Assembly: GCF_020091585.1 (NCBI RefSeq)
Contig: NZ_CP083582.1
Span: 1,302,001 to 1,366,000 of the forward strand
Origin: Kovacikia minuta CCNUW1
GTDB taxonomy: Bacteria; Cyanobacteriota; Cyanobacteriia; Leptolyngbyales; Leptolyngbyaceae
Direction: 5' to 3'
Length of the DNA: 64,000 nucleotides
Part shown: positions 1 to 64,000 of the stretch, in pieces
Numbering within the stretch: position 1 is the stretch's first letter
Layout of the letters: every line of letters begins with the position of its first letter
Translations under genes and position numbers: made by a program
The notes under the pieces: generated by a model
Seen by the model: only the letters and a program-made list of their open reading frames with translations
What the model was told of the DNA's origin: nothing
Databases searched by the model: none

Positions 1-1
1 G

Positions 2-136
2 GTTACAACGGGTATTGTAATGGTCTTTTTCTTCTGGCGGCGGGGCTGGTTCGAAAACTTTTCCACAATCACAGTGAAAGAGCAATATAAAGAGAACGCG
101 GTTAAAAAATTTCTTAAGGGGTTGCGTCGTCAATGA
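2..136 (+). CDS. 3'-end of an unidentified protein (partial)
   Basis: This is an open frame entering from the left edge and ending at TGA 134-136. The visible 44 residues begin with a hydrophobic stretch followed by a basic segment (WRRGW) and a charged tail ending in KGLRRQ, which looks like the end of a membrane-anchored protein. Its stop overlaps the ATG of the next gene in an ATGA arrangement, so the two are probably translationally coupled. The family cannot be recognised from this fragment. Confidence 0.55.
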   Translation, partial: VTTGIVMVFFFWRRGWFENFSTITVKEQYKENAVKKFLKGLRRQ

Positions 137-837
137 ACCCTGTCGATCCAATCATTCTTACGGCTTACCTGATCTGTCTTGCCTATTTCATCTATAAAAT
201 CATTGATTCCTTTAATGATGAGTACACCGCTCGTGTTGATGAAGAGCCACTAAAGCAGCATTTATCAGACAATAATTTACAAGATGTGATTGGCATCAGT
301 TTTGGGTTTGCTAAACGGTACGAATTCAACAAACTCGATCGCCTTCCCATCAGTATCAGCAATAAATCAAATAATTATTCCATTTATGTCGATTGGGACT
401 ACAGTACGTTTACCGATTTCGAGAAGCGCGCCCGCCGGGTTACCCGCTTAGCTCCTGGGACAACGTTAGATCTATCTCAAACCCAGGTATTTAGTGCCGT
501 TGCTCCTAATACAACCTTAAAAGAAACCATTACGGCTGAAGATTTGCTGCAACGAAAAGGAGAACGCAAAGACGATAAATTAGACACGGCTTCCCCCCTG
601 AACTTAGAGGTAGAAATTACAAAACCGCTGGTTGATTTAACCAAGCCCCCCGACTCCATCAAAAAACAGTTTCAAAAATTTAAAAAGCGAAAAGCAGACC
701 TGGACTTTTCTCTGGAACTGGTGTTTCGAGTTGTCGGTCCGGATCGGGCATTAAGCGGCGATCGTATCCGCATTCCCTGCAAGTTCATCCTCAAAAAACT
801 CCCCTGGACTGCGGGCTTACCCTGGAATCCAAAATAG
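133..837 (+). CDS. hypothetical membrane-anchored protein
   Basis: A 234-residue protein I do not recognise. Residues about 7-25 form one hydrophobic segment at the N-terminus, so it is likely a single-pass inner- or thylakoid-membrane protein. The rest is soluble and rich in Lys, Asp and beta-prone stretches, with a very basic section near residues 177-190. The ATG overlaps the stop of the preceding gene (ATGA), which supports this start and an operon with it. rnpB follows about 70 bp downstream on the same strand. No enzymatic motif is visible. Confidence 0.6.
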   Translation: MNPVDPIILTAYLICLAYFIYKIIDSFNDEYTARVDEEPLKQHLSDNNLQDVIGISFGFAKRYEFNKLDRLPISISNKSNNYSIYVDWDYSTFTDFEKRARRVTRLAPGTTLDLSQTQVFSAVAPNTTLKETITAEDLLQRKGERKDDKLDTASPLNLEVEITKPLVDLTKPPDSIKKQFQKFKKRKADLDFSLELVFRVVGPDRALSGDRIRIPCKFILKKLPWTAGLPWNPK

Positions 838-910
838 AGATACAGCCCCCACTTTTCCGAAATTCATCCCCCATTTCCCCTCTCCCTCCTTTACCGATAA
901 ACTGAACCTG

Positions 911-1380
911 GGGAGAGTAAGCGCAGGTGGTTGCAGTCGCTCAAAGAGCCTTCGGGTTCTTGAAGGTGGCTGAGGAAAGTCCGGGCTTCCCAAAGACCAA
1001 ACTTGCTGGGTAACGCCCAGTGCGGGTGACCGTGAGGATAGTGCCACAGAAACATACCGCCAATGGGAGGGATGAAGGATGGGGGATGGGGGATGAATTT
1101 CCTCCCTCATCCCTCCGATCTCATCCCTCCACAGGTAAGGGTGCAAAGGTGCGGTAAGAGCGCACCAGCAGTATCGAGAGGTGCTGGCTCGGTAAACCCC
1201 GGTTGGAAGCAAGGCCGCGGAACAACGGTTGGTCTTTTCCCAGTTCCATTGCAGAAGTAGGGGTTCCTGCTTCTGCCAGCCCGCTTGAGGTGTTTGGTAA
1301 CAAACATCCCAGATAGATAACCGCCCTCCCGATTGCATGGCATTCAGGACAACAGAACCCGGCTTATGTCTTGCTCTTCC
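911..1380 (+). ncRNA. rnpB: RNase P RNA (M1 RNA)
   Basis: This is the catalytic RNA of ribonuclease P, which removes the 5' leader of pre-tRNAs. Conserved type-A core elements are visible in order: GAGGAAAGTCCGGGC near 972, the ACAGAAACATACCGCC segment near 1047, GGTAAGAGCGCACCAGCAG near 1151, GGTAAACCCCGGTTGGAAGC near 1191, and the closing ACAGAACCCGGCTTATGTC near 1351. The ends are estimated from the P1-like flanks and could shift by about 10 bases. The P12 region carries an enlarged hairpin built from heptamer-like GGGGGAT repeats (1065-1131), a known site of short-repeat insertion in cyanobacterial rnpB. Open frames drawn across this region are not genes. Confidence 0.95.
1065..1131 (+). 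repeat. STRR-like hairpin inside rnpB (P12 region)
   Basis: GGAGGGATGA at 1066-1075 can pair with TCATCCCTCC at either 1107-1116 or 1121-1130, and the arm between holds ATGGGGG heptamers in tandem. It lies exactly where the P12 stem varies among cyanobacteria, so it lengthens a peripheral helix and should leave the catalytic core intact. Confidence 0.7.
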
Positions 1381-1574
1381 CCTTTTCCCAATCCCAACAG
1401 GAGATCAACGTTCGGATTTCAGATTTATGGAAGCTTGTGATTAAGTTCAATAAACATATAGATTCAGCAAAGCAATCCTGGATGAACGGTGTGATACTTT
1501 AAACCTGCATTAGGATTAATTCACGGAGAGCCAGTCTGTCCGCAGTCATGTCACAGGATTCGTAAGGTAAGCGT

Positions 1575-2192
1575 GTGCATAGCTCGACTTCCCACTTTGC
1601 AATGACAAACGAGTCAGGAACTGCGCCCGACTTCTGCTCACTCCTGGCAATTAGTGAACATAAACGGAGTGGTTTAATTCTGTGTAAGTCTTACCACGCA
1701 GAATTTGCCGGTCCCGGTGCAGCCGTTAGTACGGTTGTGGATCAATACTGTTTAGGAATTATTGCGATCGGCTCTCCAGAAATTATTGAACTGCAAACCC
1801 ACGAAGACCGACGGCAGGCATACGGGCGCAGAATTCAGTGGCAGCGCTGGCTACAACGGATTACCGATCATCCAGACCCAATGCAAAGGGCAGAAAAGCT
1901 ATTCTCCGGTTTTGAGGCATTTTTTGGTGAACAGGTTTTAATCAGGTTGCCGGACGATGTCCTGGCGCTTCTTGCAGGTGTTCTGCCTCAAACGATCACC
2001 ACAGTCCGCTCTCAGTATCGCTATTTAAGGCCAACAAGCGAATCGAGAGTCGAGTTAGATAGTACATACCCGCATCCAAGCATTGTTGCGCTGCATCCCA
2101 TCACCCTGCAAAACTTTGCCGGAGCCTCCATCCCTATCTGCGGCTCTGAAAGTTTCGTTGGTACATTTTCCAATCTCCCCTGCTCAGCTTAG
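1575..2192 (+). CDS. hypothetical protein, possible C-terminal helix-turn-helix
   Basis: A 205-residue open frame starting at GTG 1575; an internal ATG at 1602 is an alternative start. The segment from about residue 105 to 155 contains a pattern of the type 'LPDDVLALLAGVLPQTITTVRSQYRY'-like helices, which resembles a helix-turn-helix used for DNA contact. This is inference from pattern only. The N-terminal half has no motif I recognise, and the last 45 residues look unstructured. It stands alone between rnpB and a non-coding stretch. A regulatory role is possible but unproven. Confidence 0.5.
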   Translation: MHSSTSHFAMTNESGTAPDFCSLLAISEHKRSGLILCKSYHAEFAGPGAAVSTVVDQYCLGIIAIGSPEIIELQTHEDRRQAYGRRIQWQRWLQRITDHPDPMQRAEKLFSGFEAFFGEQVLIRLPDDVLALLAGVLPQTITTVRSQYRYLRPTSESRVELDSTYPHPSIVALHPITLQNFAGASIPICGSESFVGTFSNLPCSA

Positions 2193-2720
2193 GAATGGCA
2201 TTTAAATGAGTTCGAGATGGTGATGTTCTAAATATGTTGTTCGGATGCTGTAGAGACGTTCCGGCGGAACGTCTCTACGGATATCACCCACAGATCTGAA
2301 ACACGACCTTCGAGATTGGGGCGGGGCGAAGCAGGGGGCAAAATCTGTGCAACGGTTCCAGGGGCTAGGACCACATGCTTCGCCCGTACAGAATCAATCG
2401 CGATCGGATTGAACTCGTGATCCTTAAGGGCTGTTAGAAGACATCTTCAGAAAATAGAAGCCAGGAGCCAGGAGCCATTCTGGATTCTGACTCCTTATTT
2501 TCATGCTTGGGGGTGAGGGGGCATGGGAGGCTACCTTCTGTCGCCTGTTATAACTAGTAGGCGCGTATACAGGGCTGTCAAATAAAGTGTTCCATTTTGC
2601 AATTCCTGAGTTACCTTGTAAGCCAGACTTGAAGTAAATCCGCTAAGAGCTTGATTTGTAAAGCTTGTGGCGATTCGGTGTATGTCTGGTTTGTTTAAGG
2701 AAGCGGGTATTGAAGAAGGA
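2193..2720. other. non-coding stretch with one strong palindrome
   Basis: No convincing gene is seen here. It holds a 29-bp palindrome (2250-2278), short repeated CCAGGAG motifs near 2461-2480, and presumably the promoter of the deacetylase gene. Confidence 0.5.
2250..2278. repeat. palindromic repeat element
   Basis: GTAGAGACGTTCC (2250-2262) and GGAACGTCTCTAC (2266-2278) are perfect inverted arms around a GGC loop. There is no following T-run. It resembles the small dispersed palindromes common between cyanobacterial genes and could act as a terminator of the upstream gene. Confidence 0.6.
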
Positions 2721-4527
2721 ATGACCAACTCACTTGCGTTGTATCGACCGTCCATTCTGGAACTAGCACGGGGAGGAAATTTCCGGGCGATCGCGTACTG
2801 GATCAATAGTCTACTGGCACCCTATGGAATTTATGTGCGGGCAGCAATCAGCCGATCTGGGCACCTGAATCTTCTCGTCGATTTTCACCAATCAAGACGG
2901 AGAGAGTTTTATATCGCCCTGCGCAAACATCTGGTGCGCTTCATCTGCTACCGCCTGTGGACCCTGAATTCAGATGCAATTCAGGATGTCCGAATTGTTG
3001 CCCGGATTGCTGGGGACGCCAGATATTCTGTGGAAGCAGTCGGTTCGGTTGTCCACTCCTGCCACACGGGAAAAGCGTCGTCGTGCCGATCGCTTGCAGG
3101 AGATAGCCCGTCGGGGAACTGTGTGGCTTCGGTTCCAGGTTCTTCGATCGGTCATGGTCAGCCGGATCGCCTTCGCCAGCTTTTTCCTCTGTTATTGGCT
3201 GCTTTACTGGGAGATGGGGGGCAAATACGCGGCTGAGAAATCCCTGGAAGCCATGACATTTAATGCCATCCACCCCACAGAGCAGGTCGCCAGCGCTCAG
3301 GAGCCACCCACTCAAACTTCCGATAAGGGACAAATGCGGCTGGTATCACCGCAAACTCCAGCTGAAAGCAATATTGCTCAATTGGGGCAAACGATCGAAT
3401 CAGAAATTGCCTACGCTACGGCAACAGAACGCTTTCAAGGATTGACTGTTTCCCAGGTGACGCCAATCAACGGGGAAAAGGTTGTTGCACTGACGTTTGA
3501 TGATGGACCCTGGCCCGACACAACTGACAAGGTGTTGGATATCCTGAAGCAATTTAATATCAAAGCCACCTTCTATTGGGTTGGGCAGGCATTGCAGCAG
3601 AATCCAGATATCGCTAAGAAGGTCGTTGCTTCAGGGCATGCCGTTGGTAATCACACCTGGCGGCACCCCATGAACGATGTTGATTTGCAAACCGCAGCCG
3701 AGGAGATTGGCAATACTGCCAAGTTGATTTATGAAACAACTGGAGTCAGAACAAATTTGTTTCGACCCCCCGGTGGCAACTTAACCGGTTCAATGGTGCC
3801 CTATGCCAAGCAACTCAAGGACATCGTTACCCTTTGGGAAGTAGATTCGAACGACTATTACGTTTCTGCCCCCATCATTGTGGATAATGTGCTGACCCAG
3901 GTGAAACCGGGGGGCATTATCCTGATGCATGATGGAGGGGGCGATCGTACCCAAACAGTCCAGGCTTTGCCCCAAATCATTACAACCTTACAACGTCAGG
4001 GTTATCGGTTTGTTACTGTGCCTGAACTGCTGGCAATGGGAAATCCAGTGGAGGGCGCAGACAAAGCGCAATCCTCTCCTACGGATGCTGCCCCCTTCAG
4101 CCCTGCTCCTGGTGCCACCGGAGACATGGGGAATCCGTTTAACGCACCTGTGCCTACGCCCACGCCATCCGCTTCAACGATCGCGCCAGGTCCCGATGTG
4201 CCGGGAGCTAATGTGCCAGGATCTAATCTGCCGGGATCTAATCTGCCAGAAACCGATGCCAATGGCACCCTACCAGGGCTGGCTTCTCCCACCCCGACGG
4301 ACGCTCCTGTGGGACGCCCCACACCCAACAGCGGTGATGATTTGGTCCAGCCACCACTCGCACCACCACCAACCGTGGAGCAGTCTCCTAGTCTAAATGG
4401 TGACCTGCAAGGGGTTCCCCAGGATGCTCCATCAAATGAGCCAAACCTGAATCCGAGTGCAGATTCGACGGAAGAAGCGCTCGGCAGTTCTCCTCAGAGA
4501 TCAGTGGCAAGTCATTCCCGTGGTTAG
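2721..4527 (+). CDS. polysaccharide deacetylase (NodB domain), apparently frameshifted
   Basis: A carbohydrate esterase family 4 protein that would remove N-acetyl groups from a cell-wall or extracellular glycan. In the frame open from 2974 the NodB motifs are all present: TFDDGP (about residue 174), NHTWRHP, RPPGG, DSNDY and ILMHDGG. A transmembrane segment precedes them (about residues 62-80), and the last 150 residues are Pro-rich with PGSNLPGSNLP-type repeats, suggesting a wall-spanning tail. A separate frame from 2667/2721 encodes the N-terminal domain (MTNSLALYRPSILELARGG onward). Removing one base near 3017-3024 joins the two smoothly (GDAR/ILWKQS), so one gene with a +1 insertion is inferred. 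The stop lies one base before the ftsX ATG. Confidence 0.72.
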
Positions 4528-4528
4528 C

Positions 4529-5431
4529 ATGTTTCAAGTCGTCACAAAACTGGATTATCTTCTGCGTGAAACCTGCCTGGGTTTAAGGCGCGGCGGTTGG
4601 ATGAATTGGGCAGCGGTCAGCACGGTTACAGTGCTCCTGTTTTTGTTTGGCGTTGGTTTACAAGCTTCCTGGCATCTGGAAGGATTGCTGAATCGGTTTG
4701 GTAGCCAGTTGGAAGTATCGGTTTATCTGGATACGGGGATTCAGGCATCTGATCTGAAGCCCGTGGTGATGGCAATGCCTGAGGTCGCCGAGGTGCAGGA
4801 AGTGCCGAAGGAACAGGCCTGGGCTGCTCTGGTCAAGGAGATGGGCGTGTCGGACATTAACGGCGCAACGAAACAACTGGAGGGGAATCCTCTGGTGGAT
4901 GAGTTGAAGGTGAAGGCAAAATCATCTCAGGAGGTGCCTGCCTTAGCTCTAAAATTGGCGAAACTACCAGGGATTGATGAGGTTCAGTATGTGGATGAGG
5001 CGGTGAAGCGGGTTGCCCAGTTAAACCGGGGCTTAAGTTGGATTAGTCTGACGGTGACAACCTTGTTGACCTTAACCACGATCGCGGTGATTACCACGAC
5101 CATTCGCCTGATTGTGATGGCGCGGCGACGGGAAATAGAAGTGATGCAATTGGTAGGAGCCACTAACACCTGGATTTATCTACCGTTTATCCTGCAAGGT
5201 GTGGCTTTTGGTTTGGCGGGAGCGGCGATCGCCTGGGGATTAATCAGCACGATTCAGCATTTTTTGAAAAACCTAGTCTTACAACAACCGGAGTTTGTCC
5301 AATTTCTGGCAAATGAGCTGCAACTGAGTTCCTTCAAAGTCATTCTTTTGCCAATCATCCTATTAGGATTTGGCAGTTCCGTTGGGCTGATGGGAAGTCT
5401 GTTTGCCGTGCGCCGAATTGCCCTAAAGTGA
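4529..5431 (+). CDS. ftsX: cell division protein FtsX, ABC permease-like
   Basis: FtsX is the membrane partner of the FtsE ATPase. Together they couple septum formation to peptidoglycan hydrolase activation. The roughly 300-residue protein shows the family layout: a first membrane segment near residues 25-45, a large extracytoplasmic loop (about 46-155), and three further membrane segments including one in the conserved 'ARRREIEVMQLVGATN' region, typical of FtsX/MacB permeases. The open frame extends to 4457, but ATG 4529 is preferred because it follows the deacetylase stop by one base and matches usual FtsX N-termini. The coupling to a glycan deacetylase fits a shared role in envelope remodelling. 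No ftsE is visible nearby. Confidence 0.9.
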   Translation: MFQVVTKLDYLLRETCLGLRRGGWMNWAAVSTVTVLLFLFGVGLQASWHLEGLLNRFGSQLEVSVYLDTGIQASDLKPVVMAMPEVAEVQEVPKEQAWAALVKEMGVSDINGATKQLEGNPLVDELKVKAKSSQEVPALALKLAKLPGIDEVQYVDEAVKRVAQLNRGLSWISLTVTTLLTLTTIAVITTTIRLIVMARRREIEVMQLVGATNTWIYLPFILQGVAFGLAGAAIAWGLISTIQHFLKNLVLQQPEFVQFLANELQLSSFKVILLPIILLGFGSSVGLMGSLFAVRRIALK

Positions 5432-5555
5432 GGAAGTAGGAATAGGAATTAGAAGTTAGGAATTGGGAGTTAGGAGTTGAAGGCTCTGCTCACAACTCCT
5501 GATTCGTCGCCCCTATTTCCTAGCTCCCCGTTCCTAACCCCTCAACCTATCATCC

Positions 5556-6437
5556 ATGAAGTCTCAGTGGGAATCCTTTCTACAGAATTTGGGAGAGTGG
5601 CGCGGAACGTTTGCCCGCTTTTCTCCTCAGGCAGAATTCCTTGGGGATACGCCAACGGTAGTTTCCTTTGAGGGGTTGAATACGAATCAAACCGTGCGTC
5701 AGGTCGTTCGACGGTATGCCACGGATGTGAGCGTGCGATCGGACGAATCTTTGGAAGGAATTGCACCGACTGAAGAAAGGGTGCTGGAATACAGTTCTCT
5801 GGGAGGAGGTTTACTATTTTTCGAGGATGGCGCATTTTCCCAGGGTTCAATTCAGTTGGCTCCCTTTTCAGAATTTGGGGCAGAGCTGGGATTCATTGAA
5901 ACCGTTGGTGATGTGCCTGGAAATCGTCGGCTACGCCTGGTGCAGCTGTATAACAATAGACGGCTTGAACAGATTACCTTAATCCGGGAGCAACGGGCAG
6001 GAACCCCCGTTGTCGAAAATCCACCGCTTCAGCTAGCAGATCTGATTGGTGAATGGCGCGGAGAGGCAGTTACCCTGTATCCCGATTGGCGTCATCCTGA
6101 TACTTTTCCTACCCATTTGAAGCTGAGTTTGGATAACGATCGCCTGCTGCAACAACTCTCTTATGGAGAAGGGGGTTCCGATCGCACCCTCACCTCTAGC
6201 GCCACGATTCACGAATCTGTCCTCAAGTTTGACCAGGGGACTCACCTGGTTCAAGTTGTGATGCTACCCAATGGGGCATCTTCTACCTGTCCTGTGGAAA
6301 TTCAGTTAAGGCAGCCGTTTTTCCTAGAAGCTGGCTGGCTAATTCAACCAACCCTGCGGCAACGGATGATTCGCAGCTATAACAGTAAAGGAGAGTGGGT
6401 GAGCTTGACCCTGGTGACTGAACAGAAAGTTTCCTAA
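5556..6437 (+). CDS. DUF3598 family protein
   Basis: A 293-residue protein of a family restricted to cyanobacteria and plastids, with no settled function. It contains two similar halves, each starting with a WRG motif (LGEWRGTF near residue 14 and LIGEWRGEA near residue 165) followed by beta-rich sequence, which suggests a duplicated lipocalin-like barrel. No signal peptide or membrane segment is present, so it is likely cytosolic. It begins with ATG after a repeat-rich intergenic region and seems to be transcribed alone. Confidence 0.82.
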   Translation: MKSQWESFLQNLGEWRGTFARFSPQAEFLGDTPTVVSFEGLNTNQTVRQVVRRYATDVSVRSDESLEGIAPTEERVLEYSSLGGGLLFFEDGAFSQGSIQLAPFSEFGAELGFIETVGDVPGNRRLRLVQLYNNRRLEQITLIREQRAGTPVVENPPLQLADLIGEWRGEAVTLYPDWRHPDTFPTHLKLSLDNDRLLQQLSYGEGGSDRTLTSSATIHESVLKFDQGTHLVQVVMLPNGASSTCPVEIQLRQPFFLEAGWLIQPTLRQRMIRSYNSKGEWVSLTLVTEQKVS

Positions 6438-6553
6438 GTAGAAAATAGAAGCCAGAATGCAGGAGCTAAAGCCAGAATAGCTGCTCTCCCGCTTCCTGGA
6501 TTTTGGTTCCTGCTTATTCTTCCTAGAATGGGCGCAGATGATGGGAGGCTAAA

Positions 6554-6796
6554 ATGAAAACGCTTGCGACTTTTTTAACATCTTTGATTGTGGCGGGATG
6601 GATTGGTGCGATCGCCGTTCTCTCGGTTCAAAACTTCACGCCCATCACCATCAAATTCCTCCGGTTTGAATCTTTTCAAATTCCGATTGGGTTAGTTTTA
6701 GCATTTAGCGTTGGGCTGGGGGTTGTTGGTGCCGCAATCGTTCCTTCCCTCCTGGGCTTCCCTGGTTTTACCGGAAATTCAGACGAAGACTATTGA
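6554..6796 (+). CDS. LapA-domain (DUF1049) small membrane protein
   Basis: An 80-residue protein with two hydrophobic helices (about residues 5-26 and 45-68) separated by the short NFTPITIKFLRF-type loop typical of the lipopolysaccharide assembly protein A domain. The 'SVQN...V.F..F' pattern after the first helix is the family signature. Its exact role in cyanobacteria is unknown; in proteobacteria LapA works in LPS assembly. A GGGAGG sequence lies just upstream of the ATG. Confidence 0.75.
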   Translation: MKTLATFLTSLIVAGWIGAIAVLSVQNFTPITIKFLRFESFQIPIGLVLAFSVGLGVVGAAIVPSLLGFPGFTGNSDEDY

Positions 6797-6827
6797 GAGT
6801 ATTCTTAATTCCTAATTTTTTCCTGTC

Positions 6828-7178
6828 ATGGCAACCTGGGTTTGTATCAAAGAATGTGGTGCCTGCTGTCATCTTGATCCCACCGATCGTCCTGACCTGG
6901 CAGAATACCTTACCCCCGACGAACTGGCGCTCTACCTGAGTATGGTAGGAAAGGGGGGGTGGTGCGTCAACTTTGACCATGCCACGCGGGAGTGCCGCAT
7001 CTATTCCAATCGCCCGCGCTTTTGTCGGGTTGAGTCAGAGGTGTTTCGCGATCTATTTGGGATTGAGCCAGAGGAACTGAACGAGTTTGCGATCGATTGC
7101 TGCCGCGAGCAAATTGAAGGTGTTTACGGAGATCGCAGTTTAGAAATGCTGCGGTTTGACCAGGCAGTTGGCATTTAA
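6828..7178 (+). CDS. YkgJ family cysteine cluster protein
   Basis: A 116-residue soluble protein. Its cysteines are spaced as CIKECGACC near the N-terminus, then WCVNFD, C in TRECRIY, and RFCR, the pattern of the YkgJ/UPF0153 zinc- or iron-binding cluster family. Members are thought to bind a metal cluster, but the biochemical role is not settled. The start ATG at 6828 lies 31 bp after the LapA-domain gene, so the two may be co-transcribed. A second CC pair (DCCREQ) near residue 96 is also typical. Confidence 0.85.
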   Translation: MATWVCIKECGACCHLDPTDRPDLAEYLTPDELALYLSMVGKGGWCVNFDHATRECRIYSNRPRFCRVESEVFRDLFGIEPEELNEFAIDCCREQIEGVYGDRSLEMLRFDQAVGI

Positions 7179-7253
7179 TCTTGCCATTTAGAGCAAAACC
7201 TCAGATAATGAAAACAAAATGAAAACACATTAGTCGATTCCTTCAGATTTATT

Positions 7254-7727
7254 GTGGAAGTTTACGTCTCCCCTCAAACCCAGCCAAGGATGTCCTTAGA
7301 GGTTTCTCCGTTCGGTGGTTCTCTCCCAATTGTTGAACCTGAACTAGAAAATACCTCACCCCTCTGGATCGAAGAAAAAGAAGTTTCATCTGCGATCGTG
7401 GCAACGGTTACCCCCCCTCAGCCGGCTTCACCAGAGCAAGGCTCGCGCAACTTCTGGAAGGTATTTGGTACAACCTTTATCACCATTTTTCTGGCAGAGT
7501 TGGGAGACAAAACCCAGGTTGCCACTCTACTGATGAGTGCCGAATTTCATGCGCCCTGGATTGTTTTTACGGGAGCCGCTGCTGCCCTCATCACGACCAG
7601 TCTTCTCGGTGTGCTGGTTGGTCGCTGGTTATCCACCTTCCTGGCACCCAAAACCCTCGATACCGCTGCTGGAATTACGCTGGCGCTCATTTCAGCCTGG
7701 CTCTTGTGGGACGTAATCAAAGGATAA
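7254..7727 (+). CDS. GDT1/TMEM165 family half-size transporter, first partner
   Basis: UPF0016 (GDT1) proteins export Mn2+ or Ca2+ across membranes. This 157-residue protein has one copy of the family repeat: the signature ELGDKTQ at about residue 83 within helix one, then two more helices ending in WLLWDVIKG. Full-size members carry two repeats, so this is a half-size protein expected to pair with the next gene. The first about 70 residues are a hydrophilic extension. The frame begins at GTG 7254; ATG 7290 is an alternative. Manganese handling fits a photosynthetic cell that must protect photosystem II assembly. Confidence 0.85.
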   Translation: MEVYVSPQTQPRMSLEVSPFGGSLPIVEPELENTSPLWIEEKEVSSAIVATVTPPQPASPEQGSRNFWKVFGTTFITIFLAELGDKTQVATLLMSAEFHAPWIVFTGAAAALITTSLLGVLVGRWLSTFLAPKTLDTAAGITLALISAWLLWDVIKG

Positions 7728-7934
7728 AGGCTAAGGGATATCAAGGATAAAAGTTTTAAGTTTTGAATTTTAGGTTTTGAATTTTAAGTTTTGAGTTCTG
7801 AAATGGAGTGTGGGTGCAGGGTTGGAGGAGATTGAAATCTCCGTTTCCCCATCTCCCGTATCTCTTTTTTCCTTCTCCTTTGCTCTCTGCCTTCGTTTTA
7901 TCCTTTATCCTTCCCTACCCCCTACCCCCTAGCT
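7728..7934. repeat. short heptamer-like repeats between the GDT1 genes
   Basis: From about 7750 to 7800 the DNA repeats variations of AAGTTTTGAATTTT. This is a degenerate tandem of 7-8 bp units of the kind seen in several intergenic gaps of this window. The rest is pyrimidine-rich and holds no gene. Confidence 0.5.
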
Positions 7935-8228
7935 ATGGATTGGCATCTTCTTGGATTAAGCTTTATCACGGTATTTTTATCTGAATTGGGGGACAAAAGC
8001 CAACTAGCCGCGATCGCCCTGGGGGGTAACTCTAAGTCTCCTCGTGCTGTGTTTTTGGGGGCGGCGGCGGCGCTGCTGGTGGCAAGTTTGCTGGGGGTAA
8101 TTGTGGGAGAGGAAACTGCCCAACTGCTTCCCGCTCAATGGGTGAAGATCGTTGCCGCAGTTGGGTTCGCGGTAATGGCAGTGCGCCTGTTGCTGCCTAC
8201 TTCTGACTCTACGGAGGACGCCAATTAA
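7935..8228 (+). CDS. GDT1/TMEM165 family half-size transporter, second partner
   Basis: A 97-residue half-size member of the same UPF0016 family, with the signature ELGDKSQ at about residue 17 and three predicted helices. It is compact, without the long hydrophilic N-terminus of its neighbour. The two ELGDK(S/T)Q motifs of the pair would together supply the acidic cation-binding site of a full transporter, so a heterodimeric Mn2+ exchanger is inferred. Start ATG 7935 is clear. Confidence 0.85.
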   Translation: MDWHLLGLSFITVFLSELGDKSQLAAIALGGNSKSPRAVFLGAAAALLVASLLGVIVGEETAQLLPAQWVKIVAAVGFAVMAVRLLLPTSDSTEDAN

Positions 8229-8324
8229 ATCTTCCAGCGCTTAATCAGTTCACCTGCTACCCTGGAAGATACGGGAGGTGAAACAGATGGGGGTTATTTG
8301 CGAGCATACCTCTAATCGATTCTG

Positions 8325-8862
8325 ATGGTGAGAGAAGATCATTTAGCACGGCTCAGGCAAGGCGTTGATCATTGGAACCACTGGCGAAGGAGCAATCCTG
8401 AGATTATTGTTGATTTAAGTGAAGCCGATCTGAGTGAGGCTAGTCTCAGCGAGATTGATCTGCGCGCTGCTAATTTGGATGGGGTTAATCTGAGCAGGGC
8501 CAGATCTAAGTGGGGCGGAGTTGAGTGGTTCAAATCTGCATGTGGCAAACCTGAGTCGAGCTAATCTCACGAGTGCCAGGCTCAGTCGAGCCATTCTTTA
8601 TATTGCTAACCTGGAGCGGGCAAACTTGTGCATGGCTGACCTCGACAATGCCGATTTAAGTTGGGCAGGGCTGATTGAAGCGAACCTTCAGCGGGCAAAT
8701 TTGTTTGAAGCCAACCTGCATGGTGCCAATCTGAAAAAAGCTGACCTGGATGGGGCAACTTTAGCAAAGGCGAATTTGACTCAGGCAAACCTCGATCGCG
8801 CCCATCTTGGAACCGCAAACTTAAAGGGAGCAATTTGGTCCGATGGCACCGTTCACGCATAA
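8325..8862 (+). CDS. pentapeptide-repeat protein, apparently frameshifted
   Basis: A protein built of A(D/N)LXX repeats, which fold into a right-handed quadrilateral beta helix. The function of such proteins in cyanobacteria is mostly unknown. Two overlapping frames carry one continuous repeat series: the first (from 8325) has a short helical start and repeats to NLSRA, and the second resumes with DLSGA, ELSGS, NLHVA and runs to the stop at 8862. Removing the A near 8503 in GGGCCAGATC restores NLSRA-DLSGA exactly. The intact protein would be about 179 residues and cytosolic. It ends 110 bp before the lone gene cassette. Confidence 0.8.
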
Positions 8863-8972
8863 GGAGAGATTTACGGAGTTGTCAATTTACGTCGTGAAAC
8901 AACGCCTCCCCTTGCGGTCGGTAACAGAGTTTTCTCGTTTCGCTTATAGTTCGCTGCCGCTCAATTGGGTTG

Positions 8973-9802
8973 TTATGCCACAAGTTCTCTCCTGGGAAAA
9001 GTAATCGTAAACTTATTCGCTAGTTCGAAATGTTACAGAGGATTATTGGTCAAAAGAGAGTAAGGCAATGGGTGAGGTGAGCATAATCAATAAAAGCTAC
9101 TACGAAAGGGCGTTGATAAACAAGCAATGTGATGAATGAGCTAAGTAACGGCAATCTAGAATTTCTCTTTGAGCCAGACTTCTGGATGTGGGGACCATGT
9201 TTTGAGGTGATCTTCTTCTTTGAGAACAAGTGCCCTTTATCAGTTTTTGAAGACACTCTTCTGGCTGACTCAATAGTTTCTAGTTTTTCAGCGAAAATTT
9301 TTTCCTTCAAGGATGAATCGAGACGATGTGTTCTTAGAGCAGAAAATTGGACAACTCCTCTTGGATTTATTTATTACCAAATGGATCGGGGTGATCATGA
9401 TGATTATTTTCTCTCAACCTACCCTCGTCAAGTTGAATTTCATTGTGGTCAGTTGCACTGGAGAGACTTGGAAAATATCCAACCAGTCGTAAATCTGCAC
9501 ATTGGATTGATTGCTTTCGTTCGTAGGCTTCATACACGCTTAGGATTTCATCACGTAGTCATTCATCACGAGGATGCCCCGTGGTTTAAGCGGGGTAGTC
9601 TTCAATCTCCAGGGATTCTCATTTATGATTGGGTTGCCGAGTATTCTGGCTTAGAGATCCAGCAAACTGTTGAACCATGCTATGCACTTGTGCCGTTCGA
9701 CAAAAGCACAATAGCCGAGGCAGCATAACAAGCGTGGTGCAGTGGATTGCTGTTGTCGGTTGGTGGAGTTGGTAAAGCTCCTGCAACCGCTGACCACGAA
9801 CG
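8973..9802 (+). mobile_element. lone integron gene cassette (about 830 bp)
   Basis: Integron cassettes start with TTRRRY just after the cut G and end at their own attC. Here the attC left core is GCATAAC (9723-9729), whose complement is GTTATGC, and exactly GTTATGC occurs upstream at 8972-8978. The cassette therefore runs from T8973 to G9802, carries one open frame (9129-9728), and ends in a folded attC. The integrase gene is 51 kb away, so this is a cassette outside the main array. The 5' boundary is inferred from this match. Confidence 0.75.
9129..9728 (+). CDS. cassette-borne hypothetical protein
   Basis: A 199-residue protein of unknown family. It is acidic and aromatic, with many Trp, Phe and His residues (for example RRLHTRLGFHHVVIHHEDAPWF near residues 140-160), has no membrane segment or signal peptide, and shows no motif I can name. 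ATG 9129 is used; ATG 9132 follows directly. The stop TAA (9726-9728) lies inside the left core site of the attC, the compact arrangement typical of integron cassettes. Base composition and codon use look more AT-rich than the flanking rlmD and pentapeptide genes, in line with foreign origin. Confidence 0.65.
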   Translation: MMNELSNGNLEFLFEPDFWMWGPCFEVIFFFENKCPLSVFEDTLLADSIVSSFSAKIFSFKDESRRCVLRAENWTTPLGFIYYQMDRGDHDDYFLSTYPRQVEFHCGQLHWRDLENIQPVVNLHIGLIAFVRRLHTRLGFHHVVIHHEDAPWFKRGSLQSPGILIYDWVAEYSGLEIQQTVEPCYALVPFDKSTIAEAA

Positions 9803-9808
9803 TTATTA
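9723..9808 (+). other. attC recombination site of the lone cassette
   Basis: Left core GCATAAC (9723-9729) and right core GTTATTA (9802-9808) flank an imperfect inverted repeat. AGCGTGGTGCAGTGGATTG on the left pairs with CAACCGCTGACCACGAA on the right, with an unpaired G after the first arm as expected for the extrahelical bases of attC. Its sequence closely matches the two attC sites near 62.4 and 63.3 kb. Confidence 0.88.
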
Positions 9809-9846
9809 GTTTTGAATTGGGTAGTTGGCAATTGATAATTGACAAA

Positions 9847-11281
9847 TTGCCCTGGCAGCAGGGTCAACTCATTGAACTGGTAATCACCGACCTGAGCGAT
9901 AGCGGGGATGGGGTGGGTCGTTTGGGGCAACGGGTCGTGTTTGTGCCGGATACGGTAGTGGGCGATCGTATCGTGGTGCGTCTGGTGCGGGTCAAACCCC
10001 AGTATGCCCACGGTAAGCTGCACCAACTGTTAGAGCCTTCCCCCCACCGAATTCGTCCCCATTGTATCGTGGCGGATAAGTGTGGTGGTTGCTACGTGAC
10101 AGCATGTGGACTATGCCTACCAGCTAGAAGCGAAGCAAAATATTGTAGCTCAAGCTTTGGAGCGAATAGGTGGCTTTACGGGCGTAACCGTTGCTCCCAT
10201 CCTGGCAGCATCAAATTTTTTAGGTTATCGCAATAAGGCAACCTATCCCCTGGCGCGGGCTTCTGCCAGAAGTGCGGCTGAAACGGGTCAGGTGCAGGCT
10301 GGCTATTACCAGAAAGGGAGCCACCAGATCGTTAACCTGAATCAGTGCCCGGTTCAAGATGTGCGCCTCAATCCACTCCTGGCAGAGGTTAAGCAGGATA
10401 TTCAAAAGCGTGGGTGGGGGATCTACGATGAAAAACTTCATCGGGGGAAACTGCGCCATCTGGGGTTGCGGATCGGTCGGCGCACGGGAGAAATGCTGCT
10501 GACGCTGGTTGTGAAGGATAGCAACCTAGTAGGGATTGAGGAGCAAGCACAGGAATGGTTGAACCGCTATCCCAATCTGGTTGGCGTATCGGTTAATATC
10601 AACCCCGATCGGACGAATGCCATTTTGGGTTCCGAGACTCACACTATTGCAGGGCGAGCCTATCTTCAAGAAGAGTTTGCTGGATTGACCTTCCAGATTC
10701 GCCCCGACACTTTTTTTCAGGTGCATACCGAGCAGGCAGAAGCTTTGTTGCAGGTAATTCTGGAGGAGTTGAAGTTGCAGGGGAGCGAGATCCTGGTGGA
10801 TGCTTACTGCGGTATTGGTACGCTGACGCTGCCATTGGCACAACGGGTCAGGCAGGCGATCGCAGTAGACGTTCAACCTGCCGCTGTAGAGCAGGCAAAA
10901 CTCAATGCTCGGCTGAACCACCTGGAAAATGTGACCTTCCAGACAGGAGCCGTTGAAACCGTGCTGCCCGTGCTGTCAGTACAGCCTGACATCATTTTGG
11001 TAGACCCTCCGCGCAAAGGCTGCGATCGCTCTGTGCTGGAAACACTCCTACAAATACACCCTGAGCAGATTGTTTATGTTAGTTGCAACCCGGCAACCCT
11101 TGCCCGTGACCTCAAAATCCTGTGTGCAGACAGCACCTATTCCCTAACCCAAGTACAACCTGCCGACTTTTTCCCCCAGACTTCCCATGTGGAATGCGCC
11201 GCATTTTTGGTTAGAAGCCCAGGATTCGTTTCGAAGCCAGGAGCTAAGGAATCAGAGTCAGAAGACGCGGAGATAGGGTAA
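9847..11281 (+). CDS. rlmD: 23S rRNA (uracil-5-)-methyltransferase RlmD-like, apparently frameshifted
   Basis: A SAM-dependent RNA uracil-5-methyltransferase of the RlmD/TrmA family. An N-terminal TRAM domain (QGQLIELVITDLSDSGDGVGR) is followed by the cluster-binding cysteines CGGC. The C-terminal half has the SAM pocket (VDAYCGIGTLTLPLA), the DPPRKG motif and the catalytic VSCNPATLARD. Two frames carry the gene, and dropping one A near 10098 joins CGGCYV to QHVDYAYQLEAK. The start is uncertain: the frame is open back through the attC of the neighbouring cassette to a GTG at 9742, and no ATG lies in between. TTG 9847 matches family N-termini best. Insertion of the cassette may have changed how this gene is initiated. 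Confidence 0.83.
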
Positions 11282-11456
11282 AGGGACAAGGGGAGACAAA
11301 TCTTTAACCTGTTCTCCTGACTCGACCCACAACGCCATCCCTGGCTTACCCATTTCTTCCCTGATTATTAAGAATCTTTAGAAGACTAAAAATCCTTGCT
11401 GGTTCACAGGTAAAGTTTGCTTTAGAGTCACCTAAACCTACATAGGAAACTTTGTT

Positions 11457-11585
11457 ATGACAGGTTCATACGCAGCTTCTTTCTTACCCTGGATTCTTAT
11501 TCCCATTGTCTGCTGGCTATTGCCTGCGGTGGTTTTTGGGCTTCTGTTTATTTACATCGAACGGGAAGATCCCAGCGGAATCTAG
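11457..11585 (+). CDS. psaI: photosystem I reaction centre subunit VIII (PsaI)
   Basis: A 42-residue single-helix protein of photosystem I that helps hold PsaL and stabilise trimers. The sequence starts [20 protein letters not shown] and ends IEREDPSGI, matching cyanobacterial PsaI over its whole length. The helix spans about residues 9-33. It is followed by a strong terminator at 11614-11645 and is transcribed toward the psbEFLJ operon on the other strand. Confidence 0.95.
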
Positions 11586-11613
11586 CAATCGTTAGTTTTC
11601 TGTTTCTTTATGG

Positions 11614-11645
11614 AAAAAGCCGCTCGGATATCCGAGCGGCTTTTT
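11614..11645. terminator. bidirectional terminator between psaI and psbJ
   Basis: A perfect palindrome with 16-bp arms: AAAAAGCCGCTCGGAT at 11614-11629, then its complement at 11630-11645 ending in a T-run. A-rich on one side and T-rich on the other, it can stop transcripts from both psaI and the psbEFLJ operon. Confidence 0.9.
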
Positions 11646-11764
11646 GTTTTGAAGGTAGATGCAAATCAAATTTGATAAACAAAATTGATTTGATTTTCCA
11701 CCTAAAACTTAACCATCTAGAAAACTAATTCAGCTAGAAAAGATAGAAAACTGACCGATATTGT

Positions 11765-11884
11765 CTAGATAGAAGAACCTAGACCAGCATAAGAACCGTA
11801 GAAGAAAAGTCCTAAAACGGTAATTACACCTAATCCGGCAACAGTTGCCACAATCCACAGAGGAATTCTACCAGAGCTAAACAC
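11765..11884 (-). CDS. psbJ: photosystem II protein J (PsbJ)
   Basis: A 39-residue single-helix subunit near the cytochrome b559 side of photosystem II, involved in electron transfer at the QA/QB site and in assembly. It starts [19 protein letters not shown] and ends YAGLGSSI, as expected for the family. The start is GTG at 11884, chosen because an AGGAGG ribosome-binding site lies 8 bases upstream. It is the last gene of the psbE-F-L-J operon, too short for ordinary open-frame lists. Confidence 0.95.
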
Positions 11885-11957
11885 AGTGCTCACCTCCTAA
11901 CTTGTCAAAAGAAAGAAAACAAATCATCACTATCAAAATCAAACCAAACTTGAACAG

Positions 11958-12080
11958 CTAGTTAAAGAAATAGCTGGAAAAAAGAATGCCCAAAACAAAG
12001 ATCAATAGCAAACCTAAGTAAAGAGAAGTTCGATTCAACTCAACAGGTTGCTTATTGGGATTCGGAGTTCCTCTAATCAT
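11958..12080 (-). CDS. psbL: photosystem II protein L (PsbL)
   Basis: A 40-residue single-helix subunit at the photosystem II dimer interface, needed for QA function. The sequence [20 protein letters not shown] followed by a helix ending FFN matches PsbL along its whole length. It lies 9 bp after psbF and 73 bp before psbJ in the same operon. Confidence 0.96.
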
Positions 12081-12089
12081 TGAATTTTC

Positions 12090-12224
12090 CTATCTTTGAA
12101 TAAATTGCATTGACGCGATCGCCCCCAGGAAGAAAACCGTGGGAACTGCCAGCGTGTGAACCGCCAGCCATCTAACTGTGAAAATTGGATACGAAACGGG
12201 TTGATTAGGAGTATTGCTGGTCAT
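12090..12224 (-). CDS. psbF: cytochrome b559 beta subunit (PsbF)
   Basis: A 44-residue small subunit of cytochrome b559 in the photosystem II core. The helix contains the haem-ligating histidine in [17 protein letters not shown], and the N-terminus [19 protein letters not shown] is typical. It is located 21 bp downstream of psbE. With PsbE it binds one haem and protects the reaction centre. Confidence 0.97.
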
Positions 12225-12245
12225 AACATTCAACAAGGATTAAAA

Positions 12246-12494
12246 CTACTTTGCAAGAAACTCTTCAATTTGTTGTTTCGCTTCATAGCGATCGGAAATG
12301 ATTGGGGCTACCTGTTGCCCTGTTGGATAGTATTCATTTGGACGCGGAGTCCCAAATACATCGTAGGCCAAACCTGTGCTAACAAATAGCCAACCAGCAA
12401 TAAACAATGCTGGAATTGTAATGCTATGAATAACCCAATAACGAACACTTGTAATAATGTCCGAAAACGGACGTTCTCCAGTTGTACCAGCCAT
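12246..12494 (-). CDS. psbE: cytochrome b559 alpha subunit (PsbE)
   Basis: An 82-residue subunit of cytochrome b559. It carries the haem-ligating histidine in [16 protein letters not shown] (about residue 23), one transmembrane helix, and a lumenal tail with [10 protein letters not shown]. The frame extends four codons upstream, but ATG 12494 giving [13 protein letters not shown] is the conserved start, with a GGAGG-like site just before it. It heads the psbE-F-L-J cluster, preceded by ycf48. Confidence 0.97.
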
Positions 12495-12581
12495 AGTTTC
12501 CTCCAATGAACTTACAGCAAACGCTTACTTTTCATCATAAAGGACTGCGGAACACCTCACAAGCAAGCTAACAAGCAATTA

Positions 12582-13589
12582 TTAAGCTGCTTCAGAGGTT
12601 TCCTCGTACCTTAACAGAGTCCCCTTCTGTCCCAAAATGAATCCATGTTCTGGAGTAAAGAACAGGATCTTATAGAAGTTAGAAGGAATGTCCTCCACTG
12701 CTTTATCTTTCTCCCAAGTCACACCACCATCAAGACTGCGTAACAGGTTCCCACTGCCACCAGAAACCCAAATCTCATCGGGTGTCCGGTAAGCCAGGTC
12801 CAACAATCCCCAACTGGTTGAGGACTCTGGACTAACTGAATCCTGCCAATTTTCTGGGTTTTCTGGCGAGGTAAATTGAATTTGCCCGCCCCGCGCCAGC
12901 ATCCAGAGCCTTCCATCTGCCGTATAGCCCATATTTTGGACACGGCGAGAACTGTTTCGGTTATGGGGTTCCCAGGCAACCTGTCCTGGTTCCCAGGTGG
13001 AATAGAAATTCCCTCTAGATGAAACCGCAACATACTTACCATCGGATGAACGGGAAATATTCCGGACAACCCCAACTGCTTCTGCCACCATGGCTCGCCA
13101 ATTCTTCCCCCCATCGATCGTCTTATAAATGGCACCAACATCGGTGGTCATTTCAGCCGCCTGAGACCCCAACGCCAGAATTGTATTGGGAGAGCCAGGT
13201 AACTTTGCGCTCAAGGGAACTCTAGACCAGGATTTGCCTCCATCTGTTGTATGGAGCAAAATCGACGGTTGACCCGCAATCCATCCCTCGTCACCTGAAA
13301 AGCTAACCGAACTAAACCGATAGGACTGGTCTAGCTCCAGGTTGCGAGTTTCCCAGTTTTTCCCCCCGTCGGTTGTTTCTAGTAGCGTCGAATTTGACCC
13401 TACCAACCAGCCATGAGCTAAATCATCGGTAAAGCTAAGGTCGATCGGATTGGCATCCGTGGGTAGCGTAATCACCTGCCAGGGGTTGGAACTGGTCGCA
13501 GCCAGATAACTACCACACCCCATACAGAGAAGGGCGATCGCAACCAGGGCGACAAACTGTTTCAAGAACTTCGTGGCTAAATGCATCAC
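12582..13589 (-). CDS. ycf48: photosystem II assembly factor Ycf48 (Hcf136)
   Basis: A 335-residue lumenal factor that binds newly made D1 and is required for early photosystem II assembly and repair. The N-terminus has a hydrophobic signal with a lipobox-like CMGC (about residues 22-25), suggesting a lipoprotein. The rest is a seven-bladed beta propeller with repeated TTDGGKNW / TDGGKSW / SLDGGVTW Asp-box-like blades. The gene sits between rubA and psbE on the same strand, the cyanobacterial order that groups photosystem II assembly factors with psbEFLJ. Confidence 0.96.
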   Translation of the reverse strand: MMHLATKFLKQFVALVAIALLCMGCGSYLAATSSNPWQVITLPTDANPIDLSFTDDLAHGWLVGSNSTLLETTDGGKNWETRNLELDQSYRFSSVSFSGDEGWIAGQPSILLHTTDGGKSWSRVPLSAKLPGSPNTILALGSQAAEMTTDVGAIYKTIDGGKNWRAMVAEAVGVVRNISRSSDGKYVAVSSRGNFYSTWEPGQVAWEPHNRNSSRRVQNMGYTADGRLWMLARGGQIQFTSPENPENWQDSVSPESSTSWGLLDLAYRTPDEIWVSGGSGNLLRSLDGGVTWEKDKAVEDIPSNFYKILFFTPEHGFILGQKGTLLRYEETSEAA

Positions 13590-13652
13590 AATCGAATCTC
13601 AACTCAAACGGATTTCAAATAGGTTTACATAAATGAGGTGGGACGAGTACTT

Positions 13653-13988
13653 CTACTGAATCCCGTAAAGGCTCAGAAAGAACAGAACAGCCAACCCCAA
13701 CGCACCAAAAATTAAGAGATTTTTCTGTCCAGGAGTGAGGGTATTCACTCCCAATCCATACTTCAAGTTCTCCTGGAAGCCAGACGGAGCACCAGCTGTT
13801 CCAATATTCTTAAATCGTGGCTTGGGCGCTCCACAAACAGGGCAACGCCAATCGTTGGGTAACGATTCAAAATCAGTTCCCGCTGAAACCTGCCGTCGAT
13901 CATCCCCCTTAATCGGCTCATAGATGTAGCCACAGGCCAAACATTCGTAACGGTCCAGTGTTTTTGGATCAGCAGCTTGAGTACTCAT
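13653..13988 (-). CDS. rubA: rubredoxin RubA, membrane-anchored
   Basis: A 111-residue rubredoxin. Two metal-binding pairs, CLACGYIY near residue 17 and CPVCGAPK near residue 50, coordinate one iron. A C-terminal helix (about residues 90-110) anchors it in the thylakoid. RubA is required for photosystem II and, in some organisms, photosystem I assembly, and its position first in the rubA-ycf48-psbEFLJ order supports this role. ATG 13988 is the clear start. Confidence 0.95.
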   Translation of the reverse strand: MSTQAADPKTLDRYECLACGYIYEPIKGDDRRQVSAGTDFESLPNDWRCPVCGAPKPRFKNIGTAGAPSGFQENLKYGLGVNTLTPGQKNLLIFGALGLAVLFFLSLYGIQ

Positions 13989-14392
13989 GGCTCTAAGTCT
14001 GAGGCAGGATAAAAGTGAATTCTGAAATATCTGTTAAAGATTATGACATGACTGGGAACCACCATTGAGATCAAGGACTCAACCTGGAAAAAAGCCATCA
14101 TTTGCCCTTCTTTACACAAAGGATTTTAATCTTTCCTTACAATGTTTCGTTGCGATTCTTTACAAAGCCCTTGTGCTTGATTTCTCGCGCCCTGTCCTCC
14201 GCACCCCCCAACCTGTACGCGACAAATCCAGTCTGCTCTATACCTCTTGTAGGAGCTTTTCGATACATCCTGTTCACTCAAGTTCTTATAATATTAAGGG
14301 CAAGTAACATTAGACTTGGTTTCTGAAAACTTGGTTGTGATGTTGAGAATGTCCTGTTTGTCATTTATAAAGATTCCGAGGAGTCGCCGATT
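13989..14392. promoter_or_regulatory. divergent intergenic region between rubA and ndhC
   Basis: About 400 bp with no gene. It must hold promoters for both the rubA-psbEFLJ operon (leftward) and ndhCKJ (rightward). No operator could be identified with confidence. Confidence 0.5.
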
Positions 14393-14755
14393 GTGTTTGT
14401 CCTCAGCGGATATGAGTATCTATTAGGGTTTTTGCTGGTCTGTAGTCTGGTGCCACTACTTGCTCTGACTGCCGCTAAACTGGTTCGACCGAGTCGTCGG
14501 GGGCCAGAACGCCGAACAACTTACGAGTCTGGTATGGAACCCATTGGGGGTGCCTGGATTCAGTTCAACATTCGCTACTATATGTTTGCGCTGATCTTTG
14601 TCATCTTTGATGTTGAGACCGTATTTCTCTACCCCTGGGCGGTTGCTTTCAACCAATTAGGTTTACTCGCCTTTATCGAAGCTCTGATCTTTGTCGCAAT
14701 CCTTGTGGTTGGTCTTGTCTACGCCTGGCGTAAAGGAGCACTGGAATGGTCCTAA
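14393..14755 (+). CDS. ndhC: NAD(P)H-quinone oxidoreductase subunit 3 (NdhC)
   Basis: A membrane subunit of the photosynthetic complex I (NDH-1) that moves electrons from ferredoxin to plastoquinone. The 120-residue protein has three helices and the family motif [20 protein letters not shown] (about residues 45-64), followed by the [13 protein letters not shown] stretch. GTG 14393 is the start. Its last codons overlap the ndhK ATG (14746), so ndhC, ndhK and ndhJ form a tightly coupled operon. Confidence 0.97.
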
Positions 14756-15492
14756 ATTCAAATTCTGCAATCGAAAGTGCTGCCCTTGGGCAGGCTGAAC
14801 TGGTTCTTAATCCGATCGAGCGTCCTAAGATTACCCAAGAACTATCGGAAAACGTCGTTCTGACAACAGTAGATGACCTTTACAACTGGGCAAGGCTCTC
14901 CAGCCTTTGGCCTCTGTTGTACGGGACTGCGTGCTGTTTTATTGAATTTGCGGCTCTGATTGGTTCTCGCTTTGACTTCGATCGCTTCGGTCTGGTGCCG
15001 CGTTCCACACCTCGACAGGCTGACCTGATCATTACTGCTGGAACCATCACCATGAAAATGGCTCCTGCCCTGGTCCGATTGTATGAGCAAATGCCCGATC
15101 CGAAGTATGTCATCGCGATGGGAGCATGCACGATTACGGGGGGAATGTTTAGTGTTGATTCGCCTTCAGCCGTGCGGGGAGTAGATAAGCTAATTCCCGT
15201 TGATGTCTATTTGCCTGGATGTCCACCCCGACCAGAGGCAATTATTGACGCGATTATCAAATTGCGTAAGAAGATTTCAAACGAATCCATTCAAGAACGG
15301 GGATCGCTGAGACAGACCCACCGCTACTACAGCACAACCCACACAATGAAAGCGGCAGATCCCATCCTCACGGGGCAGTATCTCCAATCTGGAACCCGCG
15401 AAACTCCGCCCAAAGAACTGATGGAGGCAATGGGTATGCCCGTGCCACCTGCACTTTTAACTGCTGAAAAGGAGGCTGTTGATCGTGGCTGA
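14746..15492 (+). CDS. ndhK: NAD(P)H-quinone oxidoreductase subunit K (NdhK)
   Basis: The peripheral-arm subunit that binds the terminal N2 [4Fe-4S] cluster. The ligands are seen as the adjacent cysteines TACCFIEF (residues 63-64), C in [11 protein letters not shown] and C in PGCPPRPEA. At 248 residues it matches cyanobacterial NdhK, including the C-terminal extension. It overlaps ndhC by 10 bases and ndhJ by a few, showing translational coupling. Confidence 0.97.
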
Positions 15493-16036
15493 ATCGGACT
15501 CCATGCCGGTAACTCCTGAGGAATCTAGCATCACACCCGCCGATACGACTGCGGTTGTGGAAGCAGGCAACGTTTCTAAGTGGTTGACTCAGAATGGGTT
15601 TGATCACGAATTTATAGGATTGGATGCCTCCAAGGTTGAAATTCTGAAGGTCGATCGCGATTTTTTAATTCCCTTCGCTACCGCTCTGTATGCCTATGGG
15701 TTCAATTATTTGCAGTGCCAGGGGGCATATGATGATGGTCCAGGGAAGGATCTGGTCAGCTTCTATCACTTAACGAAAGTGAACGATAATGCCGATCGTC
15801 CAGAAGAGGTTCGAGTCAAGGTATTTCTGTCGCGTGAAGATCCGCGCATTCCCTCGGTCTACTGGATCTGGAAGGCAGCAGATTGGCAAGAACGTGAGTC
15901 CTACGACATGTATGGCATTGTGTATGAAGGACATCCAAACTTAAAGCGGATTCTGATGCCAGAAGATTGGGTTGGCTGGCCTCTCCGGAAGGATTACATT
16001 TCTCCTGACTTCTACGAATTGCAGGATGCCTACTAA
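15485..16036 (+). CDS. ndhJ: NAD(P)H-quinone oxidoreductase subunit J (NdhJ)
   Basis: A peripheral-arm subunit (30-kDa type) of NDH-1 that contacts NdhH and NdhK. The C-terminal signature [27 protein letters not shown].. is present. The frame opens at 15479, but GTG 15485 is preferred because an AAAGGAGG ribosome-binding site ends about 9 bases before it. It is the third gene of the operon and is followed by a terminator hairpin at 16128-16158. Confidence 0.95.
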
Positions 16037-16127
16037 CCGAATGCCCGATCGGTTCACCTTCTACCCTTAAATTTCATACCTTTGAATTCAGAGCTGTTGG
16101 CAATGAATTAGAAGGAAGCATAGTCTT

Positions 16128-16158
16128 AAATCCCCAGATTCTGAGAGTCTGGGGATTT
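16128..16158 (+). terminator. terminator of the ndhCKJ operon
   Basis: AAATCCCCAGA (16128-16138) and TCTGGGGATTT (16148-16158) form a perfect 11-bp stem with a 9-base loop, ending in Ts. It lies 90 bp after ndhJ. Confidence 0.8.
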
Positions 16159-16584
16159 TAAGTTGAGGAGGGAGGGGGCCAAGGTGGAAAAGGGATGGGG
16201 ATAAAGGAGCTACAAGAGGGAAATGTGAAGTTGGCGCTAAAGAAACTTCACAATAAATAAAAACACTATATGTGGAGCTAAATTATGAATTCCAGGAAGG
16301 AAAACTCTAAGAGTAGAGAAATGCATCCTCTTCTTTCCTTACTTGTAATTAAACGTAGGATCTATTTTTGAAAGGTTGTGGTTTAAGTGTATGTCATAGG
16401 AATGATGACACCGGTTTGAATCAGCCCATCACGAGTATAATCACCCAGTCAGGTGACCTAAACAGATGAGGTATCACGAATTTGCCCTGAATAAGATGGT
16501 CGCCATGCATTTATCGCTTTTGCCGCTGTCAATTTTTGGCTTGCTGCCGCTCATACCCGACTCTAAGGAGTTAAACATCTAGCC
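16159..16584. other. non-coding stretch upstream of the DUF2949 gene
   Basis: AT-rich with no gene. One 8-bp inverted repeat (GTGAAGTT 16225-16232 / AACTTCAC 16244-16251) is visible. The promoter of the following small gene should lie here. Confidence 0.4.
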
Positions 16585-16776
16585 GTGGAATCTCATCGCA
16601 GCAATACTCAGTTAATTAAGTTTCTACAGCAGGAACTCTCGATCTCCGCTACCTCGATCGCTATGGCACTACGGCATAGCGAACAGGATAGGGGACCCCT
16701 TCATATGATCCTCTGGCAATATGGCCTAGTTTCCTTAGAGCAGCTAGAGCAGATTTTTGACTGGCTGGAAGGTTAA
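16585..16776 (+). CDS. DUF2949 family small protein
   Basis: A 63-residue cyanobacteria-specific protein of unknown function. The conserved layout is visible: an N-terminal helix (LIKFLQQELSISATSIAMALRH), then GPLHMILWQYGLVSLEQLEQIFDWLE, which is the family core. It starts with GTG 16585. It is soluble and all-helical and stands alone, facing the convergent DUF3611 gene. Confidence 0.82.
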   Translation: MESHRSNTQLIKFLQQELSISATSIAMALRHSEQDRGPLHMILWQYGLVSLEQLEQIFDWLEG

Positions 16777-16895
16777 AAAAAGGATGAGCTTTGGATTTAA
16801 GCTTTGAATTTTGAAATTGAAGAATATGCCGTTGAGGCAGTTTTGCTAACCTTCAGGGTTCTAATTCAAAATTAAGCATTGATAATTCGCCCTTT

Positions 16896-17471
16896 CTATC
16901 GGGTAATCCGATTGAGTAGCCAGAGTGCGGCAGCAATTCCAAAAAACTGAGCCAGGACAACATTGACGCTCGCCTGAACCACTAAGATATCCAAGGGTTG
17001 AATAAACTTGGAAGGATCGGTATTAACAAAGCCACCAATGCCCTGGTTGAAAGCTTTGGCTGCCAACAAACCAACGGTTGCTTGCGCCCCAAGTAGCGAT
17101 AGCAACATGCCAATTAAGCTGGCAATCAATCCCGTCCGCAAAACTTTGATGGTTTCGTGGCGTTTAGGACGGGTTGATGGATTGCCATCCAATTTTCTAC
17201 CAATCGGCACATACCGAAACAAAGCCCAGTACATATTAAACAGCAAGACGACGATGCCAAAGATCGTCACAACTACTCCAATCCCGGTTGTTGGACTGTT
17301 CTGATTAGCACCTGGGGAACGACTTAAAGCACCCGCAAATATCAAAATAACGCTCGAAATAACCGTCAGTACAAGTTGAACCCAAAAGCCAACCCAGCCT
17401 GCCAAACGAAAGGTTTTGGCAATTTCGGGAAGGGATGAAGGAACTGAAGTGGAACCAGGTTTATCGAGCAT
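16896..17471 (-). CDS. DUF3611 family membrane protein
   Basis: A 191-residue integral membrane protein of a cyanobacterial/plastid family without known function. Four hydrophobic segments are visible at about residues 28-48, 68-88, 114-135 and 160-182. The N-terminal motif of the type LPEIAKTFRLAGWVGFWVQLVL is the family hallmark. ATG 17471 is the start. It reads toward the DUF2949 gene. Confidence 0.82.
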   Translation of the reverse strand: MLDKPGSTSVPSSLPEIAKTFRLAGWVGFWVQLVLTVISSVILIFAGALSRSPGANQNSPTTGIGVVVTIFGIVVLLFNMYWALFRYVPIGRKLDGNPSTRPKRHETIKVLRTGLIASLIGMLLSLLGAQATVGLLAAKAFNQGIGGFVNTDPSKFIQPLDILVVQASVNVVLAQFFGIAAALWLLNRITR

Positions 17472-17838
17472 GAACCGTTCCTTTTTCTGCGGACATAAAA
17501 TCTAAACTGCGAACAGCCTAACAATTTCTCATGGTAACGCTGACAGGACCTTCTCTGAAACTGGAAGGACAATTATTTTGGGGGGTGGGATTTAGATGGG
17601 AGGCTTTAGCTCTCAGACTTTGACCCGTTTGGGGCAATGAATTACTGGATTGAAATGGATATCTCATGTCAACTGGTGACAACTGACCAAGAGCCACTTG
17701 GGCTAGAGGCAGATAAAATTGCTAATTTGCTTCCACTGAATCCCTTAACTCTAGGCGTATCCTGGTGATATTTAGTCTATAGTCTAAAATTTAGAGTTTG
17801 AAGTCTATCTTTACCGTCGTTAGTTGTGAATTGATTTC
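17472..17838. promoter_or_regulatory. divergent intergenic region before the response regulator gene
   Basis: 367 bp without a gene, separating the leftward DUF3611 gene from the rightward response regulator. Direct TAGTCTA repeats occur near 17773-17787, close upstream of the regulator. They could be an operator, but this is only inference. Confidence 0.35.
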
Positions 17839-18513
17839 ATGTCAGACGAAACTCGAGCACCCCATGTCGCTACTGAACTTCCCTCCCTACGAGTTCTCAT
17901 CGTAGAAGATGACCCGATGATGCAACTAGGGCTAGAACAGTCCCTGGAGGATTATCCTCAACTAACCATTGTCGGGCAGGCAACCGATGGTTACCTGGGA
18001 GTAGAGATGGCACTCAAATTTAAGCCCGATGTGATTGTGATGGATATTGGGTTGCCCAGACTTGATGGAATTGAAGCGACGCGGCAGATCAAGGCAGTTT
18101 TACCCGATGTGCGGATTGTCATGCTAACTTCCCACACGACCGAAAATGAGGTAATTGCAGCCCTCTCTAGTGGAGCAGATGCCTACTGCATTAAGGGGAC
18201 AAATGTAGATCGGTTGATCGCAGCGATCGCGGCTGCCCAAGAAGGTGCAACCTACCTCGACCCCCAAATTGCCCGCAAAGTCATTGAACACCTCAAACCC
18301 CCTTCCCCCACCAGCAATGTGGGACATTTATCCCAGAGGAAACTGGAGGTGTTGAAACTGATGGTTGAAGGCAAAAGTAATCCTGAAATTGCCGCCGAAC
18401 TGTATCTCAGCCCCAACACGGTTAAAACCCATATTCGTGGCATTATGAACAAGCTTGCTGTGGACGATCGAGTCCAGGCAGCCGTGGTTGCCCTGCGCAC
18501 GGGATTAGTCTAA
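17839..18513 (+). CDS. NarL/LuxR-type response regulator
   Basis: A 224-residue two-component regulator. The receiver domain occupies residues about 17-135, with the acidic pair EDD near 26-28, the phospho-acceptor Asp in VIVMDIGLPRLDG near residue 71, the Thr/Ser in MLTSH and the Lys in YCIKG. A LuxR-type DNA-binding domain fills residues about 158-224 (LSQRKLEVLKLMVEGKSNPEIAAELYLSPNTVKTH..). The cognate kinase is not adjacent. ATG 17839 is clear. Confidence 0.93.
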   Translation: MSDETRAPHVATELPSLRVLIVEDDPMMQLGLEQSLEDYPQLTIVGQATDGYLGVEMALKFKPDVIVMDIGLPRLDGIEATRQIKAVLPDVRIVMLTSHTTENEVIAALSSGADAYCIKGTNVDRLIAAIAAAQEGATYLDPQIARKVIEHLKPPSPTSNVGHLSQRKLEVLKLMVEGKSNPEIAAELYLSPNTVKTHIRGIMNKLAVDDRVQAAVVALRTGLV

Positions 18514-18701
18514 GTTCAAACACTAACGTGTCGATTTTTACTTCTGTGGGAGGAGTGTCACAGAAGTGTGACTGTACCACTAGACTCGCCCCACAAATTA
18601 TTCGCTTGTTATAACAGCGGGTGGCAAATAATTTTCTATCAGGCGAACAATTCTTCAAAGAAAGGCTAAGATTCTTTAGATAGGAAGATGAGATTGGTAG
18701 C

Positions 18702-18869
18702 GTGTTTGCTAAGGATGAGCTAACCTATAAACTTCGTAGCTTCCGTAAGCTAGTGAAGCAGGTTGAGCAGTCGCGTCAGAATATGAAGCCCCCCAGATTG
18801 TTAGAGCGCCAGCTTAGAGCAAACAACCTCGCCCCCAGAGCTTACCGATCAGACACAAGTCTCAACTGA
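18702..18869 (+). CDS. possible small basic protein of 55 residues
   Basis: A GTG-initiated frame that is too short for usual lists. The predicted product is very basic and helical (MFAKDELTYKLRSFRKLVKQ at the start, then SRQNMKPPRLLERQLRANN) and ends at TGA 18867. A terminator (18888-18910) follows within 20 bases, which favours a real transcript here. No strong ribosome-binding site is visible, so the transcript could instead be a non-coding RNA. The family is unknown. Confidence 0.4.
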   Translation: MFAKDELTYKLRSFRKLVKQVEQSRQNMKPPRLLERQLRANNLAPRAYRSDTSLN

Positions 18870-18887
18870 CTCAGTACGTAAGTGTTC

Positions 18888-18910
18888 TCTCTGAAACTCA
18901 GGGATTTTTT
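18888..18910 (+). terminator. rho-independent terminator
   Basis: TCTCTGA (18888-18894) pairs with TCAGGGA (18898-18904) across an AAC loop and is followed by six Ts. It ends whatever is transcribed from the region before it. Confidence 0.75.
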
Positions 18911-19038
18911 CACTTCAAAGACGAAAATTCATCCTTTCGGTTGATGCTGAGTCCCAGGGTGTCACTGCTAAGTTGATGGTGGGGTACCGCAAACCTGTAC
19001 CCTCCGTGTTCAAAGTGGACTGATTTGTTATTGACTGG

Positions 19039-19434
19039 ATGGGAAAGATGAAGTTTGACGATATTTACAAGTTTTTTCAAGCACCACCTCCTTTTTATCT
19101 CAATAAGGAGTTAGCAGTGTGTTACGTCCTCGCTGTTCTATCTCGCGGGGATTCCTATGGAACTGAGTTAATCCAATTGCTGGAAACTGACTATCCTACC
19201 TATCGCCTCTCCGATACTGTGCTATACAGTGCGCTTAAGTTCCTGGAGGACGAAGAGATCATTGAAGGGTATTGGAAAAAGGTTGAAGGTCGAGGACGGC
19301 CCCGGCGGATGTATCAAATCCGATCAGGGGCGGTTCAGCAAGCGCAGGGCTTAACGCAGCTTTGGTACGACTATGTCAAAAAGAGCAACAGTTTGCCTCA
19401 CACCAATGGGTTAGCTCCAAGCGGTGGTATCTGA
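19039..19434 (+). CDS. PadR family transcriptional regulator
   Basis: A 131-residue DNA-binding protein. The winged-helix core covers about residues 25-110: LAVCYVLAVLSRGDSYGTELIQLL, then YRLSDTVLYSALKFLEDEEIIEGYWKKVEGRGRPRRMYQI, including the GRPRRMY wing typical of PadR. It probably acts as a homodimer repressor. ATG 19039 is used; ATG 19048 is an alternative. The target is unknown, and the next gene on the same strand is a cofactor-assembly protein. Confidence 0.88.
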   Translation: MGKMKFDDIYKFFQAPPPFYLNKELAVCYVLAVLSRGDSYGTELIQLLETDYPTYRLSDTVLYSALKFLEDEEIIEGYWKKVEGRGRPRRMYQIRSGAVQQAQGLTQLWYDYVKKSNSLPHTNGLAPSGGI

Positions 19435-19636
19435 AGTAAAGTCCAGACAATTCCTCCCAGACTCAGTGCTGGCGTTTAAGTTTGTTCTTTACCTCAATCA
19501 GGTTGATTTTGCTGATTGGGGTTTAGATAAATCCCTCTTGTAATGGAAGTTAGACCTGGTTATACCAGGATTAACGGGTCATTTTTAGTGCGGGCTGGCT
19601 TAAACTGTAGGGAATTGTTTGGACACAGCGTATTTA

Positions 19637-20168
19637 ATGGTTTCTTCTGTTCTTTTATCTACATTCCTGCTCACGCTTTTACTAGCGGTAGGTTTGCTCT
19701 TTTTTATCCGGGCTTCAGTCAAGGATCGGACTGAGAGTGTACGGTTGATGTCTGAGCAGCCAGAAGAATCTATCTGGTTGCAGCTTCAGCAATACTTTAC
19801 CCAACGGGCTTACCGGGTCCAGTTGAGCGATGCAGAAAACCATCAGGTTATGTTTGGAGGGGGTCGTTCGTCCTAGCCTGTTTTTGGGTGTGTTTCTGAC
19901 GGTGCTGGCGGCGATCGGAATTCTTTGTTTGGCGCTGGTACTGTCGATTCTGTTTCCGGCTCCTTCGATCGCCTGGTTTGGGTTGATTCTGTTTGCTCCT
20001 CTAGCCGGTTTTTTCTATTGGCGTAAGGCAGGACGCTCAGAAAAAGTTCTACTTAAGGTAGAAACAGTTCCCGCTGAATCGGAAAGGCAAAGCGTGGTTA
20101 CCGTTACCGCCCATCGGGATGAAGTGGCTGAGTTACGTCGGTCGTTTCCCTGGGAGTTGATGGAATAG
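19637..20168 (+). CDS. CCB1-like cofactor assembly of complex C protein, apparently frameshifted
   Basis: Related to the plastid and cyanobacterial CCB proteins that attach haem c' to cytochrome b6. The first frame gives an N-terminal helix (VSSVLLSTFLLTLLLAVGLLFFIRA) and ends early at 19876. The second frame continues with RPSLFLGVFLTVLAAIGILCLALVL and a further helix to 20168. Dropping one G at 19856-19857 joins them as HQVMFEGVVRPSLFLG, giving a protein of about 176 residues with three membrane helices. Start ATG 19637 is preferred over TTG 19619. The assignment to this family is from memory of its pattern and is moderately sure. Confidence 0.7.
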
Positions 20169-20172
20169 TTAT

Positions 20173-20213
20173 CCAAGAACCCCGTTCAGTCCAGGACTGA
20201 ACGGGGTTCTTGG
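20173..20213. terminator. perfect 20-bp inverted repeat between convergent genes
   Basis: Two 20-base arms around a single A form a strong hairpin between the stop of the CCB1-like gene and the convergent DUF3155 gene. It starts CCAAGAACCCCG and ends CGGGGTTCTTGG. The T-run is short, but a bidirectional terminator is the likely role. Confidence 0.75.
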
Positions 20214-20237
20214 ATTGAACTCAGGTAAAGATTTACC

Positions 20238-20558
20238 TTAACGGCTCCGAGCTGCGGCAACTGAAAGTTCCGCTGGCTCGTCTTCAGATACCCTCAAACT
20301 GGGGAAGAGGAAATGATTTTCCTCAACATACTGTGCGCCGAATAGCCCCTTTTCTGCCCAGAAGTATCTATCCGTCGTATGTTCATTCCGCTTCACGAGT
20401 AACAACGCTGGCGGAACGATTCCCTCCGAATGAATGAACTTACGAGCTGCTGTAACGGGCTTATCTTCTCCACACTCGATGCTGAATTGTGGCACATTCT
20501 CCAGAATTCTCCGCCCTTCCTGCCGCCGCCGACTCTTACGCTTGCGTCTCCTTGCCAA
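20238..20558 (-). CDS. DUF3155 family protein
   Basis: A 106-residue cyanobacteria-specific protein of unknown function. The N-terminus is extremely basic (MARRRKRKSRRRQEGRRIL) and could contact nucleic acid. The core contains VPQFSIECGEDKPVTAARKF and FWAEKGLFGAQYVEENHFLFPSL, the family signature. It is soluble, with no signal. ATG 20558 is used. Confidence 0.85.
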   Translation of the reverse strand: MARRRKRKSRRRQEGRRILENVPQFSIECGEDKPVTAARKFIHSEGIVPPALLLVKRNEHTTDRYFWAEKGLFGAQYVEENHFLFPSLRVSEDEPAELSVAAARSR

Positions 20559-20859
20559 GTCCCCTTACCCCCTTTTTTTCAAACCAATGTGTAGTGATAG
20601 TTACAAAAGACGCTCGTAAGTATATCTGCTTGAGATTGAAATTTCAACTTCTTTTAACCCATCGATACAAAGATTTATTAGCCATTGATAGAAACTAAAA
20701 TCGAAATTGTGCTTCTTTATGCTTTTGGCATAAAAAGGAGTATGCCGAAACCAGGTGTAATCCGCCCCAATCACGCTTGAAGCCAGTACGATGAAACCAG
20801 GCAATGAGTGAATTGGTAAATCAAAAGTTCTCTTTATGGCAGATTTCTAGCCACGACCC
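20559..20859. other. intergenic region, divergent promoters
   Basis: About 300 bp, AT-rich, between the leftward DUF3155 gene and the rightward kinase gene. No RNA gene or repeat is recognised. Confidence 0.35.
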
Positions 20860-22305
20860 ATGTTGATGCCTACCAGTACGGAATTTCTAGCTCTTTGTCG
20901 AGCGCAGATAGCTTTGTTGACGCAAGGCTTGGGGGCGTCTTTGAGCGTGGTTTATCTGACTCAAGAGCTGGCTGAAGGGGCAGAAACACGACTGGTACCT
21001 GTGGTGGCCTATCCTGAAACTGCAATCGCATGGCAACAGCGGAACCCACTGCAACTTCCTTTAACAACGGGGTTTGATCACGTTCCTGTTCCCCGTCTCT
21101 TGTTGGAAGACAAAAATCGTACAGATGGCCGTCGGAGGGATGCGGAGAAATCTCCCGCACACCCTTTTGTGGATGAATCTCAAGAGTCGGGAGAAAAGGC
21201 GCGTTCAATTCAACCAAATTCTTCCCTGGTTCCTCAACGCCAGCTTGTTCTGCCGCTGATTCATGAGGAAGGGGTGTTGGGGTTGTTGGTGACCGAGCGC
21301 AATGACCGGGCCTGGACGGAATGGGAACAGACACAAATTCAGCAAATTGCTAGTACGCTTGCGATCGCCTGTGTGCTGGACCAGCGCCATCAGTGGCTAG
21401 ACCAAAGCCACCAGCAGCAACGGCTGTTACAGGCGCAGCAGCACGATGTTTTAGACAATCTGCTGCACCAATTCCGTAACTCCTTAACTGCCCTCCAGAC
21501 TTTTAGTAAGCTGATTCTGCGACGGTTGCTGCCAGGGGACAGCAATCGCGAAATTGCTGCCAGTATCACCCGTGAAGCAACTCGGTTACGGGAACTCTCC
21601 CAACAGCTTGAAGCCGCTGCCATTGGCATGGAAGTAGAAGCCGCCACTCCCATTTCCTTACCTCCAGTCGCGGCAGATTGGCAATCGGCTTCCTCAGCGG
21701 AGGATACAGAAGTGCAAATTTCTCCAGGAACCATTCCCCTTTTGCCAGCAGCAGGGGTACTGGTGAGGGGGGAATCTTTGTTGTTGGAGCCATGTTCATT
21801 AATGGCAGTTTTGGAACCATTGCTGGCATCTGCGGGGGCGATCGCGCAAGAGCGAAACCTCACTTTACAGTCCCATATCTCCGCCAACCTCCCTCCCATT
21901 CAGGTAAACGCTCAGGCACTTAGGGAAGTGTTGAACAACTTGCTTGAAAATGCCCTGAAATATACACCTGCGGGTCAGATTACAGTTCTAGTCAACTTTC
22001 CGCCCCAATTTCCTTCTCAGCTTGAGAACTCGACATCCTGGTTAGAAATTTGTATCAGCGATACGGGACCAGGTATTCCACTTGAAGACCTGCCCCACAT
22101 TTTTGAGCGGCGGTTTCGAGGGGTTCAGGCACAGGGTGAAATTCCAGGTAGCGGATTAGGATTGGCGATCGCCCGCGAACTGGTGGAACAAATGCACGGC
22201 AGGATTCAGGTATTTAGTCCTGCCTTACCAACCCACCTAAACAGCCCCACAACCGCAGGAAAACCAGGAACGACTTTTGTCGTCTGGCTGCCAGTGGCGG
22301 AGTGA
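20860..22305 (+). CDS. GAF-domain sensor histidine kinase (Hik2/CSK-like)
   Basis: A 481-residue soluble two-component kinase. A GAF-like sensor region fills about residues 5-185. The phospho-acceptor histidine lies in NLLHQFRNSLTALQTFSKL (about residue 208), and the ATPase domain has the N-box (REVLNNLLENALKYTP), DTGPGIP and GSGLGLAIA. The H-box HQFRN, rather than HELRT, and the GAF arrangement resemble cyanobacterial Hik2 and the chloroplast sensor kinase that couple redox state to photosynthesis gene expression. This identification is likely but not certain. No partner regulator is adjacent. Confidence 0.85.
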   Translation: MLMPTSTEFLALCRAQIALLTQGLGASLSVVYLTQELAEGAETRLVPVVAYPETAIAWQQRNPLQLPLTTGFDHVPVPRLLLEDKNRTDGRRRDAEKSPAHPFVDESQESGEKARSIQPNSSLVPQRQLVLPLIHEEGVLGLLVTERNDRAWTEWEQTQIQQIASTLAIACVLDQRHQWLDQSHQQQRLLQAQQHDVLDNLLHQFRNSLTALQTFSKLILRRLLPGDSNREIAASITREATRLRELSQQLEAAAIGMEVEAATPISLPPVAADWQSASSAEDTEVQISPGTIPLLPAAGVLVRGESLLLEPCSLMAVLEPLLASAGAIAQERNLTLQSHISANLPPIQVNAQALREVLNNLLENALKYTPAGQITVLVNFPPQFPSQLENSTSWLEICISDTGPGIPLEDLPHIFERRFRGVQAQGEIPGSGLGLAIARELVEQMHGRIQVFSPALPTHLNSPTTAGKPGTTFVVWLPVAE

Positions 22306-22307
22306 GA

Positions 22308-22376
22308 GTGAGTGGGGTGCGGGGTGTGGGGTGTGGGGTGTGTTTTCCCTGACCCCTGACCCCTGACCCCTACCAC
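22308..22376. repeat. heptamer tandem repeats (GGGTGTG and TGACCCC types)
   Basis: The gap between two convergent genes holds GGGTGTGGGGTGTGGGGTG and then three copies of CCCCTGA in a row. The G-rich and C-rich halves can pair. This is a short tandemly repeated repetitive (STRR) sequence typical of filamentous cyanobacteria. Confidence 0.7.
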
Positions 22377-22398
22377 CTTTTATCCTTCATCCTTTCCT

Positions 22399-23760
22399 TT
22401 AGTACTTTTGAGGCGTCACTGGCGCAGGTGCAGCGGGAGCTGCTTCTGGGGCTGCTTCGGATGGGGCTACAGGTTCTGGGGCGGGTTCTACCTGGCGGGG
22501 CTGAATCGGAGGGGGAGGTGCTGAACCAATCACCAGATCGGAGGTAAGGGTGAGGGTGATGTTGGTACCAGGTTCAATCGCGATCGCCTCGACTGAAGTT
22601 CCTCCCAGGAAAGTGCCAACCAGTGCTCCTGCGGCAGCACCAGTGAGAACTTCCCAGGCTTTGATATGGCGATCTCCTGTGACCGCAGCAACACCCGCAC
22701 CGGCACCGGCACCGACCAGAGTGCCAAGAATGATCCTGCCCGTACTGGGTTCCCGTCTGACCACATAGTAATTATTCAGTAAGTCAGAGGTGGCGCTAAA
22801 TGGCAACCGCTGACCATCTGGCAGAATAATTTCGTTGGCAATAAATTGGGCACCCCCCTGGACGGTTTGCAGTTGTCCGGTAACATCACTCCCTGCTGGA
22901 ATCAGCACCTGGCCCTGATTGGTGACAACGTTCTGAGCAATTTTTAGGGTCAGGGGAACCGACTGGGTTTCGTTTCGGGCAAGCAAAATTCGATCGCCCC
23001 CCTCATAGCGAGCAGGAATGGGAGTTCCCGCAGGTATTTTGACCCCAACGGGACCAGGAGGTTGCTGCCCGACAATATAGGGCGAGGGAATTACGGCTGC
23101 CTGCCCCTGACTGACCAATGCCTGGTAAATAAATGCGGCAACTTCTGCCCGTGTTGCTGCCCGGTTGGGATTGAGCAATTTGATGTCGGGGTAGTTGACG
23201 ACCACCTGCCGCTCGGTCGTCGCTGCTACACCGGGACGGGCGTAGCGAGGAATATCTCCCGCATCTGCATAGGCTAATAGAACCTGGTTAACCGGTGCGG
23301 TGTTAGCAAAGTTTAATCCACTGGCTAAGGACACCAGAATTTGAGCACGGGGAATATTTTCGTAGGGTCTAAACTGGTTGCCTGGGTAGCCTGCCATGAA
23401 TCCTGTGGTGTAGGCCTCTTCGATCGCCCCAGCCGCCCAATATCCTTCAGGGACATCCGTAAACCGGATCGGATTTCGAATGGGAGGACGGTTAAACGCT
23501 CTCCGAATCATCGAAGCAAATTGGGCGCGGGTTACCGGCTCTTCAGGACGAAACGTGCCATCTTCCGCAAAACCAACAATAATTCCACGGGCAGACAGCT
23601 CTTGAATAAAGGGTGCTGCCCAATAGGTGGGGGGCACATCTGGAAAGGTTTTCTGAGCGAAGGCGGGGGCAGGGATAACGAACGGGGCGACGGTTCCTGC
23701 CGTCATTCCCAACGCAACCAACAGAGCAGTCCCCGATCTCCAGGGGTTGGAATTAGACAT
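22399..23760 (-). CDS. S-layer homology (SLH) domain exported protein
   Basis: A 453-residue exported protein. The signal peptide (about residues 1-35 from ATG 23760) ends near APAFAQKTF. Three SLH repeats follow: TFPDVPPTYWAAPFIQELSA, FTDVPEGYWAAGAIEEAYT and a third around NPNRAATRAEVAAFIYQAL. They anchor proteins to peptidoglycan-linked polymers. The middle region (about 255-370) looks like a VirB10/TrbI-type beta domain (IPAGTPIPARYEGGDRILLARNE). A Gly/Ala-rich hydrophobic segment and a Pro/Ala/Glu-rich tail end the protein. A longer frame starts at 23781. Confidence 0.82.
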   Translation of the reverse strand: MSNSNPWRSGTALLVALGMTAGTVAPFVIPAPAFAQKTFPDVPPTYWAAPFIQELSARGIIVGFAEDGTFRPEEPVTRAQFASMIRRAFNRPPIRNPIRFTDVPEGYWAAGAIEEAYTTGFMAGYPGNQFRPYENIPRAQILVSLASGLNFANTAPVNQVLLAYADAGDIPRYARPGVAATTERQVVVNYPDIKLLNPNRAATRAEVAAFIYQALVSQGQAAVIPSPYIVGQQPPGPVGVKIPAGTPIPARYEGGDRILLARNETQSVPLTLKIAQNVVTNQGQVLIPAGSDVTGQLQTVQGGAQFIANEIILPDGQRLPFSATSDLLNNYYVVRREPSTGRIILGTLVGAGAGAGVAAVTGDRHIKAWEVLTGAAAGALVGTFLGGTSVEAIAIEPGTNITLTLTSDLVIGSAPPPPIQPRQVEPAPEPVAPSEAAPEAAPAAPAPVTPQKY

Positions 23761-24513
23761 AGGTAGAGTTCTCCAAAACACATCGACAACGGTCTAGATT
23801 CAACAATTAGCTATGGAAAAACCCACGGGTTTTGTAAGAGAAAAAAGACTCCTAAATGGGAAGGTGGCAAAAAAAGGTCATTTTTGAAAAAAACCGTTTG
23901 ATCCTTAAAAAATATCACAGAAGAATTTATCCTTTTACTGTCAGCTAGAAACACAGAACGTCCATTTCACATGTTTGAAAATGGGAATTAGGAGCCAGGA
24001 AAGAGATTTTCCTGATTGGAGGGTGGCGCGAGTCATGGGAGGCTGACTCTGAAAACCCAAAAGGGCTATCCAGGTTCCTTGTTACACCAAAAAGCTGAAA
24101 ATGGAGCGAATCTATTCTCAATTTCTGATGTAAATCCTGAATGGATAATACTCGCTCTATCTGCCTATGAATGAATAATCTGGTCATGCGGGCAATGCAG
24201 AGGCATAGGTGGCAGGTAATCGGTAGGAGGGGGGAGAAGACGTGGGGACGTGGAGATCCGGAGATGCGGTGGCAGGGGCATCAATTAGCGATGATCGACA
24301 CCCACCGCCCAATTCAAACTTCAACATTTCAAAACTTAGAACTCAAAGCCTGGAACTCAAAACTTAAAACTCAAAATTTCTCCCCCTTTATTCCCGACCA
24401 CCCAGGGAAAACTTGCTTAAATTCTTTCGGAAAAAAGGGGCAAGATTCTGTTTTTAACAGGAATATGACGTTAGAGATCTGTTGTAGGGCAGCCTCATTC
24501 ACCGGGAAAGGCT
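23761..24513. other. long intergenic region
   Basis: About 750 bp with no supported gene. It contains a small hairpin (AAAACCC 23818-23824 / GGGTTTT 23827-23833) in the SLH gene leader and degenerate repeats of ACTCAAA/ACTTAAA type around 24310-24385. Open frames here lack family features and overlap repeats. Confidence 0.4.
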
Positions 24514-27500
24514 ATGATTCTGGACTCTAATGATTTACAAGCGATACGGGAGTGCTGCCAGGATGATGCGGCGTTTGAACGGGTGCAAGCAATCCTGACG
24601 GCACGGTTGGCGGCTTTGGATAATCAAACAGGGGCGGCTCCAGCACTGAGCGATCGCGCCTCAGCGGAGCTTGCTTTGCAGGAGAGCGAGGCCCGGTATC
24701 GATTGCTTTATAACAACACTCCGGTGATGCTGCACTCGATCGATGCCCAGGGATGCCTGCTCAGTGTCAGCGATTATTGGTTGTCTTCTTTGGGCTACGA
24801 GCGAAGTGAGGTGCTGGGGCGGAAGTCGGTGGAATTTATGACCGCAGACTCCCGTCACTATGCTGAAACAGTGGTGCTGCCCGAATACTTCAAAACTGGA
24901 ATTTGCCGGGATATTTCCTATCAATTTGTCAAAAAAACGGGCGAGGTGATTGATGTTCTGCTGTCTGCGATCGCTGAAAAAGACGCAGAGGGTAATATCA
25001 TTCGCTCTCTGGCAGTGCTCACCGATGTCACGGAGCGACGGCGCACGGAAGAGCGGTTGCTCCAGACTGAAGCCCAGTATCGCAGCATCTTTGAGTCTGT
25101 CAGTGATGGATTGGTGATCAATGATCCAGATACCGGCGTGGTGGTGGAAGCCAACCCTGCGTTTTGTCGGATGCATGGCTATACGCGGGAGGAGTTTATT
25201 GGTCTATCGCCCAAAAACTTCATTACGCCAGAAAGCCACCCCCTGTTCGAGGAATATTTTGCCACGATTAAATCGGGAGGAATATTTCGCGGTCGAGCGG
25301 TTGATATGCGTCGAGATGGGACTCCGCTGCACGTTGAGGTGATGGGCACCAGTTTCCATTTTCTGGGCAAGCCCCATTTGTTAGCGGTAGTCCGGGACAT
25401 TAGTGAACAGGTTCAAGCAGAAAAGGCAAATGAACGTGAGCGCCGTCTGTTTGCTGCGGGACCTGTGGTTGTCTTCCGGTGGATGAATGGGGAAAATTGG
25501 CCGGTTGAATACGTCTCAGCCAACGTTACCCAATTTGGCTATCAACCAGAGGACTTTACCAGCGGTCGCTTACTCTATGGCAGCATCATTCATCCAGATG
25601 ATCTTGCCAGAGTCGCTGCGGAAATGGAGCAAGGCATCCGAACTGGGCTAACCGCCGTCGAACAGGACTATCGCATTATCCGGGCAGATGGGGAAGTTCG
25701 TTGGATCTATGACCTCTGTGGCATTGTCCAAAATGAACAGGGGGAAGTGACCCATTACGAAGGGTATGTGTTGGACATTACCGATCGCAAGCAAACAGAA
25801 CAAGGGCTACTTGAATCCCAGGAGCAATTCTCCAAAGCCTTTCGCTCCAGTCCGGCAGCCCTGGCGTTCACTACTCTGCAAGAAATTCATACTGCCCGTT
25901 TGCTGGACATCAATGACAGCTTTTTGCGGATCACCGGTTATCAGCGGGAAGAGGTGATTGGGCAGACCATCCTGGACTTGAATATCTGGGTCGATGTATC
26001 AGCCCGTGAGGAAATGTTTCAAATGCTGCAAACTTCTGGCTCGGTGCGCAACTTGGAGATGAAGTTTCGCCGCAAATCGGGTGAGACTGGGGTGGCATTA
26101 CTTTCGGGCGAAATCATTCAGTTAAGGGGGCAACCCTGTTTGTTGACTGTAACCATCGATATCACCGATCGCAAGCAAGCCCAGGAAGCCCTCGAACAAA
26201 GCGAAGCGCGTAACCGAGCGTTTTTGCATGCGATTCCAGATATGATGCTGCGGATTCACAGGGATGGCACCTACCTGGATTGCAAAGCCGAAAATGTCAG
26301 CAGTTTTGCCATTCCACCCTCCGAAATGATTGGCAAAAAGGTTTATGACGTTTTGCCTGAAGCGGTTGCCCAGGCACGTATGGAACATGTGGAAAGAGCT
26401 TTACAAACAGGAATGCCCCAGATTTATGAGTATCAACTGATGAACCGGGATGAAATCCGCGACTATGAAGCCCGTATTGTCGTGAGTGGCAAGGATGAGG
26501 TGTTGTCTATTATTCGGGATATTACCGAACGCAAACGCACGGAAGCCCAGTTACGGGCTAACGCGGAACGAGATCGCCTGCTCGGTCAGATTGCCCTTCG
26601 CATCCGGCGATCGCTGAATTTGGATCAAATCCTGACAACAACCGTCGAAGAAGTCCGTCAGTTTCTGAAGGCAGACCGCGTATTTATTGGGCAAATTGAC
26701 CTCAACTGGCAGGGGAAGATTGTTGCTGAATCTACCGCACCAGAGTGGGCGTCAATCCTTGCCTGGATTACCAATGACCTGTACATGCGGGAAATTCGGG
26801 CGCTGTTTGCCCAGGGGCAGGTGCGGGCGATTGACGACACCTCTGGCGCAGAAGTGTCGCCCCTGCTGGCAGAATACTACGCCCAATGCCAGGTGAGAGC
26901 CAGCCTGGGTGTACCGATTCTCCTGGATGATCAATTTTTAGCAGTTCTGGTTGCCCAGCAATGTTCTGAAACGCGCCATTGGTCGCCGTTCGAGATTGAA
27001 TTGATGTCTCAGTTATCGACCCAAATTGCGATCGCGATTCAGCAGGCGGAATTGTACCAGCAGGTGCAAGCCCTCAACACCGGACTGGAACAGCAGGTGC
27101 AAGAGCGGACTGCCCAACTGCAACAAAGTATGGCTGAACTGCAACAGTTGAGCCAGGTGAAAGATGATTTTCTGCATGCTGTTTCCCATGACCTCCGGAC
27201 CCCCGTGATGGGGATGTTGATGGTGCTGAAGAATTTACAGAACAAGGCGGGAGACACCGCGACCCTCTCCCGGTTAGTCCTGGAGCGAATGGTGCAAAGT
27301 TCTGAACGGCAAATTGCCATGATTAACTCCCTCCTGGAAGCCCACTCAACTGAGGTTCAGGGAGTTGATCTGCATTGTGAATCGGTCAATATTGGGGAAC
27401 TGGTCTGGATGATCGTAGATGATTTGGAAGCGCTGGTTGCAGAAAACCAGGCAACTTTAACCAACCAGGTGCCCCTCAACCTGCCCCTGATTAATGCCGA

Positions 27501-27831
27501 CCCTGCCCTGATCCGGCGGGTTTTCGAGAACCTCCTGACCAATGCCCTCAAACACAATCCTCCCGGTCTCCAGATTCAACTCAAGGCTGCGATCGAAGAA
27601 GAAATGCTCCGATGCAGCATTCAGGACAATGGAGTTGGCATGACCCAACAGGAATGTGAATCCCTATTTGAACGCTACGCCCAGAGTTTTCGCACCCGCC
27701 GCTCCCCCGGCATTGGTCTGGGTTTATACCTCTGTCGCCAAATCGTCATCGCCCACGGTGGACAAATTGGTGCAATCAGCGCTCCTGGTGAAGGGGCGAC
27801 GTTTTGGTTTACGTTACCCCTGGGAGCGTGA
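24514..27831 (+). CDS. multi-PAS, GAF sensor histidine kinase
   Basis: A 1105-residue soluble sensor kinase. Five PAS/PAC units follow one another from about residue 55 to 680, each ending in a VLTDVTERRR / VVRDISEQ / VLDITDRK / VTIDITDRK / IIRDITERK linker. A GAF domain covers about 690-845, then a Gln-rich coiled coil. The HisKA domain has its phospho-acceptor in AVSHDLRTPVMGML (about residue 892). The catalytic domain shows FENLLTNALKHNP, DNGVGM and GIGLGLYLC. No membrane segment is seen, so it senses cytoplasmic signals, perhaps light or redox via a PAS/GAF cofactor. Its partner is not adjacent. Confidence 0.93.
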   Translation: MILDSNDLQAIRECCQDDAAFERVQAILTARLAALDNQTGAAPALSDRASAELALQESEARYRLLYNNTPVMLHSIDAQGCLLSVSDYWLSSLGYERSEVLGRKSVEFMTADSRHYAETVVLPEYFKTGICRDISYQFVKKTGEVIDVLLSAIAEKDAEGNIIRSLAVLTDVTERRRTEERLLQTEAQYRSIFESVSDGLVINDPDTGVVVEANPAFCRMHGYTREEFIGLSPKNFITPESHPLFEEYFATIKSGGIFRGRAVDMRRDGTPLHVEVMGTSFHFLGKPHLLAVVRDISEQVQAEKANERERRLFAAGPVVVFRWMNGENWPVEYVSANVTQFGYQPEDFTSGRLLYGSIIHPDDLARVAAEMEQGIRTGLTAVEQDYRIIRADGEVRWIYDLCGIVQNEQGEVTHYEGYVLDITDRKQTEQGLLESQEQFSKAFRSSPAALAFTTLQEIHTARLLDINDSFLRITGYQREEVIGQTILDLNIWVDVSAREEMFQMLQTSGSVRNLEMKFRRKSGETGVALLSGEIIQLRGQPCLLTVTIDITDRKQAQEALEQSEARNRAFLHAIPDMMLRIHRDGTYLDCKAENVSSFAIPPSEMIGKKVYDVLPEAVAQARMEHVERALQTGMPQIYEYQLMNRDEIRDYEARIVVSGKDEVLSIIRDITERKRTEAQLRANAERDRLLGQIALRIRRSLNLDQILTTTVEEVRQFLKADRVFIGQIDLNWQGKIVAESTAPEWASILAWITNDLYMREIRALFAQGQVRAIDDTSGAEVSPLLAEYYAQCQVRASLGVPILLDDQFLAVLVAQQCSETRHWSPFEIELMSQLSTQIAIAIQQAELYQQVQALNTGLEQQVQERTAQLQQSMAELQQLSQVKDDFLHAVSHDLRTPVMGMLMVLKNLQNKAGDTATLSRLVLERMVQSSERQIAMINSLLEAHSTEVQGVDLHCESVNIGELVWMIVDDLEALVAENQATLTNQVPLNLPLINADPALIRRVFENLLTNALKHNPPGLQIQLKAAIEEEMLRCSIQDNGVGMTQQECESLFERYAQSFRTRRSPGIGLGLYLCRQIVIAHGGQIGAISAPGEGATFWFTLPLGA

Positions 27832-27847
27832 TAGGGAAAGGATAAGG

Positions 27848-27940
27848 GCTAAAAAGGCGAAAGGCGAAAGGCGAAAGAAGAGGATGGAGGAGATGGGAAT
27901 GGGGTAAGAAGGAAGCGATGGATGATGAGATAAATTTTTA
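27848..27940. repeat. short AGGCGAA tandem repeats
   Basis: AAGGCGAAAGGCGAAAGGCG lies just after the kinase gene, followed by purine-rich GGAGATGG repeats. It is another intergenic heptamer repeat tract; no gene lies in it. Confidence 0.5.
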
Positions 27941-27944
27941 TCCT

Positions 27945-28907
27945 TTATTCTTGAGCCTTTATCCTTTCCCTCCCCCCTTCTAATTTCGCTGCTAGCCAGT
28001 CCAACATCAATTGATTCACTTCCTCTGGGGATTCGTCGTGAAGGCAATGTCCAGCGTTGTCAATTTCAATCAGGGTCAACCTGGGGTTGTACTTGACAAA
28101 CAAGGGAGCCAGTTTGGGCGGTACCATTTTGTCTTTTTTCCCCCACAGCAGCAGGATGGGGATTTCCAGTTTGGGTAAAAGGGTTCTGGCGGCGTAGTCA
28201 AGTTTAGAAGCTCTTTTGGACAGAACCATTGCCCGTAAAGCTTTAACAGAACCCCGATCGAAGGCAGGAACGGACAGAATTTCCAGCAACTCTTCGGTAA
28301 TTGTGTGGGGATGGGTGTATGCCTGTTTTGCCCAGAGCTTGATAAAACCAGGGCTGCGAATTAGCCGGAAAAGGGGACCAAATACGAGGGGGAAGGTGAA
28401 AATGCCGATCGCCAGCTTCAGCAGGGGGCGAGCCAGAAAAGCGAGGGGCTTCATTGCCTGCTGCATCCACTGGGCATAGTCCAGCACCGAGGAGTCGGGC
28501 AGATTCAACAGCACAATCCCTTTTACCATTTCTGGATAGAGGGCGGCGACCGCTAGACAAACCAGCGAACCATTTGAGTTGCCCACCAGTACAGCAGGCT
28601 TGTTAACAAAGGTTTTCCAAAAATCGTAGACCTGCGCTGCCCAAAAAGTAGCATCATAGGCAGCCACAGCTTTCTCTGACGCGCCAAACCCCAGCAGATC
28701 CAGGGCATAAACGGTATGCTGCTGTGCCAACTCCGGCATGTTGTTACGCCAGTGCCCGATCGAGGCTCCAAATCCATGCAGCAAAATGAGCGGTGTATCA
28801 CCTTCAGGATTGGTTGATCGGAGGTAGGTATAACGAGTCTGCCAACCCCGCCAGACCCAATCCCGCTGATTGCCCACCCGCTGCCGCCAAGGGAGAGAAC
28901 TTGCCAC
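27945..28907 (-). CDS. alpha/beta-fold hydrolase
   Basis: A 320-residue soluble hydrolase. The oxyanion motif LLHGFGASIGHW lies near residue 43, the nucleophile elbow is GNSNGS near residue 110, the acid is Asp in WGKKDKMVPP, and the histidine is in DNAGHCLHDE near residue 285. Together these give a complete Ser-Asp-His triad. The lid between the elbow and the acid is hydrophobic, as in esterases acting on lipophilic substrates. The substrate is unknown; related cyanobacterial and plastid enzymes include pheophytinase-like esterases, but this one is not assigned. ATG 28907 is used. Confidence 0.88.
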   Translation of the reverse strand: MASSLPWRQRVGNQRDWVWRGWQTRYTYLRSTNPEGDTPLILLHGFGASIGHWRNNMPELAQQHTVYALDLLGFGASEKAVAAYDATFWAAQVYDFWKTFVNKPAVLVGNSNGSLVCLAVAALYPEMVKGIVLLNLPDSSVLDYAQWMQQAMKPLAFLARPLLKLAIGIFTFPLVFGPLFRLIRSPGFIKLWAKQAYTHPHTITEELLEILSVPAFDRGSVKALRAMVLSKRASKLDYAARTLLPKLEIPILLLWGKKDKMVPPKLAPLFVKYNPRLTLIEIDNAGHCLHDESPEEVNQLMLDWLAAKLEGGRERIKAQE

Positions 28908-28959
28908 AATTGCTCAAACCATTAACGCTTACTCTTCTTGATTCTAGTGCTTGAGAAGG

Positions 28960-29103
28960 GTGGTAGGTGGTAGGGAAAGGATAAAGGATGAAGGATAAAA
29001 ACTATCTTCATCACTCTCTCACTCCCCTTCCTCCCCTCTCCTATCTCCCTCACCTTTCCCATCACCCCACACCCCCACACCCCACACCCCACACCCCACC
29101 ACC
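28960..29103. repeat. STRR region with CACCCCA heptamers
   Basis: The gap between the TPR gene and the hydrolase gene contains AAGGATA/AAGGATG units followed by pyrimidine-rich DNA ending in repeated ACACCCC units up to 29100. This is the same class of intergenic heptamer repeat seen elsewhere in the window. Confidence 0.6.
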
Positions 29104-29104
29104 A

Positions 29105-29485
29105 TCATGGTTTCAGGTTCTCTTTCTTGCGCTCCGCATCTTTTAGCAGAAAACGGATGTTGGGATTGTCGGGGTCAAGTTGGAGGGCTTGATGATACAG
29201 GGCAATTCCTTCACCAATTTTGTTTTGCTGAATCAGTGCTTCTGCCAGGACGATATAGGGACGGGGATCATCGGGATTATGGGTAATCGCTTGCCGATAA
29301 AGGGCGATCGCTTCATCCATCTGGTTCCGTCGGATCAGCAAACCGCCCAGGCGTTTGTAGGCAATCACATTTGTCGGGTCGATTTGAAAAATCTGACGGC
29401 AGATTGCTTCCGCCTGAGTCAGGTCTCCTGCATCCTGGGCTGCATCTGCTTGCTGAAGTAACTGTTCAACCTCAAACTCGATCAT
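29105..29485 (-). CDS. tetratricopeptide-repeat protein
   Basis: A 126-residue all-helical protein with three TPR units: DAGDLTQAEAICRQIFQIDP, RRNQMDEAIALYRQAITHNP and QQNKIGEGIALYHQALQLDP. Such repeats mediate protein-protein binding. There is no signal or membrane segment. The stop lies right after the heptamer repeat tract. ATG 29485 is used. It may be co-transcribed with the hydrolase gene on the same strand, but a 200-bp repeat region separates them. Confidence 0.85.
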   Translation of the reverse strand: MIEFEVEQLLQQADAAQDAGDLTQAEAICRQIFQIDPTNVIAYKRLGGLLIRRNQMDEAIALYRQAITHNPDDPRPYIVLAEALIQQNKIGEGIALYHQALQLDPDNPNIRFLLKDAERKKENLKP

Positions 29486-29826
29486 TGGCTTCTATGTTTA
29501 ACGTTCGGGGCAAAGAAAGCACTCCAATTCTAGTCTGTTTGAATTGGACTTTAGACAATTAACTCGGACTTTTGTCTTTAGCCTTTATTGTTAGAGACTG
29601 GTTAGGAAATGCATCTGACTCCTGGCACCATTCTGCTACCTGAATGGGGTTTCACTAGAAAGAAGTAGAAGCCACAGTCAAGGCATTGTTAAAGCAAGGG
29701 ATGATATCCTGTAAGCGGAGCGCCCGTGTGACTGCCCCTTATGGGTGAAACAGTCACAGAGGAATGTCGTTAAGAATTTGTCACTGAATTCAGCAACAGC
29801 ACAATGAAAAGTGAGGTGTAAGGATA
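29486..29826. other. divergent intergenic region with a hairpin
   Basis: 340 bp between the leftward TPR gene and the rightward glycosylase gene. TGTGACTG (29727-29734) and CAGTCACA (29751-29758) form an 8-bp stem about 70 bp before the glycosylase start. No gene is seen. Confidence 0.4.
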
Positions 29827-30393
29827 GTGTCTGCTTTCCGCAAACCAACAAAAGAAGAAATTCAAGCTGCGGTCGGCAGGACGGTTTCAGATGTAATTGC
29901 GCCTGATTTACATATTTTGTTCTGTGGCATTAATCCTAGCCTTTACAGCGCAGTTGTGAATCATCATTTTGCACGTCCGGGCAATCGCTTTTGGAAAACG
30001 CTCCACGCAGCGGGTTTTACTGATCGCCTGCTCTCCCCGTTTGAAGACAACCTGCTGTTGCAACAGGGCTACGGCATTACCAACATTGTGGAGCGGGCAA
30101 CAGCAAGGGCAGATGAATTGGCGACAGAAGAGTTAGTCACAGGTCAGAAACAATTAGCAGCGAAGGTTCGGCATTACCGCCCCCGCTACCTTGCCATTTT
30201 GGGAATCAGCGCCTATCGCACGGCATTTCATCAACCCAAAGCCGTGATCGGACAACAACAGGAATTATTTCAGGGGGCCGTTATTTGGGTTTTGCCCAAT
30301 CCCAGTGGGTTAAATGCCAACTACCAAATAGATGATCTCAAACGAACCTATCGGGAATTGTTTGTTGCAGCCAAACCAGGTGAGCACGTTTGA
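29827..30393 (+). CDS. mug: G/U mismatch-specific uracil-DNA glycosylase (Mug/TDG)
   Basis: A DNA repair enzyme that removes uracil or thymine mispaired with guanine. The 188-residue protein has the family motif FCGINPSLYSA (about residue 34), with the catalytic Asn, and the second motif LPNPSGLNANY (about residue 158), which inserts into DNA. HFARPGNRFWKTLHAAG is also conserved. The start is GTG 29827 with AAGGAT upstream. It is not obviously linked in function to its neighbours. Confidence 0.9.
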   Translation: MSAFRKPTKEEIQAAVGRTVSDVIAPDLHILFCGINPSLYSAVVNHHFARPGNRFWKTLHAAGFTDRLLSPFEDNLLLQQGYGITNIVERATARADELATEELVTGQKQLAAKVRHYRPRYLAILGISAYRTAFHQPKAVIGQQQELFQGAVIWVLPNPSGLNANYQIDDLKRTYRELFVAAKPGEHV

Positions 30394-30559
30394 CGGTAAT
30401 CGGTTTTCCTTTTGCTGGTTCTACCTAGAGATGGACGGAGGGTAAAGCCAGTTCCTTTATTGTTGAATATGTTACAGAAATTATTTATCCATGTTCTAGC
30501 GTTAGCCATTAAGAGACGAACTTGGAAGACAAATTAGGAGAGATTTTAGGCACAGCAAC

Positions 30560-31669
30560 ATGACATTATCTTCGAGTCTCGATCGCTTATTTTTGGGGAC
30601 GTCAAAAGCATCATCTAATTTTCAGTTCTCCAATTACAGGGAAGCAGAACAACAGTTCACTCACCTTTTGGAAACTGAAAATTTAGATTCTCAAATCATT
30701 ACTCAACCAGAACTGGCAGGTGATTTTGAAGCGGCACTTTCTCATGCGTTGAAATTCGCTTATAAGGAAGAGTCTGAAGCAGCCGATATAGACGCGGCAC
30801 ACTTATTTTTGCAGCGCACTCTTTACCGCATCAATCGGCTCAATCTGTTCTGGTATGACGATTTGCAGTCCTATGAAAATGAACGATCGATTTATTTGCA
30901 GTGGATACGCGATCGCATTGAATCTGTCTGGCAGGCATGGGAACTGGCACAGATGGATGTCGCCCAGCTGCAACAACTGGATGTAAACCAAGCACTGATT
31001 GAACGGGGTGAAGCTGATCTAAATCCACCGATTACGGAGCATAAACGCTATTTGCGTGAGCAAATGACGGTCGAGGGGTACAAGCATTTATTAGCGATCG
31101 CATCCCTGGATGGCTTGGTAGAAGCCAGCCGTATGTCACGAATTTTGGGAGGTGCCAGCAATGAAGTGCAGGCAACGTTGATTCGTGTGTTGCTGGAGGA
31201 ATATGGCAACGGGCGTTTGAACCGCAAACACTCTACCTTTTTTGCTCAGATGATGGCGGAATTGGGTTTAAGGACTGAACCAGAAGCCTACTTTGATTGG
31301 GTTCCCTGGGAAGTTCTGGCATGCATCAACCACAACTTTCTATTAACAGAATGTAAGCGTCACTTCCTGCGCTATAACGGCGGGTTGACGTACTTTGAAA
31401 TTGCAGGTCCGTCCATTTACACGGACTACATGCTTGCCGCAGAGCGCTTAAATCTTTCAGGTACCGCAATGGGCTACTGGGAACTCCACATTCGGGAAGA
31501 CGAGCGGCATGGCGCGTGGATGCTGCAACAGGTGGCATTGCCCCTGGTAGAGCAATACCCAAATGATGCCTGGGAACTTCTGTTGGGCTACGACCAGGAG
31601 AAGTGGCTTGGCGATCGGGCGGGGGCGGCTGTTGTTCGGGCTGTAAAACAGGCAGAGCAAGTTTCTTAG
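30560..31669 (+). CDS. iron-containing redox enzyme, haem-oxygenase-like fold
   Basis: A 369-residue protein of the iron-containing redox enzyme family (haem-oxygenase-like dimetal oxidases). The metal ligands are expected from EEYGNGRLNRKHSTFF (about residues 214-229) and HIREDERHG (about residues 312-320), with an N-terminal helical domain of unclear role. Members perform oxidative cleavages such as oxidative decarboxylation or C-C/N-O chemistry in natural product pathways. The substrate here is unknown. A methyltransferase gene starts 80 bp downstream on the same strand, which suggests a small biosynthetic pair. Confidence 0.8.
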   Translation: MTLSSSLDRLFLGTSKASSNFQFSNYREAEQQFTHLLETENLDSQIITQPELAGDFEAALSHALKFAYKEESEAADIDAAHLFLQRTLYRINRLNLFWYDDLQSYENERSIYLQWIRDRIESVWQAWELAQMDVAQLQQLDVNQALIERGEADLNPPITEHKRYLREQMTVEGYKHLLAIASLDGLVEASRMSRILGGASNEVQATLIRVLLEEYGNGRLNRKHSTFFAQMMAELGLRTEPEAYFDWVPWEVLACINHNFLLTECKRHFLRYNGGLTYFEIAGPSIYTDYMLAAERLNLSGTAMGYWELHIREDERHGAWMLQQVALPLVEQYPNDAWELLLGYDQEKWLGDRAGAAVVRAVKQAEQVS

Positions 31670-31748
31670 TTTAATTTCGGTGTATCTCCCTTCAGGTTGG
31701 CATGCATGTCACCCTTATCTTCTGCATTCATTCAATACTCCTACCACA

Positions 31749-32492
31749 ATGAAAGAAGCACTTTTAGACTTAAATAGCGCCATTAAATCCTACTCCCCTA
31801 ACGAAGTTTTCTTTTGCCCGGAGGAGTCCCAATTCTATGCTCAATGCCTGGAAAAAATGGCATTGAACCATTGCACTCCAACGGATTCTGTTGTTGAATT
31901 TGGTGCCGGGGATGGCAGCCCGGTGATTAGCTGTTTATTGAAAATTAACTTTGATGCGACTGTTTCTGGTTACGAACTCAATCCATCTGCCTGCGAAATT
32001 GCCGAATCCAGGATTGAACAATACCAGCTCAGTAGCAAATACAAAATTTACAATCAGTGTTTTTTCAAAAATGCTCCCGCTGAGGCCAGCTATCTAATTG
32101 CAAATCCTCCCTATCTTCCCGCACCCGATGAGGATCTTTACATGCCGTCTCTCCACGGAGGACTCGACGGGGCAACCATTACTAAGCAGCTGTTATCGAT
32201 CGGTTGCAAGAATGTATTTTTAATGATTTCAGCTTATTCAAATCCCGTGGAAACCGTTGAATACGCGATCGATCAGGGTTATCAAATTGTAGATTTTATG
32301 ATTTCTCCCCTGAAGTTTGGCTACTACAGCCGGGAACCGAAAGTCAAAAACACGATTGCCGATCTTCGAAAAAACCGCAAAGCTTTCTATTCTCGAAACA
32401 TTTATTTCCTGGCTGGCGTTTTGTTTAGGCAAAAGAATGACCTGGATCTGGATCTTTCCACGGAATTCTTGAAGGTGATGACATCCCTGTAA
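31749..32492 (+). CDS. SAM-dependent methyltransferase (HemK/N6-adenine-type motif)
   Basis: A 247-residue class I methyltransferase. Motif I is VVEFGAGDGSPV (about residue 46), and the catalytic tetrapeptide NPPY appears as ANPPYLPAPDE (about residue 119). NPPY is found in enzymes that methylate amide or amino nitrogens, such as PrmC or DNA adenine methylases. The frame extends to 31680, but ATG 31749 (MKEALLDLNSAI) is the better start. Its closeness to the dimetal oxidase gene suggests shared substrate processing, which is inference. Confidence 0.78.
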   Translation: MKEALLDLNSAIKSYSPNEVFFCPEESQFYAQCLEKMALNHCTPTDSVVEFGAGDGSPVISCLLKINFDATVSGYELNPSACEIAESRIEQYQLSSKYKIYNQCFFKNAPAEASYLIANPPYLPAPDEDLYMPSLHGGLDGATITKQLLSIGCKNVFLMISAYSNPVETVEYAIDQGYQIVDFMISPLKFGYYSREPKVKNTIADLRKNRKAFYSRNIYFLAGVLFRQKNDLDLDLSTEFLKVMTSL

Positions 32493-32646
32493 GAGCAACA
32501 TGCAGATGTTGGGGAATGTCTGTAGGGGCGGGTTTAGTCCGTACCGATTTATCTAAACCAACAATCTCAACAAAACCCGCCCCTTCGATTGTCCGCATTT
32601 GCCCAGAAGTTCATTTCAATCGGTATCACAACTGATCTAGAGCATC

Positions 32647-32733
32647 GGTACAGTATTTCGAGAAACCGGGTTTCTGGTGAGGATATTCAACAAAACTTGA
32701 GCATCTCAGAGAAGAAACCCGGTTTCTGTACCG
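32647..32733. repeat. MITE-like element with nested palindromes
   Basis: Outer arms CGGTACAG (32647-32654) and CTGTACCG (32726-32733) enclose two near-palindromes, AGAAACCGGGTTTCT (32661-32675) and AGAAACCCGGTTTCT (32713-32727). Just upstream GGGGCGGGTTT (32523-32533) pairs with AAACCCGCCCC near 32574-32584. The set looks like a non-autonomous dispersed repeat between convergent genes. Confidence 0.55.
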
Positions 32734-32769
32734 GCGTTCCAGGGTCGCTATCGCTAAGCGCTAATTGCT

Positions 32770-35622
32770 TTACTTCTGGGATGTAGAAACAGGTGGTCCC
32801 GCAGTGACAACAACGATGCGATCGGGATGCAATAATTCCTGCACAACCTGATTTACCTGCTGCGGAGTAACAGCAGCAATCTTGTTAGGAAACTGCTGAA
32901 TTTCATCCGCACTTAATCCGTATACGGCATTCATGAGAATTGTGCTGGCAAGGCTGTCTGGGTCTGCCAATTCAACCGGGTAGCTGCTGGTCAGCGATCG
33001 CTTTGCCGTTGCCACCTCAGTTTCAGTGAACCCCTGCTCCCGGATTTGCTTCAACAGACTAAGGGTACTGGCGATCGCCTTATCCGCATCTTCGGGTGCT
33101 GTTTGCATACTAATGAGAAAGGGACCGGGATGCATCCCTGCCTGGAACCCGCTGTAGATGCCATAGGTCAGCCCCTGGCGATCGCGAATTTCCGTTCCCA
33201 ATCGGCTCGACAAGGTATCGCCCCCAAGAATTTGGTTTAACACCAGTGCTGCATAGTAACGGGGATCTTTACGATCGATCGCGTTGTAACCCATCAAGGT
33301 AATGGATTGAGTTTTACCTGGCAACGTAGGGTTCAAGCGCACGTTCGATTTTGGTAAAGGAACCTGCGGGAACACCAGGTTAGGAGCCTCCTTGCCCGTC
33401 TGCCACTGACCGAGATCCTGATTCAGCAATGCCCGCACCTGGGCAGGATCAAAATCTCCCATAAGGGTCAGGATGGTGGTATCCGGGCGATAGTGTTCCT
33501 CATAGAACCGCACCACATCATCCCGCTTAATTTGGGTCAGACTCGCTTCCGTTGGGAAGGTATAAAAGGGGTGGTTCTCTGGATAAATGGTTTGCTGAAA
33601 CACCTTTCGCGCCAACCAGGAGGGATTATCCAATTGTTGCTTCAGTCCAATTAGTGCTCGTTTGCGGCTAAGTTCCAGTTCATCACTGGGAAAACTCGCA
33701 TTCTGCAAAACATCGGACAGGATTTGGGTCAACGTCGGCAAATCGCTTGCCAGCGCGCTACCGGAGACCCCAACCCCCTCCCGGTTGGCGCTAAAGTTCA
33801 AACTGGCTCCCCGGTTTTCCAGGGCTTTGGCAAGCGTCAACGCATCCCTGGTTTTTGTCCCGTTCATCAAATTGCTGGCGGTCAGGCTTGCTAACCCGGA
33901 GTTCTGGGGTTGGTCAAATGAGCTACCTGCTTGAATAAATCCACTCAGGGTTACGGTTGGGGTGCTGCGATCGGGAAGCAGCAATACGTGTAAACCATTT
34001 GCTAAGGTCAACTTTTCGGGCAACGGCTGATTGGTGGAATTGCCCGTTGGGTTGAGTGGAGGTAAATATTTTGCCACTTCTGCTGGGTCAACAGGAGCGC
34101 CAGGGCTAAAGTTTTCAGCGGTTTGGGAGAAGTTACCTGAGCTGGTTCCGGGTTTGCCGTTGAGTTGAGTTGGTTCAAAGAAGCCAACGGTGCGATTAGT
34201 GGGTGCCAGGTAGGTGCGGGCAACCTTCTGCACGTCGGCAGCCGTAACCTTGGAAATCGCAGCTAACAGGCGATCGGTATAACGATAATCCCCGGTCGTT
34301 GTTTGGTCATCCCCTAACTGTTGTGCCTGACTGGCAATATCCCGGTTTCGCAGAATGATAGAAGCCCGAAGCTGGGTCTTTGCCCGATTCAATTCTTCCT
34401 GAGTTACGCCCTGATCACGCAAGTCAGCCAGGGTTTTCTGCAATACCTGATCAATCTGGGACAGTTCCTTGCCGGGAGCCGCTGTGACTGAAAATTCATA
34501 CCATCCTGCCCCAATTAAGTTCGCGGCATATCCGCCCGCATCGCTAGCCAACCCCGTTTCCACCAAAGCCTGATACAACCGAGAACTCCGCCCCCCAGTG
34601 AGAATGTAGTCCATGACCTGTAAGGCTGCCACATCAGGGCTTTTGGCATCAGGCAGGGGATAAACTTCATTTAATAGGGCAGCACTTCCCGGTTCCTTCA
34701 GCACGATCGGTGATTTTGCAGCCGCCTGACGCGAGGGTTTAGATTGTCCAGTCGGTTTGGCATTGGGTAGAGGTGCTGTTGCTTTGGGTATCTGACCAAA
34801 GGTTTCTTTCACTAATGCCAGGGTTGGTTCCGTCTTAAAATTACCAACGATAATGAGGGTTGCGTTGTCCGGACGATAAAACGTTTGGTAATAGTCCCGC
34901 ACCTGTTCCACGGTGAATTGCTGCACATCTGCTTTCGTCCCTCCCACAGGCAAGCCGTAGGGGCTGTTAGGGAAAGCGGATTTCATCACAGCACGACCCA
35001 GACGGTAGTTTGGGCTATTTTCGTAGCCTTGCAGTTCCGAAATCACCACCCGCTTTTCACTGGCAAGCTCTTTATCCCCAATCAGCGAATTCTGCATGCG
35101 ATCGGCTTCCAGCAGCAGCAACGCCTTAAGCTTGTCCTCTTCAACGGTGCCAAAGTAGGCAGTCTGGTCATAGCTGGTAAAGGCATTGGAATCGCTTCCC
35201 AAGGCGCTGAAAAATCGCCCAAATTGAATCGGTCGGGCTTTAGTGCCCTTAAACATTAAATGCTCAAGTTGGTGGGCAATCCCATTAATCCCTGGTGTTT
35301 CGTCCCGTGACCCGACCCGATACCAAATCTGCACAGTCACCACCGGAGCAGTATCCACCTCCTTCGTCAGCACAGTCAGGCCATTGTCTAAAACAGTCTT
35401 GCGAACATTCTCAGTTAAGGAAACCGATGGACTGGTGGTGGTATCAGAAGGTTTAACCGATTCAGTAGCCTGAATGGTATTCTTCCTGGTCTCTGGCTGA
35501 GATATTGTCTGAGAGTCCGTTTGGGATACAGCAGGTGATCCAGACAGCAGAACCAGCAGCAAACAAAGGCTAAACCAGAAACCAGGCATACCGAAACGAC
35601 GAAACAATGTAGTAAGTAACAT
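32770..35622 (-). CDS. M16 family zinc metallopeptidase (insulinase-like), double-length
   Basis: A 950-residue exported peptidase. After a signal-type hydrophobic N-terminus (residues about 12-33) there is a first M16 domain with the inverted zinc motif HQLEH (His117, Glu120, His121) and the distal ligand in EKRVVISELQGYEN. A second M16-like half (from about residue 500) lacks the HxxEH motif, as usual for the inactive half that closes the chamber. It probably degrades peptides in the periplasm. ATG 35622 is used. It stands alone, with repeats on both sides. Confidence 0.9.
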   Translation of the reverse strand: MLLTTLFRRFGMPGFWFSLCLLLVLLSGSPAVSQTDSQTISQPETRKNTIQATESVKPSDTTTSPSVSLTENVRKTVLDNGLTVLTKEVDTAPVVTVQIWYRVGSRDETPGINGIAHQLEHLMFKGTKARPIQFGRFFSALGSDSNAFTSYDQTAYFGTVEEDKLKALLLLEADRMQNSLIGDKELASEKRVVISELQGYENSPNYRLGRAVMKSAFPNSPYGLPVGGTKADVQQFTVEQVRDYYQTFYRPDNATLIIVGNFKTEPTLALVKETFGQIPKATAPLPNAKPTGQSKPSRQAAAKSPIVLKEPGSAALLNEVYPLPDAKSPDVAALQVMDYILTGGRSSRLYQALVETGLASDAGGYAANLIGAGWYEFSVTAAPGKELSQIDQVLQKTLADLRDQGVTQEELNRAKTQLRASIILRNRDIASQAQQLGDDQTTTGDYRYTDRLLAAISKVTAADVQKVARTYLAPTNRTVGFFEPTQLNGKPGTSSGNFSQTAENFSPGAPVDPAEVAKYLPPLNPTGNSTNQPLPEKLTLANGLHVLLLPDRSTPTVTLSGFIQAGSSFDQPQNSGLASLTASNLMNGTKTRDALTLAKALENRGASLNFSANREGVGVSGSALASDLPTLTQILSDVLQNASFPSDELELSRKRALIGLKQQLDNPSWLARKVFQQTIYPENHPFYTFPTEASLTQIKRDDVVRFYEEHYRPDTTILTLMGDFDPAQVRALLNQDLGQWQTGKEAPNLVFPQVPLPKSNVRLNPTLPGKTQSITLMGYNAIDRKDPRYYAALVLNQILGGDTLSSRLGTEIRDRQGLTYGIYSGFQAGMHPGPFLISMQTAPEDADKAIASTLSLLKQIREQGFTETEVATAKRSLTSSYPVELADPDSLASTILMNAVYGLSADEIQQFPNKIAAVTPQQVNQVVQELLHPDRIVVVTAGPPVSTSQK

Positions 35623-35998
35623 AGAGATATGGGCAAATCACCAAAGATGAACGATTCAAACCAGGGGCAAGGAACAGAACGCACCACATAATGAATTAAG
35701 ACTACACAGCGATCTTAGATCCTGGCGTTTGTCTTCTTTGTGTCTTTGGAGTGAAGACCAATTTTAACTTAATCGAAATGCCACAAAGATGCCCAGCTGT
35801 AAAATTGGGGAAAGCCGTAACGGCAAGAAAGATTAATCAAACAGCTTATAAAACTGTTTAGGAATGAGAACAAAATAAAATCCGTAATTTATCGGCAATT
35901 TGTAGAGGCTTAGCTTTCGGGCGAAAACCGTTAAGATGACCGATCGGCATACCTGCCAAAAGCTAAGCCCTTCGATCGGGTCGTGTCTGCCCAGTAGC
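35623..35998. other. non-coding stretch with an inverted repeat
   Basis: No gene is seen. GGCTTAGCTTT (35907-35917) and AAAGCTAAGCC (35959-35969) form 11-bp arms separated by about 40 bases. The region also holds the promoter of the peptidase gene. No riboswitch is recognised. Confidence 0.45.
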
Positions 35999-36769
35999 CT
36001 ATGCCGCCGGAGCGTGTTCCAGTTGGCAGTAGGGGCGGCTATAGCTGAGAGGCATCTCCAGGGAGTATTGCTCCAGCAATTCAGAATTGCTCAGAATCTT
36101 CTCAGTTTCACCGTCGTAGACAATTTCTCCCTGACTGAGGACAACGGTACGATCGCACAACTCCAGGGCCAGATCCAGATCGTGGGTTGCAATTAATTGG
36201 GTTAAGGGCAGGCTGTCTAACAAATGAATTAACTGACGACGGCTACGGGGGTCTAATTGGGCAGTCGGTTCGTCAAAGACGAGAATCTGGGGTTGCATTG
36301 CCAGTACGCCCGCGATCGCCACCCGTTTTTTTTCCCCACCTGACAGATTGTGGGCATTGCGCTCAGAAAAGTGCCTTGGCTCCAGCCCAACCGCGTGCAT
36401 TGCTTGATGGCAGCGATTGCCTATCTCTTCTCGACAACACCCCTGATTCATGGGACCAAACCCAATATCCTCCCAAACGGTTGGCATAAACAACTGGTCA
36501 TCTGGGTTCTGAAACACTAACCCAACAAAGTTACGAATATCCTTGAGGTGCTGCGGCTCCATCGGATATTCCCCAACAACGATCGTGCCCGCTTGAGGGA
36601 GCAAAATTCCATTAAAGTGCTGGAGTAGCGTCGATTTACCCGATCCATTTGCACCCACCAGTGCTACCCGTTCGGTGGCTTTGATCTGCAAATTAATTCC
36701 TGTCAAAGCCTGGGTACCGTCTGGATAGGTATAGCTAAGATTTTCGATTGAAATGGGGTTGTGGTGCAT
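35999..36769 (-). CDS. cbiO: cobalt/nickel ECF transporter ATPase CbiO
   Basis: The ATP-hydrolysing subunit of an energy-coupling factor importer for Co2+ or Ni2+. The 256-residue protein carries Walker A (GANGSGKST, about residue 39), the signature LSGGEKKRVAIAG and Walker B with ILVFDEPTAQLD, followed by the H-loop IATHDLDLAL. It is the last gene of cbiM-N-Q-O on the minus strand, 20 bp after cbiQ. Metal choice cannot be read from this subunit. Confidence 0.92.
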   Translation of the reverse strand: MHHNPISIENLSYTYPDGTQALTGINLQIKATERVALVGANGSGKSTLLQHFNGILLPQAGTIVVGEYPMEPQHLKDIRNFVGLVFQNPDDQLFMPTVWEDIGFGPMNQGCCREEIGNRCHQAMHAVGLEPRHFSERNAHNLSGGEKKRVAIAGVLAMQPQILVFDEPTAQLDPRSRRQLIHLLDSLPLTQLIATHDLDLALELCDRTVVLSQGEIVYDGETEKILSNSELLEQYSLEMPLSYSRPYCQLEHAPAA

Positions 36770-36789
36770 TCACTGAAACAGCTATGGAT

Positions 36790-37569
36790 CTATCGAACTA
36801 AGTAAACGGTCTGTCCCAGCAGAGCAAAAATCGCCGTCAGAGACAATGCCAAAATATCGCGGCGTCTACCTTTAGGCATCTCTCTTACGGGAGGTAAACC
36901 CTGGTAGCCCCGCGACAACATCGCCAGGTGTACCCGCTCTCCTCGCTCGTAGGTGCGGATAAACAAAGCGCCAATCATATTACCGACGACTAACCGTTGC
37001 CATCGGTTGCTGCTCATGAGATTACGAGAGATTGCTGCTCGACGCATTGAGTTGAACTCCTCAACTAGTACAGCAATGTAGCGGTACATCGATGCCAGAA
37101 TCGAAACCAGCAAAGGGGGCATCCTTAAAGCCGCCAGTGCCTGAAGTAATGCAGGCACCGATGTAGTTAGGGTCAGGATATTCAACAAAACTAAGGCTAA
37201 GAATGCCTTTAGGGTCACACTACCCAGGACGGTTAATCCGGTGGTTGTAATTTTGAACCAACCCCACTGCCATAGAACTTCTCCCCCTTCTCGAAATAAG
37301 GTGCCGATCAGCACCACCCCAATAAAAGCTGATTCCACAACCAATCGCTTGAGTAGAACAGGCACTGTTACCTGGCTGACCAGCAAAATTGTCAGAATGC
37401 CCAGCCCATAAAATGCCCAGGTTAGCCAATTTCCGTGGGGAGTAAGGACGATCGCCAGCAACAGCAACAGGACACAGAGAACTCGAGTTTGGGGAGTCAA
37501 TGTATGCCAGGGGGTTTGGCGCTTACTATCAACATCTAGATGAAACGCGCCAATATGCAGTAACAGCAT
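36790..37569 (-). CDS. cbiQ: cobalt/nickel ECF transporter transmembrane protein CbiQ
   Basis: A 259-residue coupling membrane subunit of the ECF importer. Several helices occur between residues 30 and 150. The coupling motifs appear as ARR-like MYRYIAVLVEEFNSMRRAAISRN and RTYERGERVHLAMLSRGYQG, which contact CbiO. It lies between the PDGLE gene and cbiO on the same strand. Confidence 0.92.
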   Translation of the reverse strand: MLLLHIGAFHLDVDSKRQTPWHTLTPQTRVLCVLLLLLAIVLTPHGNWLTWAFYGLGILTILLVSQVTVPVLLKRLVVESAFIGVVLIGTLFREGGEVLWQWGWFKITTTGLTVLGSVTLKAFLALVLLNILTLTTSVPALLQALAALRMPPLLVSILASMYRYIAVLVEEFNSMRRAAISRNLMSSNRWQRLVVGNMIGALFIRTYERGERVHLAMLSRGYQGLPPVREMPKGRRRDILALSLTAIFALLGQTVYLVR

Positions 37570-37604
37570 TCACTCAAGTTTCATGAATGGGACACGAGAG
37601 TAGT

Positions 37605-37967
37605 TTAAGGTAAATCTGAAGAATCATCCTGGGGAGAAGAACCCCGAACGACGAGTTTGCCGATTCCCCAGGCTAAGCCAAATGTAGCTAACGTTCCCAC
37701 CAACCCTGCCAGGGGAGTGGCAACCTGCTCTGGAACCCCCCGGAGTGCATACTCTTCAAAAACGGCATAAAACGGAAGCCTTTTGGCAGGTGCATCTTCT
37801 TTTGCCTTGGCATCAAACTTTAAGTCCTGAGAAACCCGGTCTAGTCCATCCGGGTGCTGACTGGCGAAGGGAGACAAAAATACCGCAATTAGCAGTGCAA
37901 TTCCTAAACCAGTCAAGACGAAAGCCCGATTGCGGGTTCGAGAAAGATTGCTACTCATAGATTTCAA
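37605..37967 (-). CDS. PDGLE domain (CbiN-like) subunit of the metal importer
   Basis: A 120-residue membrane protein with two helices (about residues 13-33 and 84-105) and the PDGLE motif as HPDGLDRVSQDL (about residue 38). In ECF importers this domain replaces or fuses with CbiN and helps load the metal site of CbiM. The segment EYALRGVPEQVATPLAGLVG is also typical. It sits between cbiM and cbiQ, with short gaps, which fixes its role. Confidence 0.88.
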   Translation of the reverse strand: MKSMSSNLSRTRNRAFVLTGLGIALLIAVFLSPFASQHPDGLDRVSQDLKFDAKAKEDAPAKRLPFYAVFEEYALRGVPEQVATPLAGLVGTLATFGLAWGIGKLVVRGSSPQDDSSDLP

Positions 37968-37985
37968 TCTGCACTAAATGAATGG

Positions 37986-38741
37986 TTATCGGGTTGACAA
38001 GGGACGAGAAGTAGTAGTGAGTTCTCTACGGGGTGGGCGGTAGAACAAATCGGGGCGGGTGCGCCAAACATAGATCACGGTTACGACTGTAATCAGCGCT
38101 TCGCCAATACCAATCAACACATGCCAACCCACCATTGCTGCCAGTGCAACCGCCAAGGGAACAGTGCCAGAAATTGCCAACTGAAAAGCGCAAAAGGCGG
38201 CGGCAACCACCACACTCACCCAGGCGGCAACAGCGCTGCCAACGACCATGCCGGAAAGTTTGTCTCGACCGATCGCACCCCGGATGGCGCGGAACAAATA
38301 GTAACCACCAAACGTACCAATCAAGCCCATATTGAAAATATTGGCTCCCAGAGCCGTTATCCCACCATCCTGAAACACAACACTCTGGACGATAAATACA
38401 GCCGTCATGACGAGCGTTCCTGCCCAGGGACCCAGTAACACACCCGCCAGAGTCCCCCCCAGCAGATGCCCTGAAGTTCCACCCGGAATGGGGAAGTTAA
38501 TCATCTGTGCCGCAAAGATAAAGGCTGCACAAACCCCCATCAGCGGAACTGTCCGATCCTTATACTCCGCCTGCGCCCGATTCAGGGAGATAGCAATCAG
38601 TGCTAAAGAAATGATCCAGGTTACGGCAAGCACAGGGAAGCTCAAAAAACCGTCTGGAATGTGCAGAGCCAGATAGGGCTGACTGACCAGATCCAACAAA
38701 GACGCCGAATAACCAGAAAATGCAAACCCAACAGTAGCCAA
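37986..38741 (-). CDS. cbiM: cobalt/nickel ECF transporter substrate-binding CbiM
   Basis: The metal-binding membrane subunit. The family N-terminus HIPDGFLSFPV occurs at about residues 29-39, and the helix with IPGGTSGHLLGG (about residue 86) and the FQDGGITALGANIFNMG stretch carry further conserved residues. In most CbiM proteins Met1-His2 open the metal site. Here a 28-residue hydrophobic extension precedes the His, so a signal peptide would have to be removed to expose it. Start ATG 38741 is the only one before this motif. It is the first gene of the importer operon. Confidence 0.9.
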   Translation of the reverse strand: MATVGFAFSGYSASLLDLVSQPYLALHIPDGFLSFPVLAVTWIISLALIAISLNRAQAEYKDRTVPLMGVCAAFIFAAQMINFPIPGGTSGHLLGGTLAGVLLGPWAGTLVMTAVFIVQSVVFQDGGITALGANIFNMGLIGTFGGYYLFRAIRGAIGRDKLSGMVVGSAVAAWVSVVVAAAFCAFQLAISGTVPLAVALAAMVGWHVLIGIGEALITVVTVIYVWRTRPDLFYRPPRRELTTTSRPLSTR

Positions 38742-39021
38742 AATCGCAACCTCAGTAGCTAAATAGGCATTTAGAAGCCAGTTAACTCACCTTCACCCAA
38801 GAATTCAATCCTCTCTGGGGGGATACCCAGAGAGATTTAATCAGAATTTAAGGCAAGGAACGATGCGGTTGTCCGGCATTCGTCCTTTGACGACGATCGG
38901 TGATCCCTGGTTATTAACTCCTGGCTCCTAACCCCTACCCCCCCAAATTCCTTCCACCAACCTCTGGACTTTACGCATCTCCACAAGCTATAGTTTTAGA
39001 CTGTGAGTTTTTGCAAAACCT
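38742..39021. promoter_or_regulatory. divergent region between cbiM and rplS
   Basis: 280 bp holding leaders of both genes. One hairpin (CTCTCTGGG 38811-38819 / CCCAGAGAG 38826-38834) is visible about 70 bp before cbiM. I looked for a cobalamin or NiCo riboswitch signature and did not find one. Confidence 0.4.
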
Positions 39022-39384
39022 ATGCACGCCCAGGAAATAATCCGCTCTATTGAAGCGGAGCAAATGAAATCGAATCTTCCCGTCATTTATGTTGGCGACA
39101 CTGTTAAGGTTGGCGTCATCATTCAGGAGGGAGGAAAAGAGCGCACCCAGCCCTATGAGGGCGTTGTGATTGCCAAACGAGGTGCTGGAATTAACCAGAA
39201 CATTACTGTTCGTCGGACTTTCCAAGGGGTTGGAGTAGAGCGAGTCTTCTTGATCCATTCTCCCCGAATTGAAAGTATCAAAGTCCTCCGTCGAGGTAAG
39301 GTGCGGCGTGCCAAGCTTTACTACCTGCGCGATCGCGTGGGTAAGGCAACTCGCCTGAAACAACGGTTCGATCGGGCACTGTAG
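39022..39384 (+). CDS. rplS: 50S ribosomal protein L19
   Basis: A 120-residue ribosomal protein at the 30S-50S interface. The sequence is full length, with the family core [31 protein letters not shown] and the [31 protein letters not shown] end. ATG 39022 is used. A tRNA-Trp gene follows in the same direction, leading into secE-nusG-rplKAJL. Confidence 0.97.
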
Positions 39385-39509
39385 AATCGTGCTACTGATC
39401 ACTACCGATCAATTGTTAGCCGCTGGAGAAACTTTTTGCTGATAACCAACGACCAACAACCAGCAACAACTTGATAGACTGATAATGCAGCCTTGCAGAC
39501 TCAGAGCAT

Positions 39510-39582
39510 GCGCTCTTAGTTCAGTTGGTAGAACGCAGGTCTCCAAAACCTGATGTCGGGGGTTCAAGTCCTCCAGGGCGCG
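39510..39582 (+). tRNA. trnW: tRNA-Trp (CCA anticodon)
   Basis: A 73-base cloverleaf. Acceptor GCGCTCT pairs with AGGGCGC, the anticodon stem CAGGT pairs with ACCTG around loop CTCCAAA with anticodon CCA at 39543-39545, and the T arm has GGTTCAAGTCC. The CCA tail is not encoded. It precedes secE, the usual place in many bacteria. Confidence 0.97.
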
Positions 39583-39653
39583 CTGAGTTTTCATGGGGCA
39601 GCAAATTAGACTGACCCAATATTGGCTGCATTAGTATAGGGGATCAAGAAACG

Positions 39654-39878
39654 GTGGCAAAAGAAAGTGAAGCTAAGTCACAGGAAGTGAGTTCTGGGTT
39701 CAATCCAACCACTTTCTTTCAGGAAACAAAAGATGAACTGGATAAGGTTGTTTGGCCCAGTCGGCAGCAACTGATCAGTGAATCAATTGCTGTCATCCTG
39801 ATGGTTATTCTTTCGGCAAGTCTGATTTATCTGGTTGATAATTTCTTTTCTTGGGCAGCAATGCAGGTGTTTGGATGA
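39654..39878 (+). CDS. secE: preprotein translocase subunit SecE
   Basis: A 74-residue single-helix subunit that stabilises SecY in the translocon. The conserved FFQETKDELDKVVWPSRQQL amphipathic segment is followed by a transmembrane helix (about residues 46-66). The start is GTG 39654. Its stop overlaps the nusG ATG (ATGA), showing translational coupling. Confidence 0.95.
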   Translation: MAKESEAKSQEVSSGFNPTTFFQETKDELDKVVWPSRQQLISESIAVILMVILSASLIYLVDNFFSWAAMQVFG

Positions 39879-40517
39879 CGTATACTTCAGACGATTCCCC
39901 AGATTTGGCTCCAGCGGAGTTCGACGAAGCTCAAGAGGGAGAAGTTTTCTCCGGTAAAGCTCGTTGGTATGCTGTGCAGGTTGCCTCTGGCTGCGAGAAG
40001 CGAGTCAAGGCGAACCTGGAACAACGGGTTGAAACGCTAGATGTTGCTAGTCGAATCGTTCAGGTTGAAATTCCCCAGACTCCTGCGGTCAAACTCCGGA
40101 AGGATGGCAGCCGTCAAAATACTGAGGAAAAAGTTTTTCCCGGATACGTGCTGATCCGGATGGTGATGGATGATGAAACCTGGCAAGTTGTCAAAAACAC
40201 TCCAAACGTGATCAATTTTGTGGGGGCGGAGCAAAAGCGTCGCTACGGGCGAGGTCGTGGACACGTTAAGCCTATGCCTTTAGGGCAGGCAGAAGTGGAG
40301 CGTATCTTTAAGCAGACGCAGGAGCAAGAGCCAATCATTAAGATCGACATGGCTCCTGGGGATAAGATTTTGGTGCTTTCTGGTCCCTTCAAGGATTTTG
40401 AGGGTGAAGTGATTAAGGGTTAGCCCAGAACGGAGCAAACTAAAAGCACTTCTGTCAATCTTCGGGCGAGATACCCCAGTAGAGTTGGAGTTTAATCAGG
40501 TTCAGAAAGAGAGTTAA
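39875..40517 (+). CDS. nusG: transcription antitermination protein NusG, apparently frameshifted
   Basis: An essential RNA polymerase elongation factor. The NGN domain ([21 protein letters not shown].. to [12 protein letters not shown]) is intact, and the KOW domain begins at [20 protein letters not shown]. The frame then stops at 40423, too early. After removal of one G in the run at 40417-40419 the protein continues [20 protein letters not shown] and VELEFNQV to the stop at 40517, exactly as NusG should. A sequence error is more likely than a dead essential gene. ATG 39875 overlaps the secE stop. Confidence 0.93.
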
Positions 40518-40525
40518 CAGAGTCA

Positions 40526-40951
40526 ATGGCAAAAAAAGTAGCAGCGGTCATTAAGTTGGCAATTTCAGCAGGGAAAGCAAACCCTGCTCCTCCGATTGGT
40601 CCCGCGCTGGGTCAGCACGGGGTCAATATCATGATGTTTTGTAAGGAGTACAACGCTAGAACGGCTGACCAGGCAGGTATGGTTGTTCCAGTTGAAATTT
40701 CCGTCTATGAAGATCGGAGTTTTACCTTCGTTCTTAAAACCCCTCCTGCCTCCAAACTGATTGCAAAGGCTGCGGGTATCCAGACCGGTTCCGGTGAACC
40801 GAATCGCAAAAAGGTTGGTTCCATTACCCGTGCCCAATTGCAAGAAATTGCCCAAACCAAAATGCCTGATCTGAACGCAAACGACATTGATGCAGCGATG
40901 AAGATTGTGGAAGGCACCGCCCGTAATATGGGCGTTACCATCAAAGATTAG
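40526..40951 (+). CDS. rplK: 50S ribosomal protein L11
   Basis: A 141-residue protein of the GTPase-associated centre. It is full length: [25 protein letters not shown] near the N-terminus, and the rRNA-binding C-terminal domain with [22 protein letters not shown]. It lies just after nusG in the standard order secE-nusG-rplK-rplA. Confidence 0.98.
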
Positions 40952-41080
40952 AAGTCAAGAAATTAGGAATAAAGGGTTGAAAATCAAGATTGGTTTCTTT
41001 CTTCGATTTTTAATTCTTGATTTATTGCAAACCCATACAGGGGGAGAGGTGAATCCTCGCTATTACCCCAGGAGTAAATA

Positions 41081-41794
41081 ATGAAGAAGCGATCGCGCAG
41101 ACTACAAGAACTACAAAAGAAGGTTGAAGATCGACCCTACGAACCTTTGGAAGCCCTTACGCTGTTGAAGGAAATGGCAACTGCCAAATTCCCGGAGTCG
41201 GCTGAAGCCCACATTCGCCTGGGGATTGATCCCAAGTACACCGACCAGCAGTTGAGAACCACCGTTGCTCTGCCTAAGGGCACTGGGCAAACCGTCCGGG
41301 TCGCTGTGATTGCTAGAGGAGAAAAGGTTACCGAAGCAACCAATGCGGGGGCTGACATCGCAGGCTCGGAGGAACTGATCAATGACATCCAGAAAGGGAT
41401 GCTGGATTTTGACCTGTTGATTGCCACACCGGATATGATGCCGCAGGTGGCGAAGTTGGGTAAATTGTTGGGACCACGGGGTCTGATGCCTTCTCCCAAG
41501 GGGGGGACTGTGACCTTTGATTTACCCCAGGCAATTTCAGAATTTAAAGCAGGTAAATTAGAATTTCGGGCAGATCGGACAGGGATCGTCCATGTTATGT
41601 TTGGTAAGGCATCTTTTCCAACGGAAGACTTGCTGATTAATCTGAAGGCATTGCAGGAAACGATCGATCGCAACCGCCCTTCAGGGGCAAAAGGTCGTTA
41701 CTGGCGCAGTATCTACGTTGCCTCTACAATGGGTCCTTCTATCGAGGTTGATATCAACGGATTGCGCGACTTAAAGATGGGAGAAGCCGCATGA
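41081..41794 (+). CDS. rplA: 50S ribosomal protein L1
   Basis: A 237-residue protein of the L1 stalk, also a translational repressor of its own operon in many bacteria. It is full length with the family motif ..[15 protein letters not shown] and the [18 protein letters not shown] and [13 protein letters not shown]-like stretches. It lies 129 bp after rplK; the gap has no gene. Confidence 0.97.
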
Positions 41795-42185
41795 AATTGT
41801 GATAGGTTTTCGGTTCTGATTTAGGAGTGATGGGTATTTTTAGCCCACTCAAGCATGAGAACTTAAAACTTAAAACTGAATACTAAAGCCAGAGATAGTA
41901 GGTGCGGATAGCTTAATTTCCTACTGAGGTTTTTGTTCCGTATTTCCAAGCAGTGCTTGAAAGGCACTTTTGGGCGGATCTACTGCAAACCCTGGCTCTG
42001 AAGCCGGGGTTTTTGGCTGGGAGGGGGGAGGGGAAAGCAGGTAGACAAAGAGGATTAGAACCTCGGGGGAAGCAGCTTTACGTCTGATAGGCGATTTGTT
42101 GTCGCATTGCTAGACGGGCGGAGATCTGAAGTGGCTGCTACAAAAGGTTTTCAAATCAAGACCCAGATCAGGAGGTGAGAGACGG
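41795..42185 (+). promoter_or_regulatory. rplJ leader region with attenuator-like hairpin
   Basis: 390 bp without a gene between rplA and rplJ, the position of the L10 leader that binds L10(L12)4 and controls rplJL in bacteria. ACCCTGGCT (near 41988) pairs with AGCCGGGGT and is followed by a T-run to 42011, an intrinsic terminator within the leader. Whether the full L10-binding fold is present was not verified. A purine-rich AGGAGGTGAG lies just before the rplJ start. Confidence 0.55.
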
Positions 42186-42720
42186 ATGGGTAGAACGCTG
42201 GAAGGTAAAAAAGAGATCGTGGCTGAGCTGAAGGAAACTTTGAGCCAGTCACAGTTGGCTGTTGTGATTAACTACAAAGGGCTGTCGGTTTCTGAAATCA
42301 CAGACCTGCGGAGGCGGTTGATCCCCAAGGGGGCAACTTGCAAAGTCACCAAAAATACCCTGATGCGGATTGCTGTGGAGGGGGACAAAAACTGGGAACC
42401 CATTACCAAGTTTCTGTCCGATTCTTCTGCATTTCTGTTGATTCAGGATGATATTAGCGGGGCGCTGAAAGCCTATCAGGATTTCCAGAAGGCTTCCAAG
42501 AAGACTGAGCTTCGCGGCGGCGTTATGGAGGGGCGTGCCCTATCCGAGGCAGATGTGAAGGCGATCGCCTGACCTGCCCTCGAAGGAGCAGCTGATGGCT
42601 CAGATTGCAGGTGCCATTAATGGTGTTGCAACCAAGCTGGCGGTCGGTATCGATCAGGTTCCGGCTTCGCTGGCACGCGCTATTCAGGCAGTCTCAGACA
42701 AAGACAAAGAAGCAGCCTGA
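42186..42720 (+). CDS. rplJ: 50S ribosomal protein L10, apparently frameshifted
   Basis: The protein that anchors L7/L12 dimers to the ribosome. The first 128 residues are normal ([19 protein letters not shown] to [13 protein letters not shown]), then TGA at 42570. Taking one C out of GCGATCGCCTGAC at 42568-42569 restores [20 protein letters not shown] and a C-terminal helix ending SDKDKEAA at 42720, giving 177 residues, the usual length. This helix binds L7/L12 and is essential, so the extra base is probably a sequence error. The start has a strong AGGAGG site 9 bases upstream. Confidence 0.95.
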
Positions 42721-42822
42721 AATGAGCTAGGAGTTTTAAGTTGTGAATTTTGAGTGGTTGAAGCTCAGAACTTAAAACTGAAAACTGAAACTTAAAACGA
42801 TTTCACTCAAAGGAGTTCAATT

Positions 42823-43218
42823 ATGTCCGCAGCAACCGATGAAATTTTGGAAAAACTGAAGACCCTGACTCTGCTGGAAGCATCCGAGTTGGTGAAGCAA
42901 ATTGAAGAGGCGTTTGGCGTCAGTGCTGCTGCCCCTGTGGGTGGTTTTGCTATGGCAGCCGTTCCTGGAGCAGCCGCAGCCCCCGCTGAAGAAGTCGAAG
43001 AAAAGACTGAATTTGACGTGGTTCTGGAAGAAGTTCCGGCTGACAAGAAAATTGCCATCCTGAAGGTCGTTCGTACCCTGACCGGATTGGGTCTGAAGGA
43101 AGCGAAGGATCTGGTAGAGGCAGCACCCAAGCCCGTTAAAGAAGGGATTGCCAAGGGTGACGCAGAAGACGCGAAGAAACAGCTTGAAGAAGCTGGAGCT
43201 AAGGTCAGCGTTAAGTAA
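42823..43218 (+). CDS. rplL: 50S ribosomal protein L7/L12
   Basis: A 131-residue stalk protein recruiting translation factors. It has the N-terminal dimerisation helix ([22 protein letters not shown]), an Ala-rich hinge (about residues 45-62) and the globular domain [21 protein letters not shown] ... [17 protein letters not shown] clear AAAGGAG site precedes ATG 42823. A terminator follows at 43281. Confidence 0.98.
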
Positions 43219-43280
43219 ACCGTTGTAGGGGTAAAATGATTCCTTTACCCCTGTACCCTGTTTGGATCAAATCAAACTTT

Positions 43281-43315
43281 AAAGACCTTCTAGAAAAATC
43301 TAGAAGGTCTTTTCT
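43281..43315 (+). terminator. terminator after rplL
   Basis: AAAGACCTTCTAGA (43281-43294) and TCTAGAAGGTCTTT (43299-43312) form a perfect 14-bp hairpin with an AAAA loop and a T-rich end. It closes the ribosomal protein operon. Confidence 0.92.
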
Positions 43316-43515
43316 CTAGACCAGGGATCGCCATTTCAAGTGCGATCTCCTGAGAAAGCTTCTCTAAGAGGATGTTTAAAGAGTGGCAAATCAGTTAGCA
43401 ATGAATAGCAAACGGCTGAAACAGAATTCCAGCATAGGCTTGATCAACTATCTATTTCATCTGTTCCTCAATCCGTTACCAATCAGACGCTCAACCATCC
43501 TTTAAGCTTTGCAAA

Positions 43516-43791
43516 TTAAGCGGCACGTCGGGTTATCAATCCCCACAGGAAAATCGCAATAATTGCACCTAATACTGCTACAACAACACCGCCAATGCTA
43601 AAAGGTGCAGTTGACGAGAGGACCAATCCTCCTCCGGACAGGACACTGAACAAAGCCCCCCCAACGAAGGCTCCAACAATTCCTAAAACCATTGTGGCAA
43701 GAATACCACCACCCTGGGTACCTGGATAAATTGCTTTGGCGATCGCGCCTGCAAGTAGACCTAAAATAATCCAAGCAATGATGTTGCCCAT
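43516..43791 (-). CDS. GlsB/YeaQ/YmgE family stress membrane protein
   Basis: A 91-residue membrane protein of the transglycosylase-associated family. Three hydrophobic helices, the start MGNIIAWIILGLLAGAIAKA and the glycine-rich GTQGGGILATMVLGIVGAFVGG are the family pattern. It is linked to general stress responses in other bacteria, but the mechanism is not settled. ATG 43791 has a GGAGAA sequence upstream. Confidence 0.88.
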   Translation of the reverse strand: MGNIIAWIILGLLAGAIAKAIYPGTQGGGILATMVLGIVGAFVGGALFSVLSGGGLVLSSTAPFSIGGVVVAVLGAIIAIFLWGLITRRAA

Positions 43792-44301
43792 AACCTCAAT
43801 TCTCCTAAAAAGTTTTGGTTGATATTTGCTTTATGACTCAAGCAATCTATGGTTTCAAGCCATTACGTATGATTCAAGTTATCACTCAGCAAAATCTTAT
43901 ACTGAATGTAGTATACAATTTAACAAATAAATTCCACGGTAAATAAAAATTTAATGATTAGCGAATAGGGACAAATGCCTGACAAATTGTGCCATTTGGA
44001 ATTGGGTTGGTAACTGTTATTTCTCAATTAGCAATGGGTGTGATCCACAACTGATTTTGTAGGGGAATTGACTCTAATTTAATGGTTGGTGGTGCACCAT
44101 TCAGGTTGGGAAATTTTAAGGAAATTGAATTTTGACTACAGAAACGGCCAAACCTTATTAAGGAAATGTAATATTTATTCATCTCCTACGGCTTATTTTT
44201 TGTCTCTACTGCTGGCAGGATTGGCAGCGTCACGGTACATTCAATAGAAAGTCATACCTCCCTTTTGGATCAGGTTAGTTTCGCTGCACTCTTGGAATGC
44301 A
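43792..44301. other. AT-rich intergenic region
   Basis: 510 bp with divergent promoters for the stress protein (leftward) and the kinase gene (rightward). No gene, RNA or repeat was recognised. Confidence 0.4.
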
Positions 44302-46712
44302 ATGCTGGGTGAACTTCTCGGTGCGCGCTATAAAGTTATTAGTGTCTTAGGGGCAGGGGGCTTTGGTCATACCTACATTGCTGAAGACACCCAGCGTCCT
44401 GGAAATCCTCGCTGTGTTCTTAAACACCTTACCTTTGCCAGCCCCAATACAAAAGTTTTGGAACATGTGCGACGGCTTTTTCAGGCAGAAGCAGAGACCC
44501 TGGAAAAACTAGGTAAGCACGACCAAATTCCACAATTACTGGCTTATTTTGAGGAAAGGCAACAATTTTATCTGGTGCAAGAATTCATCCAGGGAACGCC
44601 GCTGGGGGAAGAGTTGGAACGGGAACGCCGCTTTTCTGAAACTCAAGTGGTTGCGATGGTGGAAGATGTGTTGGGGATTCTGGAATATGTTCATGGTCAG
44701 GGCGTGATACACCGGGACATTAAACCAGAGAACCTGATTCGTCGTCAGCAGGACGGTAAGTTCGTTCTGATTGATTTTGGGGCGGTTAAGACGATCGCCA
44801 ATACGATCGCAGAGGTGACTGGAGAAACCAGTTTAAGTGTGCCAGTCTATACCTCTGGCTACGCCTCCAGTGAGCAGTGCCTGGGGAGACCCCGGTTTAA
44901 CAGCGATTTGTATTCTCTGGGCATGGTAGCAATTCAAACGCTGACGGGCATGCGTCCCTCCCAGTTGCCCCACGATTACAACACCTCTGAAATCATTTGG
45001 CGGGATCAAGCGCAGGTGAGCACTGCCCTGGCAGCCTTCCTGGATCAGCTGGTTGCCTATCATTTTATTGAGCGTTATCAGTCTGCAACGGAGGCATTGC
45101 AAGCATTGCGGCAAATTATCTCGGCTGCGCCAACGGTGATGTCTCAGCCGGGTACCTGGTATAGCCGGGGGGGCGCAACGTTTGTTCCTACCCACCAGAC
45201 CCAACTCCAGCTTTCAGCTCCTGCTGAGCCACCTACCCGCCCACCCTTACGTAAACCAGCGAAGGTTGCTGCGATCGCCCTATCTGCGATCGCAGCAACC
45301 TTTGCCATCGCTATTTTTGCCCGCAATTATTCCCAGTTCTACTCTGGTCCGGCTTTGCCACCTCCCTGGGGCACGCCTTCTAACCCGCCGCTAGGCAAGG
45401 AATCCCCTAATTTCCCAGGGGGGATGGCAGTATTTCAGGAGCGGATGAGTAGGGGAGAAAAACTGCTGAATAAGTGGCAGGTGATTCCTGAAAAACGAGG
45501 CAGGGGTTGATCAGTTTGCAGCAGGAAATTTTGACAGAGCCGTTAACGCCCTGCAAGTTGCAAGGCAGCGCGATCGAAGTGATCCGGAAACGCTGATTTA
45601 CCTGAACAATGCCCGCATTGGTACGGCAAAGTCTTACCAAATTGCTGTTGCTGTGCCCTTTGGTGATGCCGCCTTGCGCTCTGCCTTAGAAATTTTGCGG
45701 GGGGTAGCTCAGGCGCAGGACGAGGTGAACCGGACGGGGGGAATTCAAGGGGTACCGTTAAGAGTCAAATTGGTGGCTGATGCCCAATCAACGCGAGGAT
45801 GGGGGAAATCAACGGGAGGTTGCGCGTCAGTTAGCTACCCTGATAGCGGCTTCTCCAGAGACTTTAGGAGTCATTGGTCATGGCAACAGCGATACGTCGA
45901 TCGCTGCCGCCGAGGTCTATCAGGCAAACCAATTGGTGATGATTTCCCCGATCAGTTCGGCTGTTCAGCTATCCAACCTGGGCAGCTATATCTTCCGCAC
46001 CATGCCGAGTGATCAGTTGACGGCAAAAGCACTGGTTACCCACATGCTGAATTCAATGAAGAAGCGGAAGGTGGTTGTTTTCTTTAACTCTGCCAGTGAG
46101 TACAGCAAATCCCTCAAGAATGAGTTCAAGAATGCACTCTTTTATAGTGCAGGGGTGGATTTGTTGGGAGAGTTTGATCTTTCCAGACCTGATTTTGATG
46201 CCTATGAGAGTATCAACGAGTCGATCGTCAAAGGGGCGGAGGTGGTGTTGTTGGCATCTGACCATACCATGTCCGATCGGGCGATGCAGGTTGTAAGTAT
46301 TAACGAAAAGCGCCTTAAAATGCTGGCTGGAGATAGTTTCTTTTCTCCCAACCTACTTAAGATTGCGGGCAAAGAGGCGATCGGCATTGTTGTAGCAGTT
46401 CCAGCCAATCTGGTTCAGTCATCACCGTTTTGGCGAAAATTTACCCGTTTATGGGGCAATCAAATTCCACTGAGCTGGCGATCGTCCCTTGCCTATGATG
46501 CAACTCAATCTTTGGTTACAGCAATCCGCAGCGAGCCGACCCGCAATGGAGTTCAACGTGCCCTATCCCAACCCTCCTTTGCGGCAACGGGGGCTGAGGG
46601 GGCGGTCAGGTTTCTACCTTCGGGAGATCGCCAGGGGAACGTTCACCTGATGACCATCGCACCAACTTCCTCAGGTAAAGCAACCCGGTACAGCTTTAAG
46701 ATACTTCGATAG
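44302..46712 (+). CDS. Ser/Thr protein kinase fused to a periplasmic-type ligand-binding domain, two apparent frameshifts
   Basis: One gene in three frames. The kinase domain (residues about 1-275) has LGAGGFGHTY, CVLKHL, VIHRDIKPENLI and LIDFGAVK. A transmembrane helix follows (VAAIALSAIAATFAIAIFA, about residue 325). Removing one base near 45495 continues with VDQFAAGNFDRAVNALQVAR and a domain like branched-chain amino-acid binding proteins (QIAVAVPFGDAALRSALEIL, GVAQAQDEVNRTGGI). Removing one more at 45783-45785 joins QREDGGNQREVARQLATLIA through to the stop at 46712. The whole would be a sensor kinase with ligand binding outside and a kinase inside, an architecture known in cyanobacteria. 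The ligand is unknown. ATG 44302 is used. Confidence 0.82.
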
Positions 46713-46836
46713 GGAAAAGCAATGGCAGAGGAAGGGGAGTGCAAAGAGCCTGAAAAAATTAGCCCCTTCCTACACCGATACTTTAATCAAACTTGCACAA
46801 ACCCTGGAGGTTGTGCAAAATCCGTAAGTTCCTGGG

Positions 46837-47205
46837 TTAATTGGCGGGTGCCGTCGTGGGTGATGGGGTTTCTGTTCCCCCCGATGGCCGGTTTTGCAGC
46901 CGCTCTTGCTGCTGTTTGCGGAACTGAACCGCTGCATCATCCAGGCTTTCTCGCTGTTCCTCCCCATACTCCTGGGCACTACGAGAAGGACCTAAAATTG
47001 CCCGATTCACAATGTCAAGCATGCTGCCAGATTGGTTTCCGCCTCGACTAGAGAAGGGATCAGACTGATTTGGATCTTGAAAAATATCAGCTGGTTTAGA
47101 CCCTGGTGTTTGCGCCAGGGTTTCTTGGGCTAAGCCAACCAAAGAACCTGCTGCTACCAAAACACTGAAGAGGGCAACGGTCGGCTTCCGAATGAACAAT
47201 GGCAT
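46837..47205 (-). CDS. hypothetical exported protein
   Basis: About 122 residues from ATG 47205. The signal peptide runs to about residue 28 (MPLFIRKPTVALFSVLVAAGSLVGLAQETLAQ), with cleavage probably after ALA-like TLAQ. The mature part contains FQDPNQSDPFSSRGG, SMLDIVNRAILGP and a Gln/Arg-rich helix, and ends Pro/Thr-rich. Similar small periplasmic proteins occur in cyanobacteria without known function. It overlaps no other supported gene; the frame drawn on the other strand is a shadow. Confidence 0.65.
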   Translation of the reverse strand: MPLFIRKPTVALFSVLVAAGSLVGLAQETLAQTPGSKPADIFQDPNQSDPFSSRGGNQSGSMLDIVNRAILGPSRSAQEYGEEQRESLDDAAVQFRKQQQERLQNRPSGGTETPSPTTAPAN

Positions 47206-47564
47206 AGGGCTTTTAAGCATGTTCCTAAATTCCTCTAACCGATTACTGGTTTTTTACCCATCCCTAAACATCAATCCAAGCAAGTTGAGCTTGCTTTTCT
47301 TTTTCAGGACGCGAATTCTTTAAGAATTGCTCCCGTTGCTAGATTGATTCTAGCATCGCGTTCTCGCACACCTTTGATAACCCCTCAGATCGTAGAAGCG
47401 AGTAAAAGGTAGCTTAAGAATGGAAGACATTATACCCGTCTCCTGGTCACTCAGGAGGCAACCTCGACTAATTTTTTGCTCAGAACTTACGCCAGGAATC
47501 CTGGGTCCTCTAGTAGTTTCGCAGTCCCAAATGGGGTTTTTACTCGAACTGGGGATTGATGGAA
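47206..47564. other. intergenic region with a terminator-like hairpin
   Basis: AAGCAAG (47278-47284) and CTTGCTT (47290-47296) form a short stem followed by TTCTTTTT on the plus strand. No gene is supported in this 350-bp gap. Confidence 0.4.
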
Positions 47565-48449
47565 TCAGGCAAGCGATCGCCGCAGTCTTGGTTGAATTGC
47601 CAACAACCCAAACAGAGCAAAGGCGACCAGAATCAGCAGGGCAGTTCCTAGGGTCACTGAACCCCAGGGAGCTTGCATCACAACACTGCTAAAGGACCAA
47701 TCCGGATGCAGATAAAGGTAACGGATCGGTTCAATTGCATAACTGAGTGGATTCAGGGTTGCCACCACCTGTAACCACCTGGGCATAAAGGAGAGCGGAA
47801 CCAGGGCTGTGCTGGCAAATAACAGCGGCAGGTTGGTCACGAAAATCACGGCAATTAGCTCGATATGACCGGGGAGGGAAAAGGTCAGTCCCAGGCTCAA
47901 TGCGGTGACTCCGACCACCAGTAACAGCACAATTAGCGCCACGATCGCCAACCCCAATGGATTGGGTAACCCAGACCCTAACAAAGCCCCCATCGCAACG
48001 ATCGCAGCGGTTTGAAGCAGACTCATGACCGTAATGAAGATGGCGGACGCGGCTACGATCGAGTAGCGGCTTGCCAGGGGAGCCACCAGCAGCCGATTCA
48101 GGAAGCCAAATTCGCGATCAAACATGACGGGTAAGCCCGCATTGAGTGCGCCGCCAAAGGCAGTAAACACAATCACCCCAGCACCCAAAAATTTCCCGTA
48201 GCTAACATCATCGCCAAATAACCCCTGGGGGGCATTTTGAAACAGAGCACCAAACAGAACCAGCCACATGAGCGGTTGAATAATACCCGCAATCAGGGTT
48301 GAAGGGCGACGTTGAAGTTGAATAAACAAACGGCGGGTGAGGGCGATCGTTTCCTGCAAGAAATCCTGAAGCGGAGAGGAACCAGGAGTTTGCAAGGTGT
48401 TTACCTGGTTATCAAAACTAGCTTTGGAAGGGGTAATTGTGCCACTCAT
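47565..48449 (-). CDS. ABC-2 type transporter permease
   Basis: A 294-residue membrane protein with six predicted helices and the ABC-2 family pattern GIIQPLMWLVLFGALFQN early and SFMPRWLQVVATLNPLSYAIEPIRYL near the end. It should form the channel of an exporter with the ATPase encoded just upstream on the same strand (49654-48635). Such DrrAB-like pairs export lipids, drugs or polymers; the substrate is unknown. ATG 48449 is used. Confidence 0.9.
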   Translation of the reverse strand: MSGTITPSKASFDNQVNTLQTPGSSPLQDFLQETIALTRRLFIQLQRRPSTLIAGIIQPLMWLVLFGALFQNAPQGLFGDDVSYGKFLGAGVIVFTAFGGALNAGLPVMFDREFGFLNRLLVAPLASRYSIVAASAIFITVMSLLQTAAIVAMGALLGSGLPNPLGLAIVALIVLLLVVGVTALSLGLTFSLPGHIELIAVIFVTNLPLLFASTALVPLSFMPRWLQVVATLNPLSYAIEPIRYLYLHPDWSFSSVVMQAPWGSVTLGTALLILVAFALFGLLAIQPRLRRSLA

Positions 48450-48634
48450 AATTAAGGATAAATTGGGTCCTAATCTTTAGATTTTGAAGGAGTTAAAGCT
48501 GAAGGAGCAGTGGGCAGAGAAATAGATGGATTCGTTTCTAATTGAGTCTTCGATCTCAAAAACTCATCGAACAAGTCGAAAAAATAAGTAAGAGCGCTCT
48601 ATATAAAAGAAGCTGCCTACGCAAACTTTGTCTT

Positions 48635-49654
48635 CTAACGCATATTTTTCTTTCTTTCGGCTTTTTCGTCACGGCTGCCCGCAGCGGCGATTTCGGCATC
48701 AAGTAAGGTGCGTCCGGTGGCGGCGAGGTAGACATCATCCAGGCTGGGACGGGATTGGGCAATGCCGAAGGTGGGGAGCCCCGCATCCTGGAGGACTTTT
48801 TGAACCGTCATCAGGGCTTCGCTTTGGGGGGTTACCACCAGGTTGAGGGAGTTCCCCTGGGCACCATTAATGATGACTTCCTGAACCGAGTCAATTTGCT
48901 GGAGCAGTGCCTTTGCTGTTTCGGCTTCTTCCAGTGGGGCAAATTCGCGAATGCGGAGGGTGATGCGATCGCCCCCCACCTTATCTTTCAACTCAGATGG
49001 TTTGCCCGCTGCAATGACAATTCCCTGATCAATAATGGCAACCCGATCAGCTAAAGCATCCACTTCTTCCAGATAGTGGCTGGTGAGCAAAACAGTGGTG
49101 CCCTGCTCCCGCAGTTTTCGCAAAAAGTCCCAAACCGCAATCCGGCTTTCGATGTCTAATCCAACGGTTGGTTCATCCAGCACCAGTACATCCGGTTGAT
49201 GCAGCAGTCCAGCTGCCAGATCCAACCGCTTCTTCAAACCACCGGAGTAGGTTCCTGTTTTTTTGTCAGCATACTCTTGCAATCCCAGCAGACTCAACAC
49301 CGCATCAATTCGGTCTTTGATCACGTTGCGAGGCAGATGATAGAGTGCGGCTTGCAGTTGGAGCAATTCTCGCCCGGTCAGAACTTTGTCGAGGGCAACT
49401 TCCTGGGCGATATAGCCCAAATGCTGCCGCGCCAACCTGGGATTTTCAATCACCGAGATGCCAGAAACTTCGACCGTTCCCCCATCGGGTTCAGTTAGGG
49501 TACAGAGGCAACGCAGAGTGGTGGTTTTGCCTGCGCCATTGGGACCCAGCAAGCCAAAAATTTCTCCTGGCTCGATTTGAAAGGAAACCTCTTTAACCGC
49601 TTCTACTGCACCATAACGCTTTTGCAGCTTTTCAATTAAAACCGCAGGAGCCAT
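48635..49654 (-). CDS. ABC transporter ATP-binding protein (DrrA-like)
   Basis: A 339-residue ATPase. Walker A GPNGAGKTTT (about residue 38), signature YSGGLKKRLDLAAGLLH and Walker B VLVLDEPTVGLD are all present, and the C-terminal extension matches the drug-resistance type. The frame opens at 49678, but ATG 49654 (MAPAVLIEKLQKRYG) is better, with GGAGTG just upstream. It is the partner of the permease downstream. Confidence 0.93.
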   Translation of the reverse strand: MAPAVLIEKLQKRYGAVEAVKEVSFQIEPGEIFGLLGPNGAGKTTTLRCLCTLTEPDGGTVEVSGISVIENPRLARQHLGYIAQEVALDKVLTGRELLQLQAALYHLPRNVIKDRIDAVLSLLGLQEYADKKTGTYSGGLKKRLDLAAGLLHQPDVLVLDEPTVGLDIESRIAVWDFLRKLREQGTTVLLTSHYLEEVDALADRVAIIDQGIVIAAGKPSELKDKVGGDRITLRIREFAPLEEAETAKALLQQIDSVQEVIINGAQGNSLNLVVTPQSEALMTVQKVLQDAGLPTFGIAQSRPSLDDVYLAATGRTLLDAEIAAAGSRDEKAERKKNMR

Positions 49655-49865
49655 AGACACTCCTTCTGATCGATACAATTCTCAATCTTTATTGTAAGGG
49701 AGCGATCGGCAGAACGACCGGAACCGACCCATTAAACTCAAAATCAAACGATTACTTGCTTCTGAAGACAATCACCTGGATGAAGAAAAGTTGTCGCCCA
49801 ACTTCTAAAAAAATCTGCGAATGCTGTAACTTAAAAGTAGATTTTCTGCGACAGAAGAAATCAAC

Positions 49866-51695
49866 ATGGCGGATAGTGCGGTTCTCATTTCCAGTTCAAC
49901 GCGGGATCGGGTGGATCATGATGTGTTTATCTCCTACTCGCGGCGAGACTCTGAATTTGTGCGGCGATTGTTGAACCGCTTGCAGGGCGAAAACCGCGAC
50001 GCCTGGGTGGATTTGCAGTCGATTGAGGCAGCGGAGGACTTCTGGCAGGCGATCGAAATTGGGATTGAAGCGGCAAATGCCTTTATCTTCATCCTCAGCC
50101 CCGATTCGGTAGCATCGGCATACTGTAATAAAGAGATTGACCATGCAGTTCAGCACAACAAACGGCTCATTCCGGTGGTGTGCCGAAATGTGGAGGCTGC
50201 CGCTGTGCATGGGGCACTACGCCCGCTGGACTGGATCTTCCTGCGCGAAACCGATGCGTTTGATCCTGCCTTTGCGCGGTTGATGCGGGCAATTGATACG
50301 GATCTGCCCTATGTGCGAATGCACACGCGCTTACAGGTGAAGGCGATCGAGTGGAACAAGCGGGGGCGGGACGATAGCTTTCTGCTAAGAAAAAGCGATC
50401 TGTCCGATGCTGAAAGTTGGTTGGCATCGAGCCACGGCAAAGAACCTGTGCCCACTCCGCTTCAGCAAGCATATATCGCCACCAGCCGCACCGTGGAAGA
50501 TGACTACAATCAACTACTGGCAAGAGGCGAACAGGCAAGGCGAAGGGTGAAGCTGGCGGCAATCGTCGTTCCGGTTGCGGTAGCGATCGCGGTAGGTGCA
50601 GGCATCGTTGCGATGCTGAAATCTAATGAAGCAGTCAACGCAACTCAAACTGCAAAGAATGCAAAAGCAAGGCAACAGGATGCAGAAGGAAAAGCACTCA
50701 ATGCTGAAAGACTGCAAAGGGATGCAGAAGGAAAAGCACGGGATGCAATTCAAATTGCAGCCGATGCAACTCAAAAGGCAAAGGATGCAGAAGGAAAACG
50801 AAAGATTGCAGAAGGAAAGTTAACCGATGCAGAAGCAAAGCGCAGAGACGCGCAGTTAAAAGCAGATCAGGCATTACGAGATCAGTCACGAATACAAGCA
50901 AAACTTGAACAGCAAAAAGGAGAACTGACAAAAATCAGTGACGATTTACAGCAGAAGAAACAAAATATTCGAGAAATATGGCGGTTTGGTGAGGCTTTTG
51001 CTGAGAGCGCTCAAGGACGACCCGAAAATGGATTGAGTATTCTTAAACGGGTGATTGAGAAAAGCCCACGTAATACTTTTGCGTTTTTTGGTCGTGGCTA
51101 TATCTATTACCAGGTAAAGAAATACCAGGAATCTGAGACGGAGTTTCAGGGAGCATTAGCAATAGATCGCAGTGATGCAACGGCTTGGGTTGGGCTAGGG
51201 GTTGCCCAAGCTGCTCAGGAAGATCATGACAGGGCAATTGATGCTTTTCGCCAAGCAATTAAGCTCGACCCTAAATATGCTTCTGCTTATAGAAACTTAG
51301 GTGCCGTACTGATTGAGCGAAAGAAGCTTGACGAGGCTGTTATGAGTCTTCGTAAAGCGATTGAACTTGATCCCAAAGATGCTTTAGCATACACGAACCT
51401 GGGGGCTGCGCTTATCAACCAGAAAAACCCTGATTATTATGAGGCAATAGTTTATCTTAAAAAAGCAATTGAACTTGACCCCAAATTAGCTTTGGCATAC
51501 ACCAACCTGGGTGCTGCACTTACTAGGCAGAAAAAACTTGATGAGGCACTGATTTATCTTAAAAAGGCAATCGAGCTTGATCCCAAATTAGCTTTGGCTT
51601 ACAACAATTTGGGCATAGTACTGTATGAACAGGGAGAGTTGGATAAAGCGTTTGCCGAGTCTCTGAAGTGGCCCCAACTGGTTAGACAATTCTGA
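49866..51695 (+). CDS. TIR domain, membrane helix, coiled coil and TPR protein
   Basis: A 609-residue protein of signalling or immune type. The TIR domain (residues about 17-150) has the start DHDVFISYSRRDSEF, the WVDLQSI loop and the putative catalytic Glu90 in SVASAYCNKEIDHA, which in NAD-cleaving TIRs is the active residue. A membrane helix (about 229-251) is followed by a coiled coil of repeated KDAEGKA/RDAEGKA units (252-370), then five or six TPRs (about 375-605) with IELDPK ends. A TIR effector anchored at the membrane, sensing a partner through TPRs, is inferred. It stands alone between the ABC pair and a Uma2 gene. Confidence 0.87.
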   Translation: MADSAVLISSSTRDRVDHDVFISYSRRDSEFVRRLLNRLQGENRDAWVDLQSIEAAEDFWQAIEIGIEAANAFIFILSPDSVASAYCNKEIDHAVQHNKRLIPVVCRNVEAAAVHGALRPLDWIFLRETDAFDPAFARLMRAIDTDLPYVRMHTRLQVKAIEWNKRGRDDSFLLRKSDLSDAESWLASSHGKEPVPTPLQQAYIATSRTVEDDYNQLLARGEQARRRVKLAAIVVPVAVAIAVGAGIVAMLKSNEAVNATQTAKNAKARQQDAEGKALNAERLQRDAEGKARDAIQIAADATQKAKDAEGKRKIAEGKLTDAEAKRRDAQLKADQALRDQSRIQAKLEQQKGELTKISDDLQQKKQNIREIWRFGEAFAESAQGRPENGLSILKRVIEKSPRNTFAFFGRGYIYYQVKKYQESETEFQGALAIDRSDATAWVGLGVAQAAQEDHDRAIDAFRQAIKLDPKYASAYRNLGAVLIERKKLDEAVMSLRKAIELDPKDALAYTNLGAALINQKNPDYYEAIVYLKKAIELDPKLALAYTNLGAALTRQKKLDEALIYLKKAIELDPKLALAYNNLGIVLYEQGELDKAFAESLKWPQLVRQF

Positions 51696-51900
51696 GGGAT
51701 CTCTAAGCTCTGAAAATTGAGATCTCTACGTCCCTATTCAAGCCTCTTTAGAGAGCGATCGCTGCTTACAGATATTCTACAGTCCGAGATCGCAGGCAAC
51801 AGCGGATAGACGTGGCAACAATCACCGCAGTAGCAGACACAGGCTTTGTCGTCGCTTTGCTCAATCATTTATACTGCGACTACAACATTAGCGATTCACA
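51696..51900. other. intergenic region
   Basis: 205 bp with two GCGATCGC-like sites and no gene. Probably holds the promoter of the Uma2 gene. Confidence 0.3.
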
Positions 51901-52710
51901 ATGTCAATCACTGCTCCCAGTTATTCCACCGAAGAGCTAGCCGAACGGGGTTGGCGGGTAGAAACCATTGTGCAGCCAGATGGTACTGCGATCGACACCC
52001 GGGTTCCGCTTACCCCAGAAGAATTTTTGCACCCCAAAGAGAGCTACCACTTGCCGAATAGCACTTTTCACGATGATGTTGCGGGTGCGGCAAAAGATAT
52101 GCTCACCCGTCGCTATGCCGATGAGCCGACGACTGCCGTTTACCGGGATTTAATCTTTCGTTGGGGAATTCCTGGTTTGGGCGATCACTGCCCGGATACC
52201 TGTGTGGTGTTTGGCGTTCGCAATAAGGAGCAGGTACGTACAGAATTTGTCGTACTGGAAGAAGGGGTGCGTCCATCGCTGGTGATTGAGGTGGTTTCGC
52301 CCTATTACCGCAAGCAAGACCGTGAAATCAAAGTGAAGGAGTATGCTCAGGCGGGAGTGCAAGAATATGTTATTTTCGATCGCCGCAAACAGCGGGGTCA
52401 AATGATTGAAGAAGTTCTGGGGTATCGACTGGTGGAAGGACAATACTTGCCGATAACCCCAGATGAGGAAGGACGAATTTTGAGTGAAACCGTGGGATTG
52501 TTAATTGGTTTGCAGGACAGCCAGGTGGTGATGCTTGATTCCCAGACGGGTGAGCGTTTATTGACCTCTCTGGAACTGGAACAGCGGGCATCTCAAGCAG
52601 AAGCACGAGCATCTCAAGCAGAAGCACGAGCATCTCAAGCAGAAGAACGGGCGGCAAGACTGGCAGAGATGTTGCGATCGCAGGGAATTGACCCAGATCA
52701 GATTGGGTAA
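51901..52710 (+). CDS. Uma2 family (DUF820) endonuclease-like protein with repeat tail
   Basis: A 269-residue protein of the Uma2 family, very numerous in cyanobacteria, with a PD-(D/E)XK nuclease-like fold. The core ..RPSLVIEVVSPYYRKQDREIKVKEYAQAGVQEYVIFDRRK (about residues 124-163) carries the Glu and Lys of the active-site pattern. The target is unknown. The C-terminal tail contains three tandem ASQAEAR units encoded by three 21-bp repeats (52588-52650), forming a short coiled coil. It faces a second Uma2 gene on the other strand with a 6-bp gap. Confidence 0.82.
   Translation: MSITAPSYSTEELAERGWRVETIVQPDGTAIDTRVPLTPEEFLHPKESYHLPNSTFHDDVAGAAKDMLTRRYADEPTTAVYRDLIFRWGIPGLGDHCPDTCVVFGVRNKEQVRTEFVVLEEGVRPSLVIEVVSPYYRKQDREIKVKEYAQAGVQEYVIFDRRKQRGQMIEEVLGYRLVEGQYLPITPDEEGRILSETVGLLIGLQDSQVVMLDSQTGERLLTSLELEQRASQAEARASQAEARASQAEERAARLAEMLRSQGIDPDQIG
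52588..52650 (+). repeat. three 21-bp in-frame tandem repeats
   Basis: GCATCTCAAGCAGAAGCACG-type units start at 52588, 52609 and 52630. They encode ASQAEAR three times at the end of the Uma2 protein; copy number could vary between strains. Confidence 0.85.
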
Positions 52711-52716
52711 TTCTGC

Positions 52717-53286
52717 TTACGCCAAACGCAAAACAAAGTCGGGCAATACCGTTTCCCCAGATAGCTCGACGGGCAAAGCCAGGACTTCAGGTGGTTGACC
52801 AGGGCGATAAACCTCCACCTGCCGATCCTGAGGATTGATTAACCAGCCCAGGCGTACCCCGGTTTCAATGTACTCCCGCATTTTCGCCTGAAGCGGCTCC
52901 AGGGCATCTGTGGTGGAGCGCAGTTCAAGCACAAAATCTGGGGCAAGCGGGGGGAATTTCCGGCGTTGCTCTGGCGTCAGGGCTACCCAGCGATCGCGTT
53001 GAACCCATGCCACATCAGGAGAACGCTCTGCACCGTTCGGCAGTTTGAAGCCGGTAGAGGAACTGAACACCAGTCCTGGTTCGCCTGCCTGTCGATTCCA
53101 GATGCCAACATCCGTAATCAAACCCGCTTCCTGGTTGCCACCTTCTCCTCCTATAGGTGCCATGACGATCAATGTGCCCTCAGCTGTGCGCTCGAATTTC
53201 AAATCACGATTGCTCTGACAGAGTTGGTAAAACTGGTCATCCGTCAATTGCACCGTATCAAGATTGAGGGTAGTCAAGATCGTCAT
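52717..53286 (-). CDS. Uma2 family (DUF820) endonuclease-like protein
   Basis: A 189-residue member of the same family, about the usual length. The core has RSPDVAWVQRDRWVALTPEQRRKFPPLAPDFVLELRS, the (D)..ExK-like region, and ends LRLGWLINPQDRQVEVYRPG. ATG 53286 is used. It is convergent with the other Uma2 gene and different in sequence, so it is not a recent tandem copy. Confidence 0.85.
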   Translation of the reverse strand: MTILTTLNLDTVQLTDDQFYQLCQSNRDLKFERTAEGTLIVMAPIGGEGGNQEAGLITDVGIWNRQAGEPGLVFSSSTGFKLPNGAERSPDVAWVQRDRWVALTPEQRRKFPPLAPDFVLELRSTTDALEPLQAKMREYIETGVRLGWLINPQDRQVEVYRPGQPPEVLALPVELSGETVLPDFVLRLA

Positions 53287-53343
53287 GGCAGAGTTCTGAG
53301 GTGGGAACCTTTGGATGCATCTTAGCGAATTTGAGCAGATGCA

Positions 53344-54318
53344 TTAGCCAAATAGGCTCATCCAGGTTTGCCAGTTTTCTGCCACCAGATTGGTGATCTG
53401 ATGGGTAACGGGTAAGCTATCCAGACCCATTCCGGCACAAAGCAGCATCAGATAGAGAATGGAATATTTGAACACCGATCGGGCCACTTGCAGGTCCGAT
53501 GGAGTATTCCTCAACTGCCATGCCTTCTGGACGAAAACCCCACCCAACAGCAGGGCAATTGCACCGTAAACGGCTCCCATAACATGCAGCGGGTAGACCA
53601 GGAGCAACGTTACAGGGATAAGTGCCAGGGTGTAATAAAAAATTTGGCGAGCCGTTGACTCATTTCCCTCTACAACAGGCAGCATGGGAACTCCAACCTT
53701 TGCATAATCCTCCCGAATCAGGACTGCTAATGCCCAAAAATGGGGAGGAGTCCACAGAAAGATAATGGCAAACAGAACCCAGGCTGCCCAACTGAGATCA
53801 CCCGTTACGGCTGCCCAACCCACCAGGGGAGGAATCGCCCCGGCGGCACCACCAATGACGATGTTTTGAGTGCTATGGCGTTTTAGCCAGTGGGTGTAAA
53901 CCAGAACGTAAACTCCAATGCCAGACATGGCAAGGCAAGCACTCAACAGATTGGCAAACACCACCAATAACGTAAAAGAAAGCAGGGCAAGGGCGATCGC
54001 AAACAGCAGGGCATCCCGTGGTTGTACCCGCCCCGATGGTAGGGGACGGTGACGAGTCCGCTCCATGATGTAGTCAATATCGCGATCGTAGAGGCAGTTA
54101 ATTGTATTTGCTGCACCTGCTGCACAGGCTCCACTTATCAGCGTCACAAGCAGCAACAGGGGATTAACCTGACCATCTGCTGCAATCCACATCCCACCTG
54201 CTGTTGTGATCAGCAGCAGCAGAATAATCCGGGGCTTGGTGAGTTGAAAGTAGCTTTGAACCACCTGAAGGAAGTTTTCGTGATGGCGGGAAATACCGAT
54301 TAAGGTTGTTTCTTGCAT
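53344..54318 (-). CDS. ctaB: haem O synthase (protohaem IX farnesyltransferase)
   Basis: A 324-residue integral membrane enzyme that attaches a farnesyl group to haem b, giving haem O. The prenyl-diphosphate motif appears as [20 protein letters not shown] (about residues 82-101), and a second motif is the [25 protein letters not shown] stretch. Seven to nine helices are predicted. It lies after ctaA on the minus strand and is divergent from ctaCDE, so the cytochrome oxidase and its cofactor genes sit together. Confidence 0.95.
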
Positions 54319-54580
54319 TCGCTCTTTTCCTAAAGAGAGGGTAGTGAAAATGAAGTGAGGAGAGGGGAGAGGGGAAAGGATAAAGGATAAGGGCTAAAGG
54401 ATAAGAGGGGATGGGGGAGATGGGGAAGGTGGGGGAGATGGGGAAGGTGATGGGATACAAGGTGAAATGGTAACGGGCTGAAACGGTAAAGAGGACAGTT
54501 TTATCCTTTCCCTAACACCTGACCCCTAACACCTGACCCCTGACACCTCCACCTACCACCTACCACCTACCACCTACCAC
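54319..54580. repeat. STRR region between ctaA and ctaB
   Basis: Purine-rich GGGGAGA/AAAGGATAA units (54361-54455) are followed by pyrimidine heptamers. Five CTACCAC copies lie in a row near 54551-54583, ending at the ctaA stop. The two halves can partly pair. It is a typical STRR tract and holds no gene. Confidence 0.65.
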
Positions 54581-55489
54581 CTAACCCCTTTCTGCCTTTT
54601 GCTCCCGCAGTGCCAGTACCGTAAAAGCAACCAGGGTTCCCAGCAATGTTGCGCCGATCGCCTGGTGGGCAACGGTTAGGGGTTCAACCTGAAGCCGAAG
54701 TTTGAATGTGGCAACCCCCAGCAGGATTTGCAACAGGACTAATCCACCTGCTGCATTCGCCAGCCTACGTAGTATCGGGTGAAGGGCGGGAGTACGCCAC
54801 GCCATAACAACCAGGAGCAGAGTTGCCAGGGTTGCCGGGACAACGCCCGCAATGTGGCTATTCATGACCAGGCAAAGGTTAGAGGTGCTGAGGCATTGAT
54901 GGAGCGCCCACTGGGAGGAGACAAGGGCACCGAGAATGCTTTGCAGATAAACCAGAAATGCCGCCACCAGCCCAACCCAGGAAAGCCTGCCAACGCTACC
55001 TGTGCCCTGGTAGGGGAGCAGTGCCATCCCGATCGTCAGGAGCGTGACAAAAAACAACAGCCCTGTTGCCAGATGGGCCGTGACAATATCAAACCGTAAC
55101 ATTTCTGTTACAGTTAAGCCGCCCAGAACGCCCTGAAAGATAACCAACCCCAGGGCAAAGGCAGATGCCCCAGGCAACCACCCTGGAACAACACGGCGGT
55201 ACCACCAGGAAAGGGAAACGAGGGCGATCGCAAATAGCCCCATCGAAGACGCAATCAGGCGGTGAAACCATTCCAGGAAAACCTGAAGATTCATTTGCTG
55301 CCGTGGGATTAATTCCCCATAGCAGAGGGGCCAGTCAGGACAGGCAAGCCCTGCATTCATTACTCGGGTAGCACTGCCAAGTGCCATTAGGAAGAGGGTC
55401 GCGGCTGCCATCCCAAACACAAGCCGACTAATCCACTCTTGGGGACGGGACGACTCAGCGGCAGATGGATGAAACGTAGTATCAGTCAT
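54581..55489 (-). CDS. ctaA: haem A synthase (COX15/CtaA)
   Basis: A 302-residue membrane enzyme that oxidises the C8 methyl of haem O to give haem A. Eight helices are predicted. Conserved histidines occur in EWFHRLIASSMG (about residue 64), TAHLATGLLFF, MNSHIAGVVPA and TVAHQAIGATLLG, the four haem ligands. The start ATG 55489 faces the ctaC promoter region. Confidence 0.95.
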   Translation of the reverse strand: MTDTTFHPSAAESSRPQEWISRLVFGMAAATLFLMALGSATRVMNAGLACPDWPLCYGELIPRQQMNLQVFLEWFHRLIASSMGLFAIALVSLSWWYRRVVPGWLPGASAFALGLVIFQGVLGGLTVTEMLRFDIVTAHLATGLLFFVTLLTIGMALLPYQGTGSVGRLSWVGLVAAFLVYLQSILGALVSSQWALHQCLSTSNLCLVMNSHIAGVVPATLATLLLVVMAWRTPALHPILRRLANAAGGLVLLQILLGVATFKLRLQVEPLTVAHQAIGATLLGTLVAFTVLALREQKAERG

Positions 55490-56181
55490 TCAAAGAACCT
55501 TCCAGTTCCAGGATAAACAAATTAAAAACTTAATGAACCCTGAGCCAAAGCTCACTCACTACTTCATCATGATTGAGATCGATAGGGATAACCGAGAAAT
55601 AACAAGCAGAAGAAAGCGGAGGGCGAAAGCCAAAGAGTAGCAAGAAAAATCAAAAAAAGCCTGAAACATAAGCTTCATGTCGCTTTGAACAATATAATCC
55701 GTTGGGTTAACCTGCCCTTGCTATTACTTTAATAACGCGATTGCTGAAGCCTGATTCCTTTAGGAATTTCTTCGGATTGAGCTTCGAATGCAGTATCACG
55801 CTTTGCAGAATTTATTAAATCTTTCGATACCTTAGGAGGATGACATAAAGAAGGAGAGAGGGGAGATCGTGGGATCAAGGGGATCGGATGATTTAACCCA
55901 CCATCCACCGTCCTCCATCCCTGACCCTGATTAAATACGGATTCCCCACTTCCCTGATCCTGAAGAAAATCCTAAGGATCGTTGAAAGAAATAACTGTTT
56001 ATTGGATTGCTGCTTTACCGTTGTAAGAGAGCCTTCGCGGAAGTGATGCTTTAATTTCTAAAGGGTATTTCTCCTGGTTAATCTTCATAAAGGATCTCAG
56101 CAGTCATCAGCATGAAACGTCCCTTTTCCATACCCTCTACCCTTGCGTTGTCCCCCATTTTTAATTGAGTAGGTTCAAGTC
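55490..56181. promoter_or_regulatory. divergent promoter region of the cytochrome oxidase genes
   Basis: About 690 bp between the leftward ctaA-ctaB and rightward ctaCDE. It is AT-rich with no gene or clear repeat. It must carry promoters for both units; I cannot name operators. Confidence 0.5.
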
Positions 56182-57303
56182 GTGAATATTCCAAGCTCTA
56201 TCGTCACGATGCTAGCTGGTATCCTCCTGACCCTGGTCAGTATTTGGGTCGGGCAAAATCATGGCTTGTTACCAGCCGAAGCCTCTAAAGAAGCCCCCCT
56301 AATTGATGGGCTGTTCAATACCATGATGACCATCAGTACCGGGCTATTTCTGCTGGTGGTTGGTGTTTTAATCTATTCGGCGTTTAAGTTTCGTCAGCGT
56401 CCGGGTGACGAAGCGGATGGTCCTCCCGTTCATGGCAATATCCCGCTGGAAATTCTCTGGACTGGGATTCCTGCAATTATTGTTTTAGGTTTGTCTATCT
56501 ACAGTTTTGAGGTTTACAACGCGATCGGGGGTTTAGATCCGATGGGTCATTCGCCGATCGCCCATTCCAAGGCCGCCCATCAGATGGCAAAAATGCCCGG
56601 TGCGGCGATCGCTGCCACCCTGGATACTCCGCCTGATTCAATTACTGAAGGACAAACACGGAATCAAGACATTCAAGACCAAGCCGTTCAAGATCCGGCG
56701 ACTGCTTCTGTGCGGAAGGACTTGCCCCAAAAGAAAGATGCTCCAACGCTGGGAACAACTTCACCGCGTATTGGTCCGACCCCTGAAAATCAAGGGATGC
56801 CGCCAGAATTTGTGGTTAATGCCACCGGATTGCAATACGCCTGGATCTTTACCTATCCCGATACGGGGATTGTTTCCGGTGAATTGCACTTGCCCGTTGG
56901 TCGGGAAGTTTTACTGAATATTTCTGCTAACGACGTGTTACACGCCTTTTGGGTGCCGGAGTATCGCCTCAAGCAGGATGCCGTTCCGGGCAGGCAAACC
57001 GAGCTTCGCTTTACTCCCAGTTTAGTGGGTGAGTACCCCGTCATTTGTGCTGAGCTTTGCGGTCCCTACCACGGGGCAATGAAGACGAAGGTCATCGCTC
57101 AGACGGAGGCTGACTTTAATGCCTGGGTGGCGGAACAAAAAGTTGCCAGTGCTGAGGGATTGGGGGCTGCGATCGCGACCAACCCCAGCGATCGGTCTAC
57201 GGACGAATTTCTTGCTCCCTACACCCATGAAATGGGAATTCACGCCGATCTGCTGAAGCAGCTCCATCCCAGTTCTGAAGGTTCCCATTCTTCTGCCAGT
57301 TAA
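56182..57303 (+). CDS. ctaC: cytochrome c oxidase subunit II
   Basis: The subunit that receives electrons from cytochrome c or plastocyanin at its CuA centre. Two helices (about residues 5-27 and 45-68) are followed by a periplasmic cupredoxin domain with the CuA ligands in HAFWVPEYR and CAELCGPYHGAM (about residues 288-299). Between the second helix and this domain lies an about 90-residue hydrophilic insert rich in Gln, Lys and Pro, longer than usual. The start is GTG 56182. It is first in ctaCDE. Confidence 0.95.
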   Translation: MNIPSSIVTMLAGILLTLVSIWVGQNHGLLPAEASKEAPLIDGLFNTMMTISTGLFLLVVGVLIYSAFKFRQRPGDEADGPPVHGNIPLEILWTGIPAIIVLGLSIYSFEVYNAIGGLDPMGHSPIAHSKAAHQMAKMPGAAIAATLDTPPDSITEGQTRNQDIQDQAVQDPATASVRKDLPQKKDAPTLGTTSPRIGPTPENQGMPPEFVVNATGLQYAWIFTYPDTGIVSGELHLPVGREVLLNISANDVLHAFWVPEYRLKQDAVPGRQTELRFTPSLVGEYPVICAELCGPYHGAMKTKVIAQTEADFNAWVAEQKVASAEGLGAAIATNPSDRSTDEFLAPYTHEMGIHADLLKQLHPSSEGSHSSAS

Positions 57304-57361
57304 TGTTATTCCCAAGCTATCAGTGAGTAGCTAACGGCTAATAGCCCCCAAACCTACCCCT

Positions 57362-59128
57362 ATGACTCAAGCACAGCTTCAAGAGACTGCTAACATCGCT
57401 GCTCACGGTCCTGATGTGGGTGGTGGTGATTGGCGCAAATATTTCAGCTTCAGCACCGACCATAAGGTAATTGGCATCCAATACCTGGTTACGACCTTCA
57501 TTTTTTACTTAATTGGAGGTGTACTAGCGACCGCTGTTCGGACGGAGTTAGCTACGCCTGAGGTGGATTTTGTCAGTCGTGAGCTATACAACAGTCTGTT
57601 TACCGTTCACGCCACAGTGATGATCTTCCTGTGGATTGTTCCGGCTGGCACAGGGGGATTTGGCAACTACCTGGTTCCCCTCCTGATTGGGGCACGGGAT
57701 ATGGCGTTTCCTAAATTGAACGCCCTCGCCTTTTGGATCATTCCCCCCGCTGGGATCATGCTGATGCTCAGCTTTTTTGTCGGCGCTCCGGGTTCGGGGT
57801 GGACTTCTTACCCGCCTTTAAGCCTGGTCAATGGCAAAGCTGGAGAGGCAATCTGGATTCTTAGCGTCCTATTGCTGGGAACGTCCTCAATTCTGGCAGC
57901 CGTAAACTTCCTGGTCACGATCTGGAAAATGCGGGTACCCGGAATGGGCTGGAACCAGATGCCCCTCTTTGTTTGGGCAATGCTGGCAACTTCGGCATTA
58001 GCGCTAATTGCAACACCAGTTCTGGCGGGTGCCCTGATTCTGTTGTCCTTTGATCTGATTATTGGCACCTCGTTCTTTAATCCGACCGGAGGGGGAGATC
58101 CGATTGTTTACCAGCATTTATTCTGGTTCTACTCCCATCCGGCGGTTTACATCATGATCCTGCCGGTGTTTGGCATGATTTCTGAGATCCTGCCCGTTCA
58201 TGCCCGGAAGCCGATTTTTGGATACAAGGCGATCGCCTATTCCAGTCTGGCAATTAGCTTTCTGGGGCTGATCGTTTGGGCGCACCACATGTTTACCAGT
58301 GGCACCCCTCCCTGGCTCCGGATGTTTTTTATGATCACCACAATGGTGATTGCGGTGCCCACCGGAATTAAGGTATTTAGCTGGTTGGCAACCATCTGGG
58401 GCGGCAAGCTCAGGCTAAACAGCGCCATGCTGTTTGCGATGGGCTTTATCTCCATGTTTGTGATTGGCGGCATCAGCGGTGTCATGGTGGCAGCAGTGCC
58501 GTTTGATATCCACGTCCATGACACCTATTTTGTGGTTGCCCACCTGCACTACGTTCTCTTTGGTGGCAGTGTGTTTGGGCTGTATGCCGGATTCTACCAA
58601 TGGATTCCGAAGATGACCGGGCGGATGCTAAATGAACCCCTGGGCAAAATCCACTTTGTGATGACCCTGATTGGGTTCAACATGGCGTTTTTACCCATGC
58701 ACAAACTGGGGCTGGAAGGCATGAACCGACGGATTGCGGAGTATGATCCAAAATTTGCCACCCTGAACCTGGTTTGCTCGATCGGAGCCTATATTCTGGC
58801 AATCTCAACCTTTCCCTTTATCATCAATGTTTGCTGGAGCCTATTTCGAGGTCCCAAAGCTGGCAATAATCCCTGGGGTGGGTTGACCCTGGAGTGGATG
58901 ACCAGTTCACCCCCGCCGGTCGAAAACTTTGAGGCTGACCCTGTGCTGGCAACCGGACCCTATGACTATGGCATGGGCGATCGCAGTACCCAGGTCGATG
59001 TGCCCTTTTCCGAACCATCCGATCCAGACCTTTCTGCCGGACCCAGTTCCTCCCTCCGGGCAAAAGCCGATCCCGCCGTTGCCGCCCACCCAGACGATCG
59101 GGAAGGCGAAAGTGCAAATCGAGAATAG
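57362..59128 (+). CDS. ctaD: cytochrome c oxidase subunit I
   Basis: The catalytic subunit holding haem a and the haem a3-CuB site. The 588-residue protein has twelve helices. The CuB ligands and the cross-linked Tyr occur in FWFYSHPAVYIMILP (about residue 256), and the haem ligands in VHDTYFVVAHLHYVLFGG (about residue 387). The C-terminal 60 residues form a hydrophilic tail. ATG 57362 is used. It is the second gene of ctaCDE. Confidence 0.97.
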   Translation: MTQAQLQETANIAAHGPDVGGGDWRKYFSFSTDHKVIGIQYLVTTFIFYLIGGVLATAVRTELATPEVDFVSRELYNSLFTVHATVMIFLWIVPAGTGGFGNYLVPLLIGARDMAFPKLNALAFWIIPPAGIMLMLSFFVGAPGSGWTSYPPLSLVNGKAGEAIWILSVLLLGTSSILAAVNFLVTIWKMRVPGMGWNQMPLFVWAMLATSALALIATPVLAGALILLSFDLIIGTSFFNPTGGGDPIVYQHLFWFYSHPAVYIMILPVFGMISEILPVHARKPIFGYKAIAYSSLAISFLGLIVWAHHMFTSGTPPWLRMFFMITTMVIAVPTGIKVFSWLATIWGGKLRLNSAMLFAMGFISMFVIGGISGVMVAAVPFDIHVHDTYFVVAHLHYVLFGGSVFGLYAGFYQWIPKMTGRMLNEPLGKIHFVMTLIGFNMAFLPMHKLGLEGMNRRIAEYDPKFATLNLVCSIGAYILAISTFPFIINVCWSLFRGPKAGNNPWGGLTLEWMTSSPPPVENFEADPVLATGPYDYGMGDRSTQVDVPFSEPSDPDLSAGPSSSLRAKADPAVAAHPDDREGESANRE

Positions 59129-59187
59129 TGAACAGGTGTCAGTTGTCAGTTTCCAGTCACCAATTATTCAGTTATCGGTTTGGTACT

Positions 59188-59224
59188 GTTTCACTGTTCA
59201 CTGCTCACTGCTCACTGTTCACTA
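59188..59224. repeat. CACTGTT/CACTGCT heptamer repeats between ctaD and ctaE
   Basis: Four tandem heptamers of CACTGTT and CACTGCT type lie in the 140-bp gap before ctaE. Another short STRR tract. Confidence 0.6.
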
Positions 59225-59269
59225 TCTCCCCCATCCCTTTTTATCCTTTATCCTTTATCCTTCCCCCTC

Positions 59270-59896
59270 ATGACAGGTTCAACTCTTGATCCCACAAAAA
59301 CAGAGCTTAATTACCACCACGCGGATGAGGTGGCAGCACCCCACGGTGGAGAACATCATGATTTTCGGATTCAGGGCATTATTGTGTTCCTGATTGCAGA
59401 GGGCATGATTTTCCTGGGGCTGTTTATGGCATACCTCACCTTTCGGGCAGTGGCTCCTACCTGGCCCCCGGAAGGCACCCCAGAACGGGAACTGTTGCTG
59501 CCTGGAATCAACACTATTATTCTGATTTCCAGTAGCTTTGTAATTCACAATGCGGATACGGCAATCAAGAAAAATGATGTTAAAGGGCTGCAAAAATGGT
59601 TTGTGATTACAGCCGTAATGGGTTTGGTCTTTCTAGTGGGGCAGATTTATGAATATTTCCATCTAGAGTTTGGACTAACCACCAATCTGTTTGCTAGCAC
59701 CTTTTACGTGCTGACGGGCTTTCACGGTTTGCACGTGTGCTTCGGTCTGTTGCTGATTCTGGCGGTGTTGTGGCGATCGCTGAAAAAAGACCATTACAAC
59801 AGCCAGCATCACTTTGGCGTTGAAGCCGCCGAAATTTACTGGCACTTCGTTGATGTTGTCTGGATCGTGCTGTTCTTGCTGCTTTATATTCTGTAA
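59270..59896 (+). CDS. ctaE: cytochrome c oxidase subunit III
   Basis: A 208-residue membrane subunit with five helices that stabilises subunit I and helps proton entry. Conserved features are FRIQGIIVFLIAEGMIFLGLFMAYL, the VTGFHGLHVCFGLL-like STFYVLTGFHGLHVCFG and the end AAEIYWHFVDVVWIVLF. The frame opens earlier, but ATG 59270 (MTGSTLDPTKTEL) is the sensible start. It is followed by a terminator. Confidence 0.95.
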   Translation: MTGSTLDPTKTELNYHHADEVAAPHGGEHHDFRIQGIIVFLIAEGMIFLGLFMAYLTFRAVAPTWPPEGTPERELLLPGINTIILISSSFVIHNADTAIKKNDVKGLQKWFVITAVMGLVFLVGQIYEYFHLEFGLTTNLFASTFYVLTGFHGLHVCFGLLLILAVLWRSLKKDHYNSQHHFGVEAAEIYWHFVDVVWIVLFLLLYIL

Positions 59897-59923
59897 ACCA
59901 CTGTCAAAATAACTAACCAGTAA

Positions 59924-59963
59924 CAGAGGGTTATATCTAAAACGTAACCCTCTGCTATTTTTT
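59924..59963 (+). terminator. terminator after ctaE
   Basis: CAGAGGGTTA (59924-59933) and TAACCCTCTG (59945-59954) form a 10-bp stem followed by CTATTTTTTT. It closes the cytochrome oxidase operon just before the integrase gene end. Confidence 0.9.
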
Positions 59964-59972
59964 TGTTGCTGA

Positions 59973-60939
59973 TTATCTATCTAATGGACTCCGCACCCCG
60001 CGACCGCCTCGATTCAGGACGTGAGTATAAATCATCGTCGTCTTTACATCTTTATGCCCTAACAACTCCTGAACGGTACGGATGTCGTAGCCATCTTCAA
60101 CTCAAATGGGTAGCAAAGCTATGGCGCAAAGTATGACAACCCACTCGTTTCGCAATGCGTGCGGCTTGAACGGCTGACTTTAACGATCGCTGCACACCAC
60201 TCTCATGCAAATGATGCCGACGCACAACTTCACCACGCGGATCACGCGATCGACTAAACGAAGGAAACACGAACTGCCAAATCCAGGCACGATCTGCATT
60301 GGGATACTTGCGCTCTAACGCAAAAGGCAAATACACCGATCCATACCCCTGGTTCAAATCCCGCTCATGCAGTTGTCTAACCTGTTGAAGATGCACTTGT
60401 AGTGGTTCAATCAGGCTGATAGGAAGCATCGTTACGCGACTTTCATGTCCCTTCGCGTCACGCACCACAATTTGATGCTGGGCAAAATCTACATCTTTGA
60501 TGCGCAGGTGTAATCCTTCAGTTAGCCGTAGTCCACTGCCATATAACACCTTCAGCACTAACCCAGGCACCCCTGATACTTGTTGCAAAACCATCTGCAC
60601 TTCGTCTTTACTCAGTACTGTCGGTAAGTAGCGTGAACGTTTTGCCCGTACCGCATCTAATGGGCCCTCCAATTCCTGCTGCAACACATAGCGGTATAGA
60701 AATAACAATGCACTCAATGCTTGATTTTGGGTAGAAGCAGAAACCTGTCCATCTACAGCGAGAGAAGTGAGAAACGCCTCAATTTCCGCATGACCCATCT
60801 CTTTAGGATGACGCTTGTTGTGAAACAGAATATACCGACGAATCCACGCAACGTAGCTCTGCTCAGTACGGTAGGAGTAATGTTTCAGCCGGATGGTGTC
60901 TCGCACTTGGTCAAGCAGTTTTTTGGGGCGGCTTTCCAT
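59973..60939 (-). CDS. intI: integron integrase IntI, apparently frameshifted
   Basis: A tyrosine recombinase that inserts and removes gene cassettes at attI and attC. The N-terminal SAM-like domain starts [19 protein letters not shown]. The catalytic Arg is in [20 protein letters not shown], and the IntI-specific extra helix region is [20 protein letters not shown] followed by [28 protein letters not shown] has the HxxR pair. This frame then stops at 60097. Removing one base at about 60100-60103 continues [20 protein letters not shown] and the nucleophile Tyr in [11 protein letters not shown] to the stop at 59973. With that the protein is about 321 residues, normal for IntI. It reads away from the cassettes, the classic orientation. 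Confidence 0.93.
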
Positions 60940-61414
60940 CGTTAATTGTAGATGCTTAGAACAGATGTACTTAGTATCCCATTTTACATGTTTTCCGTTG
61001 GTGAAGATTTTGTGAAGGCAGCCGCCTAACTTCCCTCCTGAGGGCTACTATACAGATTCAAATCTGTATAACACCCCTAATCTGGGTAGTTATACAGACT
61101 TAGAGCCGGATAAGATCCCATTTAGGGTCGTTATGCAGATCTTAAGCCGGATAAGATCCCATTTTCGGGAGTTATACTGACAATCTTCAGCCTATCTCCC
61201 CCACCTGGGGTGTTATCTCGATTCAGATCTGCCTAATCACCCCAAATAGGGTGGTTATCCAGATTAGGGAGACTAGGATCAGTCTAAATAAGAGTTAGGT
61301 CGCTTAAGTCCTGCCTCAAATACGATTTGAGATTCGCATAAGTGGCGGCTACGAACTTAACGTGCTAGAACTTGTTGATGAGTAACCTGGTTCAATATAC
61401 TTTCATAGTTTCAA
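60940..61414. other. integron recombination region (attI side) before the first cassette gene
   Basis: 475 bp between intI and the first cassette gene, with no gene. The leftward intI promoter lies at its left end, and the 41-bp repeat array and first cassette boundary (G61294, TTAGGT) at its right. A cassette promoter Pc could lie here, but I could not identify it with confidence. Confidence 0.6.
61048..61294 (+). repeat. degenerate 41-bp tandem repeats beside the integron attI
   Basis: Units begin at 61089, 61130, 61171, 61212 and 61254 with GTTAT, spaced 41, 41, 41 and 42 bp. The next step of 40 bp lands on the cassette boundary GTTAGGT at 61294. A first weaker unit starts near 61048 with CTATAC. 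Each unit ends in a small hairpin such as GTATAAC-ACCC (61066-61076) with GGGT-A-GTTATAC (61084-61095). The units share ATCCC/ACCCC and AGGG(T) arms but differ in the middle. Confidence 0.8.
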
Positions 61415-62442
61415 ATGGATCTCCTCAGAATATTGCGCTCCAAAATTGATGTGCTTGAGGAAGGGGATTACATTCCTGGGTTGCGAGCTATACTTTTACA
61501 TATCGAAACAGCTTCCCGTCATCTTTTACGAGGACAAGAACAAGAAGACGAAACTGCTTTTACAGATGCAATTTATCGCACAAATCAAGCATTTGAAGGT
61601 AGCCTCAAGGAAGCTTATCGAGTTCTCGCAGAGCAAGATCCTGAAAGGAAGAGACCTTTCGATATTGAAAACTTTTTTGAGCAAAATAGTATTTTCCGTC
61701 AACGGGTTTTAGCTCAGTTTACTAATTATCGAACGGAGTGGAGAAACCCTTCTGCTCATGACTACAAGCTAGACTTTGATGAGAGCGAAGCCTTTTTAGC
61801 CATTGTTTCTGTAGCGGCTTTTGCCTGCCTTGTACTTGATCAAATCACTGAAAAGCTTTCCTATCTTCAAGCCAAAACCGAAGCTGATACGAAGCAAGTA
61901 GAAATCCAAGAGCGTCTTGCAAGTGTAGAAGATAGTGATCTCTTAAATCGAACTGCTCAGATTTTGCGAGAGTTCTCACATCAGCAGTCGAGTTTTAATA
62001 TAGATGGAGCTAAACGAACTGAAGTACAGGTTATTGGGCAACTGGCAGGCTTCTTTGCTTCAGCAGCACCAGATCTTGAGGTTCTCAGCGAATATAAAAT
62101 TCCTTCTGAAGCTTCTGCAATAGCTGATTTTATTATTTCTGATAAAAGTAATCGTGTCGTAATTGAGCTAAAAAGAGCTAGACCTGGGCGGCAGTTAATT
62201 GACGCAGGTGTAGCACAGGTGGAGCGATATATGTTTTTAAGCAACATAAAGGCTGCGATCCTTTTTCTATTCTCTGAATTTGGAGGTGAATTAGATATTC
62301 AGGAACGTAACGTTTCAAATATTGACGGCAAGATTTTGATCTTGAAGCCTGAAAAGCTACGACCTAACAATTCGGGTGCAGCGGATTGACCGAAGCCGCT
62401 TGGGTGAGTTGCAAAGACTCTGGCAACCGCTGACCCGAACCG
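61295..62442 (+). mobile_element. integron gene cassette 1
   Basis: The cassette starts with TTAGGT (61295-61300), which is the complement of its own attC left core ACCTAAC (62362-62368), and ends at the cut G62442. It carries the HEPN/PD-(D/E)XK candidate gene. It is the cassette nearest the integrase, so the most recently gained in the usual model. Confidence 0.88.
61415..62389 (+). CDS. cassette-borne HEPN plus PD-(D/E)XK nuclease candidate
   Basis: A 324-residue soluble protein. The N-terminal half is helical and contains WRNPSAHDYKLDFDESEAF (about residues 110-128), where Arg-x4-His fits the catalytic motif of HEPN ribonucleases. The C-terminal half has an ADFIIS...NRVVIELKRA stretch (about residues 231-251), the Asp and Glu-x-Lys pattern of PD-(D/E)XK nucleases. 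The fusion of two nuclease-type domains suggests an abortive-infection or toxin role. This is inference, and family membership was not tested. ATG 61415 is used. The last nine codons overlap the attC of the cassette. Confidence 0.75.
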   Translation: MDLLRILRSKIDVLEEGDYIPGLRAILLHIETASRHLLRGQEQEDETAFTDAIYRTNQAFEGSLKEAYRVLAEQDPERKRPFDIENFFEQNSIFRQRVLAQFTNYRTEWRNPSAHDYKLDFDESEAFLAIVSVAAFACLVLDQITEKLSYLQAKTEADTKQVEIQERLASVEDSDLLNRTAQILREFSHQQSSFNIDGAKRTEVQVIGQLAGFFASAAPDLEVLSEYKIPSEASAIADFIISDKSNRVVIELKRARPGRQLIDAGVAQVERYMFLSNIKAAILFLFSEFGGELDIQERNVSNIDGKILILKPEKLRPNNSGAAD

Positions 62443-62448
62443 TTATGC
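62362..62448 (+). other. attC recombination site of cassette 1
   Basis: Left core ACCTAAC (62362-62368), right core GTTATGC (62442-62448). TTCGGGTGCAGCGGATTG pairs with CAACCGCTGACCCGAA, leaving one unpaired G after the first arm, as in functional attC hairpins. The sequence is close to the sites at 9723 and 63279. Confidence 0.92.
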
Positions 62449-63358
62449 CGCTTTAGTTCTTGGTGGAGAGAAACCGGAGCTTTACATATCGAGACTTCAA
62501 AATTAAGCTAGAGCAGGCTTGTTTGTGAGGTGTTACTTTGGAAGTAGTTGGGAGACAAACATCAAGCTTTGAGAGAAATCTTTATGCTGCCAAGCTCTCC
62601 GGAAGATTGGAGTGACAAGAAAGGTTGGGAAGATTACTGGCGAAAAATTTTGGTAGAAGATGAATGGTTGATTAGCAAACGGCTATTACAGGACACTGGA
62701 TATTTTGATTCTGTTGATCACTTTAAATCTGAAGGTATTAAAAGTATTCTGTTTTTAGGTTGTGGTATTTCCCAAGCCCCAAAGTTCTTTGCTTTTAGAG
62801 GTTTGCAGGCTACAGGTTTAGATATATCAGAGACAGCCATAAATTTTGCCGTAAATTATGTGTTTGAGTATGAAAAATTTTACCAATGGTTTAACTCAAA
62901 TACATTCAAAGTAAACAAGCAGGTTTGGCTTGAATTCTGTTCTATATCTAAAAAAGTAAGCTATGAATGTGGAAGCATACTTGATCCAAATGTTGCCAAA
63001 GAAACCTTTGATTTAGTTATAGCTACAAAGATGTTGCAAGGTTATTGTAGAGAACAATCCAAGATACGCGAGGTTTTAGAATGTATAGATCAAAGATTGA
63101 GGTGTAATGGAAAGTTATTGATTTTTACAATCAATGCTCCAAGTGCTAGAGAAATGATTGATAACCAACTGACAGCAATGGGATATAACAAGATTATGCA
63201 GCTATCAGATAGTAAATCAGGTAAGTCCTTCCTGCACATGCTTGCAAGTGCTTAGCTCTTAACTTGGCAGCGATCGCGGCATAACAACTCTGGTGCAGCG
63301 GATTTACTCAAGCCGTTTGCCGAGTTGCAGAGGTACTAGCAACCGCTGACCAGAACCG
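62443..63358 (+). mobile_element. integron gene cassette 2
   Basis: The cassette starts TTATGC (62443-62448) and its attC left core is the complementary GCATAAC (63279-63285); it ends at G63358. It carries the methyltransferase gene. Confidence 0.9.
62548..63255 (+). CDS. cassette-borne SAM-dependent methyltransferase
   Basis: A 235-residue class I methyltransferase candidate. Motif I is ILFLGCGISQAPKFFAFRGL, followed by the acidic GLDISETAINFAV (about residues 80-92), and a motif IV-like region FDLVIATKMLQGY (about residue 155). The start PSSPEDWSDKKGWEDYWRKIL is typical of small-molecule (TPMT-like) methyltransferases. The substrate is unknown. The frame starts at TTG 62548; ATG 62584 is an alternative. 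The gene is AT-rich relative to the core genes, fitting its mobile origin. Confidence 0.72.
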   Translation: MGDKHQALREIFMLPSSPEDWSDKKGWEDYWRKILVEDEWLISKRLLQDTGYFDSVDHFKSEGIKSILFLGCGISQAPKFFAFRGLQATGLDISETAINFAVNYVFEYEKFYQWFNSNTFKVNKQVWLEFCSISKKVSYECGSILDPNVAKETFDLVIATKMLQGYCREQSKIREVLECIDQRLRCNGKLLIFTINAPSAREMIDNQLTAMGYNKIMQLSDSKSGKSFLHMLASA

Positions 63359-63364
63359 TTAGGT
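63279..63364 (+). other. attC recombination site of cassette 2
   Basis: Left core GCATAAC (63279-63285), right core GTTAGGT (63358-63364). CTCTGGTGCAGCGGATTT pairs with GCAACCGCTGACCAGAA, again with an unpaired G after the first arm. Confidence 0.92.
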
Positions 63365-63503
63365 GGCTTAGGCTATTGGTGAGGTTATTATTTGAAGCTT
63401 GGTGCTAGAATGCTAGCCAAGTAAAGCAGAATCTTACCTGCCGAGTAATGTTACTTGGTTTCAGTTTTTATAATCACTATAGTTCGATGTTCTTGAGGTC
63501 CCC

Positions 63504-64000
63504 ATGAATCAAAAAGATCGAGCTGATTTTTCAAGCACGGATTCCGATGAACAGGATTTAGACTTTAACGAAGATGATGACGATTTTATTGAGATAGAAG
63601 CTTTTGGTCATCACTTTCTTGCTTTACGGGGTAATGCTGAAGATCTCATCACTTTGGAAAAGGAAGGAGCAATTTATAGCCATTTCTGGGATGAGGCATC
63701 ACAAACTTTTAGGTACTACCGTATCCAGTTTCTTCCAATAGAGATCTTTCAATACGTTGAAGCGCACATTGCCCAGCAACAGTTTTATGATGCTAAAGCC
63801 GATGGTGCCAGCTTCTCTGAGGCACTTGAAGCTATTCAAAATCCAGCGATACAACAAAGGGTAGTTTCCTATGGGAACTATGGTCGAACTGTACTGAGAA
63901 ATGGAGACATTGTAGATATACGAGGTTGTGCTGCAAGCTTTTATCCACCAGAGATGGAAGCTCTTGTCTGCGGACAGCGACCTGATCGTTATGAGTTGCT
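63504..64000 (+). CDS. cassette 3 gene, acidic protein (partial, runs off the window)
   Basis: An open frame from ATG 63504 to the window end, 165 codons visible. The first 35 residues are strongly acidic (DSDEQDLDFNEDDDDFIEIE near residues 13-32), followed by a globular region with FGHHFLALRGNAEDLITLEK and FRYYRIQFLPIEIFQYVE. No membrane segment is seen, and the family is not recognised. It lies within the third cassette, which starts TTAGGT at 63359; its attC is beyond the window. Confidence 0.7.
   Translation, partial: MNQKDRADFSSTDSDEQDLDFNEDDDDFIEIEAFGHHFLALRGNAEDLITLEKEGAIYSHFWDEASQTFRYYRIQFLPIEIFQYVEAHIAQQQFYDAKADGASFSEALEAIQNPAIQQRVVSYGNYGRTVLRNGDIVDIRGCAASFYPPEMEALVCGQRPDRYEL

Follow-up and report, generated by a model that had tools for sequence, protein, structure and literature searches.

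A single integron cassette at a chromosomal site next to rlmD, and lone attC sites in two cyanobacterial genomes

The cassette beside rlmD and the main array

The window analysed here (64,000 nucleotides; G000:C1:1302001-1366000) belongs to a cyanobacterial genome of 8.56 Mb in three contigs (G000), and carries a lone integron cassette between a pentapeptide-repeat gene and rlmD on one side of the window and an integron array on the other (Table 1). The proteins closest to its RlmD (74-76%) came from cyanobacteria under the names Leptolyngbya, Stenomitos and Trichocoleus, and rlmD was the only match in the genome over the family cut-off. The pentapeptide-repeat gene had no single open frame over 8335-8862 (four stops in the frame tried). 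This gene, rlmD (~10096) and the intI of the main array (~60097) were each split by a frame change, and these could be assembly errors or real decay. The match of the main-array integrase to TIGR02249 (60097-60939, minus strand) scored 383.7 bits, with the C-terminal end (profile positions 273-314) in another frame, and lay about 50 kb from the lone cassette. Four further attC matches followed the second array attC beyond the window. A second intI, at C3:32045-32983, had an open frame of 349 aa without a stop (468 bits); the surrounding region (C3:20001-36000) held a complete integron, with an intact intI and 5 attC matches, on the 58.5-kb contig C3, which is perhaps a plasmid.

Table 1. Positions of the features of the window, of candidate lone cassettes elsewhere and of group II introns abutting attC sites (a slash marks a crossover point; positions without prefix are those of the window)
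Feature	Position	Strand	Length	Basis and remarks
Left neighbour, 3' part of pentapeptide-repeat gene	8476..8862	+		Name by eye from sequence; 8476-8846 matches L098 upstream of rlmD
Inserted cassette	8973..9802	+	830 bp	Crossovers 8972/8973 and 9802/9803; ends set by second copy and core match
Cassette gene	9129..9728	+	199 aa	One main open frame of the cassette
attC	9720..9810	+		R'' GCATAAC 9723-9729; R' GTTATTAG from 9802; 88 bits, covariance model R1
Right neighbour, rlmD	9803..11281	+		TIGR00479 in two frames, 9895-10095 and 10097-11194; frame change ~10096
intI of main array	59976..60939	-		TIGR02249; split by frame change near 60097
attI region, main array	61234..61294	+		Crossover 61294/61295; first cassette start matches own attC core; resembles other attI regions
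First attC, main array	62359..62450	+		Covariance model, 88.3 bits
Second attC, main array	63276..63366	+		Covariance model, 90 bits
Non-attI lone cassette	C1:6143848		747 bp	Better than all decoys; attI rank 5210
Non-attI lone cassette	G025:C1:899519		1885 bp	Better than all decoys; attI rank 6714
Non-attI lone cassette	G025:C1:2874425		1389 bp	Better than all decoys; attI rank 10347
Weaker non-attI lone cassette	C1:3767857			p 0.036; attI rank 9231
Weaker non-attI lone cassette	C1:6742507			p 0.011; attI rank 2921
Group II introns	L058:5866, L059:1089, L074:2216, L007:11483	-		
Group II introns	L077:11305, L076:6185, L009:4332			
Group II intron, diverged eighth	L058:9128	-		

The attC of the lone cassette was recognised with a covariance model (R1; E 3.5e-23), which replaced a motif scan, itself the successor of a hand-written finder whose strict L-box rule missed known sites. 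The model was built from 8 sites of the studied genome, the window attC among them, so that its score is partly circular; by BLAST, independently of the model, this attC alone found four other places in the genome at 72-78% identity. The close match to the two array sites that the initial annotation had noted was borne out by nearly equal scores. The consensus fold of the 8 sites included R''/R' pairing, an unpaired spacer, an L box and single unpaired bases, and for 9 of its 19 pairs one or more sequences had both bases exchanged with the pairing retained. As in other integron cassettes, the attC sits at the 3' end of the cassette gene, the main open frame of the insert and the one noted in the initial annotation. 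Apart from the sites in Table 1, the window held no further attC match at E up to 0.1 other than antisense echoes of the two array sites; in the genome-wide list the closest attC matches were 52 kb off on the right and, at 26 bits, about 120 kb off on the left, with an intI about 50 kb away, as expected of a single attC lacking an integrase (SALIN).

At its 5' end the cassette reads TT followed by bases complementary to its own R'' core (GTTATGC/GCATAAC), and the GTTATGC at 8972 is the sole occurrence on the plus strand of window positions 1-9800. The start core by itself was not significant against decoy cores from other attC sites (p 0.24), and the left boundary therefore leans on a second copy of the cassette, found 260 kb away at C1:1571679 and also spanning 830 bp between crossover points. 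The cassette start proposed from the 7-bp core alone was thus found in place and its position upheld by the second copy. With these ends, window positions 8973-9802 are confirmed as one 830-bp integron cassette, which the initial annotation had delimited correctly to the base.

Similarity between the two copies starts at GTTATGC and stops at the attC GTT. In BLAST they shared 554 of 655 positions (85%) in a piece that ends at the attC GTT; a second piece, starting at TTGTTATGC, had 70% identity over 107 columns. About 75 bases between the two pieces remained unaligned, and a global alignment of the 830-bp copies gave 676 identities in 849 columns. The flanks showed no relationship: 20 of 60 bases agreed to the left and 13 of 60 to the right, and local alignment of the 300 bases on the left scored 15 at best, compared with a mean of 17.5 for shuffled sequences. 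The same unit is therefore present in different surroundings, as a movable cassette would be. The 5' end of the second copy matches its own R'' over 11 bases, of which the window copy keeps 7. The proteins of the two copies are the same at 159 of 198 codons, and dN/dS is about 0.21 (NG86) or 0.32 (YN00); the cassette gene has thus been maintained by purifying selection since its split from the second copy, and the copies are old. Its protein matched no Pfam or NCBIfam family at E 0.001, and had no match in 96 relatives, in plasmids or in phages and none confirmed in viral contigs; among 388 genomes of the class, 2 others matched (one at 47%, one weakly). A single-sequence structure prediction of the protein had a mean pLDDT of 35.

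The second copy lies in a two-cassette cluster and ranked fairly high (279 of 15,934) against the attI profile described below, and because of this rank and the second attC its position is less clear-cut as a non-attI site than that of the window cassette. The cassette following it (L008:6764-7421) contains a HicAB-like pair (named by eye) with an attC of its own at 7330-7421 (42.6 bits).

The insertion site and its origin

The insertion point reads G/TTATTAG, which fits G/WT, and has no attI features to its left, as in insertions at genomic attG sites. When the window flanks were joined, the rlmD frame remained open across the junction for 579 nt, 147 of them to the left; the insert therefore lies in or just before the first rlmD codons. 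The left flank was compared with an attI profile built from the terminal 34 bases of each of six attI regions and tested on 15,934 GTT sites from stretches of the genome, where it ranked 7701, like a random GTT site. When each attI region was left out of its own profile, five of the six ranked 23rd or better and the main-array attI 213th; a seventh attI, on C2, ranked 7, which is not independent because its last 60 bases are the same as those of the main-array attI.

Of 77 relative loci found, 69 were compared for an empty junction. Both neighbours were present in only one of these 69 loci, that of Leptolyngbyaceae cyanobacterium HOT.MB2.61 (L098), in which the pentapeptide-repeat gene and rlmD are adjacent without the 830 bp, the anchors being 68 bp apart compared with 1005 bp in the window. 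About 100 bp to the left of the insert likewise had no counterpart in this strain. In the 5' piece of rlmD its DNA identity was the highest (78%), but the remainder of the protein had 71% identity, against up to 76% in others, so that it need not be the nearest relative. The exact empty junction predicted by the initial annotation, G joined directly to TTATTAG, was not seen among the 69 loci compared, because the intergenic DNA of HOT.MB2.61 is too diverged to align.

The second-copy ends, the rank of the left flank and the gene order in HOT.MB2.61 all support the original proposal of a single cassette in a non-attI site by rlmD, and the cassette was very probably placed there by IntI-mediated insertion of its attC at the G/TT site 5' of the gene. 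From the anatomy, the ends, the non-attI flank and the absence of the insert from HOT.MB2.61, all of them observed, we infer IntI as the agent; which IntI acted, when, and that the cassette does not readily leave are likewise inferred. The attC hairpin of the cassette would have been recombined by an integron integrase with an ordinary chromosomal G/TT site ('attG'). The integrase would have acted in trans, and may have been the main-array intI before its frame change, the intact intI on C3 or an intI since lost. With a single attC, the cassette would be hard to excise and would stay in place.

A remnant of an integron platform, in which an attI and one cassette were left after loss of intI and the other cassettes, is an unlikely origin, even though platforms of this kind do exist in the genome. 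Cassettes start at attI-like regions (at least 100 columns) at C2 ~43 kb, C1 ~986 kb, C1 ~7042 kb and C2 ~285 kb, none of which had an adjoining intI in the family search, and these clusters look like platforms that lost their intI; at L075:8784-8828 on C2, 15 residues of the start of IntI (93% identical) are left. The left flank of the window cassette has no attI similarity, which makes a decayed platform unlikely there; no other attC is near it in the window, no piece of intI was found by family search or by tblastn of L001 (the attC with 1.5 kb on either side), and the adjacency of the pentapeptide-repeat gene and rlmD in HOT.MB2.61 also points against a remnant.

The presence of a second copy in the same genome would also be expected if the cassette had been copied from elsewhere by homologous recombination, transposition or segmental duplication. 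Such a route is highly unlikely, since the similarity ends at the two integrase crossover points with no flanking DNA in common, no terminal repeat was noticed by eye at the cassette ends, and the copies, being about 85% alike, are neither of them a recent copy of the other. That no insertion took place, and that an old chromosomal gene with an attC-like hairpin at its 3' end represents a stage before cassette birth, is hardly credible given that what the two copies have in common is precisely the cassette and no more, and that the neighbours are adjacent in HOT.MB2.61, although a 47%-identical homologue in another genome (G377, L157) has no attC by model R1. Integrase-mediated insertion at an attG site accordingly remains the preferred reading of the locus.

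In the coordinates of the extracted loci, regions resembling attI and followed by cassettes, with no intI in the family search, were observed in L075 (~8.4 kb), L053 (~7.9 kb), L072 (~4.0 kb) and L076 (~3.1 kb). At four further places (L062 and L065, at C1:2459374 and C1:3612779; L063, at 3074415; and L170, at G025:2524023) the cassettes seem to start past an imperfect inverted repeat plus TAATACATA or TAATAAGTT, possibly a second type of attI without intI.

Lone attC sites in the studied genome and its relatives

In the genome-wide covariance search, 150 of 1439 first-look candidates were scored, giving 69 attC matches at E up to 1, which were clustered on the same strand with gaps of up to 5 kb. 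At 30 bits or more, 60 sites fell into 35 clusters, of which 25 were singletons; raising the cut-off to 40 bits left 48 sites in 28 clusters with 21 singletons. Some of the 25 were not truly lone: those at C2:17134 and C2:22414 extend the big C2 array, the one at C1:4036305 has a weak attC match (16.9 bits) and an intron-marked attC upstream, and those at 1393898 and 1509017 are both followed by the same core, like that of a next cassette. In a relative assembled as a single contig (G025), 30 attC matches of 29 bits or more formed 27 clusters, 25 of them singletons. The remark that off-target cassettes are rarely seen in place seems not to fit these numbers of lone attC sites in the two genomes.

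A clear cassette start (p of 0.05 or less against decoys) was found for 6 of the 25 singletons in the studied genome and 5 of the 25 in G025, with about one in each expected by chance; the window cassette, placed by its copy, is not among these. With clear starts in 11 of 50, most singletons are therefore attC-like hairpins whose left end could not be fixed. Besides the window cassette, three lone cassettes and, on weaker grounds, two more began in sequence unlike attI (Table 1). The singleton at C1:3351684 (774 bp, p 0.022) was rejected as a clear non-attI case because a stretch resembling attI competes with it about 150 bp to the left.

The cassette at G025:C1:899519 splits a gene, the joined flanks giving a continuous frame for a 91-residue protein. 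A search of 57 genomes returned this protein in two pieces in G025, in one stretch in G044 (residues 1-90 at 70%), and as a weaker 42% match with a stop in G005, while G015, of the same genus as G025, had no match. G044 and the joined G025 junction aligned over 117 DNA columns without a gap, an 11-residue insertion lying elsewhere in the protein, and the junction triplet reads ATT in G044 and GTT in G025. This one natural case shows a clean insertion, with no duplication or loss of the target. The exact empty site indicates the same process in a relative, and so supports the insertion reading of the window cassette.

Across the family, with 74 candidates scored per genome, attC matches were found in all 35 genomes searched, the studied one included (range 4 to 74, median 26), and among 23 other genomes of the class 2 had none and 5 had one or two (median 7); the attC-poor genomes of the class, several of them small, suggest that false matches are few. 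An intI at E up to 1e-60 was found in 24 of the 35 family genomes, and the remaining 11, nearly all drafts, had attC matches without an intI at this threshold. In G022, 83 attC matches were found, mostly in a few dense stretches (by eye).

Relation to known off-target insertion

Cassette insertion at genomic secondary sites was reportedly described by Francia in 1993. Recombination of attC with secondary sites by IntI is described with the consensus GWT or GNT (PMC4618277, PMC10127599), and an insertion of this kind is said to leave a cassette with one recombination site and less chance of excision (PMC2426708). The attG sites of Loot et al. (2024), as summarised in PMC12444791, are broadly distributed over genomic loci of E. 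coli, and off-target insertion as a source of clusters of attC sites without integrase (CALIN) was proposed by Cury et al., according to PMC8618304. By default, IntegronFinder 2 calls a CALIN only from two attC sites (PMC9024848), and the name SALIN has been given to a single attC lacking an integrase (PMC12690207).

The window cassette shares with secondary-site or attG insertions, as these sources describe them, a cassette with an attC, a G/TT or G/WT triplet outside attI and a single attC. The cited attG work, as summarised, is experimental and made use of E. coli and a class 1 integrase, whereas what is read here would be an old natural insertion in a cyanobacterial chromosome. The cassette also exists in a second copy, and the G025 case supplies an exact empty site. 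As a lone attC without an adjoining intI the locus is by definition a SALIN, a relative of CALIN; single sites of this kind go unreported by IntegronFinder 2 under its default as described, whereas here the cassette ends and the insertion site were resolved. With sedentary chromosomal integrons the genome has in common an intI, an attI and an attC array in the same chromosome, but the window cassette is 52 kb away from the array and has no attI. Off-target insertion at attG and SALIN are thus already known, and what is added here is the scale, the natural junctions and the exact empty site. Among the titles listed by a literature search with little coverage of subscription journals, none dealt with lone cassettes spread through cyanobacterial genomes, and this is weak evidence of novelty.

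These observations suggest that integrons can scatter genes over the chromosome, besides storing them in one place. It is conceivable, though we hold it with more doubt than conviction, that the integron of this cyanobacterial family is largely a scattering device, with cassettes leaving arrays over long periods and settling singly at many ordinary chromosomal sites, some of them inside or at the start of genes. If so, most attC clusters of a genome would be lone cassettes, and much of the gene gain through integrons would be invisible to surveys of arrays only. Since default software leaves out single attC sites, gene gain through lone cassettes in cyanobacteria may be underestimated. Off-target cassette insertion is familiar from laboratory work; to learn what sites it uses, and if the genes it brings in are retained, one needs natural cases in which the target and both ends can be read. 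The two genomes provide many candidate lone cassettes, one of them with an exact empty site.

At eight places (Table 1) a group II intron lies in antisense orientation with its 5' end directly adjoining the R'' side of an attC. Seven copies share about 701 bp, are about 99% alike and have the same 3' end, while the eighth keeps the 5' end and then differs. Rfam RF02001 matched seven of the eight at 127-134 bits (in L054 for the L007 place, with the L074 copy left out). In the sole copy translated (L077) no open stretch exceeded 132 codons, and it therefore looks ORF-less. The intron is probably a member of the group IIC-attC class that has been active recently.
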